Assembly (NCBI RefSeq): GCF_014204325.1
Contig: NZ_JACHKT010000011.1
Location: 1 to 64,000, forward strand
Length of the DNA stretch: 64,000 nucleotides
DNA from: Arcicella rosea
GTDB taxonomy: Bacteria; Bacteroidota; Bacteroidia; Cytophagales; Spirosomataceae
Direction: 5' to 3'
This document shows positions 1 to 64,000 of the stretch, piece after piece. Position 1 is the stretch's first letter. Every line of letters starts with the position of its first letter. The notes under the pieces are model-generated. The model was not told where the DNA came from. It made no database searches and saw only the letters and a list, made by a program, of their open reading frames with translations. Both the position numbers and the translations under genes were made by a program.

Positions 1-112
1 GATGAAGTTGCAAAGCAACCTCTCCTTCAAGAATAGCAAATATAAAAATAATTATAATCAAATAATAGGATTTTAAGACAGTACCTCAAAGCTCATAACT
101 CACAGCTAATAA
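1..112. other. Left-edge intergenic sequence
   Basis: No gene is visible. Read leftwards, positions 36-44 give TATATTTGC, which fits the Bacteroidota -7 element, so a promoter for a gene beyond the left edge is possible. No well-spaced -33 element is clear. A small hairpin (GTTGC-TTT-GCAAC on the minus strand) lies at 8-20. Positions 93-113 carry a piece of the 'agctcataactcacagct' word repeat discussed in the findings. Confidence 0.3.
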
Positions 113-646
113 CTACAAGCTTTTCTCCACCATTCTCATTATAGAATCACTATCATTTAGCTCCGCTACTTCCGAGAGTGGAATCCATTTTAAATCAGTT
201 GATTCTGAAGAAACAATTAAATCCTCATTCATATCTGCTTCCAACAAAAACCTAACGTCGAAGTGTAAATGTACTGGAATTCCTTTTCGTTCTGGAATTA
301 AATGAATATCAATATCAAAAATTTCAGGATTTAATACCTTAATATTTTTCAAGCCTGTTTCCTCCTCTGCTTCTTTCAAGGCAACATTTAAAACATCTGA
401 GTCGCCATCACAATGTCCCCCCGTCTGAAACCATTGATTCAACTTTTTATGGTGCGTCAATAAAGTATATTGATGAGATTTATCCAGAATCCATGCAGAA
501 CCTGTAACATGTCCAATCATTAAATAACGCTCAAAACAAGAAGGGTTTTCCTTTACGAAAGAAATAATTTCTTCATGAAATTTAGATTCCGTTGCATTAA
601 ACGGCTGATAGTTTTCTAGCAATTGAAGTAATTGATTTCTGTGCAT
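113..646 (-). CDS. Nudix hydrolase
   Basis: Predicted Nudix-fold hydrolase of 177 aa, which would cleave a nucleoside diphosphate linked to another group; the substrate is unknown. The Nudix box lies around residues 77-99 and reads as G77, then KEAEEETGL at 91-99. It departs from GX5EX7REUXEEXGU at two places: Ser83 replaces the first Glu and Lys91 replaces Arg. The metal-binding EE pair (95-96) is intact, so activity is plausible. An N-terminal extension of about 45 residues precedes the fold, as in many Bacteroidota Nudix proteins of this length. The gene diverges from the DUF2911 gene and has no obvious operon partner. Confidence 0.85.
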   Translation of the reverse strand: MHRNQLLQLLENYQPFNATESKFHEEIISFVKENPSCFERYLMIGHVTGSAWILDKSHQYTLLTHHKKLNQWFQTGGHCDGDSDVLNVALKEAEEETGLKNIKVLNPEIFDIDIHLIPERKGIPVHLHFDVRFLLEADMNEDLIVSSESTDLKWIPLSEVAELNDSDSIMRMVEKSL

Positions 647-797
647 AGCGTTGATAGATTATGGTAATGTTTCAGAGCTCAAAGGTCTAAAAAATATCTT
701 TTAAAAATAGCCATTGAGCGAAAAATTAAATACTGGGATTATTACTTTCTTACTTTTATGTCAAAATCTCAATTCACAATATTTTAAACACTCAACA

Positions 798-1673
798 ATG
801 AAAAAGTTATTTTTAGGCATCTGCTTTGCACTTTCGCTTTCAGCTACGGCACAAGTTCGTTTACCACAACCAAGTCCTGCGGCATCGGTTGTACAAACTG
901 TAGGCACAACCGACATCAGTATTAAGTATTCTCGCCCAAGTTTGAAAGGTCGTGAAGTTTTTGGAGGCGTTGTAGCCTTCGATAAAGTGTGGCGTACAGG
1001 AGCAAACGTTGCTACACAAATTACTTTATCAAATGAGATTAGTTTAGGCGGACAAAAAGTAGCGGCAGGCACCTATTCTGTTTTCTCGATTCCAACGAAA
1101 GGTGACTGGACTTTGATTTTGAACAAAGACATTACAGCAACGGAACAAAGTTATTCACCAGAAAAAGACGCTTTGCGTACTTCAGTTAAAGTTGTTTCAA
1201 ATGCTAAAACAGAATCTTTCACGATTGATTTCAGTGATGTTACAGATAGCACAGCCAATTTGAATATCTATTGGGCAGATAAAAAAGCAATCGCTCCTAT
1301 CGCAATTGAAACTTCAAAAATGACAGAAAACGCTATCAATAAAGCGATTACTGACAATTCAAATTCGATGCGTGTAGCGGCTGAATTCTTTTTAGGAAAA
1401 GGAAAATTAAACCAAGCGTTAACTGCTGTAAATTCATCTATCGCAGGCGTTGAAACTTTCCGTAATGTTTGGGTAAAAGCACAAATTTTAGCGAAATCAA
1501 GTAATTATGCAGAGGCTTTTCCGTTAGCACAAAAAGCTTTGGCTTTAGGAAGTACAGACACTTCTGGTTCATTTAGTTTCATGAAAGATGCTATCGAAAA
1601 AGGTATTGCAGATTACAGAGCAAAATTACCAGTAGCGGCTCCTGTAACTTCAAAGAAGAAAAAAGCGATGTAG
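798..1673 (+). CDS. DUF2911 family exported protein
   Basis: Exported protein of unknown function with a DUF2911 domain at about residues 30-165 and a TPR-like helical C-terminal part (about 190-280), both usual for this Bacteroidota family. The ATG at 798 is chosen over the upstream in-frame ATG at 714 because it is followed at once by a clean signal peptide (MKKLFLGICFALSLSATAQ) with the common Bacteroidota cleavage context ATAQ. The upstream start would bury that signal behind 28 residues. The product is 291 aa and ends in a Lys-rich tail (SKKKKAM). It is probably periplasmic. A strong hairpin terminator lies about 115 bp downstream. Confidence 0.85.
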   Translation: MKKLFLGICFALSLSATAQVRLPQPSPAASVVQTVGTTDISIKYSRPSLKGREVFGGVVAFDKVWRTGANVATQITLSNEISLGGQKVAAGTYSVFSIPTKGDWTLILNKDITATEQSYSPEKDALRTSVKVVSNAKTESFTIDFSDVTDSTANLNIYWADKKAIAPIAIETSKMTENAINKAITDNSNSMRVAAEFFLGKGKLNQALTAVNSSIAGVETFRNVWVKAQILAKSSNYAEAFPLAQKALALGSTDTSGSFSFMKDAIEKGIADYRAKLPVAAPVTSKKKKAM

Positions 1674-1787
1674 TTTTGGGTTTAAGCTTTCGGATGTCGG
1701 ATTTCAGTAAGAAGGCTTTCCATGAAGAAAATCAACTAATAATTATCTCATTGCGGTTTTCTTCGGTTTTTTAATCCAAAATGTATC

Positions 1788-1836
1788 AAAAAGATAGGTT
1801 CTAGATACTAAAAGTATCTAGAACCTATCTTTTTTA
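1788..1836 (+). terminator. Intrinsic terminator after DUF2911 gene
   Basis: A perfect 22-bp stem (1788-1809 pairing with 1813-1834) with an AAA loop; the ends are A-rich and T-rich. It could work in both directions and ends the DUF2911 transcript. Confidence 0.8.
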
Positions 1837-2138
1837 CGCAAAATACCGTAAGAATTACTCTCTATCCTATTTAAATCACGCAATTTCCCGCAAAAAATAC
1901 TCGTCAGGCATTCTCAAAGTATCGACAACCTCTCTCCGAGGTAGGAAAAGCTATCTCATTAATACGGCTTTCCAAGTCGTAAAAAGTTTTTCCCAAATAA
2001 CCTTAAAAATAAAAATCTCCACTTCTCATATATGTTCATAATGTATTTATAACTATTTTAATCGTTTCAAAAGCACACTTGAATAAATTCAAAATACTAT
2101 TACTAAATTCACTAATAATATTTTAATTCAATGTTACA
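1837..2138. other. Intergenic stretch upstream of CoiA-like gene
   Basis: No gene seen. It holds a small inverted repeat ACCTC-N5-GAGGT near 1928-1942 and the left copy of an inverted repeat that brackets the next gene (1964-1980). The last 130 bases before the ATG are strongly AT-rich and probably hold its promoter, but no consensus box could be fixed. Confidence 0.4.
1964..1980. repeat. Left copy of inverted repeat flanking the CoiA-like gene
   Basis: Imperfect palindrome ACGGCTTTCCAAGTCGT. Its reverse complement closely matches the palindrome at 3939-3957 (CACGGCTTGGAAAGCCGTG), including some bases beyond the core. The two copies sit on either side of the accessory gene at 2139-3818 in opposite orientation. 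Confidence 0.6.
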
Positions 2139-3818
2139 ATGGACGACTTAAAAGAAAATAAGAATACGACAGAAGCATATGATAGAAATAGGAATTATGT
2201 CAACATCTCTAATGCAATGAGCGGTGCAAATGGTTACTACTGTATTGGCTGTGGTGCAGAAATGGTTGCACACAAGCCAATCTCGAAGATATCACCATAT
2301 TTTAGACATCACCCAAAATTTGTTAATATTGAACGCCTTTGCACTTGGTCTGATGAATCTACTCGACACAAAAAAGCAAAAGATATTTTACAAGCAAAAA
2401 AATCTATTAAAGTACCAAAAGTTATAAAATACCCACCAGATGGAAATGGCCCTAGATATATAATACAGGAATCAAAATTTATCAAAGCATACAGCGTTGA
2501 AATTGAACTGAGTTTTTACGAAGATAGTAATGGAAATGTAAAATGGGAACGATTAAATAACTCTGAAAAATCATCTACAAAAAACTTTTTAATCCGTCCA
2601 GATGTAGCATTTTTTGATAGTAATGGAAAACCTATATTACTTATTGAAATTGATGTTACTCATAAAATTAAGGATGAAAAATGGCTGAAAATAAAACGTT
2701 TAGGTATTGATACTGTTGAGGTTAAAATACCTAGAGATAGCGAAGAATCAATTATTGAATGTTTTGATAGAACAACTTTTACTAAATGGATCTTTAACAA
2801 TGAAGAACAAAACACCTCTTATTTTTCAATTTCCTCATCATTTGGAAAAAGAGTATCAACAACTGATGAATTCACAGGAGGAATTCATGAAGAAACTTTC
2901 AAGTGCCGAAGAAGCCAAATTGGAAACCTTATACGAGCATTTGAGCGATGCTTGGAACAAGAATCATACATCTCAATTAAACAACGACTTGAACTTGAAA
3001 TACTTGAAGTTGAGAACAATACAGAACGAGAGAGTAAACAATTGCGAGAACTTCAAGGAGAATTTGAAGCAAGAATTAAAGGAGAGTTTGAAGATGAGGA
3101 AGAAGAGTTTAGAGGAAGATACGAAAATTTTCGAGCAGAAGAAGTCAGAGTGGAAGGACTGTATAATGAAGAACAGAGCAAGTTTGAAATTGAAACAAAA
3201 AGAATCAATTCCGAAACAAGAGAACTTGAAAAGTCAATTAAATCAGTTGAATCTCTCATTAGAGAGTATCAAGATGAAATTAGACAAATTACGGAAGATT
3301 CACAAACCATTAATAGACGAAGAGAGGACTTTAGAGGATGCCAAGAAGAAATTGAAACAAGAAGAGAAGAGCTTAGAAAAAGAAGAAAAGATATTCAATC
3401 AGAACAAAATGACATTGAAGAAGAGGAGTTTAGAGCTGAAAGAGAATTTGTTAGAAGAAGAGAAGAACTTAGCCAATCTTTTACTACAAGAAGAGATTCC
3501 TTACCAACAGAGTATGAAAAGCTTAGAACTCAGCTTAGAGAAAGAATGGATGAAAAAGAAAGAACCTTACGACCTGATTTTGCAAGAGAAGCAAGTCGAA
3601 TCAGCGAAAGCTTTGATGAAAGTAAAGCAAGACTCATTGAAGGAATTAGGAGAAGAGATGGTAAAGTTGTACCCGAACTTAGACAGCGATTTGAAGGACT
3701 TCTTAATCTTGATGCAACCATCAGAGATATTGAACAAATTAAGGCGTATGGAAAAAGAGTGCGAAGAGCGGAAGAATGCTTTGAACAGAAAAATTGGAAA
3801 GCTTGGGAAGGCTGGTAA
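2139..3818 (+). CDS. CoiA-like nuclease domain fused to a long coiled coil
   Basis: Unstudied 559-aa protein. Residues about 30-85 resemble the N-terminus of competence protein CoiA: a Cys pair (C35, C38), YFRHH at 54-58, then C68, ES at 73-74 and H77. Residues 152-176 resemble the CoiA/PD-(D/E)XK nuclease core (RPDV, then LIEIDVTHK, candidate acidic residues D155, E170 and D172). From about 285 to 540 it is a highly charged Arg/Glu-rich coiled coil, ending in KNWKAWEGW. Frame choice: the +1 frame is also open over 2707-3867, but its third positions are G/C-rich, unlike other genes here, whereas this frame has A/T third positions and is continuous with the nuclease domain. It is a solitary gene between inverted repeats, so it looks like acquired cargo; a DNA-processing or defence role is only an inference. 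Confidence 0.75.
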   Translation: MDDLKENKNTTEAYDRNRNYVNISNAMSGANGYYCIGCGAEMVAHKPISKISPYFRHHPKFVNIERLCTWSDESTRHKKAKDILQAKKSIKVPKVIKYPPDGNGPRYIIQESKFIKAYSVEIELSFYEDSNGNVKWERLNNSEKSSTKNFLIRPDVAFFDSNGKPILLIEIDVTHKIKDEKWLKIKRLGIDTVEVKIPRDSEESIIECFDRTTFTKWIFNNEEQNTSYFSISSSFGKRVSTTDEFTGGIHEETFKCRRSQIGNLIRAFERCLEQESYISIKQRLELEILEVENNTERESKQLRELQGEFEARIKGEFEDEEEEFRGRYENFRAEEVRVEGLYNEEQSKFEIETKRINSETRELEKSIKSVESLIREYQDEIRQITEDSQTINRRREDFRGCQEEIETRREELRKRRKDIQSEQNDIEEEEFRAEREFVRRREELSQSFTTRRDSLPTEYEKLRTQLRERMDEKERTLRPDFAREASRISESFDESKARLIEGIRRRDGKVVPELRQRFEGLLNLDATIRDIEQIKAYGKRVRRAEECFEQKNWKAWEGW

Positions 3819-3889
3819 AGACTTAGAGGCATTCCTAGAAGAAATGGATAAAAATAATTATATATGATAATTAGACTAAATATGTTAAA

Positions 3890-3937
3890 ATAGATTGCCT
3901 GATAAAGTCTTTTTTAATGGCAATCTATTATTTTTAT
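3890..3937 (+). terminator. Intrinsic terminator after CoiA-like gene
   Basis: Ten-bp stem ATAGATTGCC (3890-3899) pairing with GGCAATCTAT (3919-3928), followed by TATTTTTATT. Confidence 0.7.
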
Positions 3938-3938
3938 T

Positions 3939-3957
3939 CACGGCTTGGAAAGCCGTG
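3939..3957. repeat. Right copy of inverted repeat flanking the CoiA-like gene
   Basis: Perfect 8-bp-stem palindrome CACGGCTTGGAAAGCCGTG, directly abutting the stop codon of the convergent 5'-nucleotidase gene (3958-3960). It is the inverted partner of 1964-1980. Confidence 0.65.
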
Positions 3958-5505
3958 TTACTTTTTCAAATACGTAATCAATACTTTTCTAATATCATTG
4001 CGGATGTCGTTTGTGTCTTTATCGTCTGGTTCAATGATGTTTTTTACTGCTGGATTTTGAGCGGTCAAGTAGCCAAAATTGGTTTCTTTTCCTTCAATCA
4101 AAAACTTCGGCATCATTACTTGATATTCTTTATTAAGGTCCAATGCTTTGCCATCAATCAACCATTGTTTCGTTCCAGCATCATCCTGACTGATTTTATC
4201 CCATTGCAAATAACCGCCATTGCCTTTGTTTTGTAAACCTGTGTCTAAAATTTTAGCTAACAAACTTCCTTGTAGTTTTACTTCCACAATCTTACCTCCA
4301 AAAGGCAAGACACGCATAATATCCAATTGCGTAATTGCACCTACCAATTGATCGTCAATTCTCACAGAACCACTATTAAAAATCGAGCAATCTACGGGTT
4401 GAGTAGCGGCGGCAGTCATCGCTTTAGCAATTAAATCGCCCAAGTTTGTATGGCTATTTCGCATGGTAGTTTCTCTACCATCCAAAGGGATTTTTACCGT
4501 AGTCACCACATCATTTTTATTCAAACCAGCTTTTATCATGGCTTCGTCCAGAATATCCTCCCATTTTTTTACCACTACAGCTACTTCGGCATCATCTTTA
4601 ATCTGCTCATTTATGGCACGTAATTCACTCTTCATCGTCAGAGATTTCGTTTTTGTATCAAAAGTCAATCGGTGAATATAAACCGTTTTAGCATTGGCAT
4701 CGGCTTTGGCAATTACTACGTTTCCTTCTTTGAAAAGCATATTGTCGTGGTCGTGTCCGCCCATCAAAAGCTTTACTTCTGGTAACATTTTCGCCAATTT
4801 TTCATCATCTACTTTGTTGAGATGCGTAATCGCAACTACAAAATCGCATTGAGGCTTTAAGCTTTCATAAGCCTTTTTTGAGGCTTCAAAGAAATCATCA
4901 TAATGCACAAAATCTTTTTGATTAGAAGGTACAACTACCGAAAACATTCCCATTTTTACTTCTTTACCTACTGTATTTTTAAAAGTAAGAGTGACAGTTT
5001 TAGGAAATGGAATACTCTTTCCATCAACATTTTTGGCAAAAGGCGAAAGCGTTCCTTTGTTGTTTTGCAAAGCATTACTTGCCAACCATTGAAATTTAGA
5101 TTCGTCAATTCTTCTTTGTAAATCGGCTTCGTCAATATCAAATTCGTGGTTGCCCAAACCAACCCAATCAAAACCCACGGCATTCATAGCTTCCACCATT
5201 TGGCGACCTTTGATACTTTTGCCTTCATATTTGAAAGTAGCAATCAAAGAAGGATTCAAAAAATCCCCCGAAAGTAGCGTAATGGTATTCGGATTTTCCT
5301 GCAATAATTCCTTTCTGACCGTAGCCACACGAGCCATACCGCCCACTTTTCCACCTTCCAAAGGTGAAATTTCATAGACATCATTCAAATGTAAAAAAGT
5401 AACATTGACAATATTCTCAGAAGATTGCAGAGAAGTACTTTGAGAAGTTTTGCAGGAAGTAAAAATACTGGTAGCAAGTACGAGTAAGAGTAATATTTTT
5501 TTCAT
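3958..5505 (-). CDS. Lipoprotein bifunctional metallophosphatase/5'-nucleotidase
   Basis: UshA/5'-nucleotidase family enzyme, 515 aa, expected to hydrolyse nucleotides or related phosphoesters outside the cytoplasm. The signal peptide ends in a lipobox with Cys18 (IFTSC), so it is lipid-anchored. Metallophosphatase motifs: ND at 41-42, GD at 80-81, GNHEFD at 118-123, H228 in AITHL and GGHDHD at 249-254. The usual first-motif His (DVH) is Tyr here (DVY), so metal site 1 may differ from the E. coli enzyme. The C-terminal 5'-nucleotidase domain (about 330-515) holds NSGSVR and the NKGNGGYLQ segment. It is a separate unit from the upstream symporter, separated by a palindromic repeat element. Confidence 0.85.
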   Translation of the reverse strand: MKKILLLLVLATSIFTSCKTSQSTSLQSSENIVNVTFLHLNDVYEISPLEGGKVGGMARVATVRKELLQENPNTITLLSGDFLNPSLIATFKYEGKSIKGRQMVEAMNAVGFDWVGLGNHEFDIDEADLQRRIDESKFQWLASNALQNNKGTLSPFAKNVDGKSIPFPKTVTLTFKNTVGKEVKMGMFSVVVPSNQKDFVHYDDFFEASKKAYESLKPQCDFVVAITHLNKVDDEKLAKMLPEVKLLMGGHDHDNMLFKEGNVVIAKADANAKTVYIHRLTFDTKTKSLTMKSELRAINEQIKDDAEVAVVVKKWEDILDEAMIKAGLNKNDVVTTVKIPLDGRETTMRNSHTNLGDLIAKAMTAAATQPVDCSIFNSGSVRIDDQLVGAITQLDIMRVLPFGGKIVEVKLQGSLLAKILDTGLQNKGNGGYLQWDKISQDDAGTKQWLIDGKALDLNKEYQVMMPKFLIEGKETNFGYLTAQNPAVKNIIEPDDKDTNDIRNDIRKVLITYLKK

Positions 5506-5631
5506 GGTTTGATAGATTATGAAAATGGAATCAAATATTTACACAAGATAATCAACATTATAAAACGAGCGTTTGAAATTCATTGCAGTTTAAGCAATAG
5601 CCCAAAATATATAGTAGCAACTAATCAAAAA

Positions 5632-5709
5632 ATGTAGCGGTAACTCTTGCAGTTACCGTTTGCAAAAAGTAATGAAACAATAAACGGTAACCGTAAAGGT
5701 TCCGCTACA
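5632..5709. repeat. Large palindromic intergenic element
   Basis: Two arms of about 28 nt (5633-5661 and 5682-5709) form an imperfect inverted repeat: the outer ends are TGTAGCGG and CCGCTACA, the inner parts AACGGTAAC-like. The left arm also folds on itself (GGTAACT-CTTGC-AGTTACC). There is no terminator-like T tract next to the stem. It resembles REP-type extragenic palindromes. No transposase lies nearby. Confidence 0.65.
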
Positions 5710-5769
5710 ACAAATTTTTCTTTTAGATAGCATGAGCTATTTACTTATGTTAAACGAGATGAAATCTTA

Positions 5770-5800
5770 CAATCATTCAATCACTAACTCACTCATTCAC
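5770..5800. repeat. CACTAACTCAC-type word repeat
   Basis: Short low-complexity run (TCAATCACTAACTCACTCAT) just downstream of the symporter stop. It is the same family as the longer copies at 16575-16672 and 21540-21583. Confidence 0.5.
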
Positions 5801-7510
5801 AATTGTTTTACTAAACAAACTAATCACCCAAGCAAACACAATTACCAATACACAGCCAATCACATTTAGCCAAAGGAAAGCTGTTAAATCTATCCACCAA
5901 GCGTAAATCACAAATACTTCTGCCAATAAAGCCGCCCAGAAAACAGCGTCTCCTTTGATAAATTTGAAGTAAAAAGCTACTAAAAATACACCTAAAATAG
6001 TTCCGTAAAACCATGAACCTAAAATGTTTACAGCCTCTATCAAACTACCAATATTTGCCGTGAATTGTGCCACAATGATACAAACAATTCCCCAGCCTAA
6101 AGTCACTAATTTAGAAGCGTTTACATAGTGTTTTTCGGTATCTTCTTTATGAATCATTCTTTGATAAATGTCCACAATCGTACAAGAAGTAAGCGAGCTA
6201 AACGCCGAAGCCATCGCCCCCATCGAAGCCAATAAAATTACCGCAATCAACAAACCGACCATACCTTGTGGCAAGTACTTGGTGACGAAAGAAAGGAAAA
6301 TATAATTTGTGTCGTTGGTATTGGCATCAGGATTTGTTTTTAGCATCAAATCTTTTACTTCACTTCTTAATTTATTCGCTTTTTTGTCGGCTGCTAAAGC
6401 TTTTGCTTTCAAAGTTTCAAGCTTTTGAGCATTGAGTGCTTTTGTCTTTAAAGTACTGGCATTTTCATCTGTTTTAAGAACGGCATAGAGTTCTTCTACT
6501 GCTTTTTTCTTTTCAGTAAAAACTTCAGTATTTTTCTTGACTAATGTCTTATAAGCTGCCGTTTGTTCTACTTTTCCTAATTCAGTTTTGTTGAAAAAAA
6601 GCGGTGCTTCATGGAATTGATAAAACACAAAAACCAATGAACCTACGAGTAAAATCAAAAATTGCATTGGAATTTTAAAAATCCCATTCATCAATAAACC
6701 TAAACGACTTTCTCCAACAGATTCACCTGATAAATAACGACTTACCTGCGATTGGTCTGTACCAAAGTAGGATAATTGTAAGAAAAAACCACCAATCAAA
6801 CCCGACCAAACGTTATAGCGATTGTTTAAATCAAATTTCCAATCAATCACATTTAGTTTGTCCATTTTGCCTGCTACTTTCAACGTATCTACAAAACCCA
6901 TTTCTGTCGGCAATAAATGAACGACCATATAACCTGCCAAAAACATTCCAATCATCACTACCAACATTTGTTGCATTTGCGTGTAAGAAATTGTTTTTGA
7001 ACCGCCGTACATACAGTAAATCGTCACAACAATTCCCGTGACAATATTTGTCCAATACAGATTCCACCCTAAAATAGTGGAAAGAATAATTGAAGGAGCG
7101 GCAATGGTTACGCCAGTAGATAAAGCTCGTGGAATCAAGAAAAGGAAAGAAGCCATTACCCTGGTTTTTAGGTCGAAACGACCTTCCAGAAATTCATAAG
7201 CCGTAAAAACTTTTAATTTTTTGAAGATGGGAATAAAAGTGATGGAAAGTACAATCATCGCTAAAGGCAAACCAAAGTAAAATTGTACAAAACGCATTCC
7301 GTCGATATAGGCTTGTCCGGGTGCAGATAAAAAAGTAATGGCACTTGCCTGTGTTGCCATTACCGAAAGCGTAACGTGATACCAAGGCATTTGGCGGTCT
7401 GCCAATAAATATCCTTCAATATTCTGTTCCTGAAATCGACCTTTCCAAAGTCCAAAACCAATAATCGTTCCTAAGGTTAAAATCAGTACCAGCCAATCAG
7501 TATTTCCCAT
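5789..7510 (-). CDS. Sodium:solute symporter family transporter
   Basis: Inner-membrane transporter of the SSS family, 573 aa with about 13 predicted membrane segments, probably driving uptake of an organic solute with Na+. The N-terminus has family features: GYLLADRQMPWY near 33-44 and a small-residue-rich segment MATQASAITFLSAPGQAY. Substrate cannot be read from sequence. An oddity is a charged, Lys/Glu/Ala-rich, coiled-coil-like insertion between membrane segments (about residues 310-395), longer than in most family members but familiar in some Bacteroidota. It lies about 106 bp downstream of a small membrane-protein gene (7617-7742), with which it probably forms an operon. Confidence 0.85.
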   Translation of the reverse strand: MGNTDWLVLILTLGTIIGFGLWKGRFQEQNIEGYLLADRQMPWYHVTLSVMATQASAITFLSAPGQAYIDGMRFVQFYFGLPLAMIVLSITFIPIFKKLKVFTAYEFLEGRFDLKTRVMASFLFLIPRALSTGVTIAAPSIILSTILGWNLYWTNIVTGIVVTIYCMYGGSKTISYTQMQQMLVVMIGMFLAGYMVVHLLPTEMGFVDTLKVAGKMDKLNVIDWKFDLNNRYNVWSGLIGGFFLQLSYFGTDQSQVSRYLSGESVGESRLGLLMNGIFKIPMQFLILLVGSLVFVFYQFHEAPLFFNKTELGKVEQTAAYKTLVKKNTEVFTEKKKAVEELYAVLKTDENASTLKTKALNAQKLETLKAKALAADKKANKLRSEVKDLMLKTNPDANTNDTNYIFLSFVTKYLPQGMVGLLIAVILLASMGAMASAFSSLTSCTIVDIYQRMIHKEDTEKHYVNASKLVTLGWGIVCIIVAQFTANIGSLIEAVNILGSWFYGTILGVFLVAFYFKFIKGDAVFWAALLAEVFVIYAWWIDLTAFLWLNVIGCVLVIVFAWVISLFSKTIVNE

Positions 7511-7616
7511 ATAAATTTTAAATAATTAAGCTTTTAAAAGAGGGTTAGAGAATTACTTTGTTTTACCAAGCAATTCTGTTCAACCTAAAACGGCAAATTA
7601 AGCCCACAATTTCTAC

Positions 7617-7742
7617 TTAGTTGAAGTATTCGCTAAAGAGATAAAATAGGATAATCATCAACACCAGATTCCCGACAACTATCCAGTAGAGTTGTTTCCA
7701 TGATTTGATGAATGGAGGCAAAGATTTATCTTTTTGTTGCAT
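7617..7742 (-). CDS. Small single-pass membrane protein upstream of symporter
   Basis: Short reading frame of 41 aa. Residues 1-18 are polar and basic (MQQKDKSLPPFIKSWKQL). Residues about 19-38 form one hydrophobic segment (YWIVVGNLVLMIILFYLFSE), giving an N-in single-pass topology. It is codirectional with and immediately upstream of the SSS symporter, with no terminator between them. Tiny membrane proteins paired with transporters are known in general. I do not recognise a named family, so a stabilising or accessory-subunit role is an inference from position. Codon use is normal for the window. Confidence 0.65.
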   Translation of the reverse strand: MQQKDKSLPPFIKSWKQLYWIVVGNLVLMIILFYLFSEYFN

Positions 7743-8094
7743 GTTTTGTGATTGAATCAGTATTGACTTTATAATTTTTAACTTAAAACCTGAACAAAGG
7801 TCGTAATAATTTCATTAAAGCTTGAAGGTTAAATTTAAGGACAAACGAAGCTATTTTCTAGCATTTAATGTTAAAAAGATAATCAAGGGAAGTAATCATT
7901 AGAGGAGTACAAATTTATCTTAAACATTGTTTAAAATAATTATTATTACACCATTTCAATAAACAACTGAAAGTCAGCAGATTAATTGAAAACATTTTCT
8001 ATGCTGAAAATTATTACACTTTTTTTGAGTTTTTTTTCAAGAAAAGTTTGCAAATAAAAAATCGGCTTCCTAATTTTGCACCTCCAAAACGCAA
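7743..8094. other. Intergenic region, symporter operon to tRNA-Leu
   Basis: No protein gene is supported. It carries the 5' region of the symporter operon (minus strand) and, at its right end, the tRNA-Leu promoter. An apparent minus-strand frame of 109 codons starting inside the trigger-factor side is only the reverse of the tRNA. Confidence 0.5.
8047..8078 (+). promoter_or_regulatory. Consensus Bacteroidota promoter for tRNA-Leu
   Basis: TTTG at 8047-8050, a 20-nt spacer, then TAATTTTG at 8071-8078, an exact match to the -33/-7 elements used by the Bacteroidota primary sigma factor. The mature tRNA begins 17 nt after the -7 box. Confidence 0.8.
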
Positions 8095-8176
8095 GCGGGC
8101 GTGGTGGAATTGGTAGACATACCAGACTTAGGATCTGGCGCCGTGAGGCATGGGGGTTCGAGTCCCTCCGCCCGTA
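8095..8176 (+). tRNA. tRNA-Leu (anticodon UAG)
   Basis: Cloverleaf with acceptor arm GCGGGCG / CGCCCGT (one G-U pair) and discriminator A. The anticodon stem is CCAGA/TCTGG around loop CTTAGGA, giving anticodon UAG, which reads CUN leucine codons. The long variable arm (GCGCCGTGAGGCAT region) is the class II feature expected of leucine tRNA, and the T arm is GGGGGTTCGAGTCCCTC. The 3' CCA is not encoded. It is preceded by a consensus promoter and followed by a hairpin terminator, so it is probably a single-gene unit. Confidence 0.95.
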
Positions 8177-8186
8177 CTCATTCAAA

Positions 8187-8221
8187 GCCCTCTCAACCGA
8201 TACGGTTTTGAGGGCTTTTTT
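8187..8221 (+). terminator. Intrinsic terminator after tRNA-Leu
   Basis: Stem GCCCTC..AACCG / CGGTT..GAGGGC with a two-base internal mismatch, followed by six T. Confidence 0.8.
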
Positions 8222-8325
8222 GATTTCTGATTGTTGATTTCGGAATGCGGATTTACGAAAATCAGACAAACTGAAATTTACTAATATTAAAATCTGAAAT
8301 CCGCATTCCAAAATCCGAATTCATA
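8221..8325. repeat. GGAATGCGGATT-type inverted word repeat before tig
   Basis: GGAATGCGGATTT near 8240 and its exact reverse complement AAATCCGCATTCC near 8297 form an inverted pair with about 45 nt between arms. Further degenerate copies (AATCCGAATTC) run up to the trigger-factor start. It may fold in the tig leader. Confidence 0.5.
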
Positions 8326-8328
8326 AAG

Positions 8329-9651
8329 ATGAACATTTCTCTCGAAAAAAGTACCCCAGTTAACGCCCGTTTGGTCGTATCTATTTCTGAGGCTGATTAT
8401 AAGCCACAAGTCGATAAAAACCTTAAAGACTACCGTAAGCGTGCCAACATCAAAGGATTCCGTCCAGGAATGGTACCTATGCAAATGGTACAAAAAATGT
8501 TTGGTAAATCTATTTTAATCGACGAAATCAATTCTGTTTTAGGTAAAGCTGTTCCTAACTATATCAAAGAAAACAATTTGAGTTTAGTAGGTGACCCAAT
8601 GCCATTGAATGAATTTGAAAATCCAATTGATTGGGATACTCAAACTGAATTTAGCTTTTCTTATGATTTAGGTTTAGCTGGAGAATTCACAGTTGATTTC
8701 GAAAAAATTCCAACAATCAGTACTTATGAAATCGAAGCAACTGAAAAGGAAGTTGAAGAAACTATCGAGAATTTGAAACAAAATTCTGGAGAGCAAATTC
8801 ACCCAGATTCAGTTGAAGATGGTGATATGCTTTTTGGTGTTTTCACACAAGGAGAATGGACTGAAAAATCTGCGATTCCTTTCAAAGCTATCAAAGAAGA
8901 AGCCAAAGCTACTTTTATTGGAGCTACAATTGGTACAACAGTAACGTTTGATATTCAAGCTACTTTTGTTGATGAAAAATCAATTGAATTGGCTACAGGT
9001 AATAAAACTGGTTTAACTGGAGAAGTAACTTTCGCTATTGAAGATATTACTCGCAATGCTCCCGCTGAATTGAATCAAGCATTTTTTGATAAAGTTTTAG
9101 GTGAAGGTAAAGTAAGTTCTGAAGAAGAATTCCGTAAAGAAATTTTGGAAATCATCAAATCAAACTACAAACGTGAAGCTGAATATTTATTAAGAATTGA
9201 TGCTGAGAAAGCTTTATTAGAAAACGTTTCTATCGAATTGCCAGAAGAATTTTTACGTAAATGGTTAATCCAAGTAAACGAAGGAAAATTCACACCTGAG
9301 CAAATTGACGCTGATTTTGAAAACGTTAAGAAAGACATTCGTTTGAACTTAATTAAAAACGAAGTAGCTACGCAAAACGAAATCAAAGTTGAATATCCAG
9401 AAGTTCTTGAAAGAACGAAAGAAATGATTCGTGGTCAATTCGGAATGTATGCACCTGCAGATAACAGCATGGACGAAATGATTGAACGTATCGCTAACGG
9501 TTATTTAACTGATAAAAATAAGCAAGATAACTTCATGAAAATGTTCAATGAAGTATATGCCGCTAAAGTTTCTGAGGTAATTGTTTCTAAAGTAAAAACT
9601 GAAAGCAAAAACATCACTGTAGATGAGTTCAAACAAGTAGTTGGAGCGTAA
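8329..9651 (+). CDS. tig: Trigger factor
   Basis: Ribosome-bound chaperone, 440 aa, that shields nascent chains. The N-terminal ribosome-binding domain has the signature loop GFRPGMVP at residues 43-50 (the usual Lys is Met here). A divergent peptidyl-prolyl isomerase-like middle domain (about 150-245) and a helical C-terminal substrate cradle (250-440) follow. It heads the conserved tig-clpP-clpX neighbourhood, here with a small regulator gene inserted on the other strand. The ATG is supported by the family N-terminus (MNISLEKSTPVNARLVV). Confidence 0.95.
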   Translation: MNISLEKSTPVNARLVVSISEADYKPQVDKNLKDYRKRANIKGFRPGMVPMQMVQKMFGKSILIDEINSVLGKAVPNYIKENNLSLVGDPMPLNEFENPIDWDTQTEFSFSYDLGLAGEFTVDFEKIPTISTYEIEATEKEVEETIENLKQNSGEQIHPDSVEDGDMLFGVFTQGEWTEKSAIPFKAIKEEAKATFIGATIGTTVTFDIQATFVDEKSIELATGNKTGLTGEVTFAIEDITRNAPAELNQAFFDKVLGEGKVSSEEEFRKEILEIIKSNYKREAEYLLRIDAEKALLENVSIELPEEFLRKWLIQVNEGKFTPEQIDADFENVKKDIRLNLIKNEVATQNEIKVEYPEVLERTKEMIRGQFGMYAPADNSMDEMIERIANGYLTDKNKQDNFMKMFNEVYAAKVSEVIVSKVKTESKNITVDEFKQVVGA

Positions 9652-9711
9652 TCTATTCCAGAATTAGTGAATTGTGATTGAGTGATTTTTTTCACTAATA
9701 TCAATTCAACA

Positions 9712-9748
9712 AAAAAATCCCGCAAGGTCAACCTCTGCGGGATTTTTT
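9712..9748. terminator. Bidirectional terminator between tig and Xre gene
   Basis: Stem AAAAAATCCCGCA / TGCGGGATTTTTT, loop about 11 nt, with T tracts on both strands. It serves the convergent genes on each side. Confidence 0.8.
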
Positions 9749-9754
9749 GTTTTT

Positions 9755-9803
9755 ATCACATCTTAAACACTACATACTCATAAACTTTAAACTCATAAAC
9801 TAC
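9755..9803. repeat. AAACTCATAAACT word repeat
   Basis: Low-complexity run with repeated CTCATAAACT / TTAAACTCATAAAC words between tig and the Xre gene. It is the same family as 30534-30590, 31060-31097 and 51638-51785. Confidence 0.5.
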
Positions 9804-10183
9804 TAAAATCCTATTTTCTCTCGTTGTTGTTGGCTTTGAATAAGCCTGTAGGCTTCAACCAATACACGTTCTTCAAACTTACTTCGCCAGTAGTCAGATT
9901 CTTTCTTGAGTTTTTCTATTTCAAGCTTTAGTTGTTCTGTTTCACTTTCTGTATGAAGCATTATTTTCGGAGTAATTACTTCTTCTCCAAAAAGCTCCAA
10001 CACATTAATATCCAATAAATTGGCTATTTTCTGAGCTCTGTTGATAGTCAGTTCCGTTTTACTTCTTTCAATATCGCCAAAAGCGGTTGTTGAGATTTGT
10101 AAAAGCTCTGCCATGTTCTCCTGAGAGTATCCTTTTAGCAGACGAGCTTGTCGTATTTTTTCTCCAATTTTCATAATTATCAT
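9803..10183 (-). CDS. Xre-family helix-turn-helix regulator
   Basis: Small DNA-binding protein of 126 aa. Residues about 5-65 form an Xre/Cro-type HTH (KIGEKIRQARLLKGYSQENMA, then IERSKTELTINRAQKIANLL). The C-terminal half is a short coiled coil (about 78-110, ETEQLKLEIEKLKKESDYW), probably for dimerisation. The first ATG gives MIIMKIG; the ATG at codon 4 (10174) matches the usual family start slightly better. It stands alone between convergent tig and divergent clpP, so it may regulate clpP or an unlinked gene; there is no direct evidence for either. Confidence 0.85.
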   Translation of the reverse strand: MIIMKIGEKIRQARLLKGYSQENMAELLQISTTAFGDIERSKTELTINRAQKIANLLDINVLELFGEEVITPKIMLHTESETEQLKLEIEKLKKESDYWRSKFEERVLVEAYRLIQSQQQREKIGF

Positions 10184-10431
10184 CTTTTCTGATAAATTCT
10201 CTGTAAAACTGACAAGAATTATTTCATAGTTTTTGCATCTTTGCTGTCGAAGATTTTTTGAATAACACCAAAAATAATCTGATAAGTTTCAAATTTATTG
10301 CTAGAACTATTTGAGGTTTTTGAAAGTTATTAAGAAAGCATTCAGGTAATTTCCAGCTTACAGAATTGCTAAAATGGTTTATTTGATTTAATTTACCAAC
10401 CGACATATTTTCAATTTTATAAAATAACGTT

Positions 10432-11145
10432 ATGTTTCCAAAAGAATTAAGTTCAGAAGAATTCAGAAAATACGCCGTACACCACAGAGGTTTGAACGGT
10501 TTGGCAGTTGACCAGTACATGAATCAGGCAAATAATATCGGAGGTACTAGTCGTCCATTCATTGAAGATATGACTCAGTACATCATCGAAGAACGCCCAA
10601 TGCGTTTTGCACAGATTGATGTTTTTTCACGCTTAATCATGGATAGAATTATCTTCATGGGTGTTCCTGTGGATGATTATATGGCGAATATCATTGTTGC
10701 TCAGATGTTGTTTATGGAATCTACGGATGCTAAGAAAGACATCATGATGTACATCAACTCGCCGGGTGGTTCTGTGTATGCAGGTTTAGGTATTTATGAT
10801 ACAATGCACTACATCCGTCCAGACGTTTCTACGATTTGTACTTCGTTGGCGGCTTCAATGGGTGCAGTATTATTGGCTGGTGGTACAGCAGGTAAACGTT
10901 CTGCATTGCCACATGCACGTATTATGATTCACCAACCTTCAGGTGGAGCGCAAGGACAATCTCGTGATATTGAAATCACTGCTCGTGAAATCGTTAAAAT
11001 TCGTAAAGAATTATATGAAATCTTGGCTCATCACTCAGGAAAATCTTTTGAAGAAATCGAAAGAGATTCAGACCGTGATTACTGGATGCGTGCAGAAGAA
11101 GCAAAAGAATACGGTTTAATCGACGAAGTATTGACAAGAGTATAA
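10432..11145 (+). CDS. clpP: ATP-dependent Clp protease proteolytic subunit
   Basis: Serine protease subunit, 237 aa, forming the tetradecameric chamber fed by ClpX. Catalytic triad: Ser142 ([11 protein letters not shown]), His167 (MIHQPSG) and Asp216 (DRDYW). The oxyanion-associated segment INSPGGSV is at 108-115. The protein is about 30 residues longer at the N-terminus than E. coli ClpP, as is common in Bacteroidota, and that part may be a propeptide. clpX follows after a terminator-like hairpin, so the two may be transcribed partly separately. Confidence 0.97.
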
Positions 11146-11182
11146 AATCTTGAACAAAGAAGTAACATTAAATTAGCGTATC

Positions 11183-11229
11183 ACAAAAAATGCTTATTAC
11201 TTCCAGAAAAGTAGTAAGCATTTTTTGTT
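11183..11229 (+). terminator. Intrinsic terminator after clpP
   Basis: Stem ACAAAAAATGCTTA.TACT / AGTA.TAAGCATTTTTTGT with one mismatch and a T tract, between clpP and clpX. Confidence 0.75.
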
Positions 11230-11286
11230 TTTAAATCAGTAATTTTACCACGGAAATAATGAAGGCACAATTTTGTGTGTAAAGAT

Positions 11287-12552
11287 ATGAGACAACAGCA
11301 AGCCCATTGCGTCCTTTGTGGACGAAAACAAAATGAAGTACCTTTATTAATGGAAGGTATGGATGGACACGTGTGTAACGAATGTGTAACGCAAGCTTAC
11401 CAAGTAGTTCAGCAAGAATTGAATCCTGAAAAGAATAAAAAAAGTAAGAATAGTAAAGCACCAGCACCAAAATTCAATTTGGTGAAACCCATTGAAATGA
11501 AAAAGTATATTGATCAATACGTGATTGGTCAGTTTGAAGCAAAAAAACATCTTTGTGTTGCCGTTTACAATCATTACAAACGTTTGATGCAACATGATAC
11601 CAAAACCATCCAAGACGATATTCAGATTGAAAAATCAAATATTATTATGGTTGGTGAAACTGGAACTGGAAAAACATACATGGCAAAAACCATTGCTAGA
11701 ATGTTAGAAGTACCTTTTTGTATTGCTGATGCAACCGTGATTACTGAAGCGGGTTATGTTGGTGAAGACGTAGAAAGTATTTTGACTCGTTTACTTCAAG
11801 CGGCAGACTATGATGTAGAAAAAGCAGAAATGGGTATCGTTTTTATTGATGAGATTGATAAAATTGCTCGTAAATCTGATAATCCATCTATTACTCGTGA
11901 TGTTTCTGGTGAAGGCGTTCAGCAAGCTTTATTGAAATTATTAGAAGGTGCCGTAGTGAACTGTCCTCCTCAAGGTGGAAGAAAACACCCAGACCAAAAA
12001 ATGATTGCCGTAAATACTGAAAATATTCTCTTTATTTGTGGTGGTGCTTTCGACGGAATCAAACGTCATATTTCAAAACGTTTAAATACTCGTCCAATTG
12101 GTTTTAGTTCAGATGATACTTTCTTGGATATGTTTGAGGAAGAAAATGTAATGAAATTCGTTACTTCTCAAGATTTAAAATCATTTGGTTTAATTCCTGA
12201 ATTGTTAGGTCGTTTGCCAGTAGTTACTTACTTAGACCCACTCGACCACGAAACATTACTTTCGATTCTAACAGAACCTAAAAATGCTATTACTAAACAA
12301 TACCATAAATTATTCAAAATGGAAGGTATTGATTTAGAATTTGAAAAACCAGCATTAGAATACATCGTTAGTCAAGCGATGGAATATAAATTAGGTGCAA
12401 GAGGTTTACGTTCAATCTGTGAATCAATCATTACTGATGCCATGTTTGAACTTCCTTCACAAACAGAAATCAAAGAATTTAAAATTTCACTTGAGTATGC
12501 TCGTCAAAAATTTGAACGAACAGTTTTTCATCAAATGAAAAAAGCAGCTTAA
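11287..12552 (+). CDS. clpX: ATP-dependent Clp protease ATP-binding subunit ClpX
   Basis: AAA+ unfoldase that recognises substrates and feeds ClpP. The product is 421 aa from the ATG at 11287; an in-frame GTG at 11275 would add four residues and is less likely. The N-terminal zinc-binding domain has C8-X2-C11 and C30-X2-C33. Walker A GETGTGKT lies at about 123-130, the pore loop GYVG at about 157-160, Walker B VFIDEID at about 185-191, and sensor 2 GARGLR near 371. The neighbours tig and clpP are the classical context. A perfect hairpin terminator follows. Confidence 0.97.
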
Positions 12553-12564
12553 ATAACTACTCCC

Positions 12565-12600
12565 AGAAAAAGCCCAAAATGATGATTTGGGCTTTTTCTT
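12565..12600 (+). terminator. Intrinsic terminator after clpX
   Basis: Perfect 14-bp stem AGAAAAAGCCCAAA (12565-12578) / TTTGGGCTTTTTCT (12586-12599), loop 7 nt. Confidence 0.85.
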
Positions 12601-12651
12601 TAGCAATTAATTTATTCTTCCAGCGTTTCTTAACAAAAAAAACCTAGTATT

Positions 12652-13200
12652 ATGCAAACAATTAGACTAACTTTTGCCAGCATCATTGCTGTATTTGTAG
12701 CTGTTTCTTGTACTTCACAGAAGGCTGTAATTTCCCAAAATCAAGCTGAAAAAGCTACCATTGAAATCGCTAAAATTGAACCTCAAAGCAATACTTCAAT
12801 GATTGAGGCGGCACCCAAAAAACAAAGCCCAGCCATGTATGCTTCTACTGCTGAAGTAATACAAATTGACGAAGCTAATCAAGAAACTATCAACGAAGTA
12901 AAAAAAGAAAAAATCAATGCAATTTTAGAGAAAGTCATTGCCCAAAAAAGCGAGAACAAAACAGTAACCACGCACAAAGCTAATTTTGTAGAGAAACTAA
13001 TTATCAAAAAATTAGAAAAGAAAATGAAAAAATCAGCACAACCTGTTGATTTTCATAGCTGGAATCCGTTCTTGAAACTTGGGGTAATACTTTTAGGAAT
13101 TGGTATCATCTTAGCCATTGTTGGCTTAGGAACAGTCGGTGGACTTGCTGCCTTCATTGGTATCTTATTTACTATTTTAGGAATTTTACAGGAAGTATAA
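12652..13200 (+). CDS. Uncharacterised lipoprotein with hydrophobic C-terminus
   Basis: Protein of 182 aa not recognised as a named family. An N-terminal lipoprotein signal ends at Cys20 (VAVSC). A polar, Gln/Glu/Lys-rich middle region follows (about 25-130). The C-terminus (about 140-180) holds one long or two short glycine-rich hydrophobic segments (LGVILLGIGIILAIVGLGTV, then GGLAAFIGILFTILGIL). That arrangement of lipobox, linker and membrane hairpin occurs in many Bacteroidota small envelope proteins. It lies upstream of three more membrane or coiled-coil genes in the same direction, but spacing does not prove an operon. Confidence 0.7.
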   Translation: MQTIRLTFASIIAVFVAVSCTSQKAVISQNQAEKATIEIAKIEPQSNTSMIEAAPKKQSPAMYASTAEVIQIDEANQETINEVKKEKINAILEKVIAQKSENKTVTTHKANFVEKLIIKKLEKKMKKSAQPVDFHSWNPFLKLGVILLGIGIILAIVGLGTVGGLAAFIGILFTILGILQEV

Positions 13201-13294
13201 TCTTCTTAAATCTGCCATTCCTCATAATTTCTTTGTCGGATAAAGTTTTTTTTACCAAATTCGGTCTTTCTTGAAACTATTTATTCACGACCTT

Positions 13295-14371
13295 ATGTCT
13301 TTTTTCGACAAGTTGAAATATGTTTTCCGTGGCAACACTCCTACCATCGAAAATACAAATATAGCGATACCAATCGCAGAAGAAGTATCTTCAAATGAAA
13401 CGTTGGTGACAGTTACTCAACCTGCACCAACGTTTTTACATCCTATCAGTGACCAACCCGATTGGCTAATCAACGAAGATATTCTTCGAGACGAAGGCGT
13501 TATTTTCGGACTTTCGGGTTCTAATCCTGAAGAAAAGGTTTCTATTATTCGTCATTACTTCTCGCAACAAACTGCCGAAACCGATAAAGTGATTGCTCAA
13601 CACCAAGAAGAAATTGGTGAGCTAAATTATTGGATTAATGAAAAAGAAAGCTTGGTAAAGGAAATTGAACTACAAATTCAAACGCTTAAAAACCAAGAAT
13701 TCACAGAGCAACATCATTTATTAAGAACCGTTGTCGGCTTAACGCTTGCTACTGGCATTGCGGTTGGCAATTATTATCTTATCCGAGAATCTTTACAAGG
13801 ACAATTTCAAGAAAGTACTTTTATTGCCCTCGGTGTGTTTTTAGCTGGGATGTTCAACCTTTTTGGTAGAATTTCTTTCTTGCACGACGAAAGCAAAGAA
13901 AGTACTTGGAAAAGATTATTGGAAGAAGTAGGTATGCCTTTGGCGGCTTCATTCTTTGTTTTTGCACAAATCTACGCTTCAAAACCTCCTCTTCAAGCTT
14001 GGGCTTTATTCGCTTTTATCTTCTTTTTATTTATGTTTTCAGGGAAATTATTCTTAGGAAATCTTACGATTTTCAAAGATGATTTTAGCATTTTCCAAAA
14101 GCGAAACCAATTGTATAAAGACAAAATCAAGAAAGTAGCAGAATGGGAAGCAGATATTGAAAAACATAAAGCTGAAATCGAAAAGTATCGTCAGAAAAAG
14201 CAAGATATTTTACCAGAACTCACCAGATTAAGTACTATCAATCTAAAGCTAAAAGCCCAAAGAGATATGCTGATTAAAGTATTTGAAAGTGAATATCATT
14301 TGGCACAGAACTATCGAAACAAATTGAATAACAATCAAGTGAAAACAATTTTAGGAGAAGAAGAATTGTAG
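13295..14371 (+). CDS. Uncharacterised coiled-coil membrane protein
   Basis: Protein of 358 aa from the ATG at 13295; the longer frame starts at a TTG at 13271 and adds nothing family-like. Residues about 100-145 are a coiled coil. About four hydrophobic segments follow between about 148 and 260 (VVGLTLATGIAVGNYYLI, FIALGVFLAGMFNLFG, PLAASFFVFAQIYA, ALFAFIFFLFMFSGKLFLG). A second coiled coil runs from about 270 to the end. I know no function for it. Its layout (coil, membrane block, coil) mirrors that of the gene at 15016-16416, suggesting a shared membrane assembly; that is an inference from architecture only. Confidence 0.7.
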   Translation: MSFFDKLKYVFRGNTPTIENTNIAIPIAEEVSSNETLVTVTQPAPTFLHPISDQPDWLINEDILRDEGVIFGLSGSNPEEKVSIIRHYFSQQTAETDKVIAQHQEEIGELNYWINEKESLVKEIELQIQTLKNQEFTEQHHLLRTVVGLTLATGIAVGNYYLIRESLQGQFQESTFIALGVFLAGMFNLFGRISFLHDESKESTWKRLLEEVGMPLAASFFVFAQIYASKPPLQAWALFAFIFFLFMFSGKLFLGNLTIFKDDFSIFQKRNQLYKDKIKKVAEWEADIEKHKAEIEKYRQKKQDILPELTRLSTINLKLKAQRDMLIKVFESEYHLAQNYRNKLNNNQVKTILGEEEL

Positions 14372-14372
14372 T

Positions 14373-14408
14373 AGGAGTTGTGAATGGCGAGTGAAGAATG
14401 GTGAGTTA
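14373..14408. repeat. GTGAATGGTGAGT word repeat
   Basis: Short low-complexity run (GAGTTGTGAATGGCGAGTGA region) right after the stop codon. It is the reverse-complement orientation of the CACTAACTCACAA family. Confidence 0.45.
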
Positions 14409-14460
14409 AAATACTGAACTCAAAAGTGACAATTTAAGTACAAAAAAGCTATTTTATTGA

Positions 14461-14973
14461 ATGAATGATTTTTCATGTATAATAATTGGGGGTTTTACAG
14501 AAAAGTATAAGCGTAATAGAAATTATCAATATATTTTGATAGCATTAACATTGCTCTTATTTATACTTTCATGGTTCTTAGACAATTACGGTTATCCCGA
14601 AATATTAATAACCATTGCTATTAGCTGTCTATTTTTAGTCTTACTAATAAGTAGCATGCTTGACACAAACGATATCAGAAGTTACGTACAAAAAGGGGAA
14701 ATTATTTTTGAAGAAGATTATATTGTAGCGGCAGGAATTAAGTATTCTATCTTAAATACAAAAAAAATAATTGTTGATATTTGGGATTACACTCAAAGTC
14801 GTGGGCGAGGGTTAAATAGTACCAATTTATATAATAGAATAACACTCATTCCATTGGAGGGACATGAACTTGAATGTCAATTCCATATAGAAAACAAAAG
14901 CAAATTTTCTAAAATATTTGATAGACTTCATACCTATCAAAAAAATGGAATGAAGGTCTTTATCATGACTTAA
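14461..14973 (+). CDS. Uncharacterised two-TM protein
   Basis: Protein of 170 aa with two adjacent membrane segments (about 25-42 and 48-65; YILIALTLLLFILSWFL and EILITIAISCLFLVLLISS). The C-terminal soluble domain (about 75-170) looks like a PH-like beta-rich fold (GEIIFEEDYIVAAGIKYSIL, then KKIIVDIWDY, ITLIPLEGHELECQFHI). No family is recognised. It sits between two larger coiled-coil membrane proteins on the same strand. Confidence 0.65.
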   Translation: MNDFSCIIIGGFTEKYKRNRNYQYILIALTLLLFILSWFLDNYGYPEILITIAISCLFLVLLISSMLDTNDIRSYVQKGEIIFEEDYIVAAGIKYSILNTKKIIVDIWDYTQSRGRGLNSTNLYNRITLIPLEGHELECQFHIENKSKFSKIFDRLHTYQKNGMKVFIMT

Positions 14974-15015
14974 ACATAGACAACTTATAGTTAGTAAAAG
15001 CCATAACGTACTACA

Positions 15016-16416
15016 ATGAACAACGAAAACAAAGAACAAACACATACCGAAAATTACGATTTTCAACATGGCTATCATGGTGGTTTGGAATCGGTGGATA
15101 GAAATACTTATGAAGGTTATCTTTCTTCTCAGGTAAATTTCGAATGGCTTTCTCGTCAACTGAATGAGAAAAAGCAAGAACTAAGCGATTTAGAAAAAGT
15201 AATCGAACATATTAAGGCTCGCTCTAAAGAAGCTTTTGATGCACTACAAGCAAGAATTTTGAATGTAAATTTAGCTGGTAAAAATAGAGACCGTCTTGAA
15301 AATCAGTTAAACGAAAATCAAGAAGCGGCTAATACTTTACTCGAAAAAAGAAAAGCTGTTGCGCATAAATACTCTTTGTTTGCAGGGATTATTTACTTCT
15401 TGGCTGGGGTATCTTTTGTAGCGGGCGATTTAATTATCTCGCACGAAATCGTTGCTTATGCCCTTAACATTCGTAATAATTTTGAAGCTTGGTCTTTTGC
15501 AGTTGGCTTGGCAATGCTTTCTATTTTATTAAAACCTGCTTACGAACGTTTGATTGAATCGCCTTATAACGATGCAAACTCGCAACACTCTAAGAAAGTA
15601 TATGTTTGGTTTAAAAGTATTACGGTAGTTTTTGCCGTAGCAACGCTCTTTATTTTAGGTTGGTTTAGGTACGAAGCCTACAAGACTGATAAAATGAAAG
15701 AGGGCGTAAACAAATCTATCAAACAATTACAAAACCAAAGCTTCGACCCGTTGAACCCGACGGCTCCCCTACCCGCTAATATTACTCGACAAATTGATGA
15801 AAAACTAAAGACTTTCGACCAACTGAATGAGAAATTGGTGAATAGTCCTTGGGCATTGACATCGTTTGTGTTGTCGGGTATTTTATTTGCTTTGGCTGGT
15901 GCTATTTGTTTGGGAATTGCATTTCCTGTTTTACAATGTTATTGGTCGAAATGGTTGCAGATTGACCCACGTTTGAAACGTTTAAAGAAAGAGAAACTAC
16001 AATTGGTGACGCAATTACAAGAAGTTGAAAAAGACTTGGCAGAACAAATTGTTCAAAAGAATATCTTTGAAAACGATTTACAATTATTACCAAGCTTTGA
16101 ATCTTTGGAAATTCAGAAGAAAAACCTTTTGGAGGAAATCAAAGAGATTGAACGTGAAACTCGTTTGGCAGAAACAGACTCAAGAATTGGTGCTTACAAC
16201 GATGGTTTCGGTAAAGGTTCGATGGTGAGAGAGGTGATTAATAGCGATGAAGTAAATCAATTTGTAAGAGACATCTATTTCGACACGGCTACGCTGGCAA
16301 GTAAAGCAAAGGCTTCTTCGGCTGGTGGCGACAAAGCGATTTTCTCTAAACGTCCAAACCTTCGTCCACATCAACAATTACGCAAATTGATTTCTGAGGA
16401 TTTTCAAGAAGAGTAG
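15016..16416 (+). CDS. Uncharacterised coiled-coil membrane protein
   Basis: Protein of 466 aa, family unknown. Residues about 45-120 form a coiled coil (QLNEKKQELSDLEKVIEHIK and onward). Hydrophobic segments lie at about 125-145, 160-178, 205-222 and 285-310. A second coiled coil runs from about 325 to 395, and the C-terminus is short and basic. It matches the coil, membrane, coil pattern of the gene at 13295. It is separated from the next gene by a 250-bp low-complexity repeat region. No enzymatic motif is seen, so a structural or scaffold role is the simplest inference. Confidence 0.7.
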   Translation: MNNENKEQTHTENYDFQHGYHGGLESVDRNTYEGYLSSQVNFEWLSRQLNEKKQELSDLEKVIEHIKARSKEAFDALQARILNVNLAGKNRDRLENQLNENQEAANTLLEKRKAVAHKYSLFAGIIYFLAGVSFVAGDLIISHEIVAYALNIRNNFEAWSFAVGLAMLSILLKPAYERLIESPYNDANSQHSKKVYVWFKSITVVFAVATLFILGWFRYEAYKTDKMKEGVNKSIKQLQNQSFDPLNPTAPLPANITRQIDEKLKTFDQLNEKLVNSPWALTSFVLSGILFALAGAICLGIAFPVLQCYWSKWLQIDPRLKRLKKEKLQLVTQLQEVEKDLAEQIVQKNIFENDLQLLPSFESLEIQKKNLLEEIKEIERETRLAETDSRIGAYNDGFGKGSMVREVINSDEVNQFVRDIYFDTATLASKAKASSAGGDKAIFSKRPNLRPHQQLRKLISEDFQEE

Positions 16417-16420
16417 CTTT

Positions 16421-16545
16421 CTAATTTGAAAATTTGATGATTTGAAGATTTGAAAATGGAAGGACTTTTTAATTTGAAAATTTGAAGATTTGAAAATGAA
16501 ATGGCTTGGTGATTTGAAGATTTGAGAATTTGAAGATTTGAAAAT
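16421..16545. repeat. ATTTGAAN 8-bp period repeat
   Basis: Degenerate tandem run of the 8-mer ATTTGAA followed by A, G or T (ATTTGAAA ATTTGATG ATTTGAAG ATTTGAAA and further clusters), in three bursts separated by unique spacers. It begins a few bases after a stop codon and is non-coding. Confidence 0.75.
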
Positions 16546-16574
16546 ATTACTAAAAATGGATTGAATTCAAAAAT

Positions 16575-16672
16575 CACAATTAATTAAATCACTCAATCAC
16601 TTACTCACAATTCATTAAATCACTAACTCACAACTCACTAAATCACTAACTCACAATTCACTAACTCACTCA
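16575..16672. repeat. TCACTAACTCACAA word repeat
   Basis: About 98 bp of repeated words CACTAACT, CACAATTC and ACTAAATC with a period near 8, running right up to the ATG of the acetyltransferase at 16673. It is the longest copy of this family in the window. Confidence 0.75.
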
Positions 16673-17092
16673 ATGACCATAAAGATAGCCCACACTGAAG
16701 CAGAGGTTCGCAAATGTTGGTATGTAATTAGTTTACTTCGTCCACATCTTACGGAAGATGTTTTTGTAGAAACAGCTGTCCAAATGTTTAGTGAGGGTTA
16801 TCAATTAGCTTATATTGAAAAAGATGATGAAGTAGTTTCTGCCATTGGTTTCAGGTATTTGCAGATGCTTTATAATGGTAAACAAATTTATATCGACGAC
16901 CTCACTACTTCTGATAAAGTAAGAGGCGAAGGCTATGGAACTGCTTTGTTAGACTATGTAATAGATTTAGCCAAAGCCAACAACTACGATTGTGTCACCC
17001 TAGATTCTGGACCAACCCGCCATACGGCACATCGTTTATACCTCAACAAAGGCTTTCAGATTAGTAGCCATCATTTTGTGAAGAAGTTGTAA
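16673..17092 (+). CDS. GNAT family N-acetyltransferase
   Basis: Acetyl-CoA-dependent acetyltransferase of 139 aa; substrate unknown. Motif A is seen as IDDLTTSDKVRGEGYGTALL (about 77-96), containing the Q/RxxGxG/A-type pyrophosphate-binding loop RGEGYG. The C-terminal strand and helix ARHTAHRLYLNKGF-like segment (about 118-131, TRHTAHRLYLNKGFQ) is the usual motif B. The start codon sits directly after the word-repeat run, so the 5' leader is made of repeat. Confidence 0.85.
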   Translation: MTIKIAHTEAEVRKCWYVISLLRPHLTEDVFVETAVQMFSEGYQLAYIEKDDEVVSAIGFRYLQMLYNGKQIYIDDLTTSDKVRGEGYGTALLDYVIDLAKANNYDCVTLDSGPTRHTAHRLYLNKGFQISSHHFVKKL

Positions 17093-17187
17093 AATAGTTA
17101 TAAATCGGCATTTTATACTCTTCAATCCTTCTTTCTTGTCAGGAATAACTAAATTTGTCTATATTTATTAGTACAACCAGTTCGACA

Positions 17188-18072
17188 ATGGAAATTTTTG
17201 GCACAGATAATCATAAAATTATTCACGGAGATGCTTTGACAGCTTTACAAACACAAGTAGCAGATAATTCTGTTGACTTGATTTTTGCTGACCCTCCTTA
17301 CAATATTGGAAAAAACTTTAGTGGACATATTGAGAAATGGGCAACGGAAGAAGCTTATTTAGATTGGTGCTATGAATGGATTGACCTTTGTTTAAAAAAA
17401 CTCAAGCCTAATGGTAGTTTTTATGTAATGACTGCTACTCAGTTTATGCCTTTTTTTGATATTTATTTACGTAAAAAATTAGATATTTTATCAAGGGTTG
17501 TTTGGAGTTATGATAGCTCTGGAGTACAAGCCAAAAAGTATTTTGGGTCAATGTATGAACCTATTCTTTTTTGTGTGAAAGATAAAAATAACTATACTTT
17601 CAATGCCAATGATATTTTGGTAGAAGCTAAAACAGGAGCTAAAAGAAAGCTAATTGACTACCGTAAAGCTATTCCAACGGTTTATAATTCAGAGAAAGTC
17701 CCTGGTAATGTTTGGGAATTTCCAAGAGTTCGCTACCGAATGGATGAATACGAAAATCATCCTACACAAAAACCAATCGCATTACTCGAACGTATCATCA
17801 AAGCAAGTTCAAACGAAAACGATTTAGTTTTAGACCCCTTCTCTGGCACTTTTACTACTTGTGCTGTAGCTAAAACATTGAACAGAAAATGTATTGGTAT
17901 TGAATTACAAGAAGAATATATTAAGATCGGATTAAGAAGACTTCAATTAGCCAAAGAATATAAGGGAGAAAAACTCCTAAAAGAAGTGAGAACTTTTGAA
18001 ACAGAAAGATTAACAAAAAACTACAACTTAACACTCTTTGAAGAACCCAATGGAACACCTATTCACGACTAA
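17188..18072 (+). CDS. Adenine-specific DNA methyltransferase, YhdJ-like
   Basis: N6-adenine methyltransferase of 294 aa from the ATG at 17188; the longer frame starts at TTG 17155 and adds 11 unlike residues. Motif IV DPPY is at 35-38, and motif I, in the form DPFSGT, is at about 216-221, so the order is beta class. Long stretches match my memory of E. coli YhdJ (WSYDSSGVQAKK, KVPGNVWEFPRVRY, YENHPTQKP), which methylates ATGCAT; the same target here is an inference. The gene overlaps the following gene by 23 bp, so the two are translationally coupled and probably form a type II restriction-modification pair. Confidence 0.9.
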   Translation: MEIFGTDNHKIIHGDALTALQTQVADNSVDLIFADPPYNIGKNFSGHIEKWATEEAYLDWCYEWIDLCLKKLKPNGSFYVMTATQFMPFFDIYLRKKLDILSRVVWSYDSSGVQAKKYFGSMYEPILFCVKDKNNYTFNANDILVEAKTGAKRKLIDYRKAIPTVYNSEKVPGNVWEFPRVRYRMDEYENHPTQKPIALLERIIKASSNENDLVLDPFSGTFTTCAVAKTLNRKCIGIELQEEYIKIGLRRLQLAKEYKGEKLLKEVRTFETERLTKNYNLTLFEEPNGTPIHD

Positions 18073-19177
18073 TATTAAGACAATCCTTAATCATAAATTC
18101 GGGGAACATGCTAATGATATTTTCAACAATAGTCATCTAATTCAATACATTAATTTAAAAACTCGTTCTGCCAATAAGGGTTCAAAGGCTCGCTCTAGTT
18201 TTGCTAACCTCTACGCCATTTACGTTATTCTGGAAGATTACATCGCCAAAAACTTTGAATCAACAAATACTTATTCAGAATATGAAGGAGCTGAATTCAG
18301 TAAGCTATTCACCCGTCAAAGAGAACTACCTTTTGGCAGTAAACTTCAAAATCATGCCCTCAATAATCGCATGAATGCCGAATTTCAAAAGTATTTTCCA
18401 AACGATGAAATCATTCCCATTTTAAGAAATCATGAAACCAATAGGTATTGGATTAATGAAAATCTACTTAAAGTAAGAGTGGGTATCGAAACATATAATC
18501 TAGCTGCTGTTATTCTTGAAATTATTGATGAATACATCAAAACAAAACAAGATGCTTTTCAACGTTTTGTAGATGTTTGTGAGGAATTGCAAGCAATAGA
18601 AAATTCAAAACCACAAGAAGTAATTGATTTCATTAATAGCTTATTAGCTCCAAATGTTGATGCAAGGCTTTTTGAAATAGTAAGCTATTCTATTTTAAAA
18701 TATTATTATCAAGACCAAACAATATTCTGGGGTTTTGATATAGATAAACTCACAAAAGAAAATTTAAAGCTTTATAAAACTGGAAGAACGAATGCAAATG
18801 ACGGTGGGATTGATTTTGTCATGCGTCCGCTGGGTCGTTTTTTTCAAGTAACTGAAACGCTTGATTTTAAGAAGTATTTTCTCGATATAGATAAAATACA
18901 GAAGTTCCCGATAAGTTTTGTTATTAAATCTGATGAATCTGTTGATGTTATCTCAAGCAAAATAGAAGAGAATGCACACAAAATATATTTAGTAAAAGCA
19001 ATTATTGATAAGTATATGAACTGTATTGAAGAAATAATCAATATCCCAATACTTAAACAACGCTTTGCAGATACCATTAAAATGGGCTATCTTAATAATG
19101 TGTTGAACGAAGTTATTACCCAAAGTAAGGTAGAATTTAATTACAGTGAAATAACATCAATTAGAGAACCTGAATAA
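18050..19177 (+). CDS. Putative type II restriction endonuclease
   Basis: Protein of 375 aa, start chosen at ATG 18050; the longer frame begins at TTG 18038. It overlaps the methylase end by 23 bp. A PD-(D/E)XK-like core is visible at D251-GGID255-FV, then FFQVTE at 264-269, i.e. Asp, about ten residues, then Q-X-T where E-X-K would be usual. The position after a beta-class methylase strongly suggests the cognate restriction enzyme. The recognition site is presumably that of the methylase, ATGCAT by analogy, unproven. The rest is helical and not recognised. AT content is slightly higher than the neighbours, consistent with transfer. Confidence 0.7.
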   Translation: MEHLFTTNIKTILNHKFGEHANDIFNNSHLIQYINLKTRSANKGSKARSSFANLYAIYVILEDYIAKNFESTNTYSEYEGAEFSKLFTRQRELPFGSKLQNHALNNRMNAEFQKYFPNDEIIPILRNHETNRYWINENLLKVRVGIETYNLAAVILEIIDEYIKTKQDAFQRFVDVCEELQAIENSKPQEVIDFINSLLAPNVDARLFEIVSYSILKYYYQDQTIFWGFDIDKLTKENLKLYKTGRTNANDGGIDFVMRPLGRFFQVTETLDFKKYFLDIDKIQKFPISFVIKSDESVDVISSKIEENAHKIYLVKAIIDKYMNCIEEIINIPILKQRFADTIKMGYLNNVLNEVITQSKVEFNYSEITSIREPE

Positions 19178-19258
19178 TAAAATAATGTTGATTTTGATGC
19201 TATTTTTACAAAGCACTTTCTACCACAACCAATAAACCAACCAAAACCCTCTACAGTC

Positions 19259-19996
19259 ATGTCAACTACCTCAGAATCAGGGCAAGCTAAGAACCTTGCT
19301 AATTTGGAAATCCTTATTTCTTATTGTATTAATTTTGAAGAGCGTTATAATCCTTCTCGTGAGGATTTGAAAATTGCTAATTTGCAGGCTTTGCTGACTA
19401 AAACGAAGGCGGCTTTGGCTGAACATTCGCTTAAAGTGGTGGCTCAAAATCATGCAATTAGTCAACGACAAGAGGCTTTTGCTCCTTTAAAGTCATTATC
19501 AACTAAGTTAGTGAATGCTTTCAGAATATCTGGCGTGGATGACCTAACTGTTGCAAGGGCAAAAGCTATTAACCGCAAAATTCAAGGAAAAAAGGCTTTA
19601 TCTACCCTTAAAAGAATGAAAAAAGAAACGCCTGAAGAGCCTATCGTAACTATCTCTACTTCGCAACAGAGTTATAATTACTTGGTTGAACATTTAGATG
19701 CACTGGTACGTCTTCTTGCAGCTCATTCTGAGTACAATCCCCATGAAGTTCCTTTACAGATTCCTACTTTGAAGGACTACATCAATCAATTAAAAGCTTG
19801 CAACTTGGCTGTAATGAACGCCCATGTAGCATACGAGGGCAGTCGCTCGACAAAAAATATCTTGTTATATCATGATAAAACGGGCTTATTGGATATTGCT
19901 TTGGACGTAAAAGCCTATATCAAGGTCATCTTTGGTGTGAAGAGCTACGAATACGGATTAATTAAGGGCATATCTTTCAAAAGAAGGGACATCTAG
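19259..19996 (+). CDS. Uncharacterised array-associated protein (paralogue A)
   Basis: Protein of 245 aa, no function known to me, predicted soluble and mostly helical, no signal peptide. It is a clear paralogue of 34387-35127. Shared blocks: N-terminal MSTT-E-G-A-N, LSTKLVNAF (about 80-88), NRKIQGKKA (about 107-115), S-QQSYNYLVEHLDALVRLL (about 135-153), YNPHEVPLQI (about 159-168) and TGLLDIALDVKAYIKVIFG (about 208-226). The two halves resemble each other (Y-P-x3-L-I-x2-L in both YNPSREDLKIANL and YNPHEVPLQIPTL), which suggests an internal duplication. A 42-bp-period tandem array begins about 56 bp after the stop, as happens after the paralogue. Upstream is the restriction enzyme gene. Confidence 0.85.
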   Translation: MSTTSESGQAKNLANLEILISYCINFEERYNPSREDLKIANLQALLTKTKAALAEHSLKVVAQNHAISQRQEAFAPLKSLSTKLVNAFRISGVDDLTVARAKAINRKIQGKKALSTLKRMKKETPEEPIVTISTSQQSYNYLVEHLDALVRLLAAHSEYNPHEVPLQIPTLKDYINQLKACNLAVMNAHVAYEGSRSTKNILLYHDKTGLLDIALDVKAYIKVIFGVKSYEYGLIKGISFKRRDI

Positions 19997-20052
19997 GGCA
20001 ATCCTGAGTACCGCAATAAAACTATTCCCTACATCTTAGTCAATATTAGCTA

Positions 20053-20304
20053 GTGATATTAGATTTATTCATCTGTCATTTAGATTTATGGCTTGGGCTT
20101 TTAGATATATGATTGGGGATTTAAGATTTAGAGCTTAGGCTTTGAGATATGTTATTGAGGCTTTGAGATTTAGAGCTTGTGCTTTTGAATATACTATTGT
20201 GGCTTTTAGATTTAGAATTTGGTCTTTAAGAATTATTATTGTGGCTTTTAGATTTAGAGCTTTGGCTTTTAAATATATCAGTGTGGCTTTGAGATTTACC
20301 CTTC
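20053..20304. repeat. 42-bp-period tandem array A (six units)
   Basis: Six contiguous imperfect units of exactly 42 bp starting at 20053, 20095, 20137, 20179, 20221 and 20263. Each unit is two 21-bp halves. Aligned from GA, one half has head GATTTAGAGCTT and the other a head like GATATATNATTG; both share the 9-nt tail TGGCTTTTA or close variants. Units 2 to 5 are the cleanest; the outer ones are more diverged. The plus strand is C-poor. Since 42 is a multiple of 3 the array is open in one frame (20142-20330), but that frame has no sensible start and is regarded as a by-product. No unique spacers, so it is not CRISPR. Confidence 0.9.
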
Positions 20305-20444
20305 CGTCAATCATAAATCATAGAGAATAAGCGTTAGTAAGCCGATTGTCGTTCAGATATTTTACAGGATAAAATGTCAATTTACTGTTCAATCTTCGTT
20401 AAATTAGAGTGTGATTTGTGTTAAACCAATAAATAAACCTAAAT
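20305..20444. other. Intergenic tail after array A
   Basis: No gene or further repeat units seen. It leads into the PH-domain gene. Confidence 0.4.
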
Positions 20445-20822
20445 ATGGGAATTTTAAATGCTATAATGGGTAATTCATCAGAGGTATCGGCTGATAAAAT
20501 TGCACATGAATTTGAACCGATTTTAATAGAAGGAGAAGTAATTGTAAAATCCTTCAAGCTTATCAGAGATATGTTTGTGTTTACCAACAAACGATTGATT
20601 TTGGTGGATAAACAAGGGCTGACAGGCTCAAAAATCGACTTTATGACCATTCCATATCATTCGATTAACTATTTTACCAAACGTAGTGCGAGTTTATTAG
20701 ACCTTGATGCCGAGATATTGATTTGGATAAAAGGGGCATCGCAACCTATTCAGCGAGATTTCAGAAAAGGTGAAAATATAAATGATGTTTATAAAGCACT
20801 AAGTACTTATGTATTAGCGTAA
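20445..20822 (+). CDS. PH domain-containing protein (bacterial PH, YvbH-like)
   Basis: Small cytoplasmic protein of 125 aa that is essentially one bacterial pleckstrin-homology-like domain (DUF1696/bPH type). The diagnostic strands are visible: EGEVIVKSFKLIRDMFVFTN, then KRLILVDKQGLTGSKIDFMT and IPYHSINYFTKRSA, and a C-terminal helix (NDVYKALSTYVLA). The biochemical role of this family is unknown. It is a single gene between array A and a hairpin terminator. Confidence 0.85.
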   Translation: MGILNAIMGNSSEVSADKIAHEFEPILIEGEVIVKSFKLIRDMFVFTNKRLILVDKQGLTGSKIDFMTIPYHSINYFTKRSASLLDLDAEILIWIKGASQPIQRDFRKGENINDVYKALSTYVLA

Positions 20823-20838
20823 AGAGGTATAAACTTCA

Positions 20839-20884
20839 AAATAATCCCGCAAAGTTGAGCATAACTTTGTGGGATTATTTTTAT
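20839..20884 (+). terminator. Intrinsic terminator after PH-domain gene
   Basis: Eighteen-bp stem AAATAATCCCGCAAAGTT / AACTTTGTGGGATTATTT with one G-U-type mismatch, loop GAGCAT, followed by T. Confidence 0.8.
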
Positions 20885-20948
20885 AATAATACCATTTCCC
20901 ATCGAAAAGCAATAATTTTGTAAGATTAGCATAAATTTAAACCATACA

Positions 20949-21491
20949 ATGACCCAAACTGAAACGCAATACAGAGAGATTATTGCAATTTGCAAAGCCT
21001 TATTTCAAAAGAAAAATAAAGATTACGGTACATCTTGGCGTATTTTGCGTTTACCAAGCCTAACTGACCAAATATTTATCAAAGCACAAAGAATACGTTC
21101 TATTCAAGAAAAAGGAACACAGAAAATTGAAGACGGAATAGAAGGTGAATTCATTGGAATTATCAATTACTGCATCATTGCTTTGATTCAAAAAGAATTA
21201 GGAGCTTCTACCAAAATGGAATTTACCGAAGCAGAAATTAGTGAATTATATGATGCACAAGTAGAGAAAACTTTGGCTTTACAAAAAGATAAAAATCATG
21301 ATTATGGCGAAGCTTGGCGAGATATGCGAGTAAGTTCGATGACGGATTTAATCTTGATGAAAATATTTAGAACAAAACAAATCGAAGATAATCAAGGTGT
21401 TACGTTGGTTTCGGAAGGCGTAGAAGCAAATTATCAAGATATGATGAATTATGCGATATTCTGTATGATTCATTTGAAGTTCGGAGCGTAA
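20949..21491 (+). CDS. DUF1599 domain-containing protein
   Basis: Cytoplasmic protein of 180 aa made of two copies of the DUF1599 (Nmad-type) unit. The first copy (about 15-85) has KKNKDYGTSWR and EGEFIGIINYCIIALIQKELG; the second (about 108-178) has DKNHDYGEAWR and EANYQDMMNYAIFCMIHLKFG. DUF1599 has been linked in the literature to nucleotide modification, but the Bacteroidota member is a conserved housekeeping neighbour of the DoxX-like gene that follows here, so a phage-type role is unlikely. Exact activity unknown. Confidence 0.85.
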   Translation: MTQTETQYREIIAICKALFQKKNKDYGTSWRILRLPSLTDQIFIKAQRIRSIQEKGTQKIEDGIEGEFIGIINYCIIALIQKELGASTKMEFTEAEISELYDAQVEKTLALQKDKNHDYGEAWRDMRVSSMTDLILMKIFRTKQIEDNQGVTLVSEGVEANYQDMMNYAIFCMIHLKFGA

Positions 21492-21583
21492 ACAAGAGCT
21501 GTCAGCCTTGAGCTATCAGCTTTCAGCATTGAGGTAATTTAGTTTATCAATCACTAATTCACCATTCACTCAATCACAACTAT
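21492..21583. repeat. GAGCTATCAGC and TCACTAATTCAC word repeats
   Basis: Two word-repeat families side by side: GAGCTGTCAGCCTTGAGC / TATCAGCTTTCAGC (21495-21530), then CACTAATTCACCATTCACTC (21548-21575). They fill the gap right up to the ATG at 21587. Confidence 0.65.
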
Positions 21584-21586
21584 ACA

Positions 21587-22687
21587 ATGAAGTTAATTGC
21601 ACATTTCTCTAGACTGTTTGTCGGCATTATCTTTATCTTTTCGGGACTCATCAAGTTAAATGACCCCGTTGGAACACAAATTAAATTAGAAGAATACTTC
21701 GATGTATTTGCCACAGATTTCCCATTCATGGCAGGCTTCTGGGAATTTTGGATTCCTTATGCTTTATTGATTTCCATCTTTCTTTGTGCTTTAGAATTAG
21801 TACTTGGAGTATGTTTGTTGGTGCAATATAAGCTCAAAACGGCTTCATGGATTTTACTTGCCACAGTGATTTTCTTTGGTTTCCTAACATTTTACTCGGC
21901 TTACTACAACAAAGTAACTGATTGCGGATGTTTTGGAGAAACTATTAAGTTAAAACCTTGGACGTCATTCATCAAAGACATGGTTTTACTCTTTTTTATC
22001 CTAATTATTTTATGGCAACGTAAAGTATTTGCGGATAAAAAGACAGGTGTATTGGTGGCTGCTTCGGTAGTTTTCTCAATTGCTTTGGGTGTGTATGCTG
22101 TAAAATATTTACCTCCTTACGATGGACTTCCTTATGCAGTAGGACAAGATATTGCTAAAAACATGAAGCCTTCTGCTCCCTTACAATTCAAATATATTTA
22201 TGAAAAAGGAGGCGAAACATTGGAATTAGACCAAATGCCAACCGATACAACTTATCATTTTAAAGAAATGGTCACGCTGAATCAGGATGAAGCGAAAGCT
22301 AAAATTACAGATTACAACATTTGGAAAGATGGCGATTCTACAGATTATAAAGCAGAAAGCTTTGTAGGCAAAAAACTAATGATTGTGATTCCAGTCATCA
22401 AAAAAGCAAATACTGCACATCTTGATGCAATCAGAACCTTAGCAAAAAGCCTTGAAGGTTCAGAGGTAAAAGTGTGGTTATTGAGTGCTTCCAACGAAGA
22501 AGAAGTAAATAATTTCAGACATGAATATCAATTAGCGATTCCAAGTTATAGTTCAGATACCAAAGTATTAAAAACTATTGCCAGAGCAAATCCAACTATT
22601 TGGTTATTGGATAATGGCATTGTAAAAGGTAAGTGGGCACATAGCAGCACGCCAGATAAAAACGAAATTTTAGAATCTTTAAAGTAA
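21587..22687 (+). CDS. BT_3928-type DoxX/MauE family membrane protein
   Basis: Inner-membrane protein of 366 aa. The N-terminal half is a four-helix DoxX/MauE-like domain (about 1-150) with the characteristic TDCGCFG motif just after the second hydrophobic segment, where the two Cys could be redox active. A fifth membrane segment lies around 150-170. The C-terminal part (about 255-366) looks thioredoxin-like (KLMIVIPVIKKANTAHLDAI, then NPTIWLLDNGIVKGKW) but lacks a CXXC pair. The gene order DUF1599 then this family is typical of Bacteroidota. A role in envelope redox or electron transfer is an inference. Confidence 0.85.
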   Translation: MKLIAHFSRLFVGIIFIFSGLIKLNDPVGTQIKLEEYFDVFATDFPFMAGFWEFWIPYALLISIFLCALELVLGVCLLVQYKLKTASWILLATVIFFGFLTFYSAYYNKVTDCGCFGETIKLKPWTSFIKDMVLLFFILIILWQRKVFADKKTGVLVAASVVFSIALGVYAVKYLPPYDGLPYAVGQDIAKNMKPSAPLQFKYIYEKGGETLELDQMPTDTTYHFKEMVTLNQDEAKAKITDYNIWKDGDSTDYKAESFVGKKLMIVIPVIKKANTAHLDAIRTLAKSLEGSEVKVWLLSASNEEEVNNFRHEYQLAIPSYSSDTKVLKTIARANPTIWLLDNGIVKGKWAHSSTPDKNEILESLK

Positions 22688-22705
22688 AAAGAAGGCTAAT
22701 CAAGC

Positions 22706-23224
22706 ATGAAAAATATTTTTCTAATAGGAATGCCCTCGTCAGGAAAAAGTACTTTGGGCAGACATCTCGCTAAACGCATTGATTATAAGTTTATCGACAT
22801 GGACGAATTGATAGAAAAACAGGAATTAATGAGCGTCCAAGAAATATTTAAGTACAAAGGCGAAGATTATTTCAGACAAGTAGAAAGTAAAGTACTCAAA
22901 GAAATCCCTGTTGACCAAAAGTTAGTCATTGCCACTGGCGGAGGCGTTCCTTGCTTTTTTGATAACATAGATTACATCAAAGCAAATGGAACAAGTATCT
23001 TTCTAAACGTTCAGCCAGAAGATTTATTAAAGAGAATTCAGAAATCAGACATTAATCATCGGCCATTAATTAATAGAAATACTTCGGAAGAATCTCTTTT
23101 AAAGAATTTACAAGAACGTTGTGCTTATCGTTTACCATTTTACCAGCAAGCAGATATTCAAATTGATGGAAATATAGATGTAGATCAACTTTTATGGATT
23201 TTAGATGAAATAGAAGAAAAGTAA
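22706..23224 (+). CDS. aroK: Shikimate kinase
   Basis: Phosphorylates shikimate at the 3-position in the chorismate pathway; 172 aa, the normal length. The P-loop GMPSSGKST is at 8-16, the shikimate-binding DMDELIE segment at 32-38, and GGG (about 75-77) precedes VPCF. The lid and HRPLI segment is near 112-118. It begins 18 bp after the DoxX-like gene and is probably cotranscribed with it. A terminator follows. Confidence 0.95.
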   Translation: MKNIFLIGMPSSGKSTLGRHLAKRIDYKFIDMDELIEKQELMSVQEIFKYKGEDYFRQVESKVLKEIPVDQKLVIATGGGVPCFFDNIDYIKANGTSIFLNVQPEDLLKRIQKSDINHRPLINRNTSEESLLKNLQERCAYRLPFYQQADIQIDGNIDVDQLLWILDEIEEK

Positions 23225-23236
23225 AGCCCCTAAAAA

Positions 23237-23276
23237 CAAAAAGCGATTGAAGGAATTCCCTCAATCGCTTTTTTAT
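23237..23276. terminator. Bidirectional terminator between aroK and 23305 gene
   Basis: Stem AAAAAGCGATTGA.GGAA / TTCC.TCAATCGCTTTTT with one mismatch and A/T tracts on both sides. Confidence 0.8.
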
Positions 23277-23304
23277 TAACATTCCCCCTAACACTAACTT
23301 TAAA

Positions 23305-23736
23305 CTAATATGTAAATGACGAAGGTAAAGAAGGAAGTTTTACATCGTAATCTTCGTCAGACTTTGGTTTTTTAAACAAAGCTCTGAAAGTATTAGCCAT
23401 GTAGAAAATATCCTCTACTTTACTCTTAGCAATTCTCATCATGTATTGGTTTACTCCTGCGCCAATAATGCTATTGAATACATTACGTAATAATACCAAC
23501 TCCTCCTCGTGTTCACAGAAGTTTTTCACAACATACATTGTAAAGCCACGGTCACGTTCGCTTGAATTATAAAGTATTAAGTTGAAGTCCATTTCTTTGA
23601 TGAATGAAACAACCTTATTCTTAGAAAAATCATAAAACATATTTTTTGAATCAACCAATGAATCTAAGATTTCAACTTCATTATTGGTTATATATAGGTT
23701 ATCTGTAACCTGTTGGATTTGAGTTTCTACTGTCAT
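23305..23736 (-). CDS. Uncharacterised conserved small protein
   Basis: Cytoplasmic protein of 143 aa without signal peptide or membrane segment. No family recognised. Features: a mixed alpha/beta N-terminal part (about 1-60), a helical middle (HEEELVLLRNVFNSIIGAGV, about 76-95), and a short basic-to-acidic tail (KKPKSDEDYDVKLPSLPSSF). It is convergent with aroK and stands alone. A large gene-free region lies upstream of it. Confidence 0.65.
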   Translation of the reverse strand: MTVETQIQQVTDNLYITNNEVEILDSLVDSKNMFYDFSKNKVVSFIKEMDFNLILYNSSERDRGFTMYVVKNFCEHEEELVLLRNVFNSIIGAGVNQYMMRIAKSKVEDIFYMANTFRALFKKPKSDEDYDVKLPSLPSSFTY

Positions 23737-24451
23737 ATCATTAAGTATTTATATCGTTTATTTGTGTACTTTCACTTAATTAATGGTTGAATTTTACGAT
23801 TTAGTATAACATTTACAAGTATTTATACTTATTTTTTTCAAAGACTGATTTCTCTCATAAAAAGTCAAAAATCAACATTTTAGTGAAAAATACGATTCGT
23901 ATAAAAAGAGGTTCAAAACAAAAATCAATCAGAAAAGTACAATTTATCAAAAGTGATTCATCGGAAGAGTACTTTTAAAAAAAGAGAGGTCTTTTTCTTA
24001 AAAAGGGCATTACTAGAAGATGTTTTTTGGGAAAAAACAATAATTTGGCTTAAAAACTGTGCTTTTTTAAGCTAAAGAGCTAAGGTTTAATATTTTAAGG
24101 TTTTAAGAAAAAAAATGCTAGAATCAATAAATCTAGTTGCAAAAACCAACAAATAAGATTTTCGTCTTTTTTTTTTACCCTTTCGTCTCATTATCAAAAT
24201 TTTGTCAAGAAAGGGAGATAATTTTAAAAAATAACAAAGAGAAGTTTCTACTGACGTACAACAAATATCATTGTGAAAAGGCTTTTTGATAAGTAAGTGA
24301 AAGAGAAGCACATTTAGTACTTGCTTATCAGAGAGTAAAAGTAAAATATTAAAAAGCATCAAGTTGCATCTTGAAAATATTCAATTCGACAAAAAGCTCA
24401 GATGAGCATTTTATATAATCTTAATTGAGAAGTTTAAAGAGGTTTCATAGC
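23737..24451. other. Long gene-free AT-rich region
   Basis: About 715 bp with no supported reading frame on either strand and no tandem repeat seen. A terminator-like hairpin in plus orientation closes it at 24452-24486, although no plus-strand gene precedes it, so a small RNA is possible. No consensus promoter of the Bacteroidota type could be placed inside it. Confidence 0.5.
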
Positions 24452-24486
24452 AAAGCCACTCCGATATTCGGGGTGGCTTTCTTTTT
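24452..24486 (+). terminator. Terminator hairpin with no obvious gene upstream
   Basis: Stem AAAGCCACTCCG (24452-24463) / CGGGGTGGCTTT (24469-24480), one G-T pair, followed by CTTTTTG. The T tract is better in plus orientation; on the minus strand it could still end proB. Confidence 0.65.
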
Positions 24487-24508
24487 GAATCAATATATTG
24501 GGAGAAAT

Positions 24509-25543
24509 TTATAACATAACAATATCATCAGCATTGGCAACTAAAAAATTCTGTGTTTTTAGATTGGCAGTAATTACTTCAGACGATTCTCTGGCACGGG
24601 CAATCGCAATGACGTTTTTCTTTTCATCTAAAATTTCAAATACTTCTGCTTTTTCAAAAACACCAATTACTTTTTTGATACCTACTGCTAAAAGACTTTT
24701 TCGGTTTTCAAGTGCTAAACCTGCACCCGCATCTACTTGTACTTTTCCAGCAATTAAACTTCCAGAAGCTAACCATTTCTGACGAGCATTTAAAGCTACT
24801 TTCTGAGCGGCAAAACTTGTTCCGTTTTTATTTTCAATGGCTTTCAACATGCCGTCTTCGGATTTCATACCAAAAATAACGACTCTCGTTCCCATTCGTG
24901 TAGCCAAACGAGTGTAAGTGAGTTTTGAAATCATTCCTCCTAAACCTAAAGACGATTTATCATCATTTGCCAAACCTAAAACAGAAGCATCAACTTTTGG
25001 AATAAATGGAATGATGTTTTTCTCAGCATCTAATAAACCGCCTACAGAAGTACACAACAATAAAGTATCAGCCCCAAAACCTGTGGCAATTAAAGTGGCC
25101 AATTCGTCATTATCAGAAAATTTTAACTCCAGATTACTTACTACGTCGTTTTCGTTAGCAATTGGAATGATGCCATTGTCCCAAAGTTCTTGGTAGGTTT
25201 CTTTTAATTGTAAAAATTGATTCCTGTTGGAAAAATGATGTCTCTCACACAAACTTTGAGCTACGATAATACCATATTTAGAGAAGTACTGAGTATATTT
25301 TGCTAACAGTAAGGGATTTCCGATGGCAGCCGCCGCTTTGCGTTCGGCGATGGTTCCTTTGTATTTTTTGATAAAACTCTTTCCAGCTCCTACAGCTCCA
25401 GAAGAAACCATAACAACCTGATAATCATTGTTTAAAACAGCAACTTGGCGAGCGATTTCTTGTAAAATTTCTTCGTTCAATTCTCCAGACTTATGCGTAA
25501 TTGAAGCCGTTCCGAATTTAATGACAATAATTGGTTTGGACAT
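24509..25543 (-). CDS. proB: Glutamate 5-kinase
   Basis: First enzyme of proline synthesis, phosphorylating the gamma-carboxyl of glutamate. 344 aa. The N-terminal amino-acid kinase domain shows KFGTASITHKSG (about 9-20), VMVSSGAVGAG (about 44-54), NENDVVS (about 128-134) and the GGMISKL segment (about 202-208). The C-terminal about 75 residues form the PUA domain (GKVQVDAGAGLALENRKSLL). proA is not adjacent in this window, unlike in many bacteria. Upstream lies aat in the same direction, about 110 bp away. Confidence 0.93.
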   Translation of the reverse strand: MSKPIIVIKFGTASITHKSGELNEEILQEIARQVAVLNNDYQVVMVSSGAVGAGKSFIKKYKGTIAERKAAAAIGNPLLLAKYTQYFSKYGIIVAQSLCERHHFSNRNQFLQLKETYQELWDNGIIPIANENDVVSNLELKFSDNDELATLIATGFGADTLLLCTSVGGLLDAEKNIIPFIPKVDASVLGLANDDKSSLGLGGMISKLTYTRLATRMGTRVVIFGMKSEDGMLKAIENKNGTSFAAQKVALNARQKWLASGSLIAGKVQVDAGAGLALENRKSLLAVGIKKVIGVFEKAEVFEILDEKKNVIAIARARESSEVITANLKTQNFLVANADDIVML

Positions 25544-25651
25544 TTTTAAAAGTAAGCGAAATCGCTTTTGCTAAAATGAGTAATTTCAAAACTGAGGTAA
25601 TTCAGCCACAAAATTACAACATTCTCAATCTTTAACAATTGAGTAACCAAA

Positions 25652-26308
25652 TTAATCTATAGGTTTAGGCTTTTTAAATAAGTGTTTCAAATCGGCTTCG
25701 GCAAAATGACAACGTATTTCCAAAGCTTTCTTCAATGTCTTCACATAATCCGCTCTTGAAATTTCAATGGCACCGAAACGCCTGACATTATCATTAATAA
25801 ACTGAGTATCCAATAACAAAAATCCTTGAGTTTTCAGAATTTCCATCAAATAGTGAAAAGCAATTTTAGAACCCTCTGGTTCTTTGTAAAACATTGATTC
25901 TCCGAAAAAAGCACCACCAATCGAAACACCATACAAACCACCAATTAAACGGTTTTCGATATACGTTTCAACAGAGTAAGCCAAGCCCATTTTGTTCAAA
26001 TCGCAATAAGCCTCTACGATTTCCTCTGAAATCCAAGTTTCTTCATCTCCTTTTCTGGGCAAAGCACAATTACGCATTACGCCTTCAAAATCATTATTAA
26101 TTCTAATTTCAAATTGCTTTTTATTCAATACAGGTTTTAAAGATTTTGGTGGCTTGTAAGTATCAATAGGAATGATTGCCCTAGGGTCTGGCGAATACCA
26201 ATACAAAGTACCATCGGTGTCTGCCATCGGGAAAATTCCATTCATGTAGCCATAGATTAAATCATCGGCTGTAAGTTTATTCGTATTTACTTTTGGGGAA
26301 ATAGACAT
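25652..26308 (-). CDS. aat: Leucyl/phenylalanyl-tRNA--protein transferase
   Basis: N-end-rule enzyme that adds Leu or Phe to proteins with N-terminal Arg or Lys, making them ClpAP/ClpS substrates. 218 aa, typical length. Family blocks: GYMNGIFPMAD (about 20-30), YWYSPDPRAII (about 36-46), EEIVEAYCDLNKMGLAYSVE (about 94-113), GGLYGVSIGGAFFGESMF (about 123-140) and LLDTQFI (about 164-170). All the expected core residues appear present. Confidence 0.94.
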   Translation of the reverse strand: MSISPKVNTNKLTADDLIYGYMNGIFPMADTDGTLYWYSPDPRAIIPIDTYKPPKSLKPVLNKKQFEIRINNDFEGVMRNCALPRKGDEETWISEEIVEAYCDLNKMGLAYSVETYIENRLIGGLYGVSIGGAFFGESMFYKEPEGSKIAFHYLMEILKTQGFLLLDTQFINDNVRRFGAIEISRADYVKTLKKALEIRCHFAEADLKHLFKKPKPID

Positions 26309-26617
26309 TTTCCTTATTTTTTCTATTTAAAGATTTTGAAAGATTCTTTCTTACAGAAAAAAACTTCAATAAAACAAGATTAATTAAGTACTAATCAAAA
26401 ACAAAGTTGTGATGATAACATTACTTTCATAATAAGTAAACAAAAACATCATAATTGCTAGCCAATTTTAATTAATAAAACTTTAAAATCCAAATCAAGT
26501 TGATTATTTGCCCCCATCGAGCATTATAAAATAACCGTAAATATCATTGTACAAAAAACCTCTCAAAAAGCTTCAAACAACAATATTTTAGTTTTTTTTC
26601 ATTAAGTTTTCATAAAA
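26309..26617. other. AT-rich intergenic region upstream of the arginine leader
   Basis: No gene, repeat or RNA seen. It separates divergent aat from the arginine cluster. Confidence 0.4.
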
Positions 26618-26662
26618 TTGAAAAAATATATTGCATCTTAAATTTAGTTTTGGTAAACTTTG
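26618..26662 (+). promoter_or_regulatory. Candidate promoter of the arginine cluster
   Basis: Two overlapping possibilities: TAGTTTTG at 26645-26652, an exact -7 match with TTG at 26618-26620 (24-nt spacer, slightly long); or TAAACTTTG at 26654-26662 with TTG at 26631-26633 (20-nt spacer). Either would start a leader RNA of about 280 nt ahead of the GTG at 26947. Confidence 0.45.
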
Positions 26663-26946
26663 CACGATTGTTCGTTTTCAAGTGTTTTAAACTCGAATAA
26701 GTACTCAAGCAAAAAATGATTTACGAAGTAAAATTCATATCATACTCATATTCTCCAATGCCTATTTTTAGGCGTTCATTCTTCCGCAGGGTCTGATGCC
26801 CTGACATATTTCTATTTGCCCATGTGGCAAATCTTTTCACTCCTTTTACATTTTGTTATATTCAATAATCTGAGGCTCGTTTTAGAGTCAGGGTTTATTA
26901 TCATCTTGTTTTTCTAATTAAAACAATTTTTAAGCTAAATCTTAAA
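26663..26946 (+). promoter_or_regulatory. Putative arginine attenuation leader
   Basis: Leader RNA with several hairpins: GCCT/AGGC (26760-26773); CAGGG (26787-26791) / CCCTG (26799-26803), which overlaps the Arg codons and stop of the leader peptide; ATTTGCC/GGCAAAT (26814-26832); and CTGA..CTC / GAG.TCAG (26870-26891). CCCTGAC (26799-26805) is also exactly complementary to GTCAGGG (26887-26893), so it can pair either upstream or downstream, never both, and the downstream pairing breaks the last hairpin. A T-rich run (CTTGTTTTTC) begins about 15 nt after that hairpin, so the terminator is imperfect. This arrangement suggests ribosome-mediated attenuation by arginine supply. Confidence 0.55.
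26716..26796 (+). CDS. Putative arginine leader peptide
   Basis: Reading frame of 26 codons ending in IFRRSFFRRV and TGA. Four of the last eight sense codons are Arg, arranged as AGG CGT and CGC AGG; AGG and CGC are uncommon in the genes of this window, where AGA and CGT dominate. A second in-frame ATG at 26758 would give a 12-residue version. The Arg codons lie on the left arm of the CAGGG/CCCTG hairpin, as expected for a stalling sensor. The frame lies 150 bp ahead of an acetyltransferase-argG-argC-argD cluster. Translation is not proven. Confidence 0.55.
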   Translation: MIYEVKFISYSYSPMPIFRRSFFRRV

Positions 26947-27705
26947 GTGGAAAAATTATCAGCTTCTGAGGTTTTAACCAACGATTATACGGTTCAAGTC
27001 GCTACGACTGAACACATTCACCTTGCCGAGGCAATTTGCCTTGAGATGGAAGAGTCAGCAAAAGCTCGTGGAACGGGCATTGCAAAACGTTCTCCACAAT
27101 ATCTACGTGACAAAATCAACGAAGGCAAAGCCATCATTGCGACTGACTCAGTAGGCGATTTTATTGGTTTTTGCTATGTTGAAACTTGGGAACATGGAAA
27201 ATTCGTAGCCAATTCGGGCTTAATCGTAAAGCCAGAATGGAGAAAATATGGCGTAGCCAAAGCCGTAAAAGCAAGAGCTTTTGAATTATCAAGAACTCGT
27301 TATCCTGATGCAAAAATCATCGGTATTACTACGTCATTGGCAGTAATGAAAATCAACTCTGAGTTGGGATACGAACCCACAACTTTCAGTGAGTTACCAG
27401 TAAATGATGCTTTCTGGAAAGGCTGCCAGTCTTGCGTAAATTATGACGTACTTACTCGTACCGACCGTAAACACTGTTTATGTACAGGCATGATTTTCGA
27501 CCCAGAATGGGAACGCAAAAAAGCCTTGAAAGAGCAAGAGGAAATTTCTTCTGAAGAAAGTGTAATGATTGAAGAAAACGCACATGAACCATGGAATTTC
27601 TTGAAAGACGTAAAAGTATTAGAACGCCTTAAAAGCATTAAAGAAAAAATGTTTTTGAAAATGGCTGAGAGAAGAGCTAATAAGTTGATTGCTAATAGAG
27701 ATTAA
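26947..27705 (+). CDS. GNAT acetyltransferase of the arginine cluster (candidate N-acetylglutamate synthase)
   Basis: Protein of 252 aa beginning at GTG 26947; the next in-frame ATG is 34 codons in and would cut the fold. The GNAT domain (about 15-155) has the acetyl-CoA loop region GLIVKPEWRKYGVAKAVKAR (about 97-116). A Cys cluster follows (GCQSC, then CLC, about 159-178) and a charged helical tail (about 195-250). In Bacteroidota a GNAT protein of this type heads the arg cluster and is thought to provide the N-acylglutamate entry step; that role is inferred from position. Preceded by a putative arginine leader. Normally argG follows at once, but here two accessory genes intervene. Confidence 0.75.
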   Translation: MEKLSASEVLTNDYTVQVATTEHIHLAEAICLEMEESAKARGTGIAKRSPQYLRDKINEGKAIIATDSVGDFIGFCYVETWEHGKFVANSGLIVKPEWRKYGVAKAVKARAFELSRTRYPDAKIIGITTSLAVMKINSELGYEPTTFSELPVNDAFWKGCQSCVNYDVLTRTDRKHCLCTGMIFDPEWERKKALKEQEEISSEESVMIEENAHEPWNFLKDVKVLERLKSIKEKMFLKMAERRANKLIANRD

Positions 27706-27780
27706 CCACTATTCCTACTGCAAAAGAAGTAGATTTTAGTATCTTTATTAGTAGATATTCAAAATAAAATCGTACTCAAT

Positions 27781-28005
27781 ATGATAAAGACTTCAGCAGT
27801 GCCATTGAATAGCAGTTATAATTTGACAATTCCGAATAACTATATTGGAAAAAAAATTGAAATTATAATTTATGCTCTTGATGAAGTAGAAGAACAAACT
27901 ACTTTACCAACAAAAACAAAGCTTTCAGAGAAATACAGAGGCATACTCAGTAAAGAGCAAGGCGAAAATTTGGATAGTCATATTTCTAAAATGCGTGGGG
28001 AATAG
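27781..28005 (+). CDS. Antitoxin-like small protein (DUF2281-like), toxin absent
   Basis: Protein of 74 aa. The N-terminal half is beta-rich (VPLNSSYNLTIPNNYIGKKI, then IEIIIYALDE); the C-terminal half is polar and helical (LSEKYRGILSKEQGENLDSHI). This resembles antitoxins that usually precede a PIN-domain toxin in Bacteroidota and cyanobacteria. No PIN gene follows: the next 225 bp hold only a small hairpin (AACGG-TAAAA-CCGTT near 28008-28022) and no open frame. It is therefore an orphan antitoxin or a protein of other function. It sits between the arginine acetyltransferase and argG. Confidence 0.55.
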   Translation: MIKTSAVPLNSSYNLTIPNNYIGKKIEIIIYALDEVEEQTTLPTKTKLSEKYRGILSKEQGENLDSHISKMRGE

Positions 28006-28229
28006 AACGGTAAAACCGTTTCTTATTTATCATAAATAACCAAAAAGATTATAGTAACATCAAAGTTTTAAAAATTGTTATTCCTTATAAATTGTAGAAA
28101 ATTGACTAAGCTGTTTTTCTCGTGCCAGTTTGGGATTTTGAAAATAGTAGGTAGAAGATTCAGAAAATAGTTGCTCGTAATTTAATAGTAATTGGCATAG
28201 TACTAATAACACCAACAAAGTTAAATAAA

Positions 28230-29165
28230 ATGGCATATCTAACATCTTTTAATTATGGTAAACTTTGTAAGGAATTACAACTTAAAGATAATTTCAAAAT
28301 AACACTTGAAGTTTTTTTAGAGCATATATTTAACGACAAAGCTTTTTTCTACATCTTCAATAAGTTGGAGTTAGAGTATCTCTTTAAATACAGAAAATTA
28401 TTAGCTGATACGGATGAATTTGTATTGAAATATTACAAGGATATTCCAAATAAGGAAGATAATAAAGTTTGGGTTTTTAATAAAGGAGGTAGAACTAAAT
28501 ATCATTTAAGTTTAAATTGCAATCATTTAACAAATGATTTTGTTGATTTCGGAATTCCTATAGATATTAGAAAAAAGGGAAATGACGCTATTGACGAATA
28601 TAGAAATTGGTTTTCAACCCAAGGATATGCTCAACAATTTAAAGAACAAAAAATAAGCAAGCAAGATATTATTGAAGCATTCAATAGCAAATACACTAAG
28701 TTAGGTTATTCGCCAATACAAGATGGTTCAAATTTGTTAGTTCTCGAATTGAAAAACTCAGGAACTGACTATGTCGAGCAGCAACAAGATGTTGATATGT
28801 TAATACTTGAATTAAATGAACTCTTACTTCTGTATCGTAATGCTTTTCCTGGACAAGGTGATAGGATAATTGCCAAACATAACTATCTCAGGAATAAAAC
28901 AGATGAAGAAATTACAAAAAAAATGAAAGAAATTTTTAATGGTAATTTTTCTGGTGAAAAAGACAAATTGGAAGACCTTAGAAAACGCTTTAAACAAGCA
29001 CATGAAATCACTTTTAAAATAACCCAAAAATTGATAAATTACTTTAAATGGACATATAACCTAAATGGAAAAAGTTTTGACCCAACTACCTTAGAAAATT
29101 TTGGTTTAGTTTGCTGTAAATCTTGTTCTTCTTTACAAAATTTAATTTCAATTAAAGAACTGTAA
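28230..29165 (+). CDS. Uncharacterised accessory protein
   Basis: Protein of 311 aa, no family recognised. A segment VWVFNKGGRTKYHLSLNCNH (about 80-99), followed by IPIDIRKKG, and a C-terminal VCCKSC motif (about 295-300) suggest zinc or metal binding by Cys/His. The middle (about 130-280) is helical and highly charged. AT content is higher than in the flanking arg genes. It splits the arginine cluster together with the antitoxin-like gene, which points to insertion of mobile or defence-type cargo; no transposase is present. Confidence 0.65.
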   Translation: MAYLTSFNYGKLCKELQLKDNFKITLEVFLEHIFNDKAFFYIFNKLELEYLFKYRKLLADTDEFVLKYYKDIPNKEDNKVWVFNKGGRTKYHLSLNCNHLTNDFVDFGIPIDIRKKGNDAIDEYRNWFSTQGYAQQFKEQKISKQDIIEAFNSKYTKLGYSPIQDGSNLLVLELKNSGTDYVEQQQDVDMLILELNELLLLYRNAFPGQGDRIIAKHNYLRNKTDEEITKKMKEIFNGNFSGEKDKLEDLRKRFKQAHEITFKITQKLINYFKWTYNLNGKSFDPTTLENFGLVCCKSCSSLQNLISIKEL

Positions 29166-29336
29166 AATAGAAAATAAATTTCAAAATAATAAAACAAGAA
29201 CTAAACCTTGTACAATTTTAAGATTTTTTCTCAAACAAATATAAATTCAAACCAGTATTTCTAAAAGGCATAACCCTTTTTCAATCATAAATCAAAATTT
29301 AGCATATCGCCAAAAGCGTATTGCTTAGAGCAAAAA

Positions 29337-30533
29337 ATGAGTAAACCAAAAGTAATCTTAGCATTTAGTGGAGGGCTTGATACCTCTTTTTGTGTAAAAT
29401 ATTTAGCAGACGATTGTGGTTATGAAGTACATTCTGCCCTTGTTGATACAGGTGGATTTAGTGCTGAGGAGCTAAAAGACATTGAAACAAAAGCTTATGG
29501 ACTCGGAGTGGCAAGTCACGTAACTTTAGATGTTGTAGAAAAATATTACAATGATTGTATCCGCTACATGGTATATGGAAATGTATTGAAAAACAATACT
29601 TATCCACTTTCTGTATCGGCTGAAAGAGTTTTTCAAGCAACGGCTGTGGCTGAATATGCCAATAAAATTGGTGCAAAAGCGATTGCCCACGGAAGTACTG
29701 GTGCAGGAAACGACCAAGTGCGTTTTGATGTGGTTTTCCAAATCATGGTACCTGATTGTAAAGTAATCACTCCTATCCGTGATATGAAATTATCTCGTGA
29801 AGCTGAAATTGATTACTTAAAAGCAAAAGGTGTTGTTCGTGACTGGACAAAATCTGCTTACTCTATCAATAAAGGATTGTGGGGAACTTCAGTAGGTGGA
29901 AAAGAAACGCTTACTTCTTATGGTTATTTACCAGAATCTGCTTGGCCAACACAGGTAACGGCAACTGGCGAAGAAACTGTAAAATTACATTTTGAAAAAG
30001 GTGAATTAGTAGGTATCAATGATGAAACATTAACGCCTGTTCAAGCCATTCGTAAATTGACGGAAATCGCTGCTCCTTATGGCGTTGGTCGTGATATTCA
30101 CGTGGGCGATACCATTATCGGTATTAAAGGAAGAGTTGGTTTTGAGGCGGCAGCTCCATTATTAATCATCAAAGCTCATCATCTTTTAGAGAAACATACG
30201 CTTACAAAACAACAATTGTACTGGAAACAAACTTTAGGAGAAACTTACGGAACGATGCTTCACGAAGGACAATTCTTAGAGCCAGTAATGCGTAATTTCG
30301 AGACTTTCTTGGCTGATACGCAATCAAATGTTTCTGGAACAGTACAAATTCATTTAGCTCCATATCGTTATCAATTATTAGGAATTGAATCTAAATTTGA
30401 TTTAATGTCGTCTATTTTTGGTTCTTATGGTGAAATGAACAATACTTGGACTGGCGATGATGTAAGAGGTTTCTCCAAAATTGTTTCTAACCAAACAATG
30501 ATTCATAGAAAAGTTACTGAGGCAGGTTTATAG
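29337..30533 (+). CDS. argG: Argininosuccinate synthase
   Basis: Joins citrulline and aspartate using ATP, the penultimate step of arginine synthesis; 398 aa, normal length. The N-type ATP pyrophosphatase loop AFSGGLDTSF is at 8-17. Family blocks AHGSTGAGNDQVRFDV (about 117-132) and the KSAYSINKGLWGTSVGG segment (about 175-191) are intact. It lies in the cluster with argC and argD on the same strand. The gap downstream is filled by AAACTCATAAAC-type word repeats. Confidence 0.95.
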   Translation: MSKPKVILAFSGGLDTSFCVKYLADDCGYEVHSALVDTGGFSAEELKDIETKAYGLGVASHVTLDVVEKYYNDCIRYMVYGNVLKNNTYPLSVSAERVFQATAVAEYANKIGAKAIAHGSTGAGNDQVRFDVVFQIMVPDCKVITPIRDMKLSREAEIDYLKAKGVVRDWTKSAYSINKGLWGTSVGGKETLTSYGYLPESAWPTQVTATGEETVKLHFEKGELVGINDETLTPVQAIRKLTEIAAPYGVGRDIHVGDTIIGIKGRVGFEAAAPLLIIKAHHLLEKHTLTKQQLYWKQTLGETYGTMLHEGQFLEPVMRNFETFLADTQSNVSGTVQIHLAPYRYQLLGIESKFDLMSSIFGSYGEMNNTWTGDDVRGFSKIVSNQTMIHRKVTEAGL

Positions 30534-30590
30534 GAGTTTAAAGTTCATGAGTTTATAAGCTTATGAGTTTATAAGCTTATGAGAAAATGA
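30534..30590. repeat. GAGTTTATAAGCTTATGAGT word repeat
   Basis: Starts directly at the argG stop. Two exact copies of GAGTTTATAAGCTTATGAG lie in tandem with shorter related words. GAGTTTATAAGCTTATGAG contains the palindromic ATAAGCTTAT, so the array can form hairpins. Confidence 0.7.
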
Positions 30591-30636
30591 GTATCGTTTC
30601 TATTATTAAAATACTTCTTCCCTAAACTTAAATTGT

Positions 30637-30993
30637 ATGCAGAACTACAAAGACTTAAAAGTATGGCAAAAATCACACTTGAAGGTTTTAAAGGTATATC
30701 AGCTTACCAATAATTTTCCGAAGAATGAAATCTATGGATTAGTAAGTCAATACCGACGTAGTGCTGTTTCTGTATCAGCAAATTTAGTTGAAGGTTGTGG
30801 TAAATTTACGTCAAACGATATTGCTAACTTTTTTCAAGTAGCATTAGGCTCTCTTCATGAAACAGAATATTATAATCTACTTAGTAGAGATTTAGCATAT
30901 ATTTCTGAACATGATTACAAACTTATGGATGAACAACTAAGAGAAATTAAAGCAATGCTCATAGCTTTAATTAAAACAGTTAGAAATAAATAA
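30637..30993 (+). CDS. Four-helix bundle protein (23S rRNA IVP family)
   Basis: Protein of 118 aa of the family named after proteins encoded in intervening sequences of 23S rRNA (S23/IVP, TIGR02436). Typical features: NYKDLKVWQKSHLKVLKVYQ at the start, then NEIYGLVSQYRRSAVSVSAN (about 31-50), LVEGCGKFTSNDIANFFQVA and GSLHETEYYNLL. The function of this widespread family is unknown; many members are not in rRNA. Here it lies between argG and argC, with the same type of word repeat on both sides and its own terminator, so it looks like a small inserted unit. Confidence 0.9.
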   Translation: MQNYKDLKVWQKSHLKVLKVYQLTNNFPKNEIYGLVSQYRRSAVSVSANLVEGCGKFTSNDIANFFQVALGSLHETEYYNLLSRDLAYISEHDYKLMDEQLREIKAMLIALIKTVRNK

Positions 30994-31020
30994 AGATGTT
31001 TAAGGATTAATTTATCTGTA

Positions 31021-31059
31021 AAAATGGTAGTCTAACGAATAAATAGACTACCATTTTTT
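31021..31059 (+). terminator. Intrinsic terminator after four-helix bundle gene
   Basis: Fourteen-bp stem AAAATGGTAGTCTA / TAGACTACCATTTT with a T tract. It lies inside the arginine cluster, upstream of argC. Confidence 0.8.
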
Positions 31060-31097
31060 ACACATAAACGTTAAACTCATAGACTCATAAACTTAAA
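31060..31097. repeat. AAACTCATAGACTCATAAACTT word repeat
   Basis: CGTTAAACTCATAGACTCAT and following words abut the argC ATG at 31098. Confidence 0.55.
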
Positions 31098-32054
31098 ATG
31101 AAAGTAGGCATAATCGGCGGTGCGGGATATACAGGAGGAGAATTATTAAGAATCCTGATTCATCACCCAGCAGTAGAAATTGTTTTTGTTAATTCAAAAT
31201 CACAGGCAGGCAAACCTGTTTATAGTACTCATACTGATTTATTAGGAGATACTGATTTACTCTTTTCAGACGACCTTCATACAGATATTGATGTTGCTTT
31301 CCTTTGTTCAGGACATGGTGAGTCGAAGAAATTCTTGGAAGCAAATCCTTCTTTCAAAGGTATTAAAATCGTTGATTTAAGTACTGATTACCGTGACCAA
31401 TCGGAGGGTTTTGTGTATGGTTTAGCAGAATTACAAAGAGAGAAAATCAAATCTGCTCAACACATTGCCAACCCAGGATGTTTTGCTACTTCAATTGAAT
31501 TAGCATTATTGCCTTTGGCAGAGGCTGGAATTTTAACTGATGATATTCACATTTCGGCAGTTACGGGTTCAACTGGGGCGGGTCAAAGTTTATCGGCTAC
31601 CAGTCATTTTTCTTGGAGAAATAATAACATTTCTATTTATAAAGCCTTTACACATCAGCATTTACAAGAAATTGGCATGGTGGTAAATACTTTACAAAGC
31701 GATTTCGACCAAAGTTTTAATTTTATTCCATATCGTGGAAATTTCACTCGTGGTATCATGGCGAATGTTTACACAAGCTTTGATGGCACTTTGGAAGATG
31801 CTAAAAAATTGTATAAAAAATATTACGAAACACATCCATTTACGCACATTAGCGATAAACCTGTGGACGTAAAACAAGTGGTAAACACCAATAAATGCCT
31901 TATTTCTTTAGAAGTACATAATGGCAATTTATTGATTTCGAGTATTATTGATAACCTAACGAAGGGAGCTTCAGGACAAGCCGTTCAAAACATGAATTTG
32001 ATGTTTGGTCTTGATGAAAAAACTGGTTTAGGTTTAAAATCGGTAGGTTTCTAA
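31098..32054 (+). CDS. argC: N-acetyl-gamma-glutamyl-phosphate reductase
   Basis: NADPH-dependent reductase of the third step of arginine synthesis; in Bacteroidota the acyl group may be succinyl. 318 aa. The nucleotide-binding GGAGYTGGELLR is at 7-18; the catalytic Cys128 lies in ANPGCFATS. The C-terminal dimer domain is complete. The last codons (KSVGF) form the left arm of a terminator hairpin that straddles the stop codon, so transcript ending is tightly coupled to the gene end. Confidence 0.95.
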   Translation: MKVGIIGGAGYTGGELLRILIHHPAVEIVFVNSKSQAGKPVYSTHTDLLGDTDLLFSDDLHTDIDVAFLCSGHGESKKFLEANPSFKGIKIVDLSTDYRDQSEGFVYGLAELQREKIKSAQHIANPGCFATSIELALLPLAEAGILTDDIHISAVTGSTGAGQSLSATSHFSWRNNNISIYKAFTHQHLQEIGMVVNTLQSDFDQSFNFIPYRGNFTRGIMANVYTSFDGTLEDAKKLYKKYYETHPFTHISDKPVDVKQVVNTNKCLISLEVHNGNLLISSIIDNLTKGASGQAVQNMNLMFGLDEKTGLGLKSVGF

Positions 32055-32068
32055 ACTACCGATTTTTT
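32036..32068 (+). terminator. Intrinsic terminator overlapping the argC stop
   Basis: Stem AAAATCGGTAG (32036-32046) / CTACCGATTTT (32056-32066) with T tract. The left arm is inside the argC coding sequence. Confidence 0.75.
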
Positions 32069-32100
32069 AATCATCATTTTTTATAATCCTTCATCAATCA

Positions 32101-32973
32101 ATGTATAAAATCCTAACCTTTATTTTAATTACTGTTTCATTTATTTTTCCAAGTGCTGCACAAGAGATAAAACCATTAAGCAAGAAACCATATAGTCGCA
32201 AAGGGGAATATTATTTCTTTTGGGGATATAATCGTTCGGAATATGCCAAATCAGACATTACTTTTAGAGGTAAAGGTTACGATTTTACACTCCATAATGC
32301 TACGGCTAGAGATTTACCAATTCCTTTTAGTGCAGACGTTTATTTTGATATTACCAGATTATCAGTTCCTCAATATAATATTCGTTATGGTTACTTTTTT
32401 AGTGACCATTGGAGTATTTCGATTGGCTCAGACCACATGAAATATGTGATGGATGACAACCAAGTACTTGAAGTATCAGGACATATTTCAGCACAGGTTT
32501 CAGACCCATCAATTACGGTGAATCCTGAATATGTTGGAGATTTCAATCGTACTCCGAAATTGATTCGTCCAGAAGATTTTTTGCATTACGAACATACCGA
32601 CGGTTTCAATTACTTGCATTTGGAACTTGACCGCTACGACCGCTTATGGAAAGCAAAAAACAATATTCAAGGCATTGATTGGTTAGTGGGTGTGGGTGCA
32701 GGAACAATTATTCCGAGAACAGATTCACACTTATTTACGATTGGACGAAACAACCATTTCAATTTTGCAGGTTATGGTGTTTCCTTGAAAACAGGTTTAC
32801 GATTCGACCTTTCACGAAGGTTCTTTTTGCAGACAGATTTAAAAGGTGGTTTCACCAGATTAAATCATGTTAAGACAACTGGAAGAGACAGTGACTATGC
32901 TCAACAAAGTATTTGGTTCGGAGAATTTTATGGTGTTTTGGGCTATAAATTCGGCAAGAATAGGGCAAAGTAA
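32101..32973 (+). CDS. Exported outer-membrane-type protein, function unknown
   Basis: Protein of 290 aa with a signal peptide (MYKILTFILITVSFIFPSAA, cleavage near AAQ). The rest is rich in aromatic, alternating beta-strand segments (GEYYFFWGYNRSEY, YNIRYGYFFSDHWSISIGSD, FNFAGYGVSLKTGLRFDLS) and ends in a strand (GEFYGVLGYKFGKNRAK), which fits an outer-membrane beta-barrel. It lies between argC and argD without an obvious metabolic link. No more precise family assigned. Confidence 0.7.
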   Translation: MYKILTFILITVSFIFPSAAQEIKPLSKKPYSRKGEYYFFWGYNRSEYAKSDITFRGKGYDFTLHNATARDLPIPFSADVYFDITRLSVPQYNIRYGYFFSDHWSISIGSDHMKYVMDDNQVLEVSGHISAQVSDPSITVNPEYVGDFNRTPKLIRPEDFLHYEHTDGFNYLHLELDRYDRLWKAKNNIQGIDWLVGVGAGTIIPRTDSHLFTIGRNNHFNFAGYGVSLKTGLRFDLSRRFFLQTDLKGGFTRLNHVKTTGRDSDYAQQSIWFGEFYGVLGYKFGKNRAK

Positions 32974-32977
32974 TTTA

Positions 32978-33090
32978 GCTAACAGCTTTGAGCATTGAGC
33001 AAAAGTATTAGTATAATAAGACATTTATTCTTTAACAATAAAAAGCTTTTACTGACAGCTCAAAGCTGACAGCTCGAAGCTTATCGCTAA
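32978..33090. repeat. AGCTTTGAGC / GACAGCTCAAAGC word repeat
   Basis: Two clusters (32978-33000 and 33050-33090) of the words AACAGCTTTGAGC, TGACAGCTCAAAGC and GACAGCTCGAAGC. The second runs into the argD start at 33093. The two clusters are partly inverted copies of each other. Confidence 0.6.
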
Positions 33091-33092
33091 CA

Positions 33093-34223
33093 ATGAATCT
33101 TTTTAATGTATATCCTCTTTACGACATCACGCCTGTAAAAGCAAAAGGTAGCTATTTATGGGATAAAAATGGTGTTGAGTATCTTGACCTTTACGGCGGT
33201 CATGCAGTAATTTCTATCGGACATTCGCATCCGTATTATGTAGAAAAACTCACTGAACAATTACAAAATATTGGCTTCTATTCTAACTCTGTGAATATTC
33301 CTATTCAAAGTGAATTGGCTGAAAAATTAGGAAAACTTTCTGGTTGTGAAGAGTACGATTTATTCCTTTGTAATTCTGGAGCAGAAGCGAATGAAAACGC
33401 TTTGAAAGTAGCTTCTTTCTTCAACGGACGTAAAAAAGTAATTGCTTTTTCCAAAGCATTTCACGGAAGAACGGCTGGAGCGGTTGCTGTTACCGACAAT
33501 AAAGCGATTGTTGCTCCTATCAATTACGATGAACACGTTACTTTCCTCCCATTCAACGATGCTGAAACACTTACAGCGAACGTAACAGAAGAAACTTGTG
33601 CAGTAATTATCGAAGGTATTCAGGGCGTAGGCGGAATCAATGTGGCTTCTGATGAATTCTTGAAAGCCGCTCGTGAAGCTTGCGACAAAACGGGTGCAAT
33701 CTTGATTTTGGATTCTGTACAGTGCGGATATGGTCGTTCGGGAAAATTCTTCTCTCACCAATTCTCAGGCATCAAACCAGATTTGATTACCACAGCCAAA
33801 GGAATGGGCAATGGCTTCCCGATTGGTGGCGTATTTATTGCACCCAAATTCAAAGCAAAACATGGAATGTTAGGCACAACTTTCGGTGGAAATCACTTAG
33901 CTTGTGCGGCGGCTGTGGCGGTGTTGGATGTAATGAAAGAAGAAGCTTTGATAGAAAATGCCGCTAAAATGGGCGAGTATTTATTTGAAAAACTAAGCAA
34001 ATTAGAAGGCATCAAAGAATTACGTGGACGTGGATTGATGATTGGTATCGAGTTTGAACAACCCGTAGATAAAATCAGAGATTCTTTACTTTTTGAACAT
34101 CATATTTTCTGTGGTTATGCTGGCAAACATACTTTGCGTTTGTTACCAAGTCTTGCCATTACACAAAAAGAATGTGATACTTTCTTGCAAGCTTTAGAAG
34201 AAGTTATTTCGGTAACGGCTTAG
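33093..34223 (+). CDS. argD: Acylornithine aminotransferase (ArgD family)
   Basis: PLP-dependent class III aminotransferase, 376 aa, that converts the N-acyl-glutamate semialdehyde to N-acylornithine; acetyl versus succinyl cannot be told by eye. The PLP-phosphate segment NSGAEANENALKVA is at about 93-106. The conserved Asp of the pyridine-N contact lies in ILILDSVQCGYGRSG (about 204-218). The Schiff-base Lys236 lies in TAKGMGNGFPIGG. It is the last recognised gene of the arginine cluster; a strong terminator follows. Confidence 0.93.
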   Translation: MNLFNVYPLYDITPVKAKGSYLWDKNGVEYLDLYGGHAVISIGHSHPYYVEKLTEQLQNIGFYSNSVNIPIQSELAEKLGKLSGCEEYDLFLCNSGAEANENALKVASFFNGRKKVIAFSKAFHGRTAGAVAVTDNKAIVAPINYDEHVTFLPFNDAETLTANVTEETCAVIIEGIQGVGGINVASDEFLKAAREACDKTGAILILDSVQCGYGRSGKFFSHQFSGIKPDLITTAKGMGNGFPIGGVFIAPKFKAKHGMLGTTFGGNHLACAAAVAVLDVMKEEALIENAAKMGEYLFEKLSKLEGIKELRGRGLMIGIEFEQPVDKIRDSLLFEHHIFCGYAGKHTLRLLPSLAITQKECDTFLQALEEVISVTA

Positions 34224-34246
34224 TCAGTATTTTACTCAAAATTAAG

Positions 34247-34291
34247 AGGCTTAAACAAAATACTTATAATGTTTTGTTTAAGCCTTTTTTG
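34247..34291 (+). terminator. Intrinsic terminator after argD
   Basis: Fourteen-bp stem AGGCTTAAACAAAA / TTTTGTTTAAGCCT, loop 11 nt, then TTTTT. Confidence 0.85.
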
Positions 34292-34386
34292 ATTCATGCT
34301 ATTAGTGATTGAAAAATGACTAAAATATCTTAATTTTAAAAAGCTAAAAACTTAGTCAGCACTCCCTTTAAAACAACAAAAAGACC

Positions 34387-35127
34387 ATGTCAACTACTAC
34401 CGAAACGGGACATGCTATTAATGTCCGTAATTTTTTTGACCTCATCAATGTTTGTAAAGCTTTTGGTAGCCAATACCAGCCTAGCAAAACCGCAATTCAA
34501 ATTCCGGCTTTAGAGGTAACGCTTGCTCAAGCACAAACTGCTCTCAATGAAGTCATCAAATACAATACTGCTTATAATGTTGCGATTAATGCACGATTTG
34601 AACTCTTCAAAAACAATAAAACTTTAGCTACGAGACTCGTAAATGCTTTTGAGAACTCAGATGCTCCTACCGAAACGAAGAAAGATTTGAAAGGATTCAA
34701 CAGAAAATTACAAGGTAAAAAAGCAAGTGAAAGGAAAAATAAAGACATTGAAGAGGATGCTCAAAATCCAAAGACAAAAACAGTTTCGTCTATCCAACTC
34801 TCCTACACTAATCAAGTAGAACATCTTCGTGCCTTGCTGAGTATCCTATCCAGCGAGACAAGTTATGCCCCCAATGAAGTAGCGCTACAAGTAAATACTA
34901 TTCAGGAATTGTTGACCAATCAAATGGCAGCGAATGAACAGGTTTCATCCTGTTTTGTAGCTATAAGTAACGCTCGACTGACAAGAGATAGAATTTTGTA
35001 TGGAGCAGAAACAGGCTTGTGTTCACTAAGTCTTCATGTAAAAAAATATGTAAAATCCATCTTTGGAAGCACTAGCCAAGAATACAAACAATTGAGTAGG
35101 ATAACATTCAATGTGATTAAGAAATAA
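34387..35127 (+). CDS. Uncharacterised array-associated protein (paralogue B)
   Basis: Protein of 246 aa, paralogue of 19259-19996 along its whole length. Matching blocks: MSTTTETGHAINVRNF at the start, LATRLVNAF (about 80-88), NRKLQGKKA (about 106-114), QLSYTNQVEHLRALLSIL (about 139-156), YAPNEVALQVNTI (about 162-174), TGLCSLSLHVKKYVKSIFG (about 210-228) and a closing EYKQLSRITF. The two N-termini are almost the same while the middles differ, and the N- and C-halves look like a duplicated unit. No signal peptide, membrane segment or catalytic motif. A 42-bp-period array begins two bases after the stop codon. The family is known to me only as hypothetical proteins of Bacteroidota. Confidence 0.85.
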   Translation: MSTTTETGHAINVRNFFDLINVCKAFGSQYQPSKTAIQIPALEVTLAQAQTALNEVIKYNTAYNVAINARFELFKNNKTLATRLVNAFENSDAPTETKKDLKGFNRKLQGKKASERKNKDIEEDAQNPKTKTVSSIQLSYTNQVEHLRALLSILSSETSYAPNEVALQVNTIQELLTNQMAANEQVSSCFVAISNARLTRDRILYGAETGLCSLSLHVKKYVKSIFGSTSQEYKQLSRITFNVIKK

Positions 35128-35129
35128 AA

Positions 35130-35342
35130 GATTAAGGGCTAAGTAAAAAAGAAATGGGGCTACTTAGGAAAGAAATATTATTACACTGAAAAGAAATAGA
35201 GCTACTTGGAAAAGAAATGTTATTACTCAAAAAGGATATAGAGCTGCTTGGAAAAGAAATGTTACTACTCAAAAAGGAAATAGAGCTACTTGGAAAAGAA
35301 ATATTACTACTCATAAAAGAAAGAGAGCTACTTGGAAAAGGG
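35130..35342. repeat. 42-bp-period tandem array B (about five units)
   Basis: A half-unit at 35130-35150, then units of exactly 42 bp starting at 35151, 35193, 35235, 35277 and 35319, the last one decaying after its first half. Each unit has two 21-bp halves: head GAAATAGAGCTA with tail CTTGGAAAA, and head GAAATGTTATTA with tail CTCAAAAAG. The period, the GA starts and the alternation of TAGAGCT and ATT heads are the same as in array A; the tails differ. The plus strand is C-poor and A-rich. The minus strand is open (35132-35314) with a 14-residue repeat rich in SSSISF, viewed here as a by-product of the period. Confidence 0.9.
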
Positions 35343-35359
35343 AGCTTAATATTATATCC

Positions 35360-35590
35360 TTAGTTCTCAGCTAATATTTTAGAAAGGATTGAACTCCAAC
35401 GCTCTACTTCCTCCAAATTATCTTGGTTTTCATCAACCTTTCTTTCTTCTGAACAAAGTCTGGATAGTCTTTCGTAAGTTCTTCTATTAATGGAACAACT
35501 CTCTTTCCAACAACAAATCTGTTGATTTTCAGGCTCACTAGTTTCTCCACGAAAATGCCTAGAGAGTAATATATAATCAATTTTTTTCAT
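35360..35590 (-). CDS. Small FecR-N-terminus-like protein
   Basis: Reading frame of 76 aa from the ATG at 35590; a longer version from 35785 adds a hydrophobic, low-quality N-terminus and is less likely. The segment DYILLSRHFRGETSEPENQQ, followed by CCWKES..N and YERLSRL, resembles the N-terminal domain of FecR-type anti-sigma regulators (about 10-45), but the membrane and FecR domains are missing and no sigma factor gene is adjacent. It could be a remnant or a stand-alone regulator. A -7-like CATTTTTG lies very close to the ATG, with TTTG 19 nt further upstream, so the transcript might be nearly leaderless. Modest support. Confidence 0.4.
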   Translation of the reverse strand: MKKIDYILLSRHFRGETSEPENQQICCWKESCSINRRTYERLSRLCSEERKVDENQDNLEEVERWSSILSKILAEN

Positions 35591-36061
35591 GCAAAAATGA
35601 AAAATAAAGGACTGCTTGCAAAGTTGAAATTTGAAGATACTACAACAATAGACTAAAGCTTGACAAATAAGTAACAAAATTTGAACAAAAATTATTAAAA
35701 GTATTATAAACTTTAATGGAATATTGAAGCTCAATTCTTTACAGGAAGCTACTACCTTAGAAACAACAAAACAAATGATAATCAATTACTTACCATACAA
35801 AAAAGTATCTCTTCAAATTAAAAAATACAAAGATTATAGTCCAATATTTAGCTAACACTCAGTCGATTAAGCATAAATGCACAAAGTACATCATCATTCA
35901 CATTTTGATATTAGCCAATAAAGTAATTATTTTGCGTTTCTTTTGGGTTCCCTAGAATCTATCAGAAGATTAGTATCACATTGTAATTTCTTTATCAAAA
36001 ACCTTGTCTTTGATGCTTTGGAGCTGATAGATAGCGAAAAACAATAACTTAATATTTAAAA
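35591..36061. other. Intergenic region upstream of the foldase gene
   Basis: About 470 bp without a supported gene; AT-rich, no tandem repeat seen. It presumably contains the promoter of the PpiD/SurA-like gene, but no clear consensus was found. Confidence 0.4.
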
Positions 36062-38179
36062 ATGGCATTAATTACCAAAATCAGAGAAAAGTCGGGGATT
36101 GCGGCGGCGGCAATCGCCATCAGTTTAATTCTCTTTCTTATCGGAGGAGACATTTTTCAAGGTCGTTCAAGTTTCTTCGGCGGTGCAAAAGACGCAGTTG
36201 GTGAAATCGGAGGAGAAACGATTAAATACCAAGATTTTCAAAATAAAGTTGACGAAATTACGCAACAATACCAACAACAGTCTGGTCGTAGCCCTGGAGA
36301 ACAAGAAGTATCGATGATTCGTGACCAAGTTTGGAATCAATACATCTTGGATTTAGCTTATGGCAAAGAATACGAAACATTAGGACTTACAGTTTCTCCT
36401 GCTGAATTGGTTGATATGGTTCAAGGAACAAATATTCACCCTTCAGTTCGTCAGCAATTTACAAATCCACAAACAGGACAGTTCGATAAGAATTATGTAA
36501 TTCAGTTTTTGAAAAACTTCAAAACACTTCCTGCAGCACAACAACAAGCTTGGGTTAATTTTGAGAAATCATTGAGCCAAGACCGTTTGAGATTAAAGTA
36601 TGAAAACCTTTTGAAGATGTCAACATATACAACAAATGTTGAAGCTCAAAAAGACTATGTTGCACAAACGTCAAAAGTAGATGCACGTTATTTGTACGTA
36701 CCATTCTATTCGGTAGCAGACTCTACGATTAAAGTAACAGATGCTCAGTTAGAAGAATATTTATCATCGCACAAAGATTTATTCCAAGGACAAACTACAC
36801 GTTCTATTCAGTACGTAACGTTCCCAGTTATTCCTTCTAAATTAGATACTGCATCTTTCTACAACGATTTAAAGCGTTTGGCGAAAGAATTAGCGATTGC
36901 TAAAAATGATTCGGCATTTGCGATGATGAATTCGGATGTTAAAACTCCTTATTATTCAACATTAGCAGAAATTCCTGAAGCTGTAAAAGGACAGTTAGGA
37001 AACATGACTCCAGGAGGTATTTATGGCCCATTCAAAAATGGTTTGACTTACTCAATCTATAAATACGGCGGTATCCAAAAAGATTCTTTATTCACAGTTC
37101 GTGCTAGTCATATCTTAATCAATGCTCCAAAAGATGCTTCTGATTCAGTAAAAGCAACAGCTCGTAAGCGTGCAGAAGGTATTTTAGCACAAATTAAAGG
37201 TGGAGCAAGCTTTGAAGCAATGGCTCAACAATTTGGTACTGATGGAACTGCACAACAAGGAGGAGATTTAGGTTACTTCAAAAACAATGGTGGAATGGTA
37301 AAACCATTTGAAAACGCTGTTTTCGCTTTCTCTGGAACAGGTTTATTGCCAAGTATTGTTGAAACTGATTTTGGTTACCACATCGTAAAAGTAACAGAAG
37401 CTAAGACAAACACTCGTTATAAATTAGCCGCTATCAACCGCACGATTGCACCAAGTCAATCTACAATGGATGAAGTATTGCGTAAAGCAGATGCTTTTGC
37501 AGCAGAAAATACTACGAAAGAAGCTTTTGAAGCAAGTTTGAAAAAAGACAAAACATTGTTGATGCTTCGTGGAGATAGAATTCCAGAAGGAGCGTCAAGT
37601 TTCAATAACTTACAAAATGCACGTGACATTGTTCGTTGGGCATTTAATGATGATACTAAAGTAGGTTCGGTTTCAGATGTCTTCCAAAATGATAACCAAT
37701 ACATTGTTGCTTTAGTAACAGGAAGTACTGATAAAGAAAAAGTGAAAGTAGATGATTTCAGAGAAGAATTAACAGCAAGAGTTAAAGGAGATTTGAAAGC
37801 AGAACAAATTGAGAAAAAATTAGCGGGCATTTCAGGTACTTTAGAGCAAATCGCTCAGAAATACGGAGCAGGAGCTTTAGTAGAAACGGCAACTGATATT
37901 ACTTTAGCACAAGGTGTATTAACTAGTGCAGGTGCAGATCCAACAGCAATTGGTAAAGCATTCGGTTTGAAAGTAGGAAAACGTTCTAAGCCTTTCAAAG
38001 GCGAAGGTGGTGTTTTCATTATGGAAACAACTAAATCTACTCCAGCACCAGCAATAGCGGATTTAACACTTTATAAAAACACAGCAAAAATGATGGCAGG
38101 ACAAAGAACATCATTCTATATCAACGAAGCAATCAAAGAAAATGCGAAAGTGGTTGATAACAGAGCTAAGTTCTTTTAG
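36062..38179 (+). CDS. PpiD/SurA-like peptidyl-prolyl isomerase
   Basis: Membrane-anchored periplasmic foldase of 705 aa. One N-terminal membrane segment (about 12-30, GIAAAAIAISLILFLIGGD) is followed by a SurA-N-like helical chaperone domain (about 35-230), a parvulin rotamase domain (about 345-450; VRASHILINAPKDAS, then FGTDGTAQQGGDLGYF and FGYHIVKV), and a large C-terminal region that resembles a second, degenerate rotamase. This is the Bacteroidota PpiD arrangement. It would assist folding of exported proteins near the translocon. Solitary, closed by a strong terminator. Confidence 0.9.
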   Translation: MALITKIREKSGIAAAAIAISLILFLIGGDIFQGRSSFFGGAKDAVGEIGGETIKYQDFQNKVDEITQQYQQQSGRSPGEQEVSMIRDQVWNQYILDLAYGKEYETLGLTVSPAELVDMVQGTNIHPSVRQQFTNPQTGQFDKNYVIQFLKNFKTLPAAQQQAWVNFEKSLSQDRLRLKYENLLKMSTYTTNVEAQKDYVAQTSKVDARYLYVPFYSVADSTIKVTDAQLEEYLSSHKDLFQGQTTRSIQYVTFPVIPSKLDTASFYNDLKRLAKELAIAKNDSAFAMMNSDVKTPYYSTLAEIPEAVKGQLGNMTPGGIYGPFKNGLTYSIYKYGGIQKDSLFTVRASHILINAPKDASDSVKATARKRAEGILAQIKGGASFEAMAQQFGTDGTAQQGGDLGYFKNNGGMVKPFENAVFAFSGTGLLPSIVETDFGYHIVKVTEAKTNTRYKLAAINRTIAPSQSTMDEVLRKADAFAAENTTKEAFEASLKKDKTLLMLRGDRIPEGASSFNNLQNARDIVRWAFNDDTKVGSVSDVFQNDNQYIVALVTGSTDKEKVKVDDFREELTARVKGDLKAEQIEKKLAGISGTLEQIAQKYGAGALVETATDITLAQGVLTSAGADPTAIGKAFGLKVGKRSKPFKGEGGVFIMETTKSTPAPAIADLTLYKNTAKMMAGQRTSFYINEAIKENAKVVDNRAKFF

Positions 38180-38191
38180 TCAATATGAAAG

Positions 38192-38232
38192 CAACAAAAA
38201 AAGCACTTCTTCGGGAGTGCTTTTTTTGTTTG
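38192..38232 (+). terminator. Intrinsic terminator after foldase gene
   Basis: Fifteen-bp stem AACAAAAAAAGCACT / AGTGCTTTTTTTGTT around a loop of about 8 nt containing TTCGGG. Confidence 0.85.
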
Positions 38233-38314
38233 AGATGATTATGTTGAAAATAAAATCTTTTCAGGTAAACCTACGTTAGTAGGTTATCAATTTATTTATT
38301 AAACCAATTTTCAA

Positions 38315-38782
38315 ATGACACATTTAAAATTTACTGTATTATCTTTTTTACTTATATTTTTAATCTTTAGTTGTAAAGACGACAAAGCTACAGTTACGCT
38401 CAAAACTAAAACAGAAAATCTTACAAGTACAGTTTGGCAAGTACAATCAGCTTCGGCCTCTGGGGGATTGGTTGTTGTTTATTCAAGAGATCAAGCAAGT
38501 AACGGTTATGATTTATCGAAAGTAAGACTAAGCTTTAAAACGAATGGAACAGTTACTGCGATTGATAACAATGGAAATACCTCAAGCAATGGTACTTGGA
38601 AATTCACAAATAATGAAGCAACAATTGAAATTACAGGTATAAATGTAGCAGGACTAAGTGCTGGAAGCCTAACTGTGGTTCAACTTACTGATAAAAATTT
38701 CGATTTCAACAGCAAAGCTTCTTTTCCACAATTAGGCATTTCAGATGTTGATGCTACAGTAAAAATGACTCCAGCACCATAA
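38315..38782 (+). CDS. Lipocalin-like small lipoprotein
   Basis: Protein of 155 aa with a lipoprotein signal peptide ending at Cys20 (LIFSC). The mature part is beta-rich (LTSTVWQVQSASASGG, VRLSFKTNGTVTAIDNNGN, GTWKFTNNEATIEITG), resembling the lipocalin-like domains of Bacteroidota lipoproteins in which W and GTW motifs are typical. Function unknown. It is convergent with the SDR gene, with only five bases between the stops. Confidence 0.75.
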   Translation: MTHLKFTVLSFLLIFLIFSCKDDKATVTLKTKTENLTSTVWQVQSASASGGLVVVYSRDQASNGYDLSKVRLSFKTNGTVTAIDNNGNTSSNGTWKFTNNEATIEITGINVAGLSAGSLTVVQLTDKNFDFNSKASFPQLGISDVDATVKMTPAP

Positions 38783-38787
38783 ATTAA

Positions 38788-39462
38788 TTATAAATCCCCC
38801 AATTGCGGACGCATTACAATTTCTTCTAAAACAGTAGTCACTGGCAAAGCATTGGCTGCCCAAATTACATCTGCAATATCATCAGAGGCGATAAATCTTT
38901 CTGTGGGTAATTCTACACCAGCCCAAGAGTTGGTAAAAGTTGCCCCCGGAAGGATACTTGTAACACGCACACCATGAGGTTTTAATTCTTCTCTTAATAC
39001 TTTGCTCATTCCCAACATCGCAAATTTAGAGATACAATACGAACCACCATTTGTATAAGCTACAATACTTGCTACTGAACAAATATTGAAAATATAACCT
39101 GCTTTTTTATCAATCATATCTTGAACTAAAGCCCTTGTAAGATGATAAGCACTGTATAAATTGGTTTCAATCATGGCTTCCAAAGTACCCTCAGCTTCGT
39201 TATGAATTTGTCCAGGTAAAAAGAAACCAGTATTATTAACCAGTATATCCACTTGCGAAACGGAAGCTTTTACAAAATCAGCAAAAGCTAATACTTCTGT
39301 TTTTTTAGATAAATCAGCTTTGAAAAAAAGTACATTTTCAGGAAACTGTTCATCGTTGGTTCTTGCACAAGTAATCACTTTGAAGCCTTCATTGGCAAAC
39401 TTATTGACGATGGCTCTGCCAATACCTTTTGTACCACCTGTTACTACTATCGTTTTGTTCAT
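38788..39462 (-). CDS. Short-chain dehydrogenase/reductase
   Basis: NAD(P)-dependent oxidoreductase of 224 aa; substrate unknown. The cofactor loop TGGTKGIG is at 8-15, NNTG near 76-79, catalytic Ser in the ICSVAS segment (about 127-132) and YCISK as the YXXXK motif (about 142-146). It is slightly short for the family, but the core is complete. It may be annotated as a 3-ketoacyl-ACP reductase-like protein; there is no pathway context to support that. Confidence 0.88.
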   Translation of the reverse strand: MNKTIVVTGGTKGIGRAIVNKFANEGFKVITCARTNDEQFPENVLFFKADLSKKTEVLAFADFVKASVSQVDILVNNTGFFLPGQIHNEAEGTLEAMIETNLYSAYHLTRALVQDMIDKKAGYIFNICSVASIVAYTNGGSYCISKFAMLGMSKVLREELKPHGVRVTSILPGATFTNSWAGVELPTERFIASDDIADVIWAANALPVTTVLEEIVMRPQLGDL

Positions 39463-39567
39463 TATCTTTGTTATATTATGTCTAAATTTAAAAATGATTT
39501 AATCGTAAAAAGGTTTAAACATTTTTCTTAGCTAAGTAATTTCAATCGTGAAAAACCTCAACAAAGA

Positions 39568-40302
39568 ATGTCTATAATAGGTAAATATTTTATTTTCTTA
39601 GGAAAACTCTTCACAAATAGAGAAAAATTCAAAGTATATACAAGATTAACTATTGATGAAGCCGTACAAATTGGGATTGGCTCATTATTAATTGTTTCAA
39701 TTGTTTCTTTCTTTTTAGGTGCAGTTACTTGTGTACAAACTGCGGCTAATTTAGATAACCCATTTGTTCCACATTATATCATTAGTTTAATTGTTCGAGA
39801 CTCAACCATTCTTGAATTCGCTCCAACCATTACAGGAATTGTTTTAGCAGGAAAAGTAGGTTCAAATATCGCTGGTGAACTAGGAACAATGAGGATAACA
39901 GAACAAATTGACGCATTAGAAGTAATGGGAATTAACTCTACTTCTTATTTGGTACTCCCAAAAGTAATTGCTTCAATCATAGTTTTCCCGATGTTAGTTA
40001 CTTTAGCCGCATTTCTTTCTATTTATGGCGGTTATTTAGCGGGTTGGTTAACAGGGGCAATTTCTCCACAAGAATATATTCAAGGTATTCAGTTTGAATT
40101 TAATGCATCCAATGTTCCTTTTGCTTTAATCAAATCTGTTGTTTTTGCCTTTTTGATAGTCTCTATTTCCGCTTTCAAAGGTTACTTCACTGGCGGTGGT
40201 GCTTTAGAAGTTGGTCAAGCAAGTACAGCTGCCGTTACAAATAGTTGTATTGCTGTTTTGATTGCAGACTATTTATTAGCACAATTGCTAGTAACCGCTT
40301 AA
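39568..40302 (+). CDS. MlaE-family ABC transporter permease
   Basis: Inner-membrane permease of 244 aa with about five or six membrane segments, expected to move phospholipids or other lipids between membranes. Family blocks: FFLGAVTCVQTA (about 50-61), GIVLAGKVGSNIAGELGTMRITEQIDALEVMGIN (spread over about 91-124) and the conserved SAFKGYFTGGGALEVGQAST end. The ATPase and MCE-domain partners usually follow directly, but here the next gene is convergent folP, so the partners must be elsewhere or absent. Confidence 0.88.
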   Translation: MSIIGKYFIFLGKLFTNREKFKVYTRLTIDEAVQIGIGSLLIVSIVSFFLGAVTCVQTAANLDNPFVPHYIISLIVRDSTILEFAPTITGIVLAGKVGSNIAGELGTMRITEQIDALEVMGINSTSYLVLPKVIASIIVFPMLVTLAAFLSIYGGYLAGWLTGAISPQEYIQGIQFEFNASNVPFALIKSVVFAFLIVSISAFKGYFTGGGALEVGQASTAAVTNSCIAVLIADYLLAQLLVTA

Positions 40303-40307
40303 TATTC

Positions 40308-40346
40308 AAATTAGCTTGAGTGACAATTTTTCACTCAAGCTAATTT
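40308..40346. terminator. Bidirectional terminator between mlaE-like gene and folP
   Basis: Perfect 16-bp stem AAATTAGCTTGAGTGA (40308-40323) / TCACTCAAGCTAATTT (40331-40346), loop of 7 nt, placed between convergent stops. Confidence 0.75.
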
Positions 40347-40350
40347 ACTT

Positions 40351-41184
40351 CTACTTCTCCCCTATCGTCAACAAATCCACTAATTTTACCGCTTCAATCG
40401 CTTCCGCAACATCATGAACACGTAAAATATTTGCACCTTTCATTAAAGCAATCGTATTCAAAACAGTAGTAGCATTAAGTGCTTCGTTGGCTGTGATGTT
40501 AAGCTTTCTCCAAATCATTGATTTTCTGGATACTCCTACCAACATCGGGCAGTTCATTACTTCAAAATCTTTTAAATGATTTAATAATATATAATTTTGG
40601 TCGGCTGTTTTAGCAAATCCAAAACCTAAATCAATAATAATATCTTTTTGACCGAATTGGCGTAATTGCGATACTTTCTGTTGTAAATCGTCCAGAACAT
40701 CAACTACTAAATCGTCATAATCCGTCATTTGTTGCATGGTTTCAGGAGTGCCTCTGCTGTGCATCAATACATAAGGTATATTTAAACTGGCTACAGTTTC
40801 AAACATTTTATCATCCAATAATCCGCCTGAAACATCATTCACCATAACGGCACCAGCTTCAACACATTTTGAAGCTATTTCCGAACGAAAAGTATCAATA
40901 GAAATTAACGCTTCTGGAAAACGTTTTAAAATACTTTCAACTACAGGAATTACTCTTGATAATTCTTCTTCAGCACCAACTGGTCTAGCACCTGGTCTGG
41001 TCGAATGGCCACCAATATCTAAAAAAGTAGCTCCTGCTGAAAGCATTTTTTCAACCTGAATCAATACTTTCGACAAATCATCATAACGACTATTCGCATA
41101 AAATGAATCGGGAGTAATATTTAAAATACCCATGATTTTAGGTACAGACAAATCAATAAGTTGACCACTACAATTGATGTTCAT
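40351..41184 (-). CDS. folP: Dihydropteroate synthase
   Basis: Condenses pABA with 6-hydroxymethyl-dihydropterin diphosphate in folate synthesis. 277 aa. Conserved blocks: MGILNITPDSFYANSRYDD (about 18-36), AGATFLDIGGHSTRPGARPV (about 51-70, the usual D-GGESTRPG loop with His in place of Glu), VNDVSGG (about 118-124), and IIDLGFGFAKT (about 188-198). The enzyme looks intact. In this window its usual Bacteroidota neighbour, the diadenylate cyclase gene, is not next to it. Confidence 0.95.
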   Translation of the reverse strand: MNINCSGQLIDLSVPKIMGILNITPDSFYANSRYDDLSKVLIQVEKMLSAGATFLDIGGHSTRPGARPVGAEEELSRVIPVVESILKRFPEALISIDTFRSEIASKCVEAGAVMVNDVSGGLLDDKMFETVASLNIPYVLMHSRGTPETMQQMTDYDDLVVDVLDDLQQKVSQLRQFGQKDIIIDLGFGFAKTADQNYILLNHLKDFEVMNCPMLVGVSRKSMIWRKLNITANEALNATTVLNTIALMKGANILRVHDVAEAIEAVKLVDLLTIGEK

Positions 41185-41362
41185 ATATTTTTATTGAAAT
41201 ATTTTAAGGATTTAAGCCTTCAAAGATAAATAAATTGTAGCGTCATACTTGTTTCAAAATACAAAGCCTTGAAGATAATATTTCTCTTCTGTGAATTTTA
41301 TCAGAATAGGAATTCAAAAAATATAAATTATCTTTCCAGTATTTAATCAATCAGCATTCATC

Positions 41363-42655
41363 ATGAAACTAAAACTATTCTTTGCTCTCTTTCTGGGACT
41401 TATCAATGTTACATTTTCCCAAAGCAAAATCAAAGCCATCAAAGCTGGCAAATTGATTGACGTGATTTCAGGAGAAATACTTAAAAATCAAATCATTTTG
41501 ATTGATAGCAATACCATCGTTGGAATTGGTTCAAACATCAGCATTCCTAAAAATGCAGAAATTATTAATTTGAGTAATGCAACAGTTTTACCAGGTTTGA
41601 TAGATTGTCATACCCATATCACAAGTCAGCCAAGTGGTGATTATTATGCCGATATTTTCAGAAAAACGCCAATGGATTATGCCGTTACCGCTCATATTTT
41701 TACGAAAAGAACTTTAGAAGCTGGTTTTACCGCTTGTAGAGATGTCGGTGCTGCGGCTTTTGTGGACGTTGCTTTAAGAAATGCGATTAATAATGGTGAA
41801 ATTGTTGGGCCAAGATTAAAAGTCGCTACTTTGTTTATTGGTTCTACTGGTAGTCATGGAGACTTGAATGGATTTTCACCTTTTTTATCATCCCAATTTC
41901 CTAAACAAATGTCTGGCGTTGCCGATGGTGTGGATGAACTCCGAAAACAAGTCCGTTACAACGTAAAGTACGGAGCAGATGTCATTAAATTTGGAGCAAG
42001 TGCTGGGGTTTTATCAGAAGAAGAAAGCGTCGGTGCGCCACAATACACTCAGGAAGAAATGAATACCATTGTAGAAGAAGCCAAAGTTTGGGGACGAAAA
42101 ACTTGTGCTCATGCTCATGGTGCAGAAGCCATAAAAATGGCTGTAAAAGCAGGTGTTGCTTCAATAGAACATGGAAGTTTTGTTGATGAAGAAGGCATAC
42201 AACTCATGAAAAAGTACGGCACTTACTTAGTTGCTGATATTTATAATGATGATTATATTTTGAGTGAATATGGGAAATTGGGTTATCCACAAAAAATCAT
42301 TGAAAAAGAAAGATTGGTAGGAAGGCTACAAAGAGAAAATTTTGAAAAAGCCGCTAAAGCTGGCGTAAAAATAGCTTTCGGCTCGGATGCAGGTGTGTAT
42401 CCACATGGTTGGAATGCCAAACAGTTTTTTTATATGGTAAAATTCGGACTAAGTCCTATTCAAGCTATTCAAGCAGCTACTATTAATGCTGCAGATTTAT
42501 TGGATTGGAAAGATAAAATCGGGTCAATTACCAATGGTAAATTTGCTGACATCATAGCTGTTGAGGGCAATCCACTAGAGAATATTACAAGTTTAGAAAA
42601 AGTAAAATTTGTAATGAAAGACGGTGTCGTTTACAAAAATGAAATCAAAAAATAA
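41363..42655 (+). CDS. Exported amidohydrolase (imidazolonepropionase-like / Xaa-Pro dipeptidase family)
   Basis: Metal-dependent hydrolase of 430 aa with a signal peptide (MKLKLFFALFLGLINVTFSQ). Amidohydrolase motifs: DCHTHIT (about 75-81), KFGASAG (about 204-210), a Lys candidate for carbamylation near there, HAHG (about 245-248), EHGS (about 264-267) and GSDAG (about 333-337). All metal ligands appear present. This family includes prolidase-like and imidazolonepropionase-like enzymes; substrate cannot be fixed. Closed by a hairpin terminator. Confidence 0.88.
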   Translation: MKLKLFFALFLGLINVTFSQSKIKAIKAGKLIDVISGEILKNQIILIDSNTIVGIGSNISIPKNAEIINLSNATVLPGLIDCHTHITSQPSGDYYADIFRKTPMDYAVTAHIFTKRTLEAGFTACRDVGAAAFVDVALRNAINNGEIVGPRLKVATLFIGSTGSHGDLNGFSPFLSSQFPKQMSGVADGVDELRKQVRYNVKYGADVIKFGASAGVLSEEESVGAPQYTQEEMNTIVEEAKVWGRKTCAHAHGAEAIKMAVKAGVASIEHGSFVDEEGIQLMKKYGTYLVADIYNDDYILSEYGKLGYPQKIIEKERLVGRLQRENFEKAAKAGVKIAFGSDAGVYPHGWNAKQFFYMVKFGLSPIQAIQAATINAADLLDWKDKIGSITNGKFADIIAVEGNPLENITSLEKVKFVMKDGVVYKNEIKK

Positions 42656-42657
42656 AC

Positions 42658-42706
42658 AAAAAAAGCTTTCTGCAATTTACTATTAGCGTATGTAGAAAGC
42701 TTTTTA
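42658..42706 (+). terminator. Intrinsic terminator after amidohydrolase
   Basis: Stem AAAAAGCTTTCTGCA / TGTAGAAAGCTTTTT with one mismatch and a T run. Confidence 0.75.
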
Positions 42707-42891
42707 ATAACACTGAGTAGTAATATATACTCAATATATGTTAAAGGAAAGCCGAAATTAAAAGTATTCCTTGTTATATAGAACCAATTACAATAATTTA
42801 GCATTTAACTTTTAACGTTAAAACATTTTTATTCTTACAAGCGAATATATTAACACATGTTCACTTTTGCTGACTATCTCTATCCTTTTTC

Positions 42892-44115
42892 ATGTATTAC
42901 CTCGACTATTTTATCAATGAAATATGTAAAAATCTTTCAGCTATTGGCATTGTCATTGCGCTGATAACTTTTCCGTATTTAAAAAGTAAAAATAAGTCTA
43001 ATATATTCCTATCATCTTATTTTTTGGTTTCTGCAATTTATGCGTTACTTCATTATAACTTAATTAATAACGGTAATCCTAATATTGTTGCCTCACTATA
43101 TGCTACAACTGCTCCTTTAATATATCTGTTTCGTCCGCTTTCTTACTGGTATGTGCGGTCGATGATTACCAAAAAGATTGAATTCAAGCACTGGGATTAT
43201 CTACTTATTCTTCCTTCATTATTATATGTGATAGATATTACACCTTACTCACTTACTTCTTTTGATTATAAACTAAAAATTGCTCATTTAATCATTGAAG
43301 ACCAAAATAATATATTTAGATATCCAGTAACATATTTCGGGACACCTCAATTTCACTTTAATTTCAGACCAATTTTCAGTTTGACTGTTTCTATAGCAGA
43401 AGTGATTATGCTCTATAAACATTTTAGAGATAACCCAAATCATAAAGTTAATTTCCCGACTACTTATCGCTGGTTATGGACTTTTTCCATAATTGGTTTT
43501 ATGATTACGTTGGCATTATCATTGCTATCTATTTCAATCAACAGTCTAAATCATCAGATAAAAATCAGCTATGATAATGCTGTTATCTTAGCGAATGCGA
43601 CTAATTTCTTATTCTTGAGTTTAAACATTTCAGTATTCCTATTTCCCAAAATACTTTATGGTTTGTACAACGAATCAGAGCAAGAAAGGTTAAATAACTA
43701 TCCTGAAATAATAGTAGCCCATAACAAATCTGATGACTATGTAAAAGCCTCATTCAAAATAGAGGAAACTAGGTTATCTGAAATAGAAGTAATGATTCAA
43801 AATTACTTTGTTCAGGAAAAACCTTATTTAGATGATAGCTTCAGTATTAATAAACTCTCTGAATCACTAAATATTCCAATTCATCACCTTAGTTATTTTT
43901 TTAATTATTATCTTTCAAAGAAATTCTCTGATTATAAAAATGAATGGCGAGTAAATTATGCCATTCAATTATTAAAAGAAGGTATTTTAAAAAAATACAC
44001 TATCGAACAGCTTTATCAAGAAGCTGGATTTTCCACAAAAAGTAATTTCTACAGAGTATTCCGACTACACACCGGTAAAACACCAATTGAATTTTTGGAA
44101 GAGATTAACTCCTAA
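42892..44115 (+). CDS. 7TM AraC-family transcriptional regulator (copy 1)
   Basis: Protein of 407 aa with seven or so membrane segments over about 10-255 and a C-terminal AraC-type double HTH (about 295-405; SLNIPIHHLSYFFNYYLSKK, then YQEAGFSTKSNFYRVFRLHTG). This membrane-embedded AraC arrangement is common in Bacteroidota, where it presumably senses an envelope or small-molecule signal and acts at a nearby promoter. It is followed by a second copy of the same type, from which it differs most in the membrane part. Confidence 0.88.
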   Translation: MYYLDYFINEICKNLSAIGIVIALITFPYLKSKNKSNIFLSSYFLVSAIYALLHYNLINNGNPNIVASLYATTAPLIYLFRPLSYWYVRSMITKKIEFKHWDYLLILPSLLYVIDITPYSLTSFDYKLKIAHLIIEDQNNIFRYPVTYFGTPQFHFNFRPIFSLTVSIAEVIMLYKHFRDNPNHKVNFPTTYRWLWTFSIIGFMITLALSLLSISINSLNHQIKISYDNAVILANATNFLFLSLNISVFLFPKILYGLYNESEQERLNNYPEIIVAHNKSDDYVKASFKIEETRLSEIEVMIQNYFVQEKPYLDDSFSINKLSESLNIPIHHLSYFFNYYLSKKFSDYKNEWRVNYAIQLLKEGILKKYTIEQLYQEAGFSTKSNFYRVFRLHTGKTPIEFLEEINS

Positions 44116-44162
44116 TACACACTTCATTAAGCCTTAATATTAAACTTACAAAACAGAAATTA

Positions 44163-44186
44163 AACACTTCACCTAGAAGTGTTTAA
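44163..44186. other. Hairpin between the two AraC genes
   Basis: TAAACACTTC-ACCT-AGAAGTGTTTA forms a ten-bp perfect stem. There is no T tract, so it could be an operator-like palindrome or a weak terminator. Confidence 0.4.
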
Positions 44187-44306
44187 CAGTTGTTTCGCTA
44201 AAAGAGCATTTACTGATATTGAAATTTTATTAGTTAATATTAAAATATATCAATATGTTTAGACCTATTTCTCTCAATTGCTGTAAATAGAATCAGAGAA
44301 TAACTA

Positions 44307-45518
44307 ATGTATTACATGGAATATTTAAAAAATGAAATTGTCAGGATTGTGTACATCATAGGCATAATTGTGGCTATTTTTAGCTTCCCATATTTAAAGA
44401 GTAAAAATAAAGCTAACATATTTTTATCCCTTCATTTTCTTACGATGGGTATTTTTGCTTTGTATTACCTTAGTGCTTTAAAAAATAAAAATGAATTTTT
44501 GATTTCATTTTTCTATGGCATAATTCTTCCAATATCATTACTGACTCGTCCTTTTGCTTACTGGTATGTAAAATTCATGCTTCTGAAAAAAATACGCTTC
44601 AATAAATGGGATTTACTTATTGTCTTGCCCGGATTATTATGTTTTATTGACATTATTCCACAGTTATTTTCATCAAATGAGCACAAACATCAAATTGCAA
44701 AATTGATTTTAGAAGATATAAATAATATTTTCATTTATACTCCTACCTACTTTTTTAACTTTAAATTTTACTTTGTCTTAAGACCCTTCCTAAATTTAAC
44801 TTTAAGTGTTGCACAATTATATTTACTCTACAGGCATCTTAAAAGTCATTCTTTTCAGAAAATAATATTCACATCTACCATCAAATGGTTATGGATTTTT
44901 TCAATTCTGAGTGTTCTACTTACAATTACTTTAACTACACTTACGATATTATTCAGTAATAATTATAAGCTATCTGAAAATATTGGACTTTTTTTTAATG
45001 ATTTGATGGATTATGCCATTTTTGTATATTTCATATTAAACATTTCTATCTTCTTTTTTCCAAGAGTTTTATATGGAATTTCTGATGAAGGAGAGGAACT
45101 TTTTATTGAAGAGAAACTGACTGAAGTAAAAACCGAAAAAAGTAATAAACCAAATTTTAAGTTAGACGATGCTAAACTAGCGGAAATAAACTCAATCATT
45201 GAGAATTACTTTTTGCACGACAAACCCTATCTTAATGATAACTTTACTATTATTGAGCTTTCAGAATCCTTAAATATTCCTATTCATCATCTTAGTTATT
45301 ACTTCAATTATCATCTTTCCAAGAAGTTTTCTGATTATAAAAATGAGTGGCGGATTAACTATGCCATTCAATTATTGAAAGACGGTATTTTAAAAAAATA
45401 TACAATAGACCAATTGTATCATGAAGCTGGTTTCTCTACAAAAAGTAATTTTTACAGAGTATTTAGATTACACACTGGAAAGACTCCCATCGAATTTTTA
45501 GAAGATTTAAAGCATTAA
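44307..45518 (+). CDS. 7TM AraC-family transcriptional regulator (copy 2)
   Basis: Protein of 403 aa, a tandem paralogue of the preceding gene. The C-terminal HTH region is nearly the same (KKFSDYKNEWRINYAIQLLK, then YHEAGFSTKSNFYRVFRLHT), while the membrane part (about 10-250) has drifted but keeps the same segment order and the PFAYWYVKFM / PLSYWYVRSM motif near 72-82. The pair must come from a duplication, with the DNA-binding half under constraint, so the two may share binding sites but sense different signals. Confidence 0.88.
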   Translation: MYYMEYLKNEIVRIVYIIGIIVAIFSFPYLKSKNKANIFLSLHFLTMGIFALYYLSALKNKNEFLISFFYGIILPISLLTRPFAYWYVKFMLLKKIRFNKWDLLIVLPGLLCFIDIIPQLFSSNEHKHQIAKLILEDINNIFIYTPTYFFNFKFYFVLRPFLNLTLSVAQLYLLYRHLKSHSFQKIIFTSTIKWLWIFSILSVLLTITLTTLTILFSNNYKLSENIGLFFNDLMDYAIFVYFILNISIFFFPRVLYGISDEGEELFIEEKLTEVKTEKSNKPNFKLDDAKLAEINSIIENYFLHDKPYLNDNFTIIELSESLNIPIHHLSYYFNYHLSKKFSDYKNEWRINYAIQLLKDGILKKYTIDQLYHEAGFSTKSNFYRVFRLHTGKTPIEFLEDLKH

Positions 45519-45885
45519 CTTAGGTTTATCAGTACTCTATGTAAATCTTACACTCTTTTTAGAGAAGCAATTATATTTTGAATGTATTTCCAATATTCTC
45601 CATTTTTCCAAAAAAAGCGTCAAATTTGTTCCAAAAAATGGATAATTGGTTCTGTTTTCTAAAATACTACTAAAACATACTTCTTCAGTTGATGTTTTGA
45701 TGCCTATTACTCCAATATTTGCATAGGCGTATATCAAATGTCAATTTTCCCAATGCCTCAATTGAGCTACTTAGGTAAATAAAAAATATATTACTAACAT
45801 ACCCAAATAAATATACCGTTCAATTATACTTTGCTTAAAGTATCATCTATAAGTTACATCTTATCATATAAAGATTTTTACGTCG
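45519..45885. other. Intergenic region after AraC pair
   Basis: About 367 bp. No convincing gene; a minus-strand 66-codon frame lacks coding character. A loose inverted repeat (CCATTTTT / AAAAATGG, near 45600-45645) is present. Confidence 0.4.
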
Positions 45886-46119
45886 ATGTTAAGCACTATA
45901 ACCACTTTAGATATTGAATCAGTTGAAATCCTAGCGATTAAAATAACTGAAGAACTCTTGAAAGGAAAAAATACTTTCAAATCAGAAACGATTGCATTGA
46001 AAGTTAAAATTAAAGTGGGAATCCTTAGAACCATCTCACATCAGAGACTTTCTATGAATCAAGAAAAACGTAAAAAACACCTTAAATCTAACCAAGCTTT
46101 ACATCAAATAAGTCATTAA
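45886..46119 (+). CDS. Possible small basic protein
   Basis: Reading frame of 77 aa with codon use like the real genes nearby (A/T third positions), a mildly amphipathic N-terminal half (LDIESVEILAIKITEELLKG) and a strongly basic tail (NQEKRKKHLKSNQALHQISH). No family recognised, no clear promoter. It ends 40 bp before the proS terminator hairpin, which could also serve it. Moderate to low support. Confidence 0.4.
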   Translation: MLSTITTLDIESVEILAIKITEELLKGKNTFKSETIALKVKIKVGILRTISHQRLSMNQEKRKKHLKSNQALHQISH

Positions 46120-46157
46120 AATTCTACGATACAAGACAAAAACAATCCGTCTAAGAA

Positions 46158-46192
46158 AAAAGCCCTTAGCTTTGTTTAAAGCTAAGGGCTAA
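46158..46192 (-). terminator. Terminator after proS
   Basis: Stem AGCCCTTAGCTTT / AAAGCTAAGGGCT with a TTTTTTC tract on the minus strand; it may also act on the plus strand. Confidence 0.8.
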
Positions 46193-46214
46193 TTATTTTC
46201 AAGCGAAAATTATC

Positions 46215-47693
46215 TTAATAAGACTTTGCAAAGATTACTCTCTTCGACGAAGGGTTACCCGTCAAGATACATTTACCTTCTTCTTCAACAGCCTCTAAAG
46301 GGATACAACGAATAGTAGCTTTCGTTAGCTCTTTGATTTTCTCTTCTGTTTCAGGAGTTCCATCCCAGTGTGCCGCAATAAAGCCAGGATTCTCTTCTAA
46401 AATCTTTGTAAACTCATCCCAAGTATCTACTTGATGAGTATTCTCAAATCTAAAGTTTAAAGCTCTTTGATAAATATTTGTTTGAATATCTTCAAGAAGA
46501 TTACTTACAGTTTCAACGATTTCGCTGATTGCATAAGTTTTTTTCTCTTTAGTATCTCTACGAGCTACCTCTACAGTACCATTTGCCAAATCTCTTGCAC
46601 CAATCGCTAATCTTATAGGTACACCTTTCAATTCATATTCAGCAAATTTAAAACCTGGAGATTGTTTATCAGAATGATCAAATTTAACAGAGATTCCTTT
46701 TTTCTTTAATTCAGCTACAATTGGTAAAACTGTTTCAGAAATTAAATTCAATTGTTCTTCCCCTTTAAAAATTGGCACAATTACTACTTGAATAGGTGCT
46801 AATTTTGGCGGAAGTATTAACCCTTCATCATCTGAATGAGCCATAATTAATGCTCCCATTAAACGAGTAGAAACGCCCCAAGAAGTACCCCAAACATAAT
46901 CTTGTTTGTTTTCTTTAGATACAAATTTCACATCAAATGCTTTTGCAAAATTTTGTCCTAAAAAGTGTGAAGTTCCTGCTTGTAATGCTTTACCATCTTG
47001 CATCATTGCCTCGATACAATAGGTATCTTCTGCACCTGCAAAACGTTCATTAGCTGTTTTCTTTCCACGAATTACTGGCACTGCCATAAATTCTTCTGCA
47101 AAAGTAGCGTACACATGTAACATTTGCTCGGTTTCTGCAATTGCTTCTTCACGAGTAGCGTGTGCTGTGTGGCCTTCCTGCCAAAGGAATTCTGCGGTAC
47201 GAAGGAAAAGACGAGTACGCATTTCCCAACGAACAACGTTTGCCCATTGATTGATTAACAAAGGTAAATCACGATAAGACTGAATCCAGTTTTTATAAGT
47301 ACTCCAGATAATTGCTTCACTGGTAGGACGAACGATTAGTTCCTCCTCAAGTTTAGCTTCAGGATCAACCATTAATTTCCCAGGCTTATCTGGATTATTT
47401 TTTAAACGATAGTGAGTTACAACGGCACATTCTTTGGCGAATCCTTCAGCATTTTTTTCTTCTGCCTCAAACAAACTTTTTGGGACAAACAAAGGGAAGT
47501 ACGCATTGGTATGTCCAGTTTCTTTAAACATATCGTCTAAAGCACGTTGCATTTTCTCCCAGATTGAATAGCCATAAGGTTTTATTACCATGCAACCACG
47601 CACAGCAGAATTTTCGGCTAAATCAGCCCTTTTCACGAGTTCGTTATACCACTCAGAATAATTTTCGCTACGTTTTGGTAGGCTTTTGCTCAT
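46215..47693 (-). CDS. proS: Prolyl-tRNA synthetase (eukaryote/archaeal-like type)
   Basis: Class II aminoacyl-tRNA synthetase charging tRNA-Pro; 492 aa, the compact form without the bacterial INS editing domain. Class II motifs: [17 protein letters not shown] (about 33-49, motif 1 region), [16 protein letters not shown] (about 132-147), [22 protein letters not shown] (over about 163-184, motif 2). The anticodon-binding domain runs from about 295 and a C-terminal zinc-like domain follows. Transcribed from a consensus promoter about 190 bp upstream. Confidence 0.95.
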
Positions 47694-47881
47694 TTCGTAT
47701 AAATTGGTAATTGAAAAAATAAATAATTATTCGCCATTATTTACGTTCTTGAATAGGGGTAATTATTTCGTTAATTGTCATGTATAAAATGGCTAATTTT
47801 GCCAAATACAATCTCATTATCAATATTTTATATTGAAACTTTCCAAGAAATAATTTTGTTAATGACGTAGCTAACTTGTTG

Positions 47882-47915
47882 CAAAGATAAGTTTTTGTTG
47901 TAAGTTTGACACAAA
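47882..47915 (-). promoter_or_regulatory. Consensus promoter for proS
   Basis: On the minus strand: TTTG (47912-47915), a 22-nt spacer, then TATCTTTG (47882-47889), a full match to the Bacteroidota -33/-7 pattern. A leader of about 180 nt follows before the proS ATG. Confidence 0.65.
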
Positions 47916-48022
47916 AATTAAGCTGATTGTTTCTTGTTTTTAGTTTCTCGTCTGGTTTTCCAGTGTTTAGTACTAAAATCATCTACCTAAATCATTAACA
48001 AGAATCTTAAACGATAAAAGAC

Positions 48023-49096
48023 ATGAACATTCTAAAATCCATCAAACTCTTCTCAGCCTTAGTGTTGTCAAGTGTCGTTTGGGGATGTAGCTCCTCAAAA
48101 CAAGTCGCAAATTCGTCTTCTTCAGGGGTCTATGATGATCTCTACGCTTCTGCTAGTGAAGCTCGCCCTGCTTCATTATTAAGCAAAGAAAGTTTGTATT
48201 ATTCTGAAACTGAAGAAGAATATGCAAATCGTAATCCTGAATACAGAAATAATAACAATAACACCCAAAGTACTGATGAGTATTATTCTCAAAATTGGAT
48301 GAACTCTCGTAGTTATTACCAAAATCAAACACCTTACAGTAATTACAACAATTACAATAATTATGGTGTAAACAATTGGTATAACAACCCAGGCATAACA
48401 TTTGGTTTAGGCTATGGATATAGTGCTTGGAGTCCATTTGGTTATGGTTATAGCCCGTATTCGTCACCTTATGCCTACGATTCTTGGGCATTCGGAGGTA
48501 ACCGTTGGGGATATGGTTTGTACTCTAGCTTTGGCTACAGTCCTTGGGGATATAACTCTTTCGCTTACAGTCCATTCGGCTACAGTGGCTATTATGATCC
48601 TTGGGGATATAATTATTATGGTGGCAGAGGCTACGGAAATACTTACGTGTATAATAATTATGGTTATGGCTCAGTGGTTACAGGTGCTAACAGCGGATAT
48701 TCAAATGGTGGTTATACAGCTCCTGTAAAACGTACTCGTGAGTCTTACTCTCAGTCGTCTTACAATGGCAACTTTAATAACAACAATAGTGCTTCTGGTA
48801 GCCAAAGAGGTGCAAGAACAAATTCAAGTTATTCAAGTAATAACAATGATGGATATTATTCACGACCACAAAGAGCTACGAATTACAATTCATCAAGTTC
48901 GTCTGGAAGTAATACATCAACTAATCGTAGTACTAACAATAGTTCTTGGAACTGGTCTAATAATAACTCTTCATCGAACAATGCTAGCAGAACAACTACA
49001 AACACTTCATCTTGGGGAGGTTCTTCAAGTGGTGGCTCTAGTGGTGGAAGTAGCAGTGGAGGATCAAGTTCTGGCGGATCTCGTGGTCCACGTTAA
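48023..49096 (+). CDS. Low-complexity Tyr/Asn/Gly/Ser-rich lipoprotein
   Basis: Protein of 357 aa with a lipoprotein signal ending at Cys22 (VVWGC). After an acidic stretch (about 35-75) it turns into a low-complexity chain: Asn/Tyr-rich (about 75-125), Tyr/Gly/Pro/Ser-rich with repeated GYSPWG, GYSPY and FGYS words (about 130-225), Ser/Asn-rich (about 235-330), and a final GSSSGGS-type tail ending RGPR. Composition resembles prion-like or phase-separating sequences. Similar Bacteroidota proteins are often misnamed vitellogenin. An envelope surface or adhesive role is an inference. Confidence 0.75.
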   Translation: MNILKSIKLFSALVLSSVVWGCSSSKQVANSSSSGVYDDLYASASEARPASLLSKESLYYSETEEEYANRNPEYRNNNNNTQSTDEYYSQNWMNSRSYYQNQTPYSNYNNYNNYGVNNWYNNPGITFGLGYGYSAWSPFGYGYSPYSSPYAYDSWAFGGNRWGYGLYSSFGYSPWGYNSFAYSPFGYSGYYDPWGYNYYGGRGYGNTYVYNNYGYGSVVTGANSGYSNGGYTAPVKRTRESYSQSSYNGNFNNNNSASGSQRGARTNSSYSSNNNDGYYSRPQRATNYNSSSSSGSNTSTNRSTNNSSWNWSNNNSSSNNASRTTTNTSSWGGSSSGGSSGGSSSGGSSSGGSRGPR

Positions 49097-49126
49097 TAAA
49101 TCATTTCAGCATTCATGATTCACAAT

Positions 49127-49165
49127 AAGCCTCACAGAGATGTACTTTGTGGGGCTTTTTAACGT
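49127..49165 (+). terminator. Terminator after low-complexity lipoprotein gene
   Basis: Imperfect stem AAGCCTCACAGAG / CTTTGTGGGGCTT followed by a T run. Confidence 0.6.
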
Positions 49166-49303
49166 TTTCATGAAAATATTCTTCAAAAGAAATGAGGGCA
49201 TTTGTAATTATGGCTGTCTTATATTTATCTTACTGATTAGTTTACTTAATTTCGATTGAATTGTTTATCCAATAAAGCAATAACATCTTAAAAATTATTA
49301 GAT

Positions 49304-50968
49304 ATGAAAATCCCTATTCGTCTAATTTCTGCATTATCGATTTTTACAATTTTATCGGCAAATGCACAAGACAATAATTTCGACGCTTTAGCAAAATTAT
49401 TCGGACAAACCGCTCCTACTGGTTCGGCACGTTTTCAGGCATTAGGAGGAAATCATGCTGCCTTAGGAGCAGACATTGGCTCTGCCTCAGGAAACCCAGC
49501 AGGTTTAGGCTTTTATACTCGTTCTGAATTTAACTTCACTCCTGCTTTTCAAAATACTTCAAATAATTCCAATTATATCAGCACCAATACAAAATCAAGT
49601 GAAAGTAATTTCAACATTGCTAATATCGGTGTTGTATTTGGTGGAAGTCAGCCTCAGTACAAAGAAGGTTGGAGAGGTTCTTGGTCAATTAACTATTCTC
49701 GCCAAAATACATTTTACAATAATATCAAGTTTGGTGATAGAAATAATACAAGTTCAATAGCCGATGCTTTTGCCCAACAAGTAAGTAGAGAAGCCAGTGA
49801 CTATAACTTAGGCGTAAGTGATTTTGTTGATGCGGTTGTACAAGCACCAAATTTTGATTTAACTAGAAATCTCTACTATTGGTCGTTTTTAATTAGCCCT
49901 GACCAAAATAATTCACAAAATTTTAAGGCAACAGAACAATCTTTCATTTCAGACCAAAAATATTCATTCGAATCAACTGGACGTTCAAGCCAATGGACTA
50001 TTGCTTATGGTGGCACACCTAATGAAAAAACATATATTGGTTTCTCTTTAGGCATTCCAAGTTTTAGATATGAAACACGTTCACAATACAGCGAACAGTA
50101 TGTTAACAATACTGCTTTCAACGGACTTACTCAATCAAAATTTTATTCAACAAGTGGTAGTGGGATTAATTTAACCTTTGGAGCAATCGTCAAACCAAAT
50201 GAAATGATTCGTTTTGGTGCATCTATCACAACCCCTACTTGGTATGATGTTGATGAAACATTAAGTTCAAGCCTAAAAGCAGATGTAAATAGTGCTAATG
50301 CAGGAAAAGCTGGCTTGGGAGTCGTATTACCAAACGGAACGGACAGTGAAACGGTTGGAATTATTAACCGCTTAAAAAGCTCAGGGTATGGGATTCTGGA
50401 AAAAGATGGTTCTCGCTATTTAACGAATGTTCCTTTATTGACAACTACTCCATTTAGCGATAACTATCAATTAAGAACTCCATTAAAAGCAAACATTGGT
50501 ATAGCTCTTTTCTTTGCTAAAAAAGGTTTTGTTTCGGCAGATGTTGAGTATTTAGCTTATACAAGTACTAAAATGAGTACTACAACCAATGACCAATATT
50601 TAGCTGATGATTTGGATTACTATACTCAAAAATTGCGAAGAGATTTAAAAAATGTTTTCAATTTAAAAGTTGGAGCTGAATATAGACTAATGAGTATGGT
50701 AAGTTTAAGAGCTGGTGTAAATTATCAACCTAGTCCATATTCATTTAATTATGACCAAGGTTCAAATGCCATCAATCGTTCTACGTTAATTTATTCAGCA
50801 GGACTTGGTTTTCGAACTAGCGATTTTTATGTTGATTTCACTGGATTATATGCAGAAACGACTCAAGCATTTAATCCTTATGTTTTGAATAATACAAAAA
50901 GCTTTAGTTCAGCCATTATCAACAATAGTTATTTGAAAGGTGTTGTTAGCTTTGGAATATTTTTCTAA
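49304..50968 (+). CDS. OmpP1/FadL-like outer membrane transport protein
   Basis: Outer-membrane beta-barrel of 554 aa, expected to pass hydrophobic compounds. A signal peptide (MKIPIRLISALSIFTILSAN) is followed by the characteristic plug-side segment GSARFQALGGNHAALGADIGSASGNPAG (spread over about 40-68), a known mark of this family. Repeated aromatic beta segments end with a C-terminal GVVSFGIFF, a typical barrel closure with terminal Phe. A perfect terminator lies behind it. Confidence 0.88.
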   Translation: MKIPIRLISALSIFTILSANAQDNNFDALAKLFGQTAPTGSARFQALGGNHAALGADIGSASGNPAGLGFYTRSEFNFTPAFQNTSNNSNYISTNTKSSESNFNIANIGVVFGGSQPQYKEGWRGSWSINYSRQNTFYNNIKFGDRNNTSSIADAFAQQVSREASDYNLGVSDFVDAVVQAPNFDLTRNLYYWSFLISPDQNNSQNFKATEQSFISDQKYSFESTGRSSQWTIAYGGTPNEKTYIGFSLGIPSFRYETRSQYSEQYVNNTAFNGLTQSKFYSTSGSGINLTFGAIVKPNEMIRFGASITTPTWYDVDETLSSSLKADVNSANAGKAGLGVVLPNGTDSETVGIINRLKSSGYGILEKDGSRYLTNVPLLTTTPFSDNYQLRTPLKANIGIALFFAKKGFVSADVEYLAYTSTKMSTTTNDQYLADDLDYYTQKLRRDLKNVFNLKVGAEYRLMSMVSLRAGVNYQPSPYSFNYDQGSNAINRSTLIYSAGLGFRTSDFYVDFTGLYAETTQAFNPYVLNNTKSFSSAIINNSYLKGVVSFGIFF

Positions 50969-50980
50969 GCACATCTTTTC

Positions 50981-51023
50981 AATAAAAAAGGTCTTTACTC
51001 GATGAGTAAAGACCTTTTTTATT
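50981..51023. terminator. Bidirectional terminator between porin gene and rplS
   Basis: Perfect 20-bp stem (50981-51000 with 51004-51023) and a 3-nt loop, A/T tracts at both ends. It sits between two convergent genes. Confidence 0.88.
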
Positions 51024-51038
51024 GAAAAATCAGTATGA

Positions 51039-51398
51039 CTATTTTTTCTTAACCAATTCCTTAACTTTTGCTGCTCTACCTTGTTTGCCACGTAGATAGA
51101 ATAATCTAGCACGACGAACTTTACCTCTACGCAATACTTCGATTTTATCGATGTTTGGTGATAATAAAGGGAAGATTTTCTCAACACCGATACCGTTTGA
51201 AATTTTACGTACTGTAAACATTTCACCAGCACCGCTATTACGACGTTGGATTACAGTTCCTTGGAATACCTGAATACGTTCTTTAGCACCTTCACGGATT
51301 TTGATAGAAACATTGATGGTATCACCTGCTGAAAACTCGGGCAATTCTGCACGGCGTGCAGCATTTTCAGCTTCTACGAATTTAATTAACTCGTTCAT
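51039..51398 (-). CDS. rplS: 50S ribosomal protein L19
   Basis: Ribosomal protein at the 30S-50S interface; 119 aa, normal size. Family blocks: [20 protein letters not shown] (about 20-39), [16 protein letters not shown] (about 41-56), and the basic C-terminus with [17 protein letters not shown] (about 88-104). A consensus promoter lies about 130 bp upstream, and the gene appears to be transcribed alone. Confidence 0.97.
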
Positions 51399-51532
51399 TT
51401 CTTGATTATTTTGCTGTTAAATTCTTAAATAATTTATCCAAAAGACAACCAGCGGTAACTTTAAAGGTCTGATAAACAATTGCTTGCTTCATACAGATTG
51501 CCCAGCCACATAATTGCTCTTTAATTGGGGTG

Positions 51533-51563
51533 CAAAGTTAAGGAGATTTTTCTAAATAGCAAT
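51533..51563 (-). promoter_or_regulatory. Consensus promoter for rplS
   Basis: On the minus strand: ATTG (51560-51563), a 19-nt spacer, TAACTTTG (51533-51540), matching the Bacteroidota consensus. It leaves a leader of about 125 nt before the ATG. Confidence 0.7.
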
Positions 51564-51586
51564 ATTGAAATTTAAAAATTATCCAT

Positions 51587-51632
51587 AAAAAAAGAGTCAG
51601 ACTTCATCATAATGAAATCTAACTCTTTTTTT
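51587..51632 (-). terminator. Terminator downstream of fbaA
   Basis: Stem of about 21 bp (AAAAAAAGAGT.AGA.TTCAT and its complement) with two G-U pairs and T tracts on both sides. Confidence 0.75.
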
Positions 51633-51637
51633 GAGTT

Positions 51638-51785
51638 TAGGGTTTATGAGTTAAAAGTTTAAAGTACAATAATGCAATAGAATTATTTACTATAGCTTTT
51701 CATAAGCTTTAAACTAAATGAATACTAAAACTAAACTCCTCAATCCTAAACTTTAAACTCATAAACTCTAAACTCATAAACTACT
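51638..51785. repeat. AAACTCATAAACTCTAAAC word repeat
   Basis: About 150 bp of repeated words: GAGTTTAGGGTTTATGAG at one end and CTTTAAACTCATAAACTC at the other, the two parts being inverted relative to each other. It abuts the fbaA stop. Confidence 0.7.
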
Positions 51786-52866
51786 ATAAATATTGATTTG
51801 CATTAGCTGCGTTCAAATCTTCAAAAGCTAATTTTAAACGGCTTACAAAAGTATCTTCGCCTTTACGTAACCAAACACGTGGATCGTAATATTTCTTATT
51901 TGGTGAATCTTCTCCTTCTGGGTTACCAATTTGTCCTTGTAAATAACCTTCTTTCGCTTTGTAGTATCCTAAAATACCTTCCCAGAATGCCCATTGTAAA
52001 TCTGTATCAATGTTCATTTTGATAGCTCCATAAGAAAGTGCTTCACGAATTTCCTCACGAGAAGAACCAGAACCACCGTGGAATACGAAGTTGATTGGTT
52101 TCTCAGCAGTTAAACTGAATTTTTCTTTCACAAATTCCTGAGAATTATGAAGAATTACTGGAGACAATTTCACGTTACCTGGTTTATAAACACCATGTAC
52201 GTTTCCGAAAGCAGCAGCAATTGTGAAACGGTGAGAAATTTTGCTCAATTCTTCATAAGCATAAGCTACTTCAGAAGGTTGAGTATATAATTTTGAAGAA
52301 TCAACGTCCGAGTTATCAACACCATCTTCTTCTCCGCCTGTTACACCTAATTCAATTTCTAGCGTCATGCCTAATTTAGCCATTCTCTCAAGATATGTTT
52401 TACAGATTTCGATGTTCTCTTCGATTGGTTCTTCAGAAAGGTCAATCATGTGTGAAGAGAATAATGGCTTACCATGTAAAGCATAAAACTTCTCGCCAGC
52501 GTCCAACAAACCGTCTAACCAAGGTAACAATTTCTTAGCACAGTGGTCAGTATGTAAAATTACCTGAACACCATAAACTTCTGCTAATTGGTGAACGTGG
52601 TGAGCACCTGAAATAGCACCTGCAATTGAAGCTTCTTGTTTTCCGTTTGGTAATGATTTACCTGCGTAAAACTGAGCACCTCCGTTTGAAAACTGAACAA
52701 TAACTGGTGAATTTACGGCTTTTGCTGCTTCTAAAACGCCATTTACTGTATCTGTTCCCGTAACGTTTACGGCTGGTAAAGCAAACTGGTGCTTTTTAGC
52801 GATTTCGAAGAGCTCTTGCACTGCATCTCCGTGCAATACACCTTTTTGAGAAGATAAACTTGACAT
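51784..52866 (-). CDS. fbaA: Class II fructose-bisphosphate aldolase
   Basis: Zinc-dependent aldolase of glycolysis and gluconeogenesis; 360 aa, the long class II-A form. The metal-site segment VILHTDHCAKKLLPW is at about 104-118 (HxxH-type zinc ligands and the catalytic Asp in TDH). Others: LEIELGVTGGEEDG (about 173-186), FGNVHGVYKPGNV (about 220-232) and FHGGSGSS (about 263-270). All catalytic parts seem intact. Confidence 0.96.
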   Translation of the reverse strand: MSSLSSQKGVLHGDAVQELFEIAKKHQFALPAVNVTGTDTVNGVLEAAKAVNSPVIVQFSNGGAQFYAGKSLPNGKQEASIAGAISGAHHVHQLAEVYGVQVILHTDHCAKKLLPWLDGLLDAGEKFYALHGKPLFSSHMIDLSEEPIEENIEICKTYLERMAKLGMTLEIELGVTGGEEDGVDNSDVDSSKLYTQPSEVAYAYEELSKISHRFTIAAAFGNVHGVYKPGNVKLSPVILHNSQEFVKEKFSLTAEKPINFVFHGGSGSSREEIREALSYGAIKMNIDTDLQWAFWEGILGYYKAKEGYLQGQIGNPEGEDSPNKKYYDPRVWLRKGEDTFVSRLKLAFEDLNAANANQYL

Positions 52867-53175
52867 AGTTTAATTTTTTCTTGTTAAAAACTTATTTCAA
52901 CTGATTTTTTGGATAAAAGAACCCAAAAATAATTATTTTAATTGGCTTTGTTAAGTTTTACAAAATAATATTTGGCTATTAATCATTTTTTCAAACTTTT
53001 ATATAAAACCAATAAAATGGTATCAATACAAATATACAAATGAAATATCGTTTTTACAGTTTTCCAATAAGTACTTCATTGTCAAAGACCGAATGTTAAA
53101 AAATCTTAATATTAATCATTTCAAAAATACTAAATCTCGTCGCTCGTTCTCAACAAAACATTAATTGCACAAACG
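52867..53175. other. Intergenic region upstream of fbaA and the frameshifted gene
   Basis: About 309 bp, divergent 5' regions. On the minus strand TATTTTTG near 52920 fits the -7 element for fbaA, but the -33 element is not at standard spacing. No repeats or RNA genes seen. Confidence 0.4.
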
Positions 53176-53737
53176 ATGAAAATATTTCTTTTACTTTTTT
53201 GCTTTTTTTTTGAAATCACTAATCTTTTCGCTCAGAAACTTCCTGATAAAAAAACAGGAGATACTTCGCTGTCTTACTTTACAAATGACTGGCAAAACCC
53301 GAAATATACATTTTCATGAAGGAAGTTATATTACGTTCAAATCATTTTCCACGAAGAAAAAGCAACACCTTAAAATTATCGAATTGACCGATAGTTCCTT
53401 TTTGTACTTTCCTTACGAAAACCAACATTCTATTTTTGACCTTCAAGAAGTAAAATTCAAGGATATAAAAAAGATTTATGCTGGTGGAAAAAAAGAAGTG
53501 CTAGGCATGAAAGGCGTGAGTGCTTTAGGTGGTGCAGGTGTTTTCCTTATTGCATTTGATGTTTTGAACCAAATCAGTAAACCTTCTGTAAAGATAAATT
53601 CCACCATTGCTATCATTAGTGCCAGTTTAATTGGCGTAAGTTATATCATCAATACGCTACAACATCCTGTTTACAGAATCAATAATAAACACTCTTTAAA
53701 ACTCTACCATATCGAAAACCCTAAATTACATCCTTAA
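53176..53737 (+). pseudogene. Exported small membrane protein, apparently frameshifted
   Basis: The ATG at 53176 starts a good signal peptide (MKIFLLLFCFFFEITNLFAQ, cleavage after FAQ) and KLPDKK, then that frame hits a stop after about 47 codons. The frame one base later is open from 53210 to 53737 and encodes the rest: beta-rich MTGKTRNIHFHEGSYITFKS, DSSFLYF, then two hydrophobic segments (GVSALGGAGVFLIAFDVL, then TIAIISASLIGVSYIINTL). Removing one A from the A7 run at 53248-53254 would join the two parts into one sensible protein (KLPDKKQEILRCLTLQ). A T9 run at 53203-53211 is another weak point. It could be a broken gene, a phase-variable gene or a base-calling error. Confidence 0.6.
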
Positions 53738-54642
53738 AAATACTTTTTAATGGCCATCGGAAAATCTGGAATAGCAATTTCAGGCTCTTGGATTTCGGGA
53801 TGCCAAAGTTTTTCCCATTCAAAACTATAAAAACCTTTGTAGCCACCTTTTGATAAAACTTTCACAGCCTCCGCAATTGGAGCTTCGCCTTTGCCCAGAA
53901 GTACGTATTCTTCTTTGCCATTCAATAAATTGGCATCTTTGATATGCGTATGGCGAATGTATGGATGAAGTTTTTGATAGACGAAAGTTGGGCTTTCTTT
54001 CGTAATCGACCACATATTGAAAATATCCCAAACCATTCCAACATTGGGATGTTCTGAGGCTTTCATGATTTTCAAGAGTAAATCCGTCTGAATTACTTTT
54101 CCGTGAGATTCCAATAATACCGAAACAGACGAACCTTTGGCGTAATCGCCAAGCTCCAACAAGCCTTTGATGATTAAATCTATCGTTTGGGCTTCGTCTT
54201 GGTCTTTGGGCAAATCATTGGGAAATACTCTGATAAAAGGACAATCTAATTTTGCAGCTAAATCAATAAAGCGTTTGGCTTCGTCCAATTGTGTTTTTCT
54301 TTTACTTAAATCTGCATGATGCAATTCTGCTGAAGAACCCAAATCAACAATTTTTAGCTTGTTATCGGCTACTTTTCTCTTAGTTTCAGCAATATTGAAG
54401 GAAGAAAACTCTGGACATTTAGTTAAATCCAATTGCTTTTGAATACCTCTTATTTCAATGCCATCATAAGCATTATCAACTGCGTATTTCAGAATGGTAT
54501 CAAAAGACCAATTCGGACAACCTAAAGTTGAAAACGACAATAAGGGTTTTGCTTTTTTGAAATCCAAAGAAGTTTCAAGCATCGCCAAACTGGCAAAAGC
54601 TAAAGTATTTTTAAGAAAAGTACGTCGTGAGTTTGGATTCAT
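53734..54642 (-). CDS. Exported sugar phosphate isomerase/epimerase (TIM barrel)
   Basis: Xylose-isomerase-like TIM-barrel protein (AP endonuclease family 2) of 302 aa. The N-terminus NSRRTFLKNTLAFASLAM has the twin-arginine motif, so it is exported folded. Barrel features: ESHGKVIQ (about 184-191), VGMVWDIFNMW (about 206-216), HTHIKD (about 240-245), FYSFEWEKLWHPE (about 277-289), holding acidic and His metal ligands. Its stop overlaps the stop of the convergent gene by four bases. It follows a GMC oxidoreductase on the same strand, a common pairing in Bacteroidota for oxidising sugars in the periplasm. Confidence 0.85.
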   Translation of the reverse strand: MNPNSRRTFLKNTLAFASLAMLETSLDFKKAKPLLSFSTLGCPNWSFDTILKYAVDNAYDGIEIRGIQKQLDLTKCPEFSSFNIAETKRKVADNKLKIVDLGSSAELHHADLSKRKTQLDEAKRFIDLAAKLDCPFIRVFPNDLPKDQDEAQTIDLIIKGLLELGDYAKGSSVSVLLESHGKVIQTDLLLKIMKASEHPNVGMVWDIFNMWSITKESPTFVYQKLHPYIRHTHIKDANLLNGKEEYVLLGKGEAPIAEAVKVLSKGGYKGFYSFEWEKLWHPEIQEPEIAIPDFPMAIKKYF

Positions 54643-54644
54643 GA

Positions 54645-54690
54645 GTCTTTAATTGTGAGTTAGTGAGTTGTGAATTAATGTTTTTTTGAA
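54645..54690. repeat. GTGAGTTAGTGAGTTGTGAA word repeat
   Basis: Reverse-complement copy of the CACTAACTCACAA family, at the start side of the isomerase gene. Confidence 0.5.
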
Positions 54691-54774
54691 ACTCATTTAC
54701 AATGAAAGTACTTTCTTGTCACAACTTTCATAATCTATTTAATTTCTTGATTCTTACGTCTAATCTCTTGCTTC

Positions 54775-56490
54775 TTACAACCTCATTGCCTTCATCTGTT
54801 TTACCGCATAATCAACCGCCCGTGCGGTAAGTGCCATATAAGTAAGTGATGGATTTTGTGTGGCAGTGGAAGTCATACACGCACCATCCGTTACAAATAC
54901 ATTTTTACACGTATGAAGCTGATTCCATTTGTTCAACAAAGAAGTTTTTGGGCCTTTTCCCATTCTTACGCCACCCATTTCATGATTTTCTGAACCAGGC
55001 ATTCGATGAGTTTCATGCAACTGAATGTTGGTAAAACCAGCTTTAGTGTACATTTCAGCAAATTGTTCATGAAAATCTTTCATCATTTTGCGGTCGTTTT
55101 CATCAAACTTTACAGAAATTCTTAACTGCGGAATGCCGTACTTGTCTTTCAAATTTTTATCTAAACTTACCGTACTTTCTTCTTTCGGAATCGTTTCGCC
55201 CATCATGTGCGAGCCGACTTGCCATAAGCCTAAATCATTGCTCAATAATTTACTTTTCAAGTTTTCACCCATTTCATCATAAGGTTGAACGGGATTGCGA
55301 GAAGCTGAAAAACCTGCTGCGTAGCCTCTTAAAAAATCAGTTTCTTGCTTAAAAACATTTCTAAATCTTGGCACGTAGCTTGCATTCGGTCTTCTCCCAT
55401 CGGTAGTTGAATCTAAATATCCATCATACTCTGCTGAAATTCTACCTTGATAGGTATGAAAAGCGATAAACTTTCCCAACAAACCATTATCGTTTCCTAA
55501 ACCATTAGGGAAACGATTTGACGTAGAATTCAATAAAATCAGGTTTGAATTGATAGCTGAGGCATTCAAGAAAATGATTTTTGCATAAAATTCTATCATC
55601 TCTCCAGAAAGAGCATCTATTACCCTTACGCCTATGGCTTTGCCTTTTTTATCATCATAAATAATTGAATGTACAACAGAATGCGGACGTAATGTAAAGT
55701 TTCCCGTTTTTTCAGCCCATGGTAAAGTAGAAGAATTACTGCTAAAGTATCCACCAAGTGGGCAACCTCTTTCGCACATCGTGCGGTGCTGACATTTACT
55801 TCTTCCTTGTTTTTGATGAATCGCTTTGGTTTCGGTAAGATGTGCAGCCCTGCCAATAATTACATGACGACCTTTTCCGTAATTTTTTGATACTTGTTGT
55901 TTAAAATGTTTTTCAACACAAGACATTTCGTGCGGAGCTAGAAATTCGCCATCTGGTAATTCGGGCAAAGCGTCTTTATTGCCTGTAATTCCAACAAATT
56001 TTTCTACATAACTATACCAAGGTGTAATATCGGCGTAACGAATGGGCCAATCTACCGCAAAACCATCACGGGCTGGGCCTTCAAAATCAAAATCACTCCA
56101 ACGTTGGGTTTGTCTTGCCCAAAGCAGTGACCTTCCTCCTACTTGGTAGCCACGCATCCAAGTAAAAGGAGCATCCTGAACATATTCTTGTTCGGCATCT
56201 TTCACTAAAAAATGTAAAGTACTTTCTCCAAAAATATAATGACTTTTAGGAATTTTATATTCATCATGAAGAGCCAAAGGAATTTTTCCATGATGTGGAA
56301 ATTCCCAAGGATTCATCATGGCTGTAGGATAATCCGAAATGTGCTTTACGTCTCTTCCTCTTTCCAAGACTAAAGTTTTCAAGCCTTTCTCTGTCAATTC
56401 TTTAGCTGCCCAACCTCCACTAATGCCTGAACCAATTACGATGGCATCGAAAGTATTTTTCTTTTGACTTTCTATATTTATGTATGTCAT
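54775..56490 (-). CDS. GMC family oxidoreductase
   Basis: FAD-dependent sugar/alcohol dehydrogenase of 571 aa. The FAD-binding GSGISGGWAAKEL is at about 21-33; the middle has GGRSLLWARQTQRW (about 117-130) and a Cys-rich SKCQHRTMCERGCPLGGYFS segment (spread over about 231-250) that may bind a cluster or form disulfides. The C-terminal active-site region holds HRMPGSENHEMGGVRMG (about 490-506) and NPSLTYMALTARAVDYAVKQ. The small subunit (gluconate 2-dehydrogenase subunit 3 family) that often precedes it is not present here. No signal is obvious, so export may depend on a partner. Confidence 0.9.
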   Translation of the reverse strand: MTYINIESQKKNTFDAIVIGSGISGGWAAKELTEKGLKTLVLERGRDVKHISDYPTAMMNPWEFPHHGKIPLALHDEYKIPKSHYIFGESTLHFLVKDAEQEYVQDAPFTWMRGYQVGGRSLLWARQTQRWSDFDFEGPARDGFAVDWPIRYADITPWYSYVEKFVGITGNKDALPELPDGEFLAPHEMSCVEKHFKQQVSKNYGKGRHVIIGRAAHLTETKAIHQKQGRSKCQHRTMCERGCPLGGYFSSNSSTLPWAEKTGNFTLRPHSVVHSIIYDDKKGKAIGVRVIDALSGEMIEFYAKIIFLNASAINSNLILLNSTSNRFPNGLGNDNGLLGKFIAFHTYQGRISAEYDGYLDSTTDGRRPNASYVPRFRNVFKQETDFLRGYAAGFSASRNPVQPYDEMGENLKSKLLSNDLGLWQVGSHMMGETIPKEESTVSLDKNLKDKYGIPQLRISVKFDENDRKMMKDFHEQFAEMYTKAGFTNIQLHETHRMPGSENHEMGGVRMGKGPKTSLLNKWNQLHTCKNVFVTDGACMTSTATQNPSLTYMALTARAVDYAVKQMKAMRL

Positions 56491-56755
56491 AAACTGAACT
56501 GAAAAATTATAATTTAAAAAGCTATTTTTTAGGTTTAACTACTTAAAACTAAGCAATAGATTTCTTATCTTTATCCTGCTAAGTTAATCTACTTTTTTGA
56601 TGCAACGTTCTGCATTAAGTCCTTGTCTTACAGAATAACTACTCCCCCGTTTACGCTCAGAATAATCTCGTCATCAGTTAAACGATAACTACTTGCTATT
56701 TCCCGAAAATTTATGCGGTAATTTTTTCATTAAAGATTTTCCCTAATCCACTGAA

Positions 56756-58513
56756 ATGCAGAAAATTTTATTGTTTAGTATCCTTTTCGTGTCTTTGAAT
56801 TTCAGCAGTTTTGCACAAACTGACTGTACAAATATTGGTTTTGAACTAGGAAGTATAAGTGGTTGGACTGTTACGACTGGTAAAATAACGAATGGAGGAA
56901 CTTCTACCATTTACGGCCCCGAAGAACCTGGATATATGTATCAAATCACCAACATTGGCAGCGGAAATGACCCTAAAGTAACGAACGAAAAAATTCTGAT
57001 GGTTGCTCCAGGAAGTAATTTTGCTATTCGACTAGGAAATACTGATGATGCAAATTCAGGAGGGTTTTATCATCGTTTAAAAACTTCTTTTATAGTTACA
57101 CAGGACAATTCTTTGTTTCAATACAAATTTGCGGTTGTACTTCAAAATGACAATAACCATTCTGACGCTCAGAAACCTAGGTTCAATATTCAAATTACAG
57201 ACGAAAACGGTAATCCATTAAATTGTAGCAACTTTAATATTCAACTGTCACGGTCTGGAACAGCTTCAAATTTTAGTATCCAAAGCTATAACAATAGTGG
57301 AAATATTGAATACCGAAACTGGACTATTGGTTCAATTAACCTACTGAGTTATCTTGGTAAAAAAATTAACATAGAAGTAACTGCTCATGGCTGTACCGAA
57401 AGAAGACATTTTGGCTATGCCTATTTTGATGCACAATGTTTAAAATCGGAAGTAAAGCCAACGGCAGCTTGTCCTGATGAAAATGGTTATATGGTATTGA
57501 GTGCCCCAAGCGGTTTTGAAAAATATACTTGGAGTAATGGCGAAACAACTTCTTCAATCAAAGTACTAGCCAAGTTAGGCGATAAGTATTCTGTGAAAAT
57601 ATTGCCTCTATCAAGTTTAGATGCTTCTTGTGAATTAAAACTTGATTATACCATCAAGTATCAACATCCTTACAATAACATCAATGCCAAAATTTGTGAA
57701 GGAGAAAAATATAAATTAGGAACTAGGGAATATACAACCAGTGGTACTTTTATCGAAAATATACAAAGAACTGACATTTGCGACAGTACGGTTACTTTGA
57801 ATCTTACCGTAAATCCGCTTCTTACCAAAAGTCAAGAAATCGCTATTTGTGCTGGAACGACCTTTAAAGTTGGCTCTGAAATTTATAATGTTACTGGTTT
57901 ATACACAACAATCATTAAAAATGTAAATCAATGCGACAGTGTTATTACGACCAATCTAAAAGTAATAGATTTTGATGTAACGCTCCAAAATCAGGATTTT
58001 GATATTCTTTCAGGAGATAGTGTGTTACTGAAAGCCATCGTTTTAACAACTGGTAATTACTCCTACACTTGGCAACCTGCTTTAGATTTAAGCTGTGCTT
58101 ATTGTGCTGAAACTTGGGCAAAACCTAGCACAAGCAGACAATACACAGTTTATGTAAGTAGCCTAGATGGCAAACCATGCGAGAAAGTAAAAGTGGCTAA
58201 TATTTCAGTAAGAAATTGTGGTTTGGTATTTATTCCTGACGCTTTTTCGCCCAATAATGATGGTAAAAATGACACTTTCTATGCTTTTGCCTCAGGCTGT
58301 GTAAAACAAATTAAAAACATGAAAGTATTTGATAGATGGGGCGAAGTAATTTTCTGGAAAGAAAACATTACTCCTTCAACAGCATCAAATGGTTGGGATG
58401 GTACTTTTAATGGTTTACCAGCCGACGTTGGTATTTATGCGTATAATGTAGAAGTAGAATTGAATGATGGGACAAGTTACACTACACAAGGAAGTATAAC
58501 ACTTATGAGATAA
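56756..58513 (+). CDS. T9SS cargo protein with gliding-motility C-terminal domain
   Basis: Secreted protein of 585 aa. Signal peptide MQKILLFSILFVSLNFSSFA, an N-terminal lectin/jelly-roll-like beta region (about 22-230), then SprB-like or Ig-like repeated parts with CEGEKYKLGTREYTTSG and CAGTTFKVGSEIYNVTG (spread over about 318-395, repeated about 55 residues apart), and a C-terminal CHU_C/type B sorting domain (about 495-585; FIPDAFSPNNDGKNDTF, then FDRWGEVIFW, GWDGTFNG, VGIYAYNVEV). Type B cargo is exported by the type IX system. Ligand unknown. Confidence 0.9.
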   Translation: MQKILLFSILFVSLNFSSFAQTDCTNIGFELGSISGWTVTTGKITNGGTSTIYGPEEPGYMYQITNIGSGNDPKVTNEKILMVAPGSNFAIRLGNTDDANSGGFYHRLKTSFIVTQDNSLFQYKFAVVLQNDNNHSDAQKPRFNIQITDENGNPLNCSNFNIQLSRSGTASNFSIQSYNNSGNIEYRNWTIGSINLLSYLGKKINIEVTAHGCTERRHFGYAYFDAQCLKSEVKPTAACPDENGYMVLSAPSGFEKYTWSNGETTSSIKVLAKLGDKYSVKILPLSSLDASCELKLDYTIKYQHPYNNINAKICEGEKYKLGTREYTTSGTFIENIQRTDICDSTVTLNLTVNPLLTKSQEIAICAGTTFKVGSEIYNVTGLYTTIIKNVNQCDSVITTNLKVIDFDVTLQNQDFDILSGDSVLLKAIVLTTGNYSYTWQPALDLSCAYCAETWAKPSTSRQYTVYVSSLDGKPCEKVKVANISVRNCGLVFIPDAFSPNNDGKNDTFYAFASGCVKQIKNMKVFDRWGEVIFWKENITPSTASNGWDGTFNGLPADVGIYAYNVEVELNDGTSYTTQGSITLMR

Positions 58514-58732
58514 CACTTCATTAATTCCATTTTAATCGGCAATATGTTACCATAATTACTAGTAGTTTTTGCCTATTTTATAGGCACATTGAGTATTTTA
58601 AGGCTTTTTTATTCCTTATAATTAGTATCAGAAGTAATTAATTCTTACTTTGTTTTACTAATTAATCGCAAGCGTCGTCGTACTTATTTGGTTTTTAGCT
58701 AAAAAGACGACCATTATCCAATTTTAATACAC

Positions 58733-59824
58733 ATGAAAAAATTACTCCTTACTGGAATAATTGGGCTAAAACTGTGCACTTCGTTTTCCCAAGTCATTTT
58801 CGAACCTCTTCAGTATCATTGTTTCAAAAGTAATGAGCCTTTAAAAATTGACGGTAAACTTTCTGAGTCTTCTTGGCAAAAAGCAAAATGGACAAGTCTT
58901 TTTATTGACATTGAAGGCGACAAAAAGCCAAAACCTCTGCAAGCCACAAAAGCCAAAATGTTATGGGACGATAAGTATTTGTACATCGCTGCCGAGTTAG
59001 AAGAGAAACATATTTGGGCTTATCAAAACAAAAAAGACCAGATAGTTTTTCTTGAAAATGATTTTGAAGTTTTTATTGACCCAGATGGAGACGCTCATAA
59101 CTATTTTGAATTAGAAGTAAATGCTATCAATAACACTTTTGATTTATTCCTTCCGAAACCTTACAGAAATGGTGGAAATGCACTTATTAATTGGGACATA
59201 AAAAACCTAAAAACGGCTGTAAATATTGAAGGAACATTAAACAACGCCAATGATACAGACAAACATTGGACGGTAGAAATAGCCATTCCCTTTTCTTCAA
59301 TAAGTTTAGACAATAATCTCTTAAAACCTCAAGATTTATCTTATTGGCGTATCAATTTCTCAAGAGTAGAATGGAATCACGATGTAAAGGCGGGGAAATA
59401 CAGTCGCCAGAAAAATGCAAATGGTGAAGGTTTTTTACCAGAGTACAATTGGGTTTGGTCATATCAGGGAAAAATAGATATGCACATGCCAGAAAACTGG
59501 GGTTACTTGGTATTTGCTGATAAAAAAGTAGGTGCTGAAGATTTCGATTTCCCTTTGCCAAACATTGAAAAAGTAAAGCAAATTGCTTGGGATATTTATC
59601 ACAAACAAAAAGCCTATTTCGCAAAAAATCAGCACTATGCTAAAGATTTGGCACTTTTAGAACTTGACACGAATCTCCAGCAAAGTAAAGCATTCATTCA
59701 AAATATTGACTTAGAAGCCACCAGTCAAACATTTTTAATCAGTATTGTTGACAAAGAAGGATTGAACAAAATTACACTCAATCAGGACAGCCTACTCAAG
59801 ACAAGTAAAAACAAGTCTTTATAA
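58733..59824 (+). CDS. Exported CBM9-like carbohydrate-binding protein
   Basis: Protein of 363 aa with a signal peptide (MKKLLLTGIIGLKLCTSFSQ). Residues about 30-250 resemble the family 9 carbohydrate-binding domain found alone in many Bacteroidota: LKIDGKLSESSWQKAKWTSL (about 38-57), AKMLWDDKYLYIAAELEE (about 74-91), NDFEVFIDPDGDAHNYFE (about 104-121) and WTVEIAIPFSSI (about 182-193). The C-terminal about 90 residues are helical. It lies directly in front of a glycoside-hydrolase-like gene (29-bp gap), so the two probably act together on a polysaccharide. Confidence 0.85.
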   Translation: MKKLLLTGIIGLKLCTSFSQVIFEPLQYHCFKSNEPLKIDGKLSESSWQKAKWTSLFIDIEGDKKPKPLQATKAKMLWDDKYLYIAAELEEKHIWAYQNKKDQIVFLENDFEVFIDPDGDAHNYFELEVNAINNTFDLFLPKPYRNGGNALINWDIKNLKTAVNIEGTLNNANDTDKHWTVEIAIPFSSISLDNNLLKPQDLSYWRINFSRVEWNHDVKAGKYSRQKNANGEGFLPEYNWVWSYQGKIDMHMPENWGYLVFADKKVGAEDFDFPLPNIEKVKQIAWDIYHKQKAYFAKNQHYAKDLALLELDTNLQQSKAFIQNIDLEATSQTFLISIVDKEGLNKITLNQDSLLKTSKNKSL

Positions 59825-59853
59825 TTGTATCTTCTTCAACAATAAGTTATAAT

Positions 59854-60939
59854 ATGGAAAAACGTACCTTTTTAAAACAAATGGGTTTAGGTGTACTCGC
59901 AGCTGGTCAAAGTACCAATTTGCTGAATGCTCATCCTTTAATTCCTGCCAAAAATAGTAGTCAATTAAAAAATTGGGTTTGGATAAATCCAGACCATAAA
60001 GAAACTGAAACAGTATTAATTGAGCGTTATAAAAAATACAAGGCACACGGTATTACAGGAATTTTCTTTGAAGCTGACGACGAAAAACACTTTACCATCG
60101 CTAAAAAACAAGGACTGACTACTCATCGTTGGATTTGGACTTTGAATCGTGGCGAAGAAAGTCTTTTGAAAGCACATCCAGAATGGTATGCAATCAACAG
60201 AAAAGGCGAATCTTGTGCAACCAATCCTCCTTACGTAAATTATTACCGTTGGCTTTGCCCTTCTCGTCCAGAAGTACGTGATTACTTAGAAAAAGCAGTT
60301 AAAACAGAATTGAGTAAACCTTATGTAGATGGTATTCATTTAGACTACGTGCGTTACTCGGATGTGATTTTAGCCGTAAATCTTTGGCAAGTGTATGGCA
60401 TCAAACAAAATCAAGAATTACCTGAGTACGATTTCTGTTACTGTGATGTTTGCCAAGCAAAATTCAAGGAATTAAAAGGAATCGACATCAGAACTTTAGA
60501 AAACCCTGACCAAAATTTATCTTGGCGTAAGTTTAGATATGATAATGTTACTCGTCTGGTAAATCATTTGGCTAAAACTGCTTCAAGTTTCAAAAAGCCA
60601 ATTACCGCTGCCGTTTTTCCAACACCAGAAGTAGCCAAAAGAATTGTTCGACAAGACTGGGTAAATTGGAATCTATCAGCAATTTGTCCGATGATTTATC
60701 ATAAATTTTATAAAGAAGATGTAAGTTGGATTGGCGATGCCGTAGAAGAAGGCGTTAAAGCATTGCATGGGAAATTTCCATTATATGCTGGTTTGTATTT
60801 ACCAGATTTTGATAATAATGACGAAATTGTTCAAGGTATAAAATTAGCCATTAAAAATGGTGCAGCAGGTATTTCGCTATTCGGAAATGTAAATGATGAC
60901 GTTCTAAAAGCCTTAGTAAAAGGCACAAGCAAAGCATAA
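59854..60939 (+). CDS. Glycoside hydrolase-like GHL10 family protein
   Basis: TIM-barrel protein of 361 aa. Start MEKRTFLKQMGLGVLAAGQS has a Tat-like KRTFLK context (single Arg preceded by Lys, so export is uncertain). Barrel segments: WVWINPD (about 43-49), GITGIFFEADDEKHF (about 66-80), YVDGIHLDYVRYSD (about 156-169, with the acidic D-Y-R motif typical of GHL10 and related families), CDVCQAKF (about 199-206) and ICPMIYHKFY (about 277-286). The catalytic function of GHL10 proteins is mostly unproven. It pairs with the CBM9-like gene upstream. Confidence 0.82.
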   Translation: MEKRTFLKQMGLGVLAAGQSTNLLNAHPLIPAKNSSQLKNWVWINPDHKETETVLIERYKKYKAHGITGIFFEADDEKHFTIAKKQGLTTHRWIWTLNRGEESLLKAHPEWYAINRKGESCATNPPYVNYYRWLCPSRPEVRDYLEKAVKTELSKPYVDGIHLDYVRYSDVILAVNLWQVYGIKQNQELPEYDFCYCDVCQAKFKELKGIDIRTLENPDQNLSWRKFRYDNVTRLVNHLAKTASSFKKPITAAVFPTPEVAKRIVRQDWVNWNLSAICPMIYHKFYKEDVSWIGDAVEEGVKALHGKFPLYAGLYLPDFDNNDEIVQGIKLAIKNGAAGISLFGNVNDDVLKALVKGTSKA

Positions 60940-61352
60940 AATTCGGAAATATCAATAAAGAAACGGGCAAAAGTAATATTTTTGCCCGTTTTAGTTCAAT
61001 ATAAAATATATTTCTTAGCCTTTTAACAACTTTTTTCTACTTACTATACTCGTACTTCGCAACTATAAAAAAGAATACTCCTCAGGATAAGTTTTGTCAT
61101 TGCAAATAGTATTCCTTTTATTTAAATTGCCTTGATTTATTTTCAGGTTTTATATCAAAGCAAAAACTGTCAACTGCTTTAACAACTTCAAATAAGCCAT
61201 TTGGCAAAGGAAGTACCTTCACTTTAAAGTTACCTTACTGAAATAATAGGCTGAATCTTTGATAAATACAAAAATAATCGTACATTAAATCACCTTTTTC
61301 CAAATATGATTCTTACTAACTATAAAGTTATTTATTGTACATAAATACCACT
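60940..61352. other. Intergenic region, terminator and upstream region of response regulator
   Basis: About 413 bp. Apart from the terminator at 60961-60993 there is no gene, repeat or RNA to report. Confidence 0.45.
60961..60993 (+). terminator. Intrinsic terminator after GHL10-like gene
   Basis: Twelve-bp stem AAACGGGCAAAA / TTTTGCCCGTTT with T tail. Confidence 0.85.
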
Positions 61353-61724
61353 ATGAAAACTAAAATACTATTTGTTGAAGACGACGTTGTTTTGAGGAAC
61401 AATTACGTTGAAATTCTAGAATTATTTGATTTTACCGTCATTCCTGCGGAAGATGGCGTTGAAGCAATGGAAATACTTCAACATCATGACTTCGATGTAA
61501 TTGTTTCTGATATAAGAATGCCCCGCATGAACGGTTTAGTTTTTCTGAAAAATGTCCGTGCTGATGTAAAATTAGTTAATACTCCATTCATTTTACTTTC
61601 TGCTCATGCCGAAAATACCGACTATGAAAATGGCATTAAAAGTGGTGCTAACGAGTACCTCACCAAACCAATCAGAGGTAAAGACCTTGTAAACGCTATT
61701 CAAAACGTAATAGCTGTAGTGTAA
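61353..61724 (+). CDS. Response regulator receiver protein
   Basis: Single-domain CheY-like protein of 123 aa from the ATG at 61353 (the longer frame starts at a TTG at 61335). All receiver residues are present: acidic cluster E9-D10-D11, phospho-acceptor D53 (VSDIRMPRMNG), S82 (LLSAHA), and K104 (LTKP). It has no output domain, so it signals by protein contact or hands the phosphate on. It lies 69 bp ahead of a PAS/GAF sensor protein gene, its likely partner. Confidence 0.93.
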   Translation: MKTKILFVEDDVVLRNNYVEILELFDFTVIPAEDGVEAMEILQHHDFDVIVSDIRMPRMNGLVFLKNVRADVKLVNTPFILLSAHAENTDYENGIKSGANEYLTKPIRGKDLVNAIQNVIAVV

Positions 61725-61793
61725 TAATTTATTTAGGGTTAAAAAATCTATGTTATCATGCCTTCTAAATGATAAAATAATCACTAATAACCA

Positions 61794-64000
61794 ATGGAAG
61801 ATAGTCGAATTCCTTCAAATGAAATCCTTCGTTTAGCAGCCTTGAAGGAATTGAATATACTAGATACTCCTGCCGAACAAGATTTTGAAGATATTGTTAC
61901 ACTCGCTATTCAGATAAGTGGAGCTTCCATCGCTATAATTAGCCTGATGGATTCGAACAGACAGTGGTTCAAAGCTAAAATTGGTACAGATTTATGTGAA
62001 ATATCAAGAAAAGACTCCTTCTGTGAACACATGATTCAAAACGATTCTTTTCTAATCGTTGAAGATACTACAGCAGATGAGCGTTTTAAAAATAATAAAT
62101 TCGTTACTGGTTCACCCAATGTTCTTTTTTACCTTGGTGTGCCCATCAAAAACCAACAAGGTTATATTTTAGGCTCTTTATGTATTCTTCATTCAAAAAA
62201 ATTAGCGTTAAATCATCAACAAATCAAGAGTTTAGAGATACTGGCTCGCCAAGCTGCATCGCTTTTTAATAAAAAGTCTGAATTAATTTATTCCGAAAAA
62301 ATACTTTCAACGTATGTTAATAATACCTTAGATTCCATCATTTTATTAGACAAGGATAAGAAAATCATTGATTCAAATAAAGTATTTCAAGAAAGAGCTA
62401 AAAAACTACTCAATAAAGAATATCGCAAAGGCGAAAGTATTTTTGAATACTCACATCCATCTATCCATCCTCTTATTGAAAAATATTTTGCAATAGCAAT
62501 CCTTGGAGAAGAAGTAGAAACTGAACTTTTCATCCCCTTTCAAACCGCTCAAAATTGGTACAAAGTATTATTTATTCCTTCTAAAAGCTTGTCCGATGAA
62601 GTAGTCGGTGTTGTAATTACACTAACTAACATAACCAAGCAAAAAAAATACGAAAAACAGTTACAAGCACTGAATGAGGAGCTTAACTTTCATTACACCA
62701 ATTCGCCTTTGGCGGTGATAAAATGGGATAGTGATTTAATCATAAAAAGCTGGTCGGGACAAGCTGAAGTAATTTTCGGCTGGGAAGCATCAGAGATTGT
62801 AGAAAAATCATTTAATGAAATCAATTTGATTCATGAAAGTGATTTAGAGCATGTAAAGGTTTACGCCGATGAAATGCTCAGTGGAACGATTAGCAGATTA
62901 ACATCCAAGAATAAAAATATTACAAAATCAGGTGAAGTCATTTATTGTAATTGGCACAATTCAATTTTGATGGACGAAAATGGGAAAGTTATTTCTATTA
63001 TATCCTTGGTTGAAAACGTTACCGATGTTATCAACATCACGAAAGCCTTGGAAATAAAAACCAATAATTATGAAGCCCTCATTAACAGTACTGATGATAT
63101 AATTTGGAGTATCGACACGGATTATCTATTAATGACAGCCAATAATGCTTTTATTCAAAATTTATTGGCTGATTCAGGAGAGTTATATCGTATTGGCGAT
63201 TCTGTCTTTAAGGAGAGCATACCTGAAGCTATTTCGATTTTCTGGAAAGAAATTTATGATAGAATATTTCTTGGGAAAAGTTTTGCTACAAACTTTTCTG
63301 TTCCGAATTCCAATCCTAATGTACCCGATAAGAGCTTTGAAATAAAAGCAAATCCAATTTTCAAAAACAATGTTGTTGTAGCTGCGGCTTTGTCTTTGAG
63401 TGATGTTTCTGAAAAAAGAATAGCCGAACAAAAACTTTCGGAATCTGAAGCAAACCTTCAAGCTATTTTTGAAACAACCGACACTGGTTATATCCTTATC
63501 AATAAAAGTTTAGAAGTATTATCATTCAATAAAATCGCTAATGATATTTCTTCCCAAAACTTTTTTAATGTTGGTAAAGTACCTACAAATGGTACTCCAA
63601 TATTAGATTACTTCCCAATTGAAAGAAGACCCATTCTTCAAAAAATGATGCAAGAAGTACTAAATGGGAAAAGGCTGGAATATGAAATTTCATTTCTACA
63701 ACCCAATAATACTACCAATTGGTATTTTGTAAGATTATATCCAATTCTCAGCAAAAAAGACCAAAATTATGGCTTAGTAATGGCTTTATCAGACATTACA
63801 GAGCGTAAACTAGCCAATGAACAGCTAAAACAAAGTGAAATGATGTTTAGTGATTTGGCAAAAAACTCTCCAGGTATTGTTTTCCAATTTTGTGTTGAAC
63901 CCGACGGCTCTTCTTATTTTTCTTACATCAGCGATAAAGGAAAGAAAACTTTCGGTTTTCAGGTAAATGATAAAAATTGGCAGCAAAATGGTAGAATTAA
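61794..64000 (+). CDS. GAF and multi-PAS sensor protein, truncated by window end
   Basis: Open frame from ATG 61794 to the right edge (735 codons so far). Residues about 1-165 are a GAF domain (EILRLAALKELNILDTPAEQ, then EDIVTLAI, RKDSFCEHMI, LGVPIKN, LGSLCIL). At least four PAS-type units follow, at about 180-290, 300-420, 425-545 and 550-670, and another begins near 685; short coiled linkers such as ITERKLANEQLKQSE join them. This is the N-terminal part of a large sensor histidine kinase or related signal protein, but the kinase domain would lie beyond the window. Probably cotranscribed with the preceding receiver gene. Confidence 0.85.
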   Translation, partial: MEDSRIPSNEILRLAALKELNILDTPAEQDFEDIVTLAIQISGASIAIISLMDSNRQWFKAKIGTDLCEISRKDSFCEHMIQNDSFLIVEDTTADERFKNNKFVTGSPNVLFYLGVPIKNQQGYILGSLCILHSKKLALNHQQIKSLEILARQAASLFNKKSELIYSEKILSTYVNNTLDSIILLDKDKKIIDSNKVFQERAKKLLNKEYRKGESIFEYSHPSIHPLIEKYFAIAILGEEVETELFIPFQTAQNWYKVLFIPSKSLSDEVVGVVITLTNITKQKKYEKQLQALNEELNFHYTNSPLAVIKWDSDLIIKSWSGQAEVIFGWEASEIVEKSFNEINLIHESDLEHVKVYADEMLSGTISRLTSKNKNITKSGEVIYCNWHNSILMDENGKVISIISLVENVTDVINITKALEIKTNNYEALINSTDDIIWSIDTDYLLMTANNAFIQNLLADSGELYRIGDSVFKESIPEAISIFWKEIYDRIFLGKSFATNFSVPNSNPNVPDKSFEIKANPIFKNNVVVAAALSLSDVSEKRIAEQKLSESEANLQAIFETTDTGYILINKSLEVLSFNKIANDISSQNFFNVGKVPTNGTPILDYFPIERRPILQKMMQEVLNGKRLEYEISFLQPNNTTNWYFVRLYPILSKKDQNYGLVMALSDITERKLANEQLKQSEMMFSDLAKNSPGIVFQFCVEPDGSSYFSYISDKGKKTFGFQVNDKNWQQNGRI

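Follow-up and report, generated by a model that had tools for sequence, protein, structure and literature searches.

Predicted helical proteins of Bacteroidota encoded beside 21-bp-register tandem arrays: a possible two-part system acting at the DNA level

All eight genes of a protein family that a search retrieved from the genome of Arcicella rosea are accompanied by a tandem array with a 42-bp period, each gene having its own unit type, and several of these gene-linked unit types recur elsewhere in the same genome in the absence of a gene. The family is an unnamed Bacteroidota group of mostly basic, helical proteins, two members of which are encoded in the window, i.e. the whole stretch of 64,000 nucleotides that was analyzed. 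Tentatively, we interpret gene and arrays as the two parts of a DNA-level system in which the helical protein would recognise dispersed arrays of its own unit type. The features of the window to which we refer are as follows.

19259..19996, plus strand: family gene A, a paralogue of gene B (245 aa)
20059..20319 (about), plus strand: array A, 42-bp period, with a unit sequence unlike that of array B
33093..34223, plus strand: left flank gene of the empty site, a conserved neighbour, aminotransferase-like by eye
34387..35127, plus strand: family gene B (246 aa), from the open reading frames and the family search of the genome
35136..35342, plus strand: array B, about ten 21-bp units in alternating pairs, 42-bp period
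35360..35785, minus strand: small reverse open reading frame on the right flank, whose 3' end abuts array B
36062..38179, plus strand: right flank gene of the empty site, a conserved neighbour, peptidyl-prolyl isomerase-like by eye

The first-pass annotation of this DNA had proposed a paralogous gene at 34387-35127, followed by a repeat with a 42-bp period at 35130-35342 that is built of two alternating 21-bp halves. The open reading frame is present, with a product of 246 aa, the two alternating halves are as described, and the periodicity test that had been named as the one able to refute the array yielded a 42-bp peak far above shuffled sequence. Using 2000 dinucleotide-preserving shuffles and periods of 5-99, we determined a self-match of 35130-35342 of 0.813 at 42, 0.744 at 84 and 0.599 at 21, compared to a shuffle mean of 0.317 and maximum of 0.444 at 42, and a shuffle maximum of 0.488 at any period. 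The proposed start of the array had to be amended: the array indeed lies directly 3' of the gene, but the clear repeat starts at about 35136-35145 and not at 35130. Tandem Repeats Finder delineated 35145-35340 (period 42, 4.7 copies, 87% matches) and a degenerate array start at 35136-35176 with period 21. The products of genes A and B are 39% identical across 241 columns. Among known RNA families, tRNA alone reached the gathering score in the window. As a separate observation, the window harbours at 16423-16674 two adjoining 8-bp-based repeat arrays, of the AATTTGAA and TAAATCAC types, which are unlike the 21-bp arrays.

The existence of a repeated gene-plus-array module, likewise proposed at first pass, was borne out at the level of the genome. 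A search at E <= 0.001 retrieved the eight family genes, and a 42-bp array was found downstream of the six long-type genes and upstream of the two short-type genes; the module count and position check that had been proposed gave eight modules at variable locations, with the window site empty in relatives. One further candidate member in the sampled genome, a weak hit, L180 (16.8 bits, 335 aa), is glycosyltransferase-like by eye and was set aside.

We extended the analysis to 71 family loci, comprising this genome and its relatives, a phylum sample, and 50 loci found through conserved peptide patterns, which are not an unbiased sample; these 50 are mostly labelled Bacteroidota, two being labelled Neisseriaceae and Ignavibacteriales, both metagenome bins. 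Own-genome duplicates (L063, L072, L075, L077-L079) and 32-residue fragments (L074, L076) were left out. An array of period 21, 42 or 63 was found at 63/71 loci, 61 of them by a single rule (a best-scoring period in one flank of 21, 42 or 63, above shuffles). The two others are L042, where the array sits further out from the gene, and L070, whose short-type gene is intact and preceded by the array (self-match of 0.63 at 42 and 0.60 at 21, scored without shuffles). These 63 loci are not all independent, since they include close relatives (e.g. L013, L014, L020 and L027) and since L058 lies on the L023 contig. No clear array was found at the remaining eight loci: none was seen in the flanks of L029, L049, L056 and L064, downstream sequence at L033 ends after 5 bases, L062 and L073 represent fragments of the gene, and L071 is ambiguous. 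An array-type period on both flanks was encountered at L041 alone, while seven opposite flanks gave a signal of another period. The upstream position characterizes six short-type genes (L007-L010, L012 and L070); downstream of its stop, L008 carries in addition a 62-bp-period repeat with GAGTTGGAAACCCGTGCTAC-like segments, which is of a different kind. Some contigs stop within or right beside an array (L033, L024, L070), so that arrays seem to break short-read assemblies and the array counts may be low.

Arrays have a median length of 15.4 units (range 9.2 to 28.8; 58 loci, generous edge rule). Their unit sequences differ among loci, and a weak common motif, in the gene sense AGCAACCGCAATTAGAAATAT, emerged from an alignment made without L014, L027, L058, L029, L062, L071 and arrays shorter than 180 bases; the unit of array B is akin to this motif. 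The 21-bp register is strict, with 777/791 units in register compared to 463/791 in shuffled arrays, and 12 of the 14 misses fall in L010, L040 and L057. In L042, all 11 of 11 units are in register at 59% consensus identity. Along the unit, the power spectrum of the G+C content was raised at 21 and 7 bp and lowered at 10.5 bp, which argues against a simple 10.5-bp bend signal. A coding repeat was ruled out, as no reading frame is consistently open across arrays (at least 10 stops in every frame of L003 and at least 13 in L004, in the gene's direction), although an open frame is found in individual arrays.

Array similarity and protein identity were found to be correlated among 50 downstream loci (Spearman 0.34, with 0/500 permutations as high). 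The correlation was 0.23 below 60% identity (0/500 permutations as high) and weak below 50% identity (0.13, 26/500 permutations as high). This co-variation fits the inheritance of gene and array as a unit, and is by itself no proof of recognition.

Regarding the protein, the AlphaFold2 model of gene B (44-row alignment; mean pLDDT 91.5, pTM 0.81) displays two sets of four helices, which may be read as two predicted bundles, connected in sequence by a low-confidence basic linker at about residues 109-139. The isoelectric point exceeds 8 in 49/56 proteins of array-bearing loci (median 9.45, lowest 5.2). The family has no significant match in Pfam, NCBIfam, PHROG or PDB, including, for the first three libraries, any known domain of partition or replication proteins; matches to transposase, recombinase or HUH families were likewise absent, sequence-library and fold searches retrieved no known DNA-binding domain, and Foldseek against PDB and BFVD returned nothing at E <= 0.001. 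Weak matches to DUF6261 (PF19775) were obtained from 3/44 family members (alignment A2), the best at E 0.0021. Several candidate identities were rejected: a known defence system (0 PADLOC families for both window proteins), a plasmid element (a search of 72,556 plasmid records at E <= 0.001 retrieved no relative of P0002) and a phage element (no relative of P0002 in phage records at E <= 0.001 and none confirmed in viral contigs). We found no description of the family in the literature, in which subscription papers were thinly covered, including the accessible parts of PMC9426551, PMC4060949 and PMC4596501.

Arrays also occur independently of the gene: several gene-linked unit types form solo arrays at other places of the A. 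rosea genome, where a whole-genome protein search detected no family gene. Array B type recurs at C55:167-360 and C18:19264-19443 and, in short forms, at C27:253-291 and C10:36596-36628. On C55 and C27, the pieces are located close to contig ends and adjoin similar insertion-sequence-like ends; they may be one interrupted array, and a gene past those contig ends is possible. Array A type has one solo copy (C28:60914-61130), the type of the C9 gene recurs on C34, C10 and C18, and that of the C54 gene on C12, C9 and C20, the main BLAST matches of solo arrays being 71-90% identical. In the 1.264 Mb sampled, 14 places had a main period of 42, six with and eight without a gene (regions of another best period, namely L152 and L157 (63), L184 (43) and L185 (66), are not in this list). 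Nine solo arrays occupy these eight places: four match one gene-linked type (profile similarity 0.78-0.96, compared to at most 0.69 among different gene-linked types), the similarity of one is borderline (0.71), and the remaining four are unlike any gene-linked type. Gene and array are thus not strictly one to one. At L115:11133-11496 (C18), a 42-bp-period array of type B directly adjoins a different array of the same period that has no gene-linked match.

The position of the modules bears on their mobility. None of the six same-genus genomes examined (G001-G006, all of which carry the left-hand neighbour gene; G007 lay outside that search) has the window module in the corresponding intergenic space. 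In these six genomes the right-hand neighbour still follows the left one at a spacing of 572 to 1138 bases, measured from the end of the first alignment to the second gene, whereas the same space in the window extends over 1.85 kb and holds gene and array; a family-gene match was absent from the six spaces, as was, by eye, a 42-bp array. Pieces of the 35360..35785 region align in same-genus genomes. For the solo site C9:45792, the single same-genus match (G004) lacks the array, and its downstream sequence does not align. Elsewhere, L013, L014, L020 and L027 have in common the gene, the array and an element of about 147 bp; the upstream flank is common to L013 and L020, while L014 and L027 have other ones. 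The family itself is sporadic, with a match in 9/395 Bacteroidota genomes searched, own genome included.

Together with the presence of a gene with cognate dispersed repeats, the empty window site, the parts shared by L013, L014, L020 and L027 and the sporadic occurrence of the family speak for a mobile satellite like RAYT-REP, in which the gene-array module would be autonomous and solo arrays would be non-autonomous copies, spread and homogenised by the protein or a partner, any function for the cell being secondary. We consider this explanation unlikely, given that the protein model is all-helical and has no match to a transposase, recombinase or HUH family, that same-type arrays compared by eye have no leader, tail or inverted ends in common, and that the strict register kept in diverged arrays points to selection beyond spreading.

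Several observations concern the edges of these elements. The identity between L013 and L014 stops near the ACGTTA of a hairpin which, by eye, resembles an integron attC site; a break at such a site suggests cassette-like mobility. By eye, the edges of same-type arrays have no common sequence, and a TTTTTTAGGATGTGACA edge is found at some arrays of different types. A GATGTGACA edge directly precedes arrays at five places (L111 near 7317, L177 near 3263, L091 near 136, L093 near 242 and L201 near 1485), which represent three unit types, and lies within TTTTTTAGGATGTGACA in 4/5 of them; a transposase-like open reading frame (by eye) adjoins L093. The GATGTGACA/TTTTTTAGGATGTGACA edge may be the end of an array-favouring insertion sequence. 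Three other GATGTGACA sites in the sample lie away from arrays.

A role at the RNA level would require that arrays at gene ends be transcribed and bound by the protein, with 3'-end processing, stability or termination as the outcome. Consistent with such a role, the unit motif runs one way in 48/58 arrays, and in 46/52 of those downstream of the gene, and 13/16 solo places in this genome have the 3' end of a neighbouring open reading frame no more than 100 bases away (plain open reading frames, not curated genes, define these ends; the exceptions are C5:31203, C8:28087 and C12:92812). By rough expectation from the gap classes of the sample, the nearest end would be a 3' end in 44% of cases (0.144 convergent plus half of 0.592 tandem). 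RNA folding of six arrays was strong in two, L013:3776-3923 (z -6.05) and L015:3776-3923 (z -4.10), but the four others gave no folding signal (z +0.06 to +3.39). Moreover, a terminator-like hairpin separates gene and array in 18/53 downstream arrays (L014, L027 and L058 not counted; the search extended 60 bases into the array, and a few of the 18 may overlap it). These hairpins, and the six short-type arrays located upstream of their gene, indicate that the array need not be part of the gene's mRNA. Solo arrays, furthermore, occur in both orientations to the neighbouring gene. We therefore regard an RNA-level role as quite improbable.

Four other genomes that carry the gene also contain solo copies: G317 has two solo arrays besides its single gene, the array query from G344 matched one solo array each in G344 and G367, and the chromosome of Flavobacterium sp. 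JAD_PAG50586_2 gave three solo matches. Placement of solo arrays at 3' ends is weaker outside this genome (2/7 places within 100 bases). Three genomes in which no family gene was found served as controls. G050, of the genus of G344, gave a 32-base match only (E 0.0098). G005, of the window's genus, had no region of period 21, 42, 63 or 84 in 400 kb, a weak control, as the five solo 42-bp arrays in 800 kb of own sequence selected without foreknowledge lead one to expect about 2.5 arrays in 400 kb, and zero would arise by chance in about 8% of cases. In G007, which has many repeats of other periods, period 42 was found in 5 regions and period 21 in 7; inspected by eye, most of these regions are coding repeats or built on 7 bp, but for one stretch of 101 bp we have no explanation. 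Judged from these gene-less controls, a dependence of the arrays on the gene is suggested, although the controls are no proof and not decisive.

It might be asked whether the array is a neutral minisatellite that merely travels with a small gene, with no functional link between the two. Tandem arrays can turn over and homogenise unaided, the genome contains other tandem repeats, and both the unmatched types among the sampled solo arrays (4/9) and the indecisive controls would agree with this. However, period 42 accounts for 16 regions in 1.264 Mb, compared to at most 3 for each period besides 21, 42, 63 and 84, and the 21-bp period is found phylum-wide on unrelated units with little register drift, so that we deem a neutral origin very unlikely.

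Overall, we tentatively retain the two-part system in which protein and arrays act together at the level of DNA. Binding of the array by the protein is the simplest reading, and we infer that this binding would be type-specific, with bridging or marking of chromosomal sites as its conceivable outcome. In such a model, the small, mostly basic helical protein would recognise arrays of its own unit type that comprise about ten or more 21-bp sites; the gene and one array would travel together as a module of about 1 kb, and further arrays of the same type elsewhere in the chromosome would be bound in trans. As a spacing of 21 bp corresponds to two helix turns, adjacent bound proteins would lie on the same face of the DNA and could bind cooperatively, and trans binding of dispersed arrays could allow the protein to bridge or mark several sites of the chromosome.

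A more far-reaching version of this model is possible, though doubtful: a new chromosome-marking system of Bacteroidota, in which several paralogous helical proteins of one cell would each bind their own dispersed set of 21-bp satellite arrays, placed at gene ends, and thereby constitute addressing or bridging codes that work in parallel without interference and pass from genome to genome as gene-array modules. If true, several protein-satellite pairs would exist in parallel within a single bacterial genome, an arrangement that is otherwise discussed with regard to eukaryotic satellites and centromere proteins, and the commonest class of tandem repeat in the sampled part of this genome would be accounted for. 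Since the pairs differ in unit and yet keep one period, specificity and the meaning of the two-turn spacing would then be testable by array/protein swaps.

By analogy, the organisation resembles both RAYT-REP and ParB-parS, although the protein differs and the arrays are non-palindromic. The likeness to DUF6261 (PF19775) consists of weak sequence matches in 3/44 members. In ParB-parS, MatP-matS and iteron or centromere arrays, a DNA-binding protein acts on clustered or dispersed cognate sites, which are often helix-phased; the present arrays share this organisation of cognate sites, with binding being presumed here, and differ from plasmid partition and iteron systems in that neither a significant match to known families in the libraries scanned nor, at E <= 0.001, a plasmid-record relative of P0002 was found. 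RAYT (TnpA-REP) proteins are HUH nucleases and REPs are palindromes. As for RAYT, the gene described here lies beside cognate repeats that also occur as solo intergenic copies, with the addition that some solo arrays are without a matching gene. In contrast to the RAYT nuclease, the protein has an all-helical model and no significant Pfam, NCBIfam or PHROG match, and in contrast to REP palindromes, the arrays consist of direct 21-bp repeats, with a folding signal in 2/6.

BrickBuilt of Porphyromonas gingivalis, as far as the accessible part of its description extends, is a minisatellite-MITE with a 23-nt unit and with a leader and a tail carrying small inverted-repeat ends (PMC4596501). It represents one element family for which that part of the description names no partner gene (PMC4596501), whereas several unit types, with protein genes for the gene-linked ones, are found here, and its 23-nt unit contrasts with the 21-bp register of the present arrays (PMC4596501). 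Among published arrays that we found, BrickBuilt is nevertheless the nearest, since it comprises, likewise in Bacteroidota, intergenic, spacer-less tandem arrays with about two helical turns per unit and many copies per genome (PMC4596501).
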